From IMG/VR virus record IMGVR_UViG_3300044618_000289, positions 1-25,205 of that record: DNA of 25,205 bases. One strand, given 5' to 3'. The notes below the pieces were generated by a model that saw only the letters and a list, made by a program, of their open reading frames with translations, did not search any database and was not told where the DNA came from. The number at the start of each line of letters is the position of its first letter. The stretch's first letter is position 1. Position numbers and translations under genes: made by a program. Of the stretch, positions 1 to 25,205 are shown piece by piece. This stretch comes from a virus.

Positions 1-523
1 TGCTATACACCTCTTCTGGTTTACCATTCTCTATTGGGGTGCCCGTAAGAGCAAATCTAATAGGTACATTTGCAGATAATTTTTTTACAGCCTTTGAACG
101 TTTAGATCTAAAACCCTTTATTGCTGTGGCTTCATCACACACCACCGCTCCCCAGTCTTCGTCTTTTATGCAATCCCAATCATTAACAACTGTTTCGTAA
201 TTACAAATAATGTAATCTGAAGATCTTACTCCACTAAGTTCTCTATCCCAACGAATCCACCGAGTGCTTCTAGAGCCATCTATAACTACGGTTCTTGCAT
301 CGGAAAATTTATTTATTTCTTTTTCCCATTGATACTTTAAACTAGATAAAGCAATTATTAAAACAGGTTTAGTTAACTCTCCGTTTTCTTTTAATTTCTC
401 AAGTGCTGCAATAGTCATACAGGTTTTTCCAAGACCCATTTCATATGCAACAAGCATTCGTTTACGGTTCACCATTTTATCTACTGCTTCGGGTTGATAC
501 GGTTTTAAAGTTCCTTTAAACAT
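1..523 (-). CDS. SNF2-type DEAD/H helicase, N-terminal part (cut by window edge)
   Basis: I translated this by hand from the ATG at 523; 174 codons are visible before the window ends. The protein shows a helicase superfamily 2 core. Walker A is MGLGKT (residues 29-34), preceded by the SNF2-like phrase LVAYE. Motif II is DEAT (130-133) followed by AIKG, where SNF2 proteins usually have DEAH-x-IKN. Motif III is LTGTPIEN (159-166). Family knowledge: phage SNF2-like proteins are ATP-driven DNA translocases used in replication, recombination or fork remodelling. The start overlaps the end of the preceding 56-residue zinc-ribbon ORF by 8 bases, which suggests coupling at the distal end of the replication operon. 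The C-terminal helicase domain lies outside the window, so completeness cannot be judged. Confidence 0.9.
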   Translation of the reverse strand, partial: MFKGTLKPYQPEAVDKMVNRKRMLVAYEMGLGKTCMTIAALEKLKENGELTKPVLIIALSSLKYQWEKEINKFSDARTVVIDGSRSTRWIRWDRELSGVRSSDYIICNYETVVNDWDCIKDEDWGAVVCDEATAIKGFRSKRSKAVKKLSANVPIRFALTGTPIENGKPEEVYS

Positions 524-686
524 TGTCTATTGGCGTTGGAGCAGTTGCTAAACTGCCGCACAAGGCGCACTCCATATCTAACATGTATAAAGATATTTCT
601 CCATCTTCAAACATTGCTTTTACATTCCACAAAGTAGAACCACAAACACACACATGTAAAGGTTGGTCTTTATCTCTTAAGTCCAT
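516..686 (-). CDS. 56-residue zinc-ribbon-like microprotein
   Basis: This small ORF fills the gap between the primase and the SNF2 helicase. Its ATG (686) shares one base with the primase stop (TAATG), and its TAA overlaps the helicase start by 8 bases, so it fits the coupled operon exactly. The protein starts MDLRDKDQPLH and contains two cysteine pairs, CVC near residue 13 and CALC near residue 41, spaced like a small zinc ribbon. Function is unknown; its position suggests an accessory replication or transcription protein. The support is the intact frame, the perfect junctions and the Cys pattern. Confidence 0.7.
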   Translation of the reverse strand: MDLRDKDQPLHVCVCGSTLWNVKAMFEDGEISLYMLDMECALCGSLATAPTPIDNV

Positions 687-1618
687 TATAGGTAAGCGGC
701 TTTTCCATGCAACATGTGTTTTGCAGTTTCTAATCCCAGCGATATTTCTGACGGAGTCATGTCTCCTACATCTTTTACATCAATACCTTTGTAATTAAAA
801 AACAATAAATCAAAACCATATTTACGAGCATAGTCTCGTATTTGTTCACATGCTTTTTTTCCAGCAGGATCATTATCAAATGCTGCTATTACTCTTTTTG
901 CTCTACGAATTATCTTTGCTTGCTCTTCACTCATCATTGCGCCATAAATTGATATGGATCCACAAATTCCAACAGACTCTAACCTCACCACATCTAAAGG
1001 GGATTCAACCACTATTAATTGTTCCTCGTTTAAATGTTGAACTCCAAAAACAGTTTTAGATTTTTTAACTCCAGCAGGTTGATTTTTAAAAAATCTTCCT
1101 CTAGCACCTTTTTCTTGCCAACCTAATAGTGAAAAAGTTTCAGGATCACGAATGGGTAATATCCAGGCTTCATTTGTTTCGTCCCATAAAACTTCATATT
1201 TATTTACGGCTTCTCGTGTTAAAAATCTTTTCTTTAGTTCTATGTCGGGCGGTTCTCCGTAGACCGCTAATCTAGCCTCAGACATTGGTATGGTTTCTTC
1301 AGCAACAACATACTGTGGTAACTCTTTAATTCTTTTCATTAAAGAATCAATAGGAACTTCTGCTGTGTCGTCGATGTAATCTCGTGCATCATGGTAATCA
1401 ATACCTTTTACATCTGAAATTAAAGTATAGATGTTTCCTTTATACCCACAGGAAAAACAAATATGGGCGCCTGTCTCCGTGTTTATCCACCAAGAAGGCC
1501 TGTGATCATCTTTACCTGTTCTTTGTTTATGCATTGGGCATAAACCATTAACTTCAGAACCTCTTTGTGCGTGAAGAGGTACCTCTAAAAATAAAAGAAT
1601 TTTTTCTACATCAATCAC
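686..1618 (-). CDS. DnaG-type DNA primase (CHC2 zinc finger + TOPRIM)
   Basis: This protein makes RNA primers at the phage fork. An N-terminal CHC2-type zinc finger has CPMH (C27, H30) and CFSC (C54, C57). A central region leads to a TOPRIM domain with VVESPLDVV (catalytic Glu about 205) and the metal-binding FDNDPAGKKA (Asp about 248 and 250). At about 310 residues it is short compared with bacterial DnaG and has no obvious C-terminal helicase-interaction domain, as in compact phage primases. I prefer the GTG at 1618: it forms a GTGA junction with the helicase stop, like other junctions here. A TTG at 1630 would add four residues. It lies directly downstream of the DnaB helicase, its functional partner. 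Confidence 0.93.
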   Translation of the reverse strand: MIDVEKILLFLEVPLHAQRGSEVNGLCPMHKQRTGKDDHRPSWWINTETGAHICFSCGYKGNIYTLISDVKGIDYHDARDYIDDTAEVPIDSLMKRIKELPQYVVAEETIPMSEARLAVYGEPPDIELKKRFLTREAVNKYEVLWDETNEAWILPIRDPETFSLLGWQEKGARGRFFKNQPAGVKKSKTVFGVQHLNEEQLIVVESPLDVVRLESVGICGSISIYGAMMSEEQAKIIRRAKRVIAAFDNDPAGKKACEQIRDYARKYGFDLLFFNYKGIDVKDVGDMTPSEISLGLETAKHMLHGKAAYL

Positions 1619-2865
1619 ACACGGCCCCAATCAGAACAAAATTTGCATTTCATCATTTGTTCTTCGTCATGAAAGCAACCTGTTTCCCAACGCCAAGTTA
1701 AAGCAGTTTCACTAGGACCACAGTTACGGCTGGCAACAATTTTTAATAATCTAATATCTTCATCTTCTTCAACTGGCTCTAATCCTAAAATAACATCAGA
1801 GTCTTGAAAGAAAGAAGATGAGTAACCAATTGAGTCGGCAGTAACCTTTCCAGCACGCATTTTCCATAACAAGGTTTGTGTTGTAATGATGATTGGTTTG
1901 TTTACTCTTTGGGCTAACCGTTTTAACGATCGAGTAACATTTGTTATTGCTTGTGGTGTATTCATTTCTCCACTTACTTCATCCAACATTAAATAAACAC
2001 CGTCTACAAATACTATGTCTGGTTTTGTTTGCTCAATCTTTGCTGCTAAGGCTGAGACCGTAATTCCATTTACAGCATCAATTAAATGAAAAGATGGTTC
2101 GGTTTCCATTTTATTTAAAATATCTATATACCTATCTTCTTCTGCTGGTAATAGTTTTCCACGACGTAATCTGCCATGAGAAATATTTGCTCTCATTGCA
2201 TCGTGTCTTTGTTGTTGTTCATGGTTGTTCATTTCAAAAGATTGAAACATTGGAATAAATCCCTGCATATGAACATTGACAGCCATCTTTAATGCAATCT
2301 GCGACTTACCAGTTTTTGGTGGAGCAATTATTGTTATTAATTGACCGCCTTGTAAACCTGCCGTTGCTTCATCTATCTTTGAAAAACCAGTAGGAATACC
2401 TAAGAACTCTTCGTTCTGTAGGGCTTGATATTCTTTGTAACGTTGTTCTGTATTTTTAGTTAAATCTATTTCATGTGTGCCAAGAATGCCTTGTTCATTA
2501 ACCTTGGTAATAGTTGCTTCCATCGCAAGGAGAGCGGCATCGTGATTATTATCCTGTAATTGTTCAACTGCAGTTTCAAGTCCTTGTCGAGTAAGTAATC
2601 TGCGACGAAAGTCAACCATGGTATCCAAGAGGTACTCAAGATTGTCTTGAACATCCAAAACTTTGTAATTGGGATAATGATCTTTGACTGTTACGGCAGT
2701 AGGAACTTCGCTGTACTCACCGTAATGCTTACGAACAAATGACCATGCTTTACGGTTGTCGTCATCTAAAAACCAAGACTCATTAACACCACGCTGTAGT
2801 GCTGGAACGATGTCTCGATCACGGATGACCTTACTGACTAAACGATGTTCGTTGTCAGATGCCAT
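1615..2865 (-). CDS. dnaB-like: Replicative DNA helicase, DnaB/RecA-type
   Basis: A hexameric 5'-3' fork helicase of 416 residues. The N-terminal part (about 1-125) resembles the helical DnaB N-domain. The RecA-like motor follows: a GIPTGFSKIDEATAGL lead-in (156-171), Walker A APPKTGKS (181-188), Walker B DIVFVDGVYLM (283-293) and a later ITTQ segment. The protein ends in C-x-H-x7-C-x2-C (C397, H399, C407, C410), which could bind zinc and is not part of textbook DnaB. The genes for its probable loader (3597-4319) and primase (686-1618) are close by. The stop overlaps the primase GTG by four bases. Confidence 0.93.
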   Translation of the reverse strand: MASDNEHRLVSKVIRDRDIVPALQRGVNESWFLDDDNRKAWSFVRKHYGEYSEVPTAVTVKDHYPNYKVLDVQDNLEYLLDTMVDFRRRLLTRQGLETAVEQLQDNNHDAALLAMEATITKVNEQGILGTHEIDLTKNTEQRYKEYQALQNEEFLGIPTGFSKIDEATAGLQGGQLITIIAPPKTGKSQIALKMAVNVHMQGFIPMFQSFEMNNHEQQQRHDAMRANISHGRLRRGKLLPAEEDRYIDILNKMETEPSFHLIDAVNGITVSALAAKIEQTKPDIVFVDGVYLMLDEVSGEMNTPQAITNVTRSLKRLAQRVNKPIIITTQTLLWKMRAGKVTADSIGYSSSFFQDSDVILGLEPVEEDEDIRLLKIVASRNCGPSETALTWRWETGCFHDEEQMMKCKFCSDWGRV

Positions 2866-2878
2866 TTAGTGCCCCCTC

Positions 2879-3295
2879 TTACAAGTTATCTAGTTCTATT
2901 CCTGCTGATCCGTATCTTGCTACTCTCCATTGAACATCTACCACGCCACGAAGATTAGCACGGTAAGGAAGTTTTCTAACTAACTCACCTGGGTCCTCGT
3001 AGAGGTTCCAATAGTTAAATGGATTGACTACTTCTCTTTCTAACTTTTCAAAGGCTTTTTCAAGTAACTCTTTGGTCCACCCTTGATCAGCATAACCTGC
3101 TAACTCTAAAGAGATACCATAATTGTTTGATAACAACCAGAGTTTGTTAGCACCCTGAAGATTTATTTCCCCTAACTTTAAGCCAACTTTTGTAACTAAT
3201 AATTTCTTAGTAACTTCTTCTACTAAAGGAATTACTACATCTGTTACACAAATGACTTGCGGAGAGGAGACGTTTGATATGTCTCCATTTTTCAT
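2879..3295 (-). CDS. Hypothetical protein in replication operon (138 aa)
   Basis: I do not recognise this family. The protein appears alpha/beta. Its middle (about 28-95) holds amphipathic helices and the segment TKELLEKAFEKLEREVVNPF, followed by NYWNLYEDPGELVRKLPYR and a C-terminal strand-rich part. No signal peptide, membrane segment or Cys motif is visible. The ATG overlaps the SWIM-protein stop by four bases (ATGA), and the gene lies 13 bases before the DnaB start, so it is co-translated with replication proteins. An accessory replication or single-strand-DNA role is an inference from position only. Confidence 0.8.
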   Translation of the reverse strand: MKNGDISNVSSPQVICVTDVVIPLVEEVTKKLLVTKVGLKLGEINLQGANKLWLLSNNYGISLELAGYADQGWTKELLEKAFEKLEREVVNPFNYWNLYEDPGELVRKLPYRANLRGVVDVQWRVARYGSAGIELDNL

Positions 3296-3600
3296 AGTAC
3301 CTCGACTTTAGCATACCTAACTACAAAATCACGAAATGTCTTTGGGTCAGAGTTGGCTTGTGCGGCTAACTCTTCAGGGATTTCTTCTGGCACAAGGATC
3401 GAATAGTGTCCATTGTTCATTCTCATCTTATTGTTAACAAAAGAAACGTGCTTGCACTTTAAACTCTTTTTCCAAACAGGACAACTACACCTGACTCTTT
3501 TTGTTCCAGTATCAACCTCAACTTCAAACACTCCCGCAGCCTGAGACGAGATAAACAGTTGAACTGTCCGCCAAGGACTTTCCATGCTCATCCCTTTCAT
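3292..3600 (-). CDS. SWIM zinc-finger protein
   Basis: A protein of about 102 residues with a clear SWIM signature, CSC followed eight residues later by CKH (C-x-C-x8-C-x-H), inside RVRCSCPVWKKSLKCKH. SWIM fingers occur in SNF2 ATPases, recombination mediators and transposases, where they contact DNA or protein partners. A phage encoding both a stand-alone SWIM protein and an SNF2 helicase makes a pairing conceivable, but this is inference. The start at 3600 gives an ATGA overlap with the loader stop. A second ATG at 3585 has a better-placed Shine-Dalgarno (AAAGGG, six bases upstream) and would shorten the protein by five residues. Confidence 0.8.
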   Translation of the reverse strand: MKGMSMESPWRTVQLFISSQAAGVFEVEVDTGTKRVRCSCPVWKKSLKCKHVSFVNNKMRMNNGHYSILVPEEIPEELAAQANSDPKTFRDFVVRYAKVEVL

Positions 3601-4319
3601 TGTGCTGCTCTTAAATCTGCACCGACTATTGGGACTCGAATAAAGGCTTCGTGAGCAAAACTTGCCATCGCTTCCCTATACTCTGCTTCCCAATTCTCTA
3701 ACCTCACGTTGGTTGTAATAATTGTTGGCAGAGCCTTGTCGTATCTAAGACGTAGTATCTCATCAAATGAGGTGTCATCGTACTTAGAACCGTATTCTTT
3801 TCCTAAGTCATCGATCACAAGAATTCTTACATTTAACCAATCAAATTTAGATCTGCCATGAAAGCCATCTATCTCATAGACAGATTGCTTCTTATCCTCA
3901 AAGTCTGAATCAAAGGTTGCTTTCTTTCTAGATAAGAATTCAGGATAAGTCATGTAGTACACGGGCCTAGCGCCAAGACCAAAGTCAGATGCACTCATGC
4001 CCAATACTCTTGCAGCATCAGCATCGGTATCAGGAAGGCGGCGAACAAACTCCATAGCAGCAACTACTGCGTGGGTCGTCTTACCAATTCCAGGTCCACC
4101 ATCAAATAGAAGACCAACTCCGTTAACTCCGATGTGACCAATCTGCTTTATGACCTGACCACTCACGCAGTCATCAATCCACGTACTCACCTCGTCAGGA
4201 AAGGATCCCGCTCTGTCCACAAGGTCTTGTGGCTCAAGGCCGAGGAAGCGACGTGGGATATTTGAGTTACGAAGTAGCCAGTGCTTCTTTAAGGCTGAGA
4301 GTTGATTGATGTCATACAT
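3597..4319 (-). CDS. dnaC-like: DnaC/IstB-type AAA+ helicase loader
   Basis: An AAA+ ATPase that would load DnaB onto DNA. With the start used here (240 residues), Walker A is GGPGIGKT (about 74-81), Walker B is ILVIDDLGKEYG (Asp 170-171), and a sensor-1-like PTIITTNV follows. The N-terminal 50 residues, before the ATPase core, would be the helicase-binding part. The frame is open upstream to ATGs at 4343 and 4355. I chose 4319 because a separate coupled microprotein (4312-4458) occupies that stretch and ends in an 8-base overlap with this ATG. The next gene downstream begins on its stop codon. Confidence 0.9.
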   Translation of the reverse strand: MYDINQLSALKKHWLLRNSNIPRRFLGLEPQDLVDRAGSFPDEVSTWIDDCVSGQVIKQIGHIGVNGVGLLFDGGPGIGKTTHAVVAAMEFVRRLPDTDADAARVLGMSASDFGLGARPVYYMTYPEFLSRKKATFDSDFEDKKQSVYEIDGFHGRSKFDWLNVRILVIDDLGKEYGSKYDDTSFDEILRLRYDKALPTIITTNVRLENWEAEYREAMASFAHEAFIRVPIVGADLRAAQ

Positions 4320-4458
4320 CGTCGTCTTCAAACTTATACTCATACATACCGCCATACCGCATGCCTACATTTAGGATCCAGGAACCAACCATTATCATTA
4401 CATCGCCAAAAAATCTGAGCGCTCTATTATTGGTTGGATAAATTAATCTGTTATTCAT
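4312..4458 (-). CDS. 48-residue microprotein upstream of helicase loader
   Basis: A small ORF whose ATG at 4458 overlaps the end of the preceding zinc-ribbon ORF by eight bases and whose TGA overlaps the loader ATG at 4319 by eight bases. The protein begins MNNRLIYPTNNRALRFFG, has a short hydrophobic patch (DVMIMVGSWILNVGM, about 19-33) and an acidic end (EDDDV). The patch is short for a membrane span. It has no known function. Support comes from the perfect fit into an otherwise unexplained interval and from the junction style shared with its neighbours. Confidence 0.55.
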   Translation of the reverse strand: MNNRLIYPTNNRALRFFGDVMIMVGSWILNVGMRYGGMYEYKFEDDDV

Positions 4459-4600
4459 CTGACCCTCTATCTACTATGACCTTTTCCCAATCGGTATTAC
4501 AAGAGTAACACCTTAAATCCATATTCATGCTACCTCGTTCAACTGCTATGCCTTGTGTCTTGTCTTTACAAGAAGGGCAAAAGAAACTGAACTCGAGCAT
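4451..4600 (-). CDS. 49-residue zinc-ribbon microprotein
   Basis: A small ORF starting at the ATG at 4600, which shares one base with the preceding stop (TAATG). The protein starts MLEFSFFCPSCKDK, and a second pair, CYSC, follows about 24 residues after the first. Two C-x2-C knuckles in a short beta-rich chain are typical of zinc ribbons that bind nucleic acid or RNA polymerase. The remainder, NTDWEKVIVDRGSDE, is acidic. Its place in the replication operon suggests a small regulator; nothing in the sequence names its partner. Confidence 0.7.
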   Translation of the reverse strand: MLEFSFFCPSCKDKTQGIAVERGSMNMDLRCYSCNTDWEKVIVDRGSDE

Positions 4601-4761
4601 TATTTAACTTCAACCATCTCTATCCAGGTGCCAGCGGAATCACCTATGAACACACGGCCGTTTTCTATATCTATAAGACGCCATTTACTTGGACATTTAG
4701 TCTTAACAGTAAGACTTATAGGTTCTTGTAACTCTTCAATTTTTGCACCGTCCCTAAACAA
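4600..4761 (-). CDS. 53-residue hypothetical protein, TTG start
   Basis: A short ORF in the gap after the 94-residue protein. It begins at TTG (4761), with GGAG five bases upstream, lying inside the previous gene's last codons, and ends in a TAATG junction with the zinc-ribbon ORF. The protein LFRDGAKIEELQEPISLTVK... looks like a small beta-barrel fold (alternating hydrophobic residues, with ENGRVFIGDSAGTWIEMVEV near the end). No ATG is available in frame. Unknown function. Confidence 0.6.
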   Translation of the reverse strand: MFRDGAKIEELQEPISLTVKTKCPSKWRLIDIENGRVFIGDSAGTWIEMVEVK

Positions 4762-4763
4762 AG

Positions 4764-5048
4764 TTACTCCGATTTAAAAGTTACAACACCAACAAATGAT
4801 GTTGGCTTTCCTTTAGCGTCTTTGCCTTCGCCTGCAATCATCTTCACGCTCTTGCGTGGTGTAAGTGCTTGCACTTGGCTTTTGACCCAGCGCTTGCCTG
4901 CTGATGCATTAGACCATGCAGCGGTGTTCAAGGTTTCTGTGCCATCGATACCTTCAGTTGTTACACTGATGATAGCCATCCATGCGCCACCCTTTTCAAG
5001 ATTTTTATTTAGATTTGCACTAAATGTTTTTACTACCTTTTTAGCCAT
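4764..5048 (-). CDS. Hypothetical protein (94 aa), after the initiator
   Basis: A well-formed gene with a strong Shine-Dalgarno (AAAGGAG ahead of ATG 5048) and an eight-base overlap with the initiator stop. The protein is Lys-rich (MAKKVVKTFSANLNK) and has beta-type stretches (WMAIISVTTEGIDGTET, SFVGVVTFKSE). I do not recognise a family. In this position phages often carry a small single-strand-DNA-binding or initiator-partner protein, but I see no OB-fold signature strong enough to claim that. Its better ribosome site suggests higher expression than its neighbours. Confidence 0.8.
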   Translation of the reverse strand: MAKKVVKTFSANLNKNLEKGGAWMAIISVTTEGIDGTETLNTAAWSNASAGKRWVKSQVQALTPRKSVKMIAGEGKDAKGKPTSFVGVVTFKSE

Positions 5049-6027
5049 TTACATTCTCCTTTAGTCGTTTTTCGTATCTTGCTAGTTGTGCTCTACCAGA
5101 AAGTGAATTCTGGAAAGTACGTCCATCGCTTGCTTGCATTGTTCCCATCTTAACTGCTGTATCTATCGGGGCGTTAATTTTATTAAGACCAAGGTTCTCT
5201 CTGGCTTGATTCATCTTCTTCCCAAAAGAAGCAAGGTACATCTTATACAGCATAGGTGCTTCATCGCCAATGTTCTTAAAGTTTCTCTCATCTGCCATGA
5301 ACAGACGGAGTAACTCTAACTCAATGAGGGCGTTGGTTTCGTATTGCTTTCTAAATTTAGCAAGGGCTCCTGAGAGTTGTTTGACGCTAACTGTTCCAGG
5401 GAGTAAGGGGTACTTGCGCCCGACACGATAAGAAAACTCTGCAGCGACATCCATTGGAGTCCACTCATGCTCTGGTCGTCTTCCCCTAGTCTTAGGATCG
5501 GATTTTCTGATCTTAGGGCCTGGAACATCTTTCGGTTCGACGAGTCCAAAGCCTGCCAGATTATCTCCATCATCTTGATATTGTCTCATAGGTACTCGTA
5601 TCTCTTTCATTAGAATCCCTTTGGATTCAGAATCTTTTAATTTATTACTATCTTTACTATTAGGTACTAATGACTTATTAGTCATACTACTATGTGACTT
5701 ATAGTCATGTGAGGTGCGGTAATTTTCAGTGCGGTAATCTACTGCATCCTTTTCTGTAGTGCGGTAATTTTCCACCACTTCATACCAGTCCATACCTTTA
5801 AAACCATTAGCCCTCTTGCTGGGAGTTCTAATAAGTAGCCCATGCTTCTCTAAGGCTTTGAGAGCACTTCTAACGGTTCGGTCAGAAGTTTTGTTAGTCT
5901 GTCTACACAACTCCTCTACTGAGGTCTTAAAACGGTCTTTGGAGCCTGATAAATGGCAGATTACAACAAGCAGTCGGAACTGATAATCGGTAAGGGGGGC
6001 TGAATAAGCCTCTAAAGGGATTTTCAA
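5041..6027 (-). CDS. Replication initiator-like protein with winged-helix domain
   Basis: A 328-residue protein with an N-terminal winged helix-turn-helix (about 12-72: YQFRLLVVICHLSGSK, then SVEELCRQTNKTSDRTVRSA, then a wing LEKHGLLIRTPSKR). A Ser/Asn/Lys-rich linker (about 85-150) follows, then a C-terminal helical region. This matches the plan of lambda-O-type initiators: an origin-binding head, a linker coded by DNA that can contain the origin, and a tail that contacts the helicase or loader. The linker codes three xYRT peptides (87-90, 97-100, 102-105), which reflect iteron-like repeats in the DNA. Loader, helicase and primase follow in the same operon. A transcriptional regulator is the main alternative. 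Confidence 0.75.
   Translation of the reverse strand: MKIPLEAYSAPLTDYQFRLLVVICHLSGSKDRFKTSVEELCRQTNKTSDRTVRSALKALEKHGLLIRTPSKRANGFKGMDWYEVVENYRTTEKDAVDYRTENYRTSHDYKSHSSMTNKSLVPNSKDSNKLKDSESKGILMKEIRVPMRQYQDDGDNLAGFGLVEPKDVPGPKIRKSDPKTRGRRPEHEWTPMDVAAEFSYRVGRKYPLLPGTVSVKQLSGALAKFRKQYETNALIELELLRLFMADERNFKNIGDEAPMLYKMYLASFGKKMNQARENLGLNKINAPIDTAVKMGTMQASDGRTFQNSLSGRAQLARYEKRLKENVNG
5613..5772. other. Candidate replication origin inside the initiator gene (iterons, AT-rich tract, inverted repeats)
   Basis: Seen on the plus strand: GTGCGGTAAT occurs three times, at 5714-5723, 5729-5738 and 5759-5768. Copies 1 and 3 extend identically to GTGCGGTAATTTTC. Start spacing is 15 and 30 bases. Beside them lie inverted repeats TGACT-TATT-AGTCA (5671-5684) and TGACT-TAT-AGTCA (5695-5707), a tract of mostly A and T (5629-5670), and GAATCC-CTTT-GGATTC (5613-5628). 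Family knowledge: lambda-type origins sit in the middle of gene O with direct repeats next to an AT-rich melting region. Function as an origin here is inferred. Confidence 0.5.
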
Positions 6028-6614
6028 GGGTTGTCGTCCTTAAAGGGGGATATGTCTTTGCCCCCATCTCCTTCTTCAATGCGCTTGGCTACTTCAATGG
6101 CTAGGACATCCAGCACCGTAGTCATTATGTAGTCAGCCATGTGTTCCACAAAGACACCCATACTATCCATCATTGCGGTATACAGTTCGTCAGTTCCTAC
6201 CTCTGAGTAGTCGACCTCAATCTTATCCAATCCCTCTGAGATATCCCAGACCTCTATACCAAAATCTTCAACAGCGCCAAGGATTAGATGCGCTTGAGTT
6301 GAGTTGTCCCACACCATTCCAATTACATCAGTAGGAGTTATCTGGCGAATAATTTCTTTTACTGGGTTATCGGTAACAACTATGTCATCTGCAGCAATGA
6401 GTAGATGATCTATTTCAAAAGCATTCACTATAAAGCAAGTTACCTTTATAGAGTGCTTCTTACATACCTCTATAACACTCTCAGCAAAATGGTTTTCATT
6501 TCCCGTTACTGGAATAAAGACCTTTAACTCATTAGTTGCGCCGTATTTATTGATGAGGGCCTCCACACCCTCATCAACGCATACATCTTCAAAAGAGATA
6601 ACTCCGATATTCAT
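6024..6614 (-). CDS. Hypothetical alpha/beta (Rossmann-like) protein (196 aa)
   Basis: A protein with regular strand-helix alternation: MNIGVISFEDV, LKVFIPVTGNENHFAESV, IKVTCFIVNAFEID, DDIVVTDNPVKEIIRQ, DVIGMVWDNSTQAHLIL, FGIEVWDISEG. The order suggests a nucleotide-binding Rossmann-like fold, but I see no canonical glycine loop and cannot name a family. The C-terminal third is acidic and helical and ends in a charged tail. The stop overlaps the initiator ATG by four bases, so the gene is expressed with replication functions. A nucleotide-sensing or regulatory protein is a guess from fold and context. Confidence 0.8.
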   Translation of the reverse strand: MNIGVISFEDVCVDEGVEALINKYGATNELKVFIPVTGNENHFAESVIEVCKKHSIKVTCFIVNAFEIDHLLIAADDIVVTDNPVKEIIRQITPTDVIGMVWDNSTQAHLILGAVEDFGIEVWDISEGLDKIEVDYSEVGTDELYTAMMDSMGVFVEHMADYIMTTVLDVLAIEVAKRIEEGDGGKDISPFKDDNP

Positions 6615-6621
6615 AAGCCTC

Positions 6622-6900
6622 CTACAGTTGTGATAAACGAGTAGGTGATTTAATCACTACTGGTTTGTTTAAGTACATTCCAATTGCCAAAGATACAAAG
6701 GTTGCTGCTGGGACTAGAACAAAGAAATCATAATACAGATCCAATTGAGCCCAAAGACCTAAAAAACTTAGGGGTAGCGCAAAGTATTTGTTTAAGGTTG
6801 GCTTAGTAATAAAGCCAGAGATAAATAAATCTAGAAATTCAATTACGTAAGTAACTGCCATTCCTGTGAGTAGTACGGATATAACTATTTCTGTAGTCAT
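6622..6900 (-). CDS. Small membrane protein, holin candidate
   Basis: A 92-residue protein with two or three hydrophobic segments: EIVISVLLTGMAVTYVIEFL (about 4-23), a weaker ALPLSFLGLWAQLDLYYDFF (41-60) and VLVPAATFVSLAIGMYL (about 61-77), then a short charged tail with KSPTRLSQL. Size and topology fit phage holins, and it sits directly after the tail-tip genes, a common place for lysis genes. However, no separate endolysin gene is next to it, so the holin assignment is only positional. A general inner-membrane protein is equally possible. Confidence 0.7.
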   Translation of the reverse strand: MTTEIVISVLLTGMAVTYVIEFLDLFISGFITKPTLNKYFALPLSFLGLWAQLDLYYDFFVLVPAATFVSLAIGMYLNKPVVIKSPTRLSQL

Positions 6901-6911
6901 AGCCCAAGATC

Positions 6912-8852
6912 CTACACCGTAGTGGTGGTGTACTCCACTCCATCATATGTACGTAATCTCCAGAAGGCATTCTGAGGTACCCAGTCATTCATAGTCTTGC
7001 CTAATCTAGGGATCTTCTTTGGCTTACTTGGATACAAGTGGCTATATGAGGCGTCGTCAGTCCCTTCCCAAACCGCACCAAAGTCTGAGGGCAATGAGCC
7101 ATCAAAGTAATCTGTGGCTACCTGAGACTGTTCAAACTGAATTAGATCTAAGAAAATACTGCCTGCCGTAGTTCCATAAAACGATACCTTAGCGTATGAC
7201 GCCTCTGATGTAGAGTCAGTTAAACCCGTTAACGTAACACTTGCAAAAGAAGTAGTTACTGAAATTGCTTGAGTTACAGTCTCTACAACAGCGTCAGCGT
7301 CATCATAAAATGTAATTTTTATATTTGCAGATAACGCAGCCAATGCTTTGATAGATGCTGATGCAGTGTAATACTTTCCTGGAGTTACAGGTATCTCGTA
7401 GTCTGTAGTAATGCTCCAAGGATTCGTTACTACAAATTTACCGCTGTAATTTCCTGAATAACCATATGTTGGAACACCAGAGTCTTGTGTAAAGGTTGCT
7501 CCATTTAATGCCCACGTAGTTGAGTTCACTTCAAAGGATGGGTTTTTAATATAATTTGTTTTTAACGGACTTAAAAACACATCAATAGCACGTGCTTCAT
7601 CGTAAGCAACCGTGCCACCTTCTTGCATACAGACTTGATCTATGTAGTATGTACCAGCGGCGCTATATGCAATAGTTATAATTGCATATGAAGAAGTAGC
7701 ATCTGATGTTGCGGTTTTGCTTGCAGACTTCCAAGTATTATTAGCAGCAACAGCGGTAGCGGTGTTTGCTGCAGAAGTTGCTGTTCCATCTTTATCGTAA
7801 AATCTTACTGATAAAGTTATGTTACCCGCACTTGCAGGAGACTTTAATTTGCACGAAACTATATATGCGGTGCTAGGTAATACTGGAACACCTTTTGTAA
7901 TTATGTTTGTATCACCCAACACCATGCTGCCAGAGTTAGATGCAACTATTTTTCCAGTTTTTGTTGTATCTATTTGATTTGTATTTGAGTCAGGAACCTG
8001 TTCAGTACTAGATGTTAAGACGGCATTACTTGCAACCCAATTACCAATTCCACCGTAGAAGGTTGAGTCTTGAACTGTAAGTAGTAGGTTTTCAGAAACA
8101 GTTATCGTAGGTTCGAATCCAGTTAAAGATTCAGCATACGTCTCTAATGCAACTTGAGTTCCTTTACGAGCATATAAATAGTTCGCTTCTCGTATTAATC
8201 GTTTTCTGTTTTTAGTAGGTAACCCAGCCTCTGGCGTTAACCCCAGACTTGCAACCTCTAAGGGCAAGAGTTCTACAGGAGTCTCAATACCTGTGTGTCT
8301 TGGTTTTAATAAATCAAGTAAAGTGTAGAACTGTTCTTGTGAAAATGTTAACCCTTCTACAAAGTTGTATAAGGCCGACGTAGTGTCGACTGTTCCAAAA
8401 GAACCTTGTTCAATGCTTGTAAATACTCTTGGAAGACTATTCATAAAGGTTGTTTGTACGTTGTGATTTGAAGGTACAATCGCAGTTATAGAACCCGCAA
8501 CCCTCCAAACATTTTGATCAGTAAATAAAAATACTCGATAGTAAGTTTGTCTTCCAGGAATTAGTGGAACATCTGATGGATTATCTTCTCCGTCAATGTA
8601 TTCTGCACGAGATACCGTTCCTTCTGTAGCAAACTCATCAAAAATTATAATTCCATCTTCTGCAGTTTCTGGAAATCCAACTTGACTTCTTAGTAATCTT
8701 ATTCGAGAAAAATCACCTCGAGGGGTTTGCCAACCTATTAAAACTTTTGTAAAGTCTAAAACCAATACAGACATTGGTTCTACAGAAAAAGCGAGTTTAA
8801 CAAACGCACCATAATTGGTAGCGCCGTAATAATTTATACCGTATCTAGCCAC
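6912..8852 (-). CDS. Tail protein I-like baseplate wedge protein fused to two carbohydrate-binding-like modules
   Basis: A 646-residue structural protein. Residues about 15-125 look like a fibronectin-III-type beta domain (RQTYYRVFLF, WRVAGSITAIVP). Residues about 139-250 match phage tail protein I: LPRVFTSIEQ, then LYNFVEGLTF, ELLPLEVASLGL, RKRLIREANYLYARKGTQ and ALETYAESLTGFEP. Two similar jelly-roll-like modules follow (about 260-415 and 435-590), each with an aromatic W near its start, a long strand series and an ending like YYIDQVCMQEG or IFLDLIQFEQS, as in carbohydrate-binding modules. Family knowledge: tail protein I joins the wedge to fibres. The modules suggest direct glycan contact with the cell surface. 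Confidence 0.85.
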   Translation of the reverse strand: MARYGINYYGATNYGAFVKLAFSVEPMSVLVLDFTKVLIGWQTPRGDFSRIRLLRSQVGFPETAEDGIIIFDEFATEGTVSRAEYIDGEDNPSDVPLIPGRQTYYRVFLFTDQNVWRVAGSITAIVPSNHNVQTTFMNSLPRVFTSIEQGSFGTVDTTSALYNFVEGLTFSQEQFYTLLDLLKPRHTGIETPVELLPLEVASLGLTPEAGLPTKNRKRLIREANYLYARKGTQVALETYAESLTGFEPTITVSENLLLTVQDSTFYGGIGNWVASNAVLTSSTEQVPDSNTNQIDTTKTGKIVASNSGSMVLGDTNIITKGVPVLPSTAYIVSCKLKSPASAGNITLSVRFYDKDGTATSAANTATAVAANNTWKSASKTATSDATSSYAIITIAYSAAGTYYIDQVCMQEGGTVAYDEARAIDVFLSPLKTNYIKNPSFEVNSTTWALNGATFTQDSGVPTYGYSGNYSGKFVVTNPWSITTDYEIPVTPGKYYTASASIKALAALSANIKITFYDDADAVVETVTQAISVTTSFASVTLTGLTDSTSEASYAKVSFYGTTAGSIFLDLIQFEQSQVATDYFDGSLPSDFGAVWEGTDDASYSHLYPSKPKKIPRLGKTMNDWVPQNAFWRLRTYDGVEYTTTTV

Positions 8853-8864
8853 AATTTACCACCC

Positions 8865-9248
8865 TTAAGAACTCAAATCGCCAGATAACAACCATTCGTT
8901 TGTTCCAATTTTTATTAATCTAACTTCAGAATACTGACCAGCAGTATTAACATAACTAGATTTTGATCTAAGTGTAACACCACTACCCGCAGTCACCGTT
9001 ATCACACCACTTCCTTTTTGAATTACAATAAAAGTTTGTCCATCAACAAAGGGATAAGTTGATTCTGGTGGTATTGTTAAAGTTATACTGCTACCGCTAG
9101 TAAACACTAAGGCTTTACTAATGTCGTTTACACCAAGAGTGTAGGTTGTTGCAGCACTACTACTTATAAATCTTTGATGTGCTGTAGGAAACGCCGAAGC
9201 AACAGGAAGCCACTCACTTCCAGTCCAGATATACGAAGCCTTTGCCAT
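8865..9248 (-). CDS. Tail fibre or tip protein (127 aa)
   Basis: A small beta-rich structural protein. It starts MAKASYIWTGSEWLPVAS, a pattern found at the ends of phage fibre proteins that echo the sample phrase 'tG.eW'. The body is rich in Thr, Ser, Val and Ile (SSSAATTYTLGVND, GSSITLTIPPES, GVITVTAGSGVTL) and ends EVRLIKIGTNEWLLSGDLSS, typical of trimeric fibre heads. It lies between a coiled-coil fibre protein and the tail protein I gene. Receptor binding is likely by context. No catalytic motif is visible. Confidence 0.7.
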   Translation of the reverse strand: MAKASYIWTGSEWLPVASAFPTAHQRFISSSAATTYTLGVNDISKALVFTSGSSITLTIPPESTYPFVDGQTFIVIQKGSGVITVTAGSGVTLRSKSSYVNTAGQYSEVRLIKIGTNEWLLSGDLSS

Positions 9249-9249
9249 A

Positions 9250-9819
9250 TCAGCCTCCCATTAACATAAGGGTGTCATTTAGTGATCCACCAGTTGTAAT
9301 AACTGTTGCGTCTACGTCAGTAGATGAATCAACCCATATAGTTCCAGCGGCAAAATCTGATCCAGTTGGTTGAGTTGCTGCGTAAATAACTGGTACTAAT
9401 TCTTTGCCTCGTGTCTGTATGGTTCCGTCTGGAAGAACCTTAGTTACAACTGCAGATGCTGAAGTTTGAAATTCAACTAGGTTTGCGGTCTGACTAGCCC
9501 TTGCTCTTACAACGAGACTCTTTACTCCAATGGCAGATGAGACAATTACTGAACCACCGACGTCAGAAACATACTCGTCGTAAATGTCTTTTATACCGTA
9601 TTCAATATTAGCCAAACGATCTTTAAGTGTGTTCCAGGATGTAGTTACAAGATCAAAATCTCCAACCCAGCCTGAGCCTGTCTTAATAAGGGTTCCAAGG
9701 TTTGTTTGTAAGGAGTTAACTTCTTCTTGGAGACTATTTACGTGCTCGGCAAGAACGGTGTCGCTAAAATCAACCTTTGTTGTAAAGGACTTTACCGATG
9801 CGGGATATGCTGCAGTCAC
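9250..9819 (-). CDS. Tail fibre/baseplate-associated protein with N-terminal coiled coil, GTG start
   Basis: A 189-residue protein. A coiled coil (AEHVNSLQEEVNSLQTNLGTL, about 24-44) follows an N-terminal segment that begins TAAYPASVKSFTTKVDFSDT, a start seen in short phage fibres. The centre is beta-rich (IGVKSLVVRARASQTANLVE). The C-terminal part has the fibre-end phrase PTGSDFAAGTIWVDSSTDVD. It begins at GTG (9819), with GAGAGG eight bases upstream. It probably attaches to the baseplate and carries or assists the tip protein encoded next. Confidence 0.75.
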   Translation of the reverse strand: MTAAYPASVKSFTTKVDFSDTVLAEHVNSLQEEVNSLQTNLGTLIKTGSGWVGDFDLVTTSWNTLKDRLANIEYGIKDIYDEYVSDVGGSVIVSSAIGVKSLVVRARASQTANLVEFQTSASAVVTKVLPDGTIQTRGKELVPVIYAATQPTGSDFAAGTIWVDSSTDVDATVITTGGSLNDTLMLMGG

Positions 9820-9884
9820 TTAATTTCCTCTCAGACCTAACGGTCTATTTTCTCTTGTTTGCCCCCGATTTACTGTCTTAACTA

Positions 9885-10412
9885 TTAATGGGTATGTCCT
9901 GTAGCGGCTTTTCCTGTCATCTGTGACTCTAAGGTAGAGACCTTTCCTTCTAAGGTAGAGACCTTTCCTTCTAAGGTAGTTATCTTTCCTTCGGCTGTCG
10001 TCATTCTTGTTTCTAAACTTTTTACTTTATTTGCTAGAGCCATAAAGGTAGCGGTCAAATCCACCTCTGTAGTTCCATCAGAACTTTTAGCAGTTATTAC
10101 ATGAGCAGATAATCCAGTTAAAGAAGTTTTATTAGCCAAAGGTTTAATAAATATCTTTTTATTTTTACCTTTATTTTTACCAAACGCTCCAAACCAAATA
10201 GGATATTCAAGGTTGCCACCTTCAAAAGAAATCCAAACTCCCTGACCAACTGCAGGGGGTTCTGTTCTAATTCCAGCAGGTTCAGCAGGATCTATCCATC
10301 CAGTAACTTGAGCCCCAATTAATTGGGGAATAGATACTTTTAAACGACTTTGTTTTTTGGGATCAGTATTGTTTTTTACAATACCCCTATATATTCCAGA
10401 CAAGTTACTCAT
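9885..10412 (-). CDS. gp5/gpV-like baseplate spike protein (OB-fold, coiled coil, C-terminal His-x-His)
   Basis: A 175-residue spike protein. Residues about 6-80 form the N-terminal OB-fold of the gp5/VgrG/gpV group: GIYRGIVKNNTDPKKQSRLK, then VTGWIDPAEPAG, PAVGQGVWISFEGGNLEYPI and WFGAFGK. A Lys-rich stretch follows, then a coiled coil (about 118-165) built of heptads GKVSTLE and GKITTLE. The last residues are GKAATGHTH. It is much shorter than T4 gp5 and has no lysozyme domain, which here seems to be supplied by the tape measure. The terminal HTH resembles the His-x-His metal sites of phage spikes and fibres. The start shares one base with the upstream stop. Confidence 0.88.
   Translation of the reverse strand: MSNLSGIYRGIVKNNTDPKKQSRLKVSIPQLIGAQVTGWIDPAEPAGIRTEPPAVGQGVWISFEGGNLEYPIWFGAFGKNKGKNKKIFIKPLANKTSLTGLSAHVITAKSSDGTTEVDLTATFMALANKVKSLETRMTTAEGKITTLEGKVSTLEGKVSTLESQMTGKAATGHTH
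9928..9990. repeat. Three tandem 21-bp units coding the spike heptads
   Basis: The unit tctaaggtagagacctttcc-t is repeated exactly at 9928-9948 and 9949-9969 and with a few changes at 9970-9990. Each unit codes one heptad of the coiled coil (GKVSTLE twice, then GKITTLE). Exact copies at the DNA level point to recent expansion or contraction, which would change the length of the spike stalk in steps of one heptad. Confidence 0.9.
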
Positions 10413-11968
10413 TAGATGGCAGCAATATTTAGATTTGCTTCTTGAAAACGCCAGATTTGTCCAGCAGTTCCCACCATAGTATTGGCTCCAGAACCAGCCG
10501 CTAAATGCAGAGCCGTAACATTTACAGTCTTTACACCAGGTGCTTGTAACACCATAAACTCAACATCTCGTGGATAAATAGTTTCTGCAAAAGTTGCATT
10601 TACATAACCAAAGCCAGTTAAGATAGCGATTTTAATATTCTCTTCTACCTCGGCAGTTGTGTATTGGTCTGTCTTTGTATAAGCAAGAGTACAAATTAAA
10701 TCAGTATAGGTAGGAGGTTGAACGGTAACCGTTGTTCCAATTAATACTTTATTAGTTAAAAACTCTTCAACACTAGTTTGTATGCGTTCAAACTCTGCGG
10801 TTGGATCACCTGAATCATCTAACCCTGGAGCAATATCTATATCGGTTGCTGATCTACTGGGTGCTATGTACAACGTGACGGATGTCCAAACAGCAGCGGT
10901 CGCATTGGCTTTTCCAACGCCACTAACAGACAGTGCAAGATCTGAAAAGTCTTTTAATGTAACCGCTCTATTACCAGAACGTAAGGCTGCTGGTGCTGAA
11001 GCACGAATTTGATCGTTGGTCTCAGGATCAGAACCACCTAAAGCGGCGGTTTCATTTGTTACCGTTACCGCACCTTGTACCGCAGTTGTTTCTCCCTCTG
11101 ATAAACCAGGAATAAATTCAATAGTATCTATAACTGCTGATTCAATATTTCCTATAGAACCACCTCCAACAGTATACAGCGCTCTAATTTCAGAATAATT
11201 TGTTGGTATTACACCTGAGACACCGTCTCCAAAATTTATATAAACAAGATTATTATCATCAATAAATAATGAATAAACTAAATCATTTGTTGAATAATCA
11301 ATTATGTGTTCAACCTGTGTCCACTTAGAAAACAAATCCCCATCTTGAACATAGACCTCTACAGAACCATCAACTACAGGAGATTCTCCAAGAACAAATC
11401 TCATTGCTGGAGTTCCAGTAGATGTTCCAACTAACTCTCCATATGTAGTGGTCTCATCTGCAATTAAAGTAACTGACCTTCCTTCAGAGGCACTCACGGT
11501 ATACTCTCCAGGAGTATCTCCAACAAGTGCGTCAATTACAGCATCAGCAACGGTTGTAAAATAAACAGTTTCAACGGTGTCATCAATAATTACTTGACCA
11601 CTTACAACAGTTCCAGTAGGTATGGTTACCTCATCTTCAGATGAATTAGTAAAAGTAATTCCTACCGTGGCATTTCTATAACCTGCAGGGGTATACCCAT
11701 AGGTTAAAGCAATGTTTAATAAACTCTCTCGTTGAGTTGCAGTTCTAATAAAGGATTCATTAGCAACTCGGTCAATGTAATACGATACTAAGTCGCCCAT
11801 GTATGCAAAGGCTTCAACTAAAGCAACGCCAAAGTCTGCTGGATCAGAAGCATTCCACTCAGGAATACGGTCTTGTATTCTTGCAATTAACTCATCTCGA
11901 AGAGAGTAGTAATCTCTTCCTGTATAGTCGACTGAGATAGGTATATTTGATGGTGGCGCAACGGTCAT
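10412..11968 (-). CDS. Baseplate wedge protein, gp6/J-like
   Basis: A 518-residue member of the baseplate J / T4 gp6 family. The N-terminal motif is clear: NIPISVDYTGRDYYSLRDEL, WNASDPADFGVALVEAFAYM, YIDRVANESFIRTATQRESL and LALTYGYTP-like spacing. The middle (about 100-260) is beta-rich. The second half holds the family's conserved AALRSGNRAVTLKDFSDLAL and VGKANATAAVW, then a C-terminal domain with TVTVQPPTYTDL. Family knowledge: two copies form the inner ring of each wedge and control sheath contraction. The ATG overlaps the gp25 stop by four bases. Confidence 0.95.
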   Translation of the reverse strand: MTVAPPSNIPISVDYTGRDYYSLRDELIARIQDRIPEWNASDPADFGVALVEAFAYMGDLVSYYIDRVANESFIRTATQRESLLNIALTYGYTPAGYRNATVGITFTNSSEDEVTIPTGTVVSGQVIIDDTVETVYFTTVADAVIDALVGDTPGEYTVSASEGRSVTLIADETTTYGELVGTSTGTPAMRFVLGESPVVDGSVEVYVQDGDLFSKWTQVEHIIDYSTNDLVYSLFIDDNNLVYINFGDGVSGVIPTNYSEIRALYTVGGGSIGNIESAVIDTIEFIPGLSEGETTAVQGAVTVTNETAALGGSDPETNDQIRASAPAALRSGNRAVTLKDFSDLALSVSGVGKANATAAVWTSVTLYIAPSRSATDIDIAPGLDDSGDPTAEFERIQTSVEEFLTNKVLIGTTVTVQPPTYTDLICTLAYTKTDQYTTAEVEENIKIAILTGFGYVNATFAETIYPRDVEFMVLQAPGVKTVNVTALHLAAGSGANTMVGTAGQIWRFQEANLNIAAI

Positions 11969-12366
11969 AGCAACTCCTCATAGATTGGATTAGCACCTTG
12001 AGAAAATACCAACCCAATGAGAGTGCTAACAACCTCATCGTTTGGTAAACCATAAACAACCTCAACAGTTAAAGTACCTGTGTAGGTGTCGCTTGTTACA
12101 CTCGTTTGTTGAAGAGTTAATAGATCTAGTTGTTCAGCAAAGGCTTGTTCAACTGCTGCTTCAATCTCACTAGTTGCTACAGTTTCTGAATTAAACAAAG
12201 AGTAAGGAATGGTTGTTCCAAAACTTGGTCGCATCACTCTTTCTCTTAAAGTTGTTCCTAAAACAGACTTGACCCTATCGGACCAAATTTTAGATTGAGA
12301 TTGAGTTGAAGCAACCCTCCCATAAGAATCTATGGAAAATGGAAGCGCAATTGCTTTTTGAGCCAT
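11965..12366 (-). CDS. Baseplate wedge protein gp25-like
   Basis: A 133-residue protein of the GpW/gp25 family. It holds the characteristic LRERVMRPSFGTTIPYSLF, followed by IEAAVEQAFAEQLDLLTL and a strand region with TGTLTVEVVYGLPNDEV. The length is typical. In contractile tails gp25 sits in the inner baseplate, contacts gp6 and primes the sheath, and its gene normally stands next to the gp6/J gene as it does here. Start and stop share bases with both neighbours. Confidence 0.93.
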   Translation of the reverse strand: MAQKAIALPFSIDSYGRVASTQSQSKIWSDRVKSVLGTTLRERVMRPSFGTTIPYSLFNSETVATSEIEAAVEQAFAEQLDLLTLQQTSVTSDTYTGTLTVEVVYGLPNDEVVSTLIGLVFSQGANPIYEELL

Positions 12367-13625
12367 TAGTCACCTCTCCATTTTCTAGGGGTTGTTCTGT
12401 ATCCTGAAGACCCTTGTGAAACTAAAACTGTACTAGAGTTTAACGTAGTTTTAGTTGGTTTATTTTTTAAGTTTCCTATAATATCATTTTGTATATTCCT
12501 ATAAGGAACAGGACCCGCAGATGAAGGCCTAAAAGCACTGGGCTTGTTACTACCCACGCCATCTGTTCTGCATTCAAAATCTACCTCATAACCTCCAGAA
12601 ATAAAAAGATAATGTGTTGCTTTCTTTATGACCCAAAAACCATCCCCACCACCTTGTGTTCCACTAATTTCAACAGTTCTCCAAGGAGCAATTCTTGGAT
12701 CTCCCTGGGCTTTGCCCTTTCCTGGTATAGATAATCTTCCTAATTGAGAGGCTGCTTCTGACAAAGACCTAGCCATAGCATTGCTATTTACCACGATACT
12801 TGTTTTATTTTTAGAAAACAGTGGGTCCTTAGTGCTTGCTCGTACTGACTTTCCTAATTTATTTGGTGAAGTTATAGAAGAGTACACTTTACCAGTTACA
12901 GGATCTACACCACGCACCGTATTCTCACTTCTGCTGTACTCTCCAGAAAGTTCAGGATAGTCTCCTACACGGGCTTCAAACTCATCTAGAGTGGCTGCTG
13001 CAAATTTATTAACTGGAGACACGAAAGAATTGTCGGAATACAAGACAGGTATTGTTGTCATAAATTGATTAATCATTTTATCAATTGGATGAAAATGTAG
13101 TTCTGTGCCCGAGACTTGAATTCCATAACCAATTGTTTCTGCAAGTTCATTTAATTTTTCCCAATAAGATTTCCCAGATAGAGATTGTTGTGTAAAGATA
13201 GTTTTATGTGGAGTAACGTTTGGTTTTAGTTTTGCTTTTTTAGCAATCTCAATTGCTATTTGAGGAGCCGTTTTGTTAGTCCAAATTTTAAGATCAGTTT
13301 CTTTTAAAGGATAGGATGCTCCTACACATTGAATTTTTGTTTCTTGATAATCTTGATACTTAATTGGTAAGGACACGGTAGTGGCATAGCCCACGAAACT
13401 TCCAGAGACCTTATCGTTCTTCCAAGTAAACTGAATTGGAGTTCCAGTCTTTATTGCTTTAAGAATAAAAGGAGTTAGTAACGTATATGTTAATTCCAGA
13501 ATATCGTGCTTACCCATCTCTTGATGAAGAATGACCTGATTAGGTTGAGCCTTAAGAGACGGAAAATCAGGATAAGAAACTTCGTAATAACTACTAAGTC
13601 TATGTTGAGTTCCTGGACTACGCAT
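12366..13625 (-). CDS. Baseplate hub protein, gp27/gpD-like
   Basis: A 419-residue protein resembling the late-control D / gp27 hub family by order and by features. It opens with a beta-rich tube-like domain (VSYPDFPSLKAQPNQVILHQ, MGKHDILELTYTLLTPFILK, GTPIQFTWKND). A LysM-less middle follows with YPLKETDLKIWTNKTAPQIA and SYWEKLNELAETIGYGIQVS, the hallmark of hub proteins. Further on come VEISGTQGGGDGFWVIKKA and HYLFISGGYEVDFEC. It is a trimer adaptor between the tube and the spike in relatives. It lies between a LysM-like protein and gp25, the usual order. Confidence 0.88.
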   Translation of the reverse strand: MRSPGTQHRLSSYYEVSYPDFPSLKAQPNQVILHQEMGKHDILELTYTLLTPFILKAIKTGTPIQFTWKNDKVSGSFVGYATTVSLPIKYQDYQETKIQCVGASYPLKETDLKIWTNKTAPQIAIEIAKKAKLKPNVTPHKTIFTQQSLSGKSYWEKLNELAETIGYGIQVSGTELHFHPIDKMINQFMTTIPVLYSDNSFVSPVNKFAAATLDEFEARVGDYPELSGEYSRSENTVRGVDPVTGKVYSSITSPNKLGKSVRASTKDPLFSKNKTSIVVNSNAMARSLSEAASQLGRLSIPGKGKAQGDPRIAPWRTVEISGTQGGGDGFWVIKKATHYLFISGGYEVDFECRTDGVGSNKPSAFRPSSAGPVPYRNIQNDIIGNLKNKPTKTTLNSSTVLVSQGSSGYRTTPRKWRGD

Positions 13626-13893
13626 TTGGAATCCTTAATTGAGTTCCTGGAGTAATTTCTTGAGGGTTTATAATCTCTGGATTAATATCTAAAATTCTCC
13701 ACCACAAAGAGGGACTTCCTAAAAATTTTGTAGCAAGTAAATCTAAGCGGTCGGTTTCAACCCATTCATATATAAAGTATCCTAAATAAGAAGTTGGATA
13801 ATTTCTAAAAACTGTTAGATGGTATTCCTGTTTACCTGCATGCCAAGCCTTAAATAGAGTGCCATCAACATACCTGCTATCTAAAAAAATCAT
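13618..13893 (-). CDS. LysM-like tail protein (91 aa)
   Basis: A small protein with a C-terminal LysM-like unit (about 47-90): ETDRLDLLATKFLGSPSLWW, RILDINPEIINPQEITPGTQ and LRIP. The N-terminal half (DSRYVDGTLFKAWHAGKQEY) is beta-rich. Family knowledge: small LysM proteins such as P2 gpX and T4 gp53 relatives bind in the baseplate between hub and wedge. Here the LysM fold is more likely a protein-protein module than a cell-wall binder. It overlaps both neighbours by a few bases. Confidence 0.88.
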   Translation of the reverse strand: MIFLDSRYVDGTLFKAWHAGKQEYHLTVFRNYPTSYLGYFIYEWVETDRLDLLATKFLGSPSLWWRILDINPEIINPQEITPGTQLRIPNA

Positions 13894-15161
13894 CGGTTAT
13901 CCTCTGGTTTCAATCCCACGTCATTGTATCTTCCACAAGATAGGGATACTTGAGAAAGAACAGGAACCATTCGATCATTAAAAATAGTATGACTAACGTT
14001 TATTCCATTTAATCTAACCAAATATCTTAATCCATCTCCTAAAAATAACTCTATTTGAGATCCAATTAAGAATCCCCAATCAGCACTCTTACCATTTAGA
14101 ATGGTTTGATGTATTGCATTTGGTCCATTGATAACTCTAAATAAGTATTCAAGATCGTACATAGTTCCTTTTTTATAAATGGTTTTTAAATCTTCAACTC
14201 TACTAAGAGTATTAACTCCTGAATAAGGATTATTTTCTCCTGGTGCTAATCCATTTTCATCTAAGAAATCCATATCTCCAATTCTGTTTAGTAACAAAGT
14301 AAAATCAATAGTGGACAATCCCACACCACTTATAGGAGCATATTGCAGTCTTTGTACACTAACTGGGTTTACATCCTCTAACATTCCCCAACCCATGTTT
14401 ACTTCAGTTGGGTTATACAAAAACTTAAAACCATACATTGTTGAATCTTCTTTATATATTCCAGTCTTAAATTTCCACTCGGCACTCTTTGTAAGATCAA
14501 GAGGCATTTGTATAGTGCCTTTTGCAATAGACTCACCAAACATATTTCTAGCATCTGTGTAGTTTCCCGCCCCAGTAACACCTCGTTCAGTGCTTCCTCC
14601 TTGAGGAGAATCTTGTCTAAAGTATGCAGACTGAATCATTGGTAAGTTATATACGTACCCAGTAAAAGGTTGTGGTGCTGGTGGCTCTGGCGTATCTTCT
14701 GTAGCAGGTTTAATCTTTTTTTGTTTTTTATTTGTATCTGGCTTCGTAATCCCAGAGTCTTTAATAGACGCATTAATTACTGCTTTATTTGCAGCAACTA
14801 ATCCCGCTACAATATTTCTACGCTCTGTATTTACTCTTGCTTCATCGTCTTTTAGTTTATCTAGTTTTACTTTTTGAGTATTATAGAGTGCAAGTCCTGT
14901 ATCAACTCCAGCGGTATTACCAGCGGCTCGTGCTGCTTGTATGTTGGCAGATGTAATACTTAGGTCTCTCTCAGCGAGAATAATTAACCTTCTATATTCA
15001 TTTATCTGTATTACTAAATTTGATAATTGATTTGATTTACGGGCTTTGTCTCTAGCAGCAGCGGCATCTGCCACGCCTTTTGCTCTAGCACTATTTCGTT
15101 CCGCAATGATTTGATCAATAGTTTTAACATATTGATTTGGATTACTATTTTCTCCAGGCAT
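13890..15161 (-). CDS. Hub-associated tail protein with long N-terminal coiled coil (423 aa)
   Basis: I recognise this only in general terms. Residues 1-145 form a charged helical coiled coil (IDQIIAERNSARAKGVADAA, LIILAERDLSITSANIQAAR). A Lys/Pro-rich linker follows (about 145-165: KKQKKIKPATEDTPEPPAPQ). The C-terminal part (about 220-420) has YGFKFLYNPTEVNMGWG, VQRLQYAPISGVGLSTIDF, DLEYLFRVIN, ADWGFLIGSQIELFLGDG and VPVLSQVSLSCGRYND. This strand pattern is like tube-initiating proteins of contractile systems (XkdP/Afp7 type). It sits between the tape measure and the LysM protein, as such proteins do. The coiled coil is unusual and may contact the tape measure. Confidence 0.75.
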   Translation of the reverse strand: MPGENSNPNQYVKTIDQIIAERNSARAKGVADAAAARDKARKSNQLSNLVIQINEYRRLIILAERDLSITSANIQAARAAGNTAGVDTGLALYNTQKVKLDKLKDDEARVNTERRNIVAGLVAANKAVINASIKDSGITKPDTNKKQKKIKPATEDTPEPPAPQPFTGYVYNLPMIQSAYFRQDSPQGGSTERGVTGAGNYTDARNMFGESIAKGTIQMPLDLTKSAEWKFKTGIYKEDSTMYGFKFLYNPTEVNMGWGMLEDVNPVSVQRLQYAPISGVGLSTIDFTLLLNRIGDMDFLDENGLAPGENNPYSGVNTLSRVEDLKTIYKKGTMYDLEYLFRVINGPNAIHQTILNGKSADWGFLIGSQIELFLGDGLRYLVRLNGINVSHTIFNDRMVPVLSQVSLSCGRYNDVGLKPEDNR

Positions 15162-17212
15162 TATTTACCTCCCACTTCTTGAAGGTCTTTATCTTTTAAC
15201 AAAATGTCTTTTACTTGTTTAGCCAACTTATTGGCTTCTGCTGCCGACGCATTGGCTAAATTAACAGTTATATTTACTGTTTTGTTTCCCATGCTAGCCG
15301 AAGCGGTGCCAGAGGTATGTTGTAGATATTTACCGCTGGTATACGTAGTCCACGGATTAAAGTTTGTTCCACCTTTAGAAATATCGTACGCAATTCTAGC
15401 GTTTATAAATGGATCAAGCAGACTTTCTGGACCCGTATAACCTATTGATTTATACTTTTTTAAATAGGCTTCGTTACGTTTAACTCCCATATTAGGATTA
15501 CGTGGATCGTTGTTTTCCATATTAATTTGGAACAAACCATAAGACTTATCAAGACCTTGCATATTTTTTGCTCCAGGTCTTCCACCAGACTCAGCCTTTA
15601 CAACCCCATATGCCGTGTTTAAAGATGCTCCACTAAAACCAGCATTTTGTAAAGTTTGTAATAATTCTGGATCCATGCCAGCAGTCATTGCTGTGCCTGT
15701 TTGTGAAGTCTGTGCCGCATTAGCAGGTGTTCCAAACATATTTCTTAATGCTTGTCCACCAAGATAACCAAGACCAGATAAAAGACCTCCAGCAATTGCT
15801 CCAGGAACTGCTCCGACTCCACCAAAGAAGGCTCCACCAACTCCACCTGCAGCAGCACCAATACCAACGGTGCTTAAAAATCCTTGACCAGTCGCACCTG
15901 ATATAGCCCCACCAACAACAGGTATGCGTTTTGCAGCCATTGATAGTCCAGCGCTTCCAGCCGCTGCAGCACTGCCTCCAGCAATTGCAGAAGCACCAGC
16001 CTTAGCGGCTGCTCCTCCCAGCATAGTTCTAACACCTTTTGCTACTAATAAAGTACCCGCTGCCCCAGCAACTCCTCCAACAACTCCACTAATTGCGGAT
16101 CCAGCATTTGTATTTGAAAGTCCTTGAACAAATCCTTTTGTCTTAAAAAATCCATCTGGCAATTTTTCTAATTGTGCATTTAATGCAGCCGCTGCATTTG
16201 CTGCTGATTCAAAGCCAGCAATCATTGGCTCAGTACCACGTTCCATCAAAGAAGTCATTGAGGTAGCAAGTTTCATCGGTGCATTTTGTGGATTATCAGG
16301 ATTAAATGGTAACTTTCCTAAATCACCTATAGGTTTACCAGCGGCCATGCTTATAAGCATTGGTTCTAATATGGCCCGTTGTTCTGGAGAGAACATCTGC
16401 ATATCTCTAGAACCAAATCCTTCTCGTAAATTTATTGCCATACTTTCAGCGCTTGCTTTTACTCGACCACCCATAGTCATACGGCTGAAGAGTTGTTGAG
16501 CAATTGCTTCTGTAGAAAGAGGTTGTCCTGTATTTGGATCAGTTGTATTTATACCGTATTGATAAAGTTGTGCTCCCATTCTTCCAGTATGTAACCCACC
16601 GATAGCCTGAGCAGCAGTAGCATTCTGCATTCCAAAGTAACGACCAACACCGCCTACTTCACGCATCATTCTATTAAATGAAGATGTTCCTGGCATAAAG
16701 TTATAACCTTGAGAGAGCATCGACGCTGCGGCTACATCATCGCCAACTCCAGTTATGCCACCACCTAATGCACTAAAGGTGGCTGCAGCAACTCCTGCAC
16801 GGTTCATCATTCCACCAGTACGTAGTGAACTCTGATAGAAGCCAGTTGCACGAGATACGGTCATACCAAGATCTGGCATCGCACTGTAGGCTGCTCCTGC
16901 AAGACCTAATCCAAGTTGGACTCCAGCAACACCTGCAGCACCTGTCTTTGAATAGATCCAAGGCATTGCATTGGTGCTACTACCCGCAGGTGTACCACCT
17001 GCACCATTACTAAATTGAGCGTTACTACTTCCTAAACCTAATCCAGGACCCATGCCAACACTTGGCATCATTATGCGACTTACTGAATCTAGAGACTTTG
17101 TTGCAACTCCACCTATTCTTTTGAGAATAGATTCAAAGGCATTAAGTTTTTTTAGAGTCTGATCTAGACCAGCGTTTACATTGGAAATTTGCGATACGGG
17201 ATCTTTAGCCAT
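15161..17212 (-). CDS. Tape measure protein with C-terminal lysozyme-like (transglycosylase) domain
   Basis: A 683-residue protein that sets tail length. Helical and Gly/Ala-rich stretches dominate (for example ISGVVGGVAGAAGTLLVAKG and GIGAAAGGVGGAFFGGVGAV), which may insert in the membrane after ejection. Residues about 515-625 form a lysozyme-like SLT domain: AYGVVKAESGGRPGAKN (catalytic Glu about 541), then KSYGLFQINM, RNEAYLKKYKSIGYTG, DPFINARIAYDISKGG and FNPWTTY. This would cut peptidoglycan during DNA entry. For the usual 0.15 nm per residue the tail would be near 100 nm. The ATG overlaps the stop of the chaperone's frameshift extension by 8 bases. The stop shares one base with the next gene. 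Confidence 0.93.
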   Translation of the reverse strand: MAKDPVSQISNVNAGLDQTLKKLNAFESILKRIGGVATKSLDSVSRIMMPSVGMGPGLGLGSSNAQFSNGAGGTPAGSSTNAMPWIYSKTGAAGVAGVQLGLGLAGAAYSAMPDLGMTVSRATGFYQSSLRTGGMMNRAGVAAATFSALGGGITGVGDDVAAASMLSQGYNFMPGTSSFNRMMREVGGVGRYFGMQNATAAQAIGGLHTGRMGAQLYQYGINTTDPNTGQPLSTEAIAQQLFSRMTMGGRVKASAESMAINLREGFGSRDMQMFSPEQRAILEPMLISMAAGKPIGDLGKLPFNPDNPQNAPMKLATSMTSLMERGTEPMIAGFESAANAAAALNAQLEKLPDGFFKTKGFVQGLSNTNAGSAISGVVGGVAGAAGTLLVAKGVRTMLGGAAAKAGASAIAGGSAAAAGSAGLSMAAKRIPVVGGAISGATGQGFLSTVGIGAAAGGVGGAFFGGVGAVPGAIAGGLLSGLGYLGGQALRNMFGTPANAAQTSQTGTAMTAGMDPELLQTLQNAGFSGASLNTAYGVVKAESGGRPGAKNMQGLDKSYGLFQINMENNDPRNPNMGVKRNEAYLKKYKSIGYTGPESLLDPFINARIAYDISKGGTNFNPWTTYTSGKYLQHTSGTASASMGNKTVNITVNLANASAAEANKLAKQVKDILLKDKDLQEVGGK

Positions 17213-17381
17213 TACTCATCCTTTCGTATCGCACTCTTGCAACCTCTAGCCAGTTGCTTCTCTCTCTTTGAGATAAACCTTTTATCTCAGATAAAGACCA
17301 TCCATCGTTGTACTCAGATAACGCAGACCATTCAGAGAATAATCTGGCGTAACTAATTACATTAGAATTGAAATAAGGATC
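17205..17381 (-). CDS. Frameshift extension of the tail assembly chaperone (no start codon of its own)
   Basis: An open frame directly after the chaperone stop (17362), bounded upstream by TAG at 17384-17382 and ending at 17205, inside the first codons of the tape measure. It codes NSNVISYARLFSEWSALSEY..., then DGWSLSEIKGLSQRERSNWL and VARVRYERMSNG. The chain is protein-like and helical, resembling the T part of G/GT chaperones. There is no ATG, GTG or TTG near its beginning, so it must be reached by +1 (or -2) frameshifting from the 0 frame. The fusion would be 319 residues if the slip is at UUU-C. Confidence 0.75.
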   Translation of the reverse strand, partial: DPYFNSNVISYARLFSEWSALSEYNDGWSLSEIKGLSQRERSNWLEVARVRYERMSNG

Positions 17382-18165
17382 CTAAATTAATAGGAACCGT
17401 TACCTCACTTCCTGTATCGGGGTCTGTAACAACTATGTCTTCAAACTGTGGCCCAGGGGCTCGTTTGTTTATTTCTTCAATAATCGTTCTACGATCAACA
17501 ACGCTAAGCGCTTGCACTTGTGCTTTGCTGTATACAGGAGACTCTCCTATACGAACTAAAGTGTTTTCTAAAACAATAGTGCTTAGTTCTGCAGGAGTCT
17601 TATCTGCATTATTAATCATTTCTCTTTGAACAACTCCGTTGGGCAATTTTACTGTGTACTCAACGGCTTTACCTTTAACGGTAAACATTCGCTCATTTAT
17701 AGGATCTGCTAGGAACTTAGTTTTAATGTCAGTGTTAAGATCAATCTCAACAAACTTCTGTTCGCCATCTGAGAATATTGGAAGTTTTGCTGTAGTTCCA
17801 AAGGTGGCTTTAATGATGCCAAGCAAAATAGCATCTCTATCGCCAACTAAAAGTTCATCCAATAACTTATCACTAGATGGTTCATTGCCAATTTTAACGG
17901 TTCCTAATTGTAAGATAGTTAAAATTGCTTTACCTAAATTGTTAGTTTTAGAAATAATCTCTTCATCTTTACCTGTTAGTTCACGAACCTCTGCAGTTCT
18001 GATGACCTCCCCAGCGGCGTTTATATAGCCGCCAGGAAGTTCAACAGTTGTATCTGAAGGAGATACGATTTCAGGCATTCTTTCTTTTGGCGTTTCAGTT
18101 AACGCCTTGTTTAACATTTGATTTGCTAATGCGGGGTTAGCCGCTGCACTAATGGTGTTCGTCAT
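17362..18165 (-). CDS. Tail assembly chaperone (G-like product)
   Basis: A 267-residue protein between the tail tube and the tape measure, the standard place for G/GT assembly chaperones. It holds VRELTGKDEEIISKTNN and LLDELLVGDRDAILLGIIKA, motifs typical of chaperones of contractile-tail phages, and a C-terminal domain with YSKAQVQALSVVDRRTIIEE. It would coat the tape measure while the tube polymerises. A Shine-Dalgarno, AAAGGAT, precedes the ATG (18165). The C-terminal end is where the reading frame can shift into a downstream ORF. Confidence 0.85.
   Translation of the reverse strand: MTNTISAAANPALANQMLNKALTETPKERMPEIVSPSDTTVELPGGYINAAGEVIRTAEVRELTGKDEEIISKTNNLGKAILTILQLGTVKIGNEPSSDKLLDELLVGDRDAILLGIIKATFGTTAKLPIFSDGEQKFVEIDLNTDIKTKFLADPINERMFTVKGKAVEYTVKLPNGVVQREMINNADKTPAELSTIVLENTLVRIGESPVYSKAQVQALSVVDRRTIIEEINKRAPGPQFEDIVVTDPDTGSEVTVPINLGSLFQF
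17370..17376 (-). promoter_or_regulatory. Candidate +1 frameshift site (TTA TTT C)
   Basis: In the 0 frame the chaperone ends TCC TTA TTT CAA TTC TAA. Within the window allowed by the two stop codons, a tRNA-Phe on TTT can move forward one base to TTC with full pairing and then read AAT TCT AAT. UUU-C is the known +1 site type of influenza PA-X. The other codons in the window pair poorly after a +1 shift. This choice is inference; a -2 event is the alternative. Confidence 0.5.
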
Positions 18166-18182
18166 TGTTATCCTTTGTTAGA

Positions 18183-18797
18183 TTAAACGGTAAATGCTGG
18201 TGCGCTAGTTGCTAGAGATGATGCAAAGTTGATATTGAATCCCTCGTGTACCAAGGTCATCTGTTCAACAAGTAAAGCATTATCACCAGCGTTTAGGTCT
18301 GAGTATGCTACAGCGGTTGGCCATGCGTTATAAACTTCAAAACGCATTGCTATGTGATCAGTTGCTGATGGAGTGTTCTGAGGAGTTTCACCCGCTGATG
18401 GAATTGGATGAGACAGTACTTGAATCTCTAAGTTGCAACGGAAGTTCTGCTCTTTACCACGGGTAGTTCCTCCACCTTGTACTGTAGCAAACAGATTTCG
18501 CATCCACTCATAGTTTTGATTAGTTCCAAGAATTACACCACGTTGTAATGTAATCGGAGCAAAGGTTGTTTGCCCTGGAATCTGGTGAACAGTGGTGTTG
18601 TATCCACCTTCACGGTAAGGAATAGAGTCGGTTGTAACCGCCATTCCAGAGATTGATGTAAACCCAAAAGTAGTGGCTGCAGCCAAGTTTGTTGTTGCAG
18701 TACTTGCTGTTGGGATAGGTTTAAACGTAACTAAAAATCTAAAGTTACGTAATGGATCGGTAATTAAACTTGACCGATTATTAATGATTGTAGGCAT
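18183..18797 (-). CDS. Tail tube protein (gp19-like)
   Basis: A 204-residue tube subunit. It holds the family features: DPLRNFRFLVTFKPIP near the start, then GFTSISGMAVTTDSIPYREG, VHQIPGQTTFAPITLQRGV and NYEWMRNLFATVQGG, with a C-terminal part MRFEVYNAWPTAVAYSDLNA and the strand VEQMTLVHEGFNI. These are conserved in T4 gp19 and relatives. Hexamer rings of this protein stack inside the sheath. It sits between sheath and chaperone, the usual order. AGGAG lies eleven bases before the ATG. Confidence 0.95.
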   Translation of the reverse strand: MPTIINNRSSLITDPLRNFRFLVTFKPIPTASTATTNLAAATTFGFTSISGMAVTTDSIPYREGGYNTTVHQIPGQTTFAPITLQRGVILGTNQNYEWMRNLFATVQGGGTTRGKEQNFRCNLEIQVLSHPIPSAGETPQNTPSATDHIAMRFEVYNAWPTAVAYSDLNAGDNALLVEQMTLVHEGFNINFASSLATSAPAFTV

Positions 18798-18818
18798 TTA
18801 TTTATTATCTCCTTCGGA

Positions 18819-20330
18819 TTAGTTCAGCGTCTTTTGGCTGAGGTCGATGACGATGAACTCTGCTGGGTATTGAAGAGCAACACCAACTTGAATGTGAACT
18901 TCACCATTTGCAATATCTGCATCTGAGTTGTTCTCTGCATCGCATTTTACAAAGTAAGCCTGCGCTTGAGTTGCCCCACGCAGACCGCCTTGATTGCGAT
19001 ACTCACTTAAGAATGACCCAATATTAGTATTAATACGGGCCCACAATCTTTCGTCATTATTTTCAAATAATGCAAACTCTGTTAGGTTCTTTAGATTCTT
19101 ACGAATGTAAATTAAAGAACGTCTCATGTTTACATACTTGTTTGCAGTTCCATCTTGCTTTAATGTACGAGCACCCATTACAGAAAGACCAGCACCAGGA
19201 ATTTGTCGAATTGGATTTACTGGAGAAGTACTTGCATTCATAGCATCTAACTCTGAAGATGTAAATGTTTTTTCTACAGAGACGATTCCTAGTACTGGAG
19301 TTGAAATACCAGCAGGGGCTTTAAATACGCCACGGCTTGCATCTGTTGATAGGTAAAGACCAACTACTGCGCCAGTAGGCTCAATAAGACGAAGAGCACC
19401 ACTACTACGTCCTAGTGGATCAGCGATGTACACGTTTGGATAATAGACAGCAGCATTGCTTGTATCTGTAAGAGAACCAGCAAAAGAAACAGCATTTGCT
19501 GCTGTTAAATCTGGATCAGTTCCAATTACAACAAAGCCATTATTGTCTTCCGCCCAAGATGTTGCAGCATCAAATACTGCAACTGTTCCAGATGCTAATG
19601 CATTTGCAACAGGTAGGAATATTACTAGTGGACGGTCAAGAGAAGTAAATCTCTGAAACACTGAAGAACCACCAGCCTTGTAGTTGGTGTAATCAGTAGA
19701 TGCTGTAGCAGTTCCATTTGAACCACTTGTTAGTGGATAGGTTGCTAGAGTAATAGATGCACCAGCATAACCACCAGCAACAGATACTGAGATGTTTGGT
19801 GAAATAATGTTAATTACTGTTGGAGCATAATCACTTGATGCTGAATCATCAAAGACAATATTTTCATATCTTTCTAATAAAATATCATCGTTAATGTCAT
19901 TAGCAATGCCTGACTCTTTATATAGAGTTAAGGTATAAGTGCTTGCTACAGAACCCGCAGTTAATACAACACGAAGGTTGTTACCATCTGTTCCAGCGTT
20001 CTTTGAGGTAACAGTAGCAGCAGTTGCACCGCCACCATCTGTTAAGTTCCTAGAAGCAGCAACAGCGTTAGACGCAAGCAGACGTTGAACATATAGTTCA
20101 CGTCCACCATTAGCAAAGAATGAACCAACCTGGAAGGTGGCTGGATAGGTTGCGTTGTAACCTCCGAAGTACTTGGTAAATTCATACCAAGAATTAACAA
20201 GGGTTACTGTTTCTGGGCCTTGTGCAAAAGGTGCAACAACTGCGCCAGCAGCATTTGCAGTAACTCCACTTGGGAGTACTGGTGGTAGTAGGCGTTCACT
20301 TATGTAAACACCTGGACGGCTATAAGCCAT
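18819..20330 (-). CDS. Contractile tail sheath protein
   Basis: A 503-residue sheath protein. The N-terminus MAYSRPGVYISERLLPPVLP and the following VTLVNSWYEFTKYFGGY are family hallmarks, as are FANGGRELYVQRLLASN and the C-terminal block MRRSLIYIRKNLKNLTEFAL, ERLWARINTNIGSFLSEYRN, QGGLRGATQAQAYFVKCD and INGEVHIQVGVALQYPAEF-like text ending in IVIDLSQ. The central variable domain (about 95-300) is beta-rich and Ser/Thr/Ala-rich. It makes the phage a myovirus. A strong AGGAG precedes the ATG. Confidence 0.97.
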   Translation of the reverse strand: MAYSRPGVYISERLLPPVLPSGVTANAAGAVVAPFAQGPETVTLVNSWYEFTKYFGGYNATYPATFQVGSFFANGGRELYVQRLLASNAVAASRNLTDGGGATAATVTSKNAGTDGNNLRVVLTAGSVASTYTLTLYKESGIANDINDDILLERYENIVFDDSASSDYAPTVINIISPNISVSVAGGYAGASITLATYPLTSGSNGTATASTDYTNYKAGGSSVFQRFTSLDRPLVIFLPVANALASGTVAVFDAATSWAEDNNGFVVIGTDPDLTAANAVSFAGSLTDTSNAAVYYPNVYIADPLGRSSGALRLIEPTGAVVGLYLSTDASRGVFKAPAGISTPVLGIVSVEKTFTSSELDAMNASTSPVNPIRQIPGAGLSVMGARTLKQDGTANKYVNMRRSLIYIRKNLKNLTEFALFENNDERLWARINTNIGSFLSEYRNQGGLRGATQAQAYFVKCDAENNSDADIANGEVHIQVGVALQYPAEFIVIDLSQKTLN

Positions 20331-20361
20331 TTTTTCTCCTAACTAGTTTGGGGGAGGGACC

Positions 20362-21261
20362 TTATGGTGCCGATTGAGTGTACGAATCGATGGTAGTGAA
20401 CTGAGAGCGATCTATGATCTGACTTCCAGTTGTACCTGTGACGTTTATTTGCAACACTTTGTACAGATTATTGTATGTTTCAGGCGCAATCTCAGAAGAG
20501 ACACGAACTGTCATAGCATTTACAAATAGTCGTTTTCCTTGTTCAGTAATATCTCTCTTAGATATATCAAGAACGTCTAAACGACGAGTAGTTCCAAATA
20601 CAGTATTTGGCCCTGTGTTTAACACAGCAAACCGTAGTGGAACTTTTGTAAATAACAATTGAGATAAAATTTGACGATCATGACGTGGTTGACGAGAGTA
20701 TGAAGTAATTTGATAATCAATATTTACAGGAATTGGATAGTTAATTTCCCAGTTATGTTCATCATTATCCCAAGCAGTGTTTTCGCCAATGACTGTTGGG
20801 TTAGTTAAATACGCTGGCTTTACCTTGCCTCTCATAGCACGAGAGAAGTCTTCAGAAATATCGACCATATCAATAGTGATGTAAGGGTATGACTGAGCAC
20901 GAATTTCCTGGTCAGGTTGTCCAAACCAGACTCCTACTTTTCTAGTAGTACCTGGTGTAGCAGTGCCACCTGAAGCAACGCTTGCAATGTTTGCATTTGT
21001 TTTTGCATATTTAAATGTAGTAGGAGTTGGAATTAAAGTAATGTTGTAGGTGCCATTGAAGGCAGTTGCAGTACCAGCAATAGTAACTGTGTCTCCAACT
21101 TCAAAGCCATGTTCTGTAGATGTAGTTATTGTAACTACATTAGAACTAAGCGCTCTATTTGTAATAGTTTTTGCCGTAGCAGAAGAAGCCTTCTGATCTG
21201 TAACAGTCATCTCTTTTAACAAATCTCTTAATGCTTCATCTTCTTCTAAGAGAAAAGTCAT
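20362..21261 (-). CDS. Tail terminator candidate with inserted beta domain
   Basis: A 299-residue protein just upstream of the sheath, where the terminator (gp15 or gpU-type) is expected. The N-terminal helix MTFLLEEDEALRDLLKEMTV and a later VGVWFGQPDQEIRAQSYPYI, TIDMVDISEDFSRAMRGK and INYPIPVNIDYQITSYSRQP fit a terminator fold. Residues about 28-105 are a different beta module with STEHGFEVGDTVTIAGTATA, FNGTYNITLIPTPTTFKYA, a repeat type found in many phage fibres, placed between the helix and the strand. An assignment by position and fold hints only; a neck protein is the alternative. Confidence 0.65.
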   Translation of the reverse strand: MTFLLEEDEALRDLLKEMTVTDQKASSATAKTITNRALSSNVVTITTSTEHGFEVGDTVTIAGTATAFNGTYNITLIPTPTTFKYAKTNANIASVASGGTATPGTTRKVGVWFGQPDQEIRAQSYPYITIDMVDISEDFSRAMRGKVKPAYLTNPTVIGENTAWDNDEHNWEINYPIPVNIDYQITSYSRQPRHDRQILSQLLFTKVPLRFAVLNTGPNTVFGTTRRLDVLDISKRDITEQGKRLFVNAMTVRVSSEIAPETYNNLYKVLQINVTGTTGSQIIDRSQFTTIDSYTQSAP

Positions 21262-21578
21262 AGGTAACCATCCATATGCTGCATGGTGCGGGCTAACATA
21301 AACTTCTCAGCCTCTTGTTGACGATTGTTAAAGCGACGCATAGCAGCAGTTGGTTGAGTATCTGGAGTTCCGTACTCAAGATTTAAGATCTCTGTCTTGT
21401 GGGTTGGGTTGCCATGAATAGTAAAAGCGCCATCAGAGTGACGTACATGAAGGTTTCTTACAATTTTTTCAGGCCAACCTGATGCCCTAGCCTCTGATCG
21501 TAAATGAGCGCCCATGAACCGTGTAGTTTCTACACTGGCTTTATTTAAAGACTCTCTGGCTTTTTTTAGGTAGGTCAC
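21258..21578 (-). CDS. HK97-gp10-like neck/tail completion protein
   Basis: A 106-residue protein. An N-terminal helix (KKARESLNKASVETTRFMG) is followed by VRNLHVRHSDGAFTIHGNP and ILNLEYGTPDTQPTAAMRRF, which matches the family pattern of HK97-gp10-like proteins ('E.GT....a.P...R'). Family knowledge: these proteins act in the head-tail joint or tail completion. ATGA overlaps tie it to both neighbours. Confidence 0.7.
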   Translation of the reverse strand: MTYLKKARESLNKASVETTRFMGAHLRSEARASGWPEKIVRNLHVRHSDGAFTIHGNPTHKTEILNLEYGTPDTQPTAAMRRFNNRQQEAEKFMLARTMQHMDGYL

Positions 21579-21781
21579 TTCTTTTTCTTCGCTTTCGCTT
21601 TTGCTTTGGAAGCAACGTAGACAGCACCAGCAAGATAGGCTGCGGTTGTACCTGCAATTAGCGATGCGATAGCGGGACGCTTTTCTGTAGGGCGGAATCC
21701 AAACACACCCCGAATAAACTCTTCACGTTCGCCTTGATTATTAATCTCAGCGGCTTGTTCGTACCAAGGCTTGTAAGCCAT
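21575..21781 (-). CDS. Small single-span membrane protein, first gene of the tail block
   Basis: A 68-residue protein. The soluble N-terminal part MAYKPWYEQAAEINNQGERE with EFIRGVFGFRPTEK is followed by one hydrophobic segment (about 37-60: IASLIAGTTAAYLAGAVYVA) and a Lys-rich tail (KAKAKAKKKK). It could be in the virion or the host membrane. It is the first gene after a terminator and has a good Shine-Dalgarno (AAAGGGG) before the ATG, so it probably opens a transcript. Family not recognised. Confidence 0.75.
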   Translation of the reverse strand: MAYKPWYEQAAEINNQGEREEFIRGVFGFRPTEKRPAIASLIAGTTAAYLAGAVYVASKAKAKAKKKK

Positions 21782-21865
21782 AATAAATAACCCCTTTATC
21801 GCAACCTGTGGGAACAGTATTCAGGCACCGCAGCGGTGTTCTGATATAGCAATGATAAAGAAGAA
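21782..21865 (-). promoter_or_regulatory. Leader of the tail block
   Basis: About 84 bases between the terminator and the first tail gene. They contain a short palindrome CACCG-CAG-CGGTG (21826-21838) and the ribosome site AAAGGGG. A promoter is expected here because the upstream transcript ends, but I see no convincing sigma-70 type -35/-10 pair. Confidence 0.35.
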
Positions 21866-21883
21866 AGGCCCCTTTCGGGGCCT
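21866..21883 (-). terminator. Intrinsic terminator after the tiny-gene array
   Basis: On the minus strand: AGGCCCC-GAAA-GGGGCCT, a perfect seven-pair GC-rich stem with a GNRA loop, followed by TTCTTCTTT. It ends transcripts that come from the array of small basic genes. Confidence 0.88.
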
Positions 21884-21908
21884 AACTACTTATTTCTTTT
21901 TATCGATA

Positions 21909-22028
21909 TTAGACGATTTTCTTTTTCTTCTTCTTCTTTAGCGCCTTAAAATCTGCGCCAGTAATTTTATCAGCAGGCTTTGCAGCGTTAGCAATCTTCA
22001 TCTGCTTAGGGCTTAGTGACTTCTTCAT
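21909..22028 (-). CDS. 39-residue Lys-rich protein
   Basis: A short ORF starting at the ATG at 22028, with TAATG coupling to the previous stop. The protein MKKSLSPKQMKIANAAKPAD, followed by KITGADFKALKKKKKKKIV, matches a phrase ('MKIA..A.P.DKITG.DF..L' followed by lysines) that I associate with small proteins of aquatic phages. It is the last gene before the terminator. Its strong charge suggests nucleic-acid contact. Role unknown. Confidence 0.75.
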   Translation of the reverse strand: MKKSLSPKQMKIANAAKPADKITGADFKALKKKKKKKIV

Positions 22029-22093
22029 TACTTACCTTTCTGGCAAGTGGAACACTTGCACTTGCAGTTTTTCATGTCGCACTTAAGAGCCAT
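22028..22093 (-). CDS. 21-residue Cys-rich microprotein
   Basis: An ORF of 22 codons, TAATG-coupled on both sides. The product MALKCDMKNCKCKCSTCQKG(K) has five cysteines (residues 5, 10, 12, 14, 17). C-x-C-x-C-x2-C clustering is metallothionein-like and would fit zinc or other metal binding. It is very short, so the call rests on the exact junctions and on the Cys pattern shared with its neighbours. Confidence 0.5.
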   Translation of the reverse strand: MALKCDMKNCKCKCSTCQKGK

Positions 22094-22212
22094 TATTTTT
22101 TGTCCTTCTTCTTCTTATCTGTCTTCTTCTTAGCATACTTCTTATTAGCAGCGGCTAGAGTCTTCTCTCCATGCTTGTTCTTAGGCTGCATACAGCCACA
22201 GGTAGCGCACAT
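22093..22212 (-). CDS. 39-residue protein with MCATCGC start and Lys-rich tail
   Basis: An ORF between TAATG junctions. It starts MCATCGCMQPKNKHG and runs into KTLAAANKKYAKKKTDKKKK. The CATCGC cluster (three Cys in six residues) can bind metal or form a disulfide; the tail is highly basic. The same seven first residues start the neighbouring gene (22212-22301), so the two look like a tandem duplication with divergent tails. Function unknown. Confidence 0.65.
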   Translation of the reverse strand: MCATCGCMQPKNKHGEKTLAAANKKYAKKKTDKKKKDKK

Positions 22213-22301
22213 TATTTACCCTTTGGCTTTGGCTTGGCTTTTGGACCCTTACCGAATCCTGGCTGACCCTTTTTCTTACCACATCCACATGTTGCACACA
22301 T
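22212..22301 (-). CDS. 29-residue protein with MCATCGC start
   Basis: An ORF starting at the ATG at 22301, with a weak AGGAAA upstream. The product MCATCGCGKKKGQPGFGKGP and then KAKPKPKGK is Lys/Gly/Pro-rich. It shares its first seven residues with the next gene, and its TAA overlaps that gene's ATG. A short Cys cluster plus a basic tail is the only visible feature. Confidence 0.6.
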   Translation of the reverse strand: MCATCGCGKKKGQPGFGKGPKAKPKPKGK

Positions 22302-22310
22302 TGGCTTTTC

Positions 22311-22547
22311 CTATCTATGTCTTGCCGTTTTTTTGGCAATTGTTTTTGGTTGTTTTACAAACTGCTTTCCCTTGCTATTGCCTTCTGCTTTAGCACGGTT
22401 GGTAGCAGCCTTTTCTGAAGGAGTAAGAGTATCCCACGCTTTGTCTGGTAGGTAACGCTTTTTACCTTTAGATTCTTTGCCATCTGAAGTGCGCCATTTT
22501 TCATTGCCCCACTTCTTCAGGGATTGTTGTGATTTTGCAAGAGCCAT
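22311..22547 (-). CDS. Small basic phage protein (78 aa)
   Basis: I use the ATG at 22547, just after the previous stop. The product MALAKSQQSLKKWGNEKWRT goes on with SDGKESKGKKRYLPDKAWDT, LTPSEKAATNRAKAEGNSKG and a basic end (KKTARHR). The phrase KW-RT-SGK-RYLP-AW-L-P-EKAAT-R is a recurring phage domain of unknown function. It is Lys/Arg-rich without membrane segments. A longer frame exists upstream but overlaps the previous gene. Confidence 0.85.
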   Translation of the reverse strand: MALAKSQQSLKKWGNEKWRTSDGKESKGKKRYLPDKAWDTLTPSEKAATNRAKAEGNSKGKQFVKQPKTIAKKTARHR

Positions 22548-22548
22548 C

Positions 22549-22743
22549 TTAGTTCTTGTAACCTCCGCCTGACTTCTTATACTCAGCAGCAAGAAGTTGA
22601 GCCTTACGAGCAGACCATTCTCCTGGATCTCCGCCCTTAGTTCCAGCCTTTATCTTTTTAAATAAACTCTTACGCATTCCAGGCTTAGTGTAATTACCAG
22701 CCTCATTTACTTTTGACTTTGGTTTTGCTGCTTTTTTTGGCAC
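22549..22743 (-). CDS. Small basic phage protein (64 aa), GTG start
   Basis: I start at GTG 22743, with GGAGGAG (22750-22756) six bases upstream. The product PKKAAKPKSKVNEAGNYTKP, GMRKSLFKKIKAGTKGGDPG, EWSARKAQLLAAEYKKSGGG holds 'SKVN-AGNYTKPGMRK-LF-IKAG-KGG-PG-WSARKAQ-LA-YK--GGGYK', a recurring small domain of unknown function in aquatic phages. The beginning overlaps the end of the 44-residue gene by 41 bases in another frame. Confidence 0.85.
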   Translation of the reverse strand: MPKKAAKPKSKVNEAGNYTKPGMRKSLFKKIKAGTKGGDPGEWSARKAQLLAAEYKKSGGGYKN

Positions 22744-22837
22744 TCTTAACTCCTCCACTCTTTGGTACACAGTTAGGAACTCTCTTACCATTCTTCATCT
22801 TAAAACCTTTTTGAACGTAACCTTCCCAACAAGCCAC
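22703..22837 (-). CDS. 44-residue protein with KNGKRVPNCVP motif, GTG start
   Basis: An ORF starting at GTG 22837, which overlaps the previous TAG by one base (TAGTG). The product MACWEGYVQKGFKMKNGKRV, PNCVPKSGGVKSAKKSSKTK, VKSK contains 'CW-GY-G-K-KNGK-VPNCVP', which recurs in small phage proteins. It has two Cys (3, 23) and a Lys/Ser tail. The last 41 bases also code the start of the following gene. Confidence 0.7.
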   Translation of the reverse strand: MACWEGYVQKGFKMKNGKRVPNCVPKSGGVKSAKKSSKTKVKSK

Positions 22838-23097
22838 TAGCAATCCCACTTTCTTAGTGCTAGTGCTTTACGAGTTGGCTTGCCATTCTTTTCCATAGGT
22901 CCTGGCATTCCACCCATTCTTGCACAGAATGATTTACGACGGGCTGCAGACTTCTTAGACTTCTTTGCTTGCTTAGCAGATACAGGTGGCTTTAATGTTC
23001 CGCCAGTCTCACGCTTGTATGATGCACGACCTTTAGCATTTAATCCACCCTCTGGATTTTTGCCTTCCTTACGTTGCCACGCTGCTGTCTTTGCCAT
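22837..23097 (-). CDS. Small basic phage protein (86 aa, DUF6321-like)
   Basis: The product MAKTAAWQRKEGKNPEGGLN, AKGRASYKRETGGTLKPPVS, SFCARMGGMPGPMEKNGKPT, RKALALRKWDC matches a phage family with 'W-RKEGKNP-GGLN-KGR-SY-R-TG--LK-PV' and 'F-ARM-GMPGPM---G-PTR-ALALR-W'. I associate it with DUF6321, though the number is from memory. It is highly basic. It starts on the stop of the previous gene. Confidence 0.85.
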   Translation of the reverse strand: MAKTAAWQRKEGKNPEGGLNAKGRASYKRETGGTLKPPVSAKQAKKSKKSAARRKSFCARMGGMPGPMEKNGKPTRKALALRKWDC

Positions 23098-23348
23098 TAT
23101 CTTCCCTGACTTCTATGAGCATTGCTCTTGTGGAATTTCTGCACGGCCTTTACGCCTTGCTTTATGGTTTTTGATCCACCTTTTTTTGTGAGGTTGATTT
23201 TATCCCACTTACCTTGATTTGTATTAGTGTGATCAACAATAACGTCGCCCTTTTTATTTTTAGAAACTTTATGAACTACCCTGGCTTTCTTTCCAGGAAT
23301 ACCAGTAGTAAGAGTTACTGGCTTCTCTTCCTTCTTCTTATCAGCCAT
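23097..23348 (-). CDS. Small Lys-rich protein (83 aa)
   Basis: The product MADKKKEEKPVTLTTGIPGK, KARVVHKVSKNKKGDVIVDH, TNTNQGKWDKINLTKKGGSK has a beta-type middle between Lys-rich ends and finishes KAVQKFHKSNAHRSQGR. No named family is known to me. It is coupled to both neighbours by shared bases. Confidence 0.8.
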   Translation of the reverse strand: MADKKKEEKPVTLTTGIPGKKARVVHKVSKNKKGDVIVDHTNTNQGKWDKINLTKKGGSKTIKQGVKAVQKFHKSNAHRSQGR

Positions 23349-23530
23349 CAGGTCACCGACTTCTTATGTTTATAACGAATTGGGGCTTTAGGCTTTCTCA
23401 CTATGCCGCCCTTCTTTCTCTTTAATCTGGCACCACCAGCCTCATATTTACTCTCAGTAACATTTGTTTGAATATTTTTTTGTGGCTGCTTACCAGCCCT
23501 TGCTCCGATGTTCCTGCGCCGTCTTGCCAT
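23348..23530 (-). CDS. Small Arg/Lys-rich protein (60 aa)
   Basis: The product MARRRRNIGARAGKQPQKNI, QTNVTESKYEAGGARLKRKK, GGIVRKPKAPIRYKHKKSVT is almost wholly basic and low in hydrophobic residues, so probably disordered and nucleic-acid binding. It shares single bases with both neighbouring stops and starts. Family not recognised. Confidence 0.78.
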   Translation of the reverse strand: MARRRRNIGARAGKQPQKNIQTNVTESKYEAGGARLKRKKGGIVRKPKAPIRYKHKKSVT

Positions 23531-23706
23531 TACTTACTCTTTTTCTTCTTTGACATTCCCGCTTCGCTCATTGCAATAGCAACAGCCTGCTTCTTTGATT
23601 TAACAACTGGGCCTTTACCAGGACCCTTCTTACCACTATGAAGTTTACCTTCTTTGTACTCCTTCATAACCTTTTCAACTTTGCCTTTTGCTTTTTTAGT
23701 TGCCAT
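23530..23706 (-). CDS. Small Lys-rich protein (58 aa, DUF6496-like)
   Basis: The product MATKKAKGKVEKVMKEYKEG, KLHSGKKGPGKGPVVKSKKQ, AVAIAMSEAGMSKKKKSK carries 'KVM-E-K-GKLHSG--G--VKS-KQA-AIA-SEA', a small domain found in phages and bacteria that I associate with DUF6496. Three in-frame ATGs exist (23712, 23709, 23706). I choose the third because AGAGG (23713-23717) is then six bases upstream. Confidence 0.83.
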   Translation of the reverse strand: MATKKAKGKVEKVMKEYKEGKLHSGKKGPGKGPVVKSKKQAVAIAMSEAGMSKKKKSK

Positions 23707-23791
23707 CATCATCCTCTTCTATTTGGTCATCTAATTCTACCGCATCAAACTCAAAGAGAGATGGGTCTAATAACTCCTCAAAATTTCCCAA
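23696..23791 (-). CDS. Possible 31-residue acidic protein, TTG start
   Basis: An open frame between the connector gene and the Lys-rich array. From TTG at 23791 (three bases after the connector stop) it codes LGNFEELLDPSLFEFDAVEL followed by DDQIEEDDDGN and overlaps the next gene. The strong acidity contrasts with its basic neighbours. There is no clear ribosome site, so it is only a candidate. Confidence 0.4.
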   Translation of the reverse strand: MGNFEELLDPSLFEFDAVELDDQIEEDDDGN

Positions 23792-23793
23792 GG

Positions 23794-24327
23794 CTAGTTT
23801 GCGTATGCTTGGAACTGAGGATCATTTACTAACTCCTCTGAGTTGACTAGGTTGCAGTCTATAGTTACTACTGAATAACGTTCGGCGTATCTTCCACGAG
23901 GCAAGACTCTTGTAGGTACAAATACCTGATCTTGAAATACCACACGATCCTTAATGTGTTGGTTTGGATCAGTTACCATTGCTGGAATAAGTCTGTTTAT
24001 ATCTGCTACAGAAACTACGAGGCGCAGAGTATCTACTACGTAGAATCCTCGTTCATTCATTATGTTTGTACCACGAATTAACTGAGCCAAAATTACAGGC
24101 AAATCAAATGGGTCATTCCATCTACGACCTTTAGTAGGATCTTGATTTGATACATCATAAACTGGATCTACATAGTTTGCGTAGTCTGCAGCAAGGGCTG
24201 CATCATCCCAAGTCCACCAGTCAACAATAGTTCCAATAGGGTCACGAAGTTCGTCAACCATGCCCTCATCCATAGAGAGGGTTTCAAACCCTATCTTAAA
24301 TCGTCCTTGGACTTTAGAACCACGCAT
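23794..24327 (-). CDS. Probable head-tail connector/neck protein (177 aa)
   Basis: A protein with DPIGTIVDWWTWDDAALAAD, PFDLPVILAQLIRGTNIMNE, RGFYVVDTLRLVVSVADINR and the strand series HIKDRVVFQDQVFVPTRVLP, RGRYAERYSVVTIDCN. The beta-rich second half resembles head-closure proteins, and its place before the tail genes fits. I know no definite family motif. The call is from position and general fold. Confidence 0.55.
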   Translation of the reverse strand: MRGSKVQGRFKIGFETLSMDEGMVDELRDPIGTIVDWWTWDDAALAADYANYVDPVYDVSNQDPTKGRRWNDPFDLPVILAQLIRGTNIMNERGFYVVDTLRLVVSVADINRLIPAMVTDPNQHIKDRVVFQDQVFVPTRVLPRGRYAERYSVVTIDCNLVNSEELVNDPQFQAYAN

Positions 24328-24347
24328 AGTGGAGATTATCCCTCAAA

Positions 24348-24557
24348 CTAACGGTGCAATCTGCCCCAACTAACTTTGTCCCACACTCTTTCGTGGAAAT
24401 AGTATAAAACAAAGTTAATGCCATTAGTTAGTACTGTTCCTGCGCCTGCTAATTTAGCCTCGCCAGTCAAAGCATAAATACAAACAAAAGTAACAAAGAC
24501 GGCTACTACTCTCCAAGTAAGGGCTTTAACTAAAGACCTAGATTTAGCAATTTTCAT
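24348..24557 (-). CDS. DUF2061-like membrane protein
   Basis: A 69-residue protein: SRSLVKALTWRVVAVFVTFV (two helices) and YYFHERVWDKVSWGR. The pattern 'RS--KA-TWR--A---TF', a second span TVLTNGINFVLYYFHER and 'W-GR' is the DUF2061 family, which is mostly bacterial. It has two hydrophobic segments (about 14-32 and 36-53). It may be acquired from a host or be part of a phage set. It is joined by ATGA to the previous gene. Confidence 0.8.
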   Translation of the reverse strand: MKIAKSRSLVKALTWRVVAVFVTFVCIYALTGEAKLAGAGTVLTNGINFVLYYFHERVWDKVSWGRLHR

Positions 24558-24829
24558 AGCAATAAATCAGGTCGCTTGCCAGCAACAATTTCTACTGCTG
24601 TGCCATTCCAATAAATCTTGCCATCGCATGCTATGTTCATCTTTCTTTCACCGTCAACAAAACTGGACTCACCGTAGACATAACCATTAATTTCAAGTTG
24701 ACTTGCCAGTTTTTCACCTTCGTCTGTAATTATTCGCCAAACTAAATCTCCATTGCCTACTTTGGTGTTATAACGAATTTGAAAATGTTTATTTGATTTA
24801 AAAAACCACTTCTTAAACTTCTCAATCAT
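24554..24829 (-). CDS. Hypothetical protein (91 aa)
   Basis: A protein beginning MIEKFKKWFFKSNKHFQIRY, then NTKVGNGDLVWRIITDEGEK, LASQLEINGYVYGESSFVDG, ERKMNIACDGKIYWNGTAVE, IVAGKRPDLLL. It looks like a beta-rich domain with a basic N-terminal helix. I do not recognise the family. It lies between two membrane proteins with overlapping starts and stops. Confidence 0.75.
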   Translation of the reverse strand: MIEKFKKWFFKSNKHFQIRYNTKVGNGDLVWRIITDEGEKLASQLEINGYVYGESSFVDGERKMNIACDGKIYWNGTAVEIVAGKRPDLLL

Positions 24830-25019
24830 TATTATCCTGCCTTTGGTTAGTGCGGTTAAGAATCCACGTTAAACGAGTTGAGGCGGTTGTTTGAAATGTA
24901 AAAGGAAAAATAGAGTGAATAAAACAAACAACGGCTGAAAATAAAAGAGTAGCCACTATGAGCCACGCCTCTACCATGTGCTTAAAATAGTTTTCGTGAA
25001 CTAATTTAAGGTGTTTCAT
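24822..25019 (-). CDS. DUF6356-like membrane protein (65 aa)
   Basis: The product MKHLKLVHENYFKHMVEAWL, IVATLLFSAVVCFIHSIFPF, TFQTTASTRLTWILNRTNQR has 'HENYFKHM' followed by one hydrophobic helix (about 18-36) and 'HSIFPFTFQTTAS'. This matches a small family ('YFEHM...HA-FPF-F--T-S') that I associate with DUF6356. It overlaps both neighbours by a few bases. Confidence 0.75.
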   Translation of the reverse strand: MKHLKLVHENYFKHMVEAWLIVATLLFSAVVCFIHSIFPFTFQTTASTRLTWILNRTNQRQDNND

Positions 25020-25205
25020 AAACCCAGTTCTTTGCGTTTCTGAGTAGCGCTAATAACCTCAATTTCATCCCCCAACTTAACTTGTTCTATTTTGTATCCA
25101 ACATCTCTACCATATACTATGTTTGTTATATTGGGTAATCTAATAACCATCGAGTCTTTCATTTCAGGTTCTTTTTTAATGTAATTTTTTACTTCAGAAA
25201 AAGTT
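25016..25205 (-). CDS. C-terminal end of an unknown gene (cut by window edge)
   Basis: The open frame from the right edge to the TGA at 25016, overlapping the next ATG by four bases. The 62 visible residues include TFSEVKNYIKKEPEMKDSMV, IRLPNITNIVYGRDVGYKIE and QVKLGDEIEVISATQKRKEL. No family recognised; the start is outside the window. Confidence 0.7.
   Translation of the reverse strand, partial: TFSEVKNYIKKEPEMKDSMVIRLPNITNIVYGRDVGYKIEQVKLGDEIEVISATQKRKELGL

Follow-up and report, generated by a model that had tools for sequence, protein, structure and literature searches.

Metallothioneins are short, cysteine-rich proteins that act as metal buffers. A more compact thiolate site lies at the N-terminus of E. 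coli HypB, whose gene reads MCTTCGCG at its start. As described in the review PMC7055735, this N-terminus binds Ni(II) through a CXXCGC motif with a sub-picomolar Kd, in a planar, four-coordinate site formed by Cys2, Cys5, Cys7 and the N-terminal amine, and the review regards a high-affinity site of this kind as peculiar to the E. coli protein. In ITC experiments at pH 5.5 (PMC6848105), the peptides CTTCGCG and MCTTCGCGEG bound Cu and bound neither Ni nor Zn.

Here we describe a HypB-like start in phage microproteins. The window, which is the whole stretch of DNA analysed, comprises the entire 25,205-base IMG/VR record IMGVR_UViG_3300044618_000289, and this record may itself be a fragment. The original prediction, that two neighbouring ORFs share the start MCATCGC and then diverge into different basic tails, describes both ORFs correctly, and they belong to the following run:

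22212..22301, minus strand: ORF A (slot 1), 29 aa, MCATCGCGKKKGQPGFGKGPKAKPKPKGK, the MCATCGC head followed by the A tail GKKKGQPGFGKGP...
22281..22301, minus strand: head of ORF A, with the codons TGT GCA ACA TGT GGA TGT after ATG
22093..22212, minus strand: ORF B (slot 2), 39 aa, MCATCGCMQPKNKHGEKTLAAANKKYAKKKTDKKKKDKK, the MCATCGC head followed by the B tail KHGxKTLxAANKKY
22192..22212, minus strand: head of ORF B, with the codons TGC GCT ACC TGT GGC TGT after ATG
22028..22093, minus strand: ORF C, 21 aa, Cys-rich MALKCDMKNCKCKCSTCQKGK, lacking the head
21909..22028, minus strand: ORF D, 39 aa, a degenerate EF-hand-like module (SPKQMKIANAAKPADKITGADFKALK), head-less here
21866..21883, minus strand: terminator-like hairpin (AGGCCCCGAAAGGGGCCT, then T-rich) that closes the microprotein run, a consensus match only

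The four ORFs are chained by one-base overlaps (TAATG). Beyond ATG, the heads of A and B use different codons at four of six positions, and every change is synonymous. Each of the two ORFs has three cysteines in a single CxxCxC, which does not fit a zinc ribbon with its two CxxC-type knuckles.

The phage heads share with HypB a Met, Cys2, two free residues and Cys5-Gly6-Cys7, placed at the very N-terminus. The independently built NCBIfam model HypB_prefix_1 (NF053667) matched ORF B with 20.6 bits (E 0.00088) and ORF A with 19.2 bits (E 0.0023), both below its curated cut-off of 30 bits, and these were the only two places matched in the window record. At E up to 1 the model also matched 9 of 9 B-type members, always below the cut-off; a score over the cut-off was found in 0 of 10 records. 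The ORFs are not HypB itself, since the GTPase domain (TIGR00073) of HypB, the hydrogenase/urease nickel GTPase, had 0 matches in the window record and ORFs A and B have only 29 and 39 aa. Unlike in HypB, the phage head is followed by shuffled basic modules rather than a GTPase domain, in whole proteins that spanned 11-75 aa in a first scan, and it occurs in phage contigs near structural genes.

Several slot-1 relatives look like miniature metallothioneins, being likewise very short and rich in CxC and CxxC with Lys spacers. Additional CxC clusters are seen in, for example, MCATCGCKKGKCKTKSCKCKCCK and MCAKCGCGCKAGKPAKGCKCTCATCK, and there are slot-1 relatives with 8 cysteines in 23-33 residues, unlike the window ORFs A and B with three each. 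No Pfam family was found in the 6 Cys-rich members tested.

Searches beyond uncultured phages returned little. When 50,697 named phage records were searched by tblastn, neither ORF A nor a B-type protein of 47 aa had a match, even with E allowed up to 10, and a 74-aa protein that joins the head to the A tail, a Cys cluster and an EF-like tail gave weak matches to the EF tail only (19 records, best E 0.6). In bacterial and archaeal genome contigs, none of 447 pattern stretches was confirmed by the B-type alignment, and the A-type pattern gave 0 matches. No relative of ORF B was found among solved structures at E up to 10. Streptomyces phage LuckySocke, which by its tail sheath is among the nearest named relatives, had no [M/V/L]CxxCxC start in the 25.9 kb examined. 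The literature searched contained none of MCATCGC, MCAACGC, KITGADF, DGKLEGSDF, KHGMKTL or PGFGKGP, nothing that links metallothionein with Cys-rich proteins of phage genomes or viral metagenomes, and nothing on small lysine-rich proteins of phages in freshwater Actinobacteria.

Frames this short, which no Pfam family and no PHROGs family covers at a meaningful score (the same holds for a B-type relative), could be opened by chance in Lys-rich low-complexity DNA, and the repeated start would then be a coincidence. The counts leave this explanation practically no probability. The exact MCATCGC-head pattern had at least 120 matches in IMG/VR viral contigs, as compared with 6 contigs for the reversed order MCGCTAC. 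As the exact-pattern loci had been picked by the head itself, we also ran tests that were blind to it. A B-tail anchor, [DN]KHGMKT, listed 120 matches, from which three other proteins were set aside; among the matches listed, 117 of 117 genuine B tails were preceded by [M/V/L start]C[A/S/N]TCGC, in 97 of them by exactly MCATCGC. An A-tail anchor, G[QE]PGFGKG, gave 119 matches, and once 3 at contig edges and 2 unrelated ones had been set aside, an MCxxCGC start was present in 114 of 114 genuine cases. A third anchor was the sheath protein; of its 592 confirmed relatives we took the best 80, and hence near relatives of the window phage. In all 38 of these loci with at least 3.5 kb of upstream sequence (the 42 with less are excluded from the count), at least one MCxxCGC ORF lay 1.4-2.7 kb upstream, and 17 of the 38 had two. 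Finally, a new set of 76 loci anchored on the sheath (774,128 bases) contained 68 short ORFs with MCxxCGC and 0 with each of six permuted heads. The observation of a shared head is real, and no refutation, as stops in these frames or as unconserved first codons, emerged from the B-tail, A-tail or sheath-anchored sets.

The codons of the head indicate what is being conserved. Among 120 distinct B and 73 distinct A ORFs, the residues encoded by codons 2, 5, 6 and 7 never change, and the codons themselves differ synonymously in 22-50% of pairs (28-49% in the B ORFs). Cys2, Cys5, Gly6 and Cys7 are invariant in both tail-anchored sets, and residues 3 and 4 vary, residue 4 differing in 68% of pairs among the A ORFs. 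As the codons vary synonymously with residues 2, 5, 6 and 7 fixed and residue 4 free to change in A ORFs, the constraint acts on the protein, in the form MCxxCGC. The proposed comparison of synonymous changes in the shared codons thus bears out a short N-terminal Cys cluster selected at the protein level, but corrects its form, which is not MCATCGC. It also contradicts the idea of an element acting as nucleic acid, such as a leader, a translational enhancer or a recombination site, that reads MCATCGC by accident. Swapped tails behind a constant start are what a recombination seed would allow; however, third codon positions vary freely and first and second positions do not, with 52 distinct 21-nt heads among the 120 B ORFs, and we consider such an element very improbable.

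Because the head is arranged like the start of HypB that binds nickel and is carried by many related phages, it is probably a small metal-binding site. A functional metal or thiol site at the N-terminal Cys cluster, as originally suggested, is the best reading of the HypB layout and the HypB_prefix_1 matches, from which we infer both metal binding and its geometry. Our main reading, to which we give a probability of roughly 55%, is that ORFs A and B are metal-binding microproteins of the late region of the phage genome, in which a HypB-like thiolate hook is mounted on cationic tails. According to this reading, the MCxxCGC hook would bind a single thiophilic metal ion, most likely either Ni(II) or Cu and less likely Zn, through Cys2, Cys5, Cys7 and its free N-terminal amine, in the manner of the HypB N-terminus. 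A Met that precedes Cys is normally removed. The Lys-rich tail would presumably anchor the peptide, once loaded, to DNA, RNA or some other acidic surface. The cassette as a whole, the Cys-rich ORF C and the metallothionein-like forms of slot 1 included, might then serve as a metal buffer or carrier late in infection, a role with which the slot-1 relatives carrying 8 cysteines agree. Nickel in particular is disfavoured by the pH 5.5 peptide result, by the description of the site as unique to E. coli HypB and by the NicO transporter, found in 0 of 18 related records with the positive control detected. The Ni-superoxide dismutase (Sod_Ni) was found in 0 of 40 records, an uninformative count, as the control genomes were equally silent.

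The genomic setting bears on two further explanations. All window genes of known kind are on the minus strand: tail sheath, tail tube and baseplate proteins, then a DnaB-like helicase and a primase. The sheath, tube and baseplate genes identify the phage as contractile-tailed. A run of small basic genes lies between 24.3 kb and the tail genes, with ORFs A-D at its end; the genes around these ORFs include:

23530..23712, minus strand: DUF6496 small basic protein (E 5.5e-11), syntenic in relatives
22837..23097, minus strand: DUF6321 small basic protein (E 5.9e-26), syntenic in relatives
22549..22791, minus strand: phrog_17747 small basic protein (function unknown), syntenic in relatives
22311..22592, minus strand: phrog_14910 small basic protein (function unknown), just upstream of ORF A, syntenic in relatives
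18819..20330, minus strand: tail sheath gene (phrog_23, E 1.7e-45)
18183-18797, minus strand: tail tube gene

In the loci inspected for gene order, n177 and small basic genes come before slot 1 and slot 2, and n68, n106, n299, sheath and tube follow, where the n labels stand for unnamed window genes by their length in aa. The DUF6321, DUF6496, phrog_14910 and phrog_17747 proteins belong to the same cassette as ORFs A and B, are of comparable size and are likewise Lys-rich, and differ from them in lacking the N-terminal Cys head.

It is conceivable, if rather unlikely, that the head is a metal-free redox or cross-linking cluster, whose disulfides link the cationic microproteins with one another or with proteins of the virion, making a covalent basic scaffold in the capsid or on the genome. 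The genes do lie among structural genes: they adjoin the tail genes in the window phage, and in the three contigs checked (L014, L019 and L075) the head ORF follows the major head protein gene (phrog_1357) by ~1-1.5 kb. The strongly basic tails would also suit such a scaffold. However, we read the exact 2-5-7 spacing of the cysteines, the invariant Gly6 and the fixed distance from the start as chelate geometry, and the loss of a single Cys, perhaps tolerable to a cross-linker, was not seen in either tail-anchored set.

Still more doubtful is a role as DNA-condensing or packaging factors, in which the cationic tail does the work and the head is a zinc-stapled dimerisation tag, with two heads per Zn(II). 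Clearly basic tails in 348 of 354 distinct head proteins, the small basic proteins that neighbour them in the cassette and the location among structural genes are all consistent with this. On the other hand, the tails differ widely, some being rich in Pro, Gly or Asn and not purely in Lys, which would be odd if tail binding were the whole function, and in the ITC study the HypB peptide did not bind Zn at pH 5.5 (PMC6848105).

Behind the fixed head the basic tails are indeed changeable, as had been predicted, and they are drawn from recurring modules. Joined to the head across loci are the A module (GxPGFGKG), the B module (KHGxKTLxAANKKF), a CTCGTCKxCK cluster, an EF-like loop (LDxDKDGKLEGSDFAALR), its degenerate form (KITGADFKALK) and a C-terminal KKGM motif. 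The suggestion that only the head is under selection was wrong, as the tails are conserved, shuffled modules: in the B tail P10, K13, H14, G15, K17, T18, A22 and K24 are kept in 9 of 9 chosen members (one further locus, L453, departs), and the A, EF and D tails recur likewise. The CKCKCSTCQKG ending of ORF C reappears behind an MCKSCGC head in another locus, the ORF D module is joined behind the head in five loci, and in two loci (L067 and L171) a single protein consists of head, A module, Cys cluster and EF module, loosely the separate window ORFs A, C and D.

Our architecture sample, which includes loci chosen by the B tail, holds 535 head ORFs from 313 loci, or 354 distinct proteins. It contains 221 adjacent head-ORF pairs, 196 of them with a one-base overlap. 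Among 160 distinct pairs in this partly B-tail-selected sample, the B tail came second in at least 127 and first in at least 3. The tandem duplication that had been proposed for the pair is unlikely in a simple, recent form, because synonymous differences separate the head codons of paired ORFs, and the tail types in the two slots differ across phages.

One may tentatively propose, at considerably lower probability than our main reading, a modular metallo-microprotein system of an uncultured phage clade. Here a HypB-type hook would be combined with shuffled cationic, Cys-rich, calcium-loop or other modules in two fixed slots beside the tail genes. It would either supply the virion with a transition metal or carry metal to or from the host late in infection. 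We found no description, in the literature searched, of a phage-specific modular architecture built on an N-terminal metal-thiolate peptide. Annotation usually drops microproteins of this length. In the present case, a large group of uncultured phages strictly conserves a start of seven residues, and since this start matches a metal site already characterised biochemically, a synthetic peptide can be used to test its function. Should the metal binding be confirmed, phages would be shown to possess microproteins dedicated to transition metals, and the family would clearly exemplify module shuffling at the scale of 20-70 residues.

Several further observations concern the window and its neighbours. 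Relatives of DUF6321 are present in 476 records of named phages, mainly cyanophages and pelagiphages. Neither DUF6321 nor DUF6496 is named in the literature searched, and a search for DUF5872 gave one table row, in an algal-virus paper. Residues 29-99 of the 299-aa protein encoded before the sheath (20362-21261) match virion structural profiles; one relative has a shorter version of 226 aa, and these residues may therefore be an inserted domain. Rfam and tRNA searches each gave 0 matches in the window. An actinobacterial host, suggested by the sheath match and the 39.9% G+C, is only a guess.

The EF-like tail has the DxDxDG...D spacing of EF-hand and dockerin calcium loops, and one member matched Pfam Dockerin_1 (E 0.0026) and EF-hand_1 (E 0.0095), both below gathering scores. 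It differs from them in being one short loop; ORF D is degenerate and has lost most of the acidic ligands, and the loop DxDxDGxxxxxD is absent from ORFs A and B. Most proteins found by an EF-tail anchor start MCxxCGC (MCKSCGC, MCKGCGC, MCAMCGC and others), the exceptions being two with a different Cys cluster (L099, L208), head-less ones (e.g. L017, L136, L151, L216) and two larger proteins (L207, L209). With the degenerate-EF anchor, MCxTCGC was present in 6 of 151; the rest were mostly head-less and a few start MCxxCGC. Head-less copies of the EF-like module and of its degenerate form (SPKQKKIAxAAxPxDKITGADFKALK) occur in many contigs, and copies also lie inside larger proteins; examples are 21909-22028 of the window and L207, L209, L339, L342, L362 and L375, with a weak prohead match in L209 (phrog_1064, E 2.3e-4). 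The module appears to be a mini-module in wide use among phages.

The MCATCGC head was also seen with unlike, less Lys-rich tails (e.g. NYTKYNHGTQGMKVP, KHINYKHRAGEM and GSKVVNQDDNYGTINPYGI) in five contigs with no detected sheath homolog, the three with a major head protein gene described above together with L073 and L078. These sequences point to reuse of the head across phage types. In L008 a head ORF adjoins a primase gene. A Lys-rich module, KKQDAKxxKGMxxxxKxxFxKxDKxMDKKKPS..., occurs in the same cassette with or without MCxxCGC in six loci (L005, L020, L033, L065, L110 and L130). Lastly, the C-terminus [ST]M[VNP][RK]KKGM ends proteins with unlike middles in five loci (L030, L039, L057, L110 and L329) and in many B-type loci, so that the C-terminus, like the N-terminus, is a shared module.
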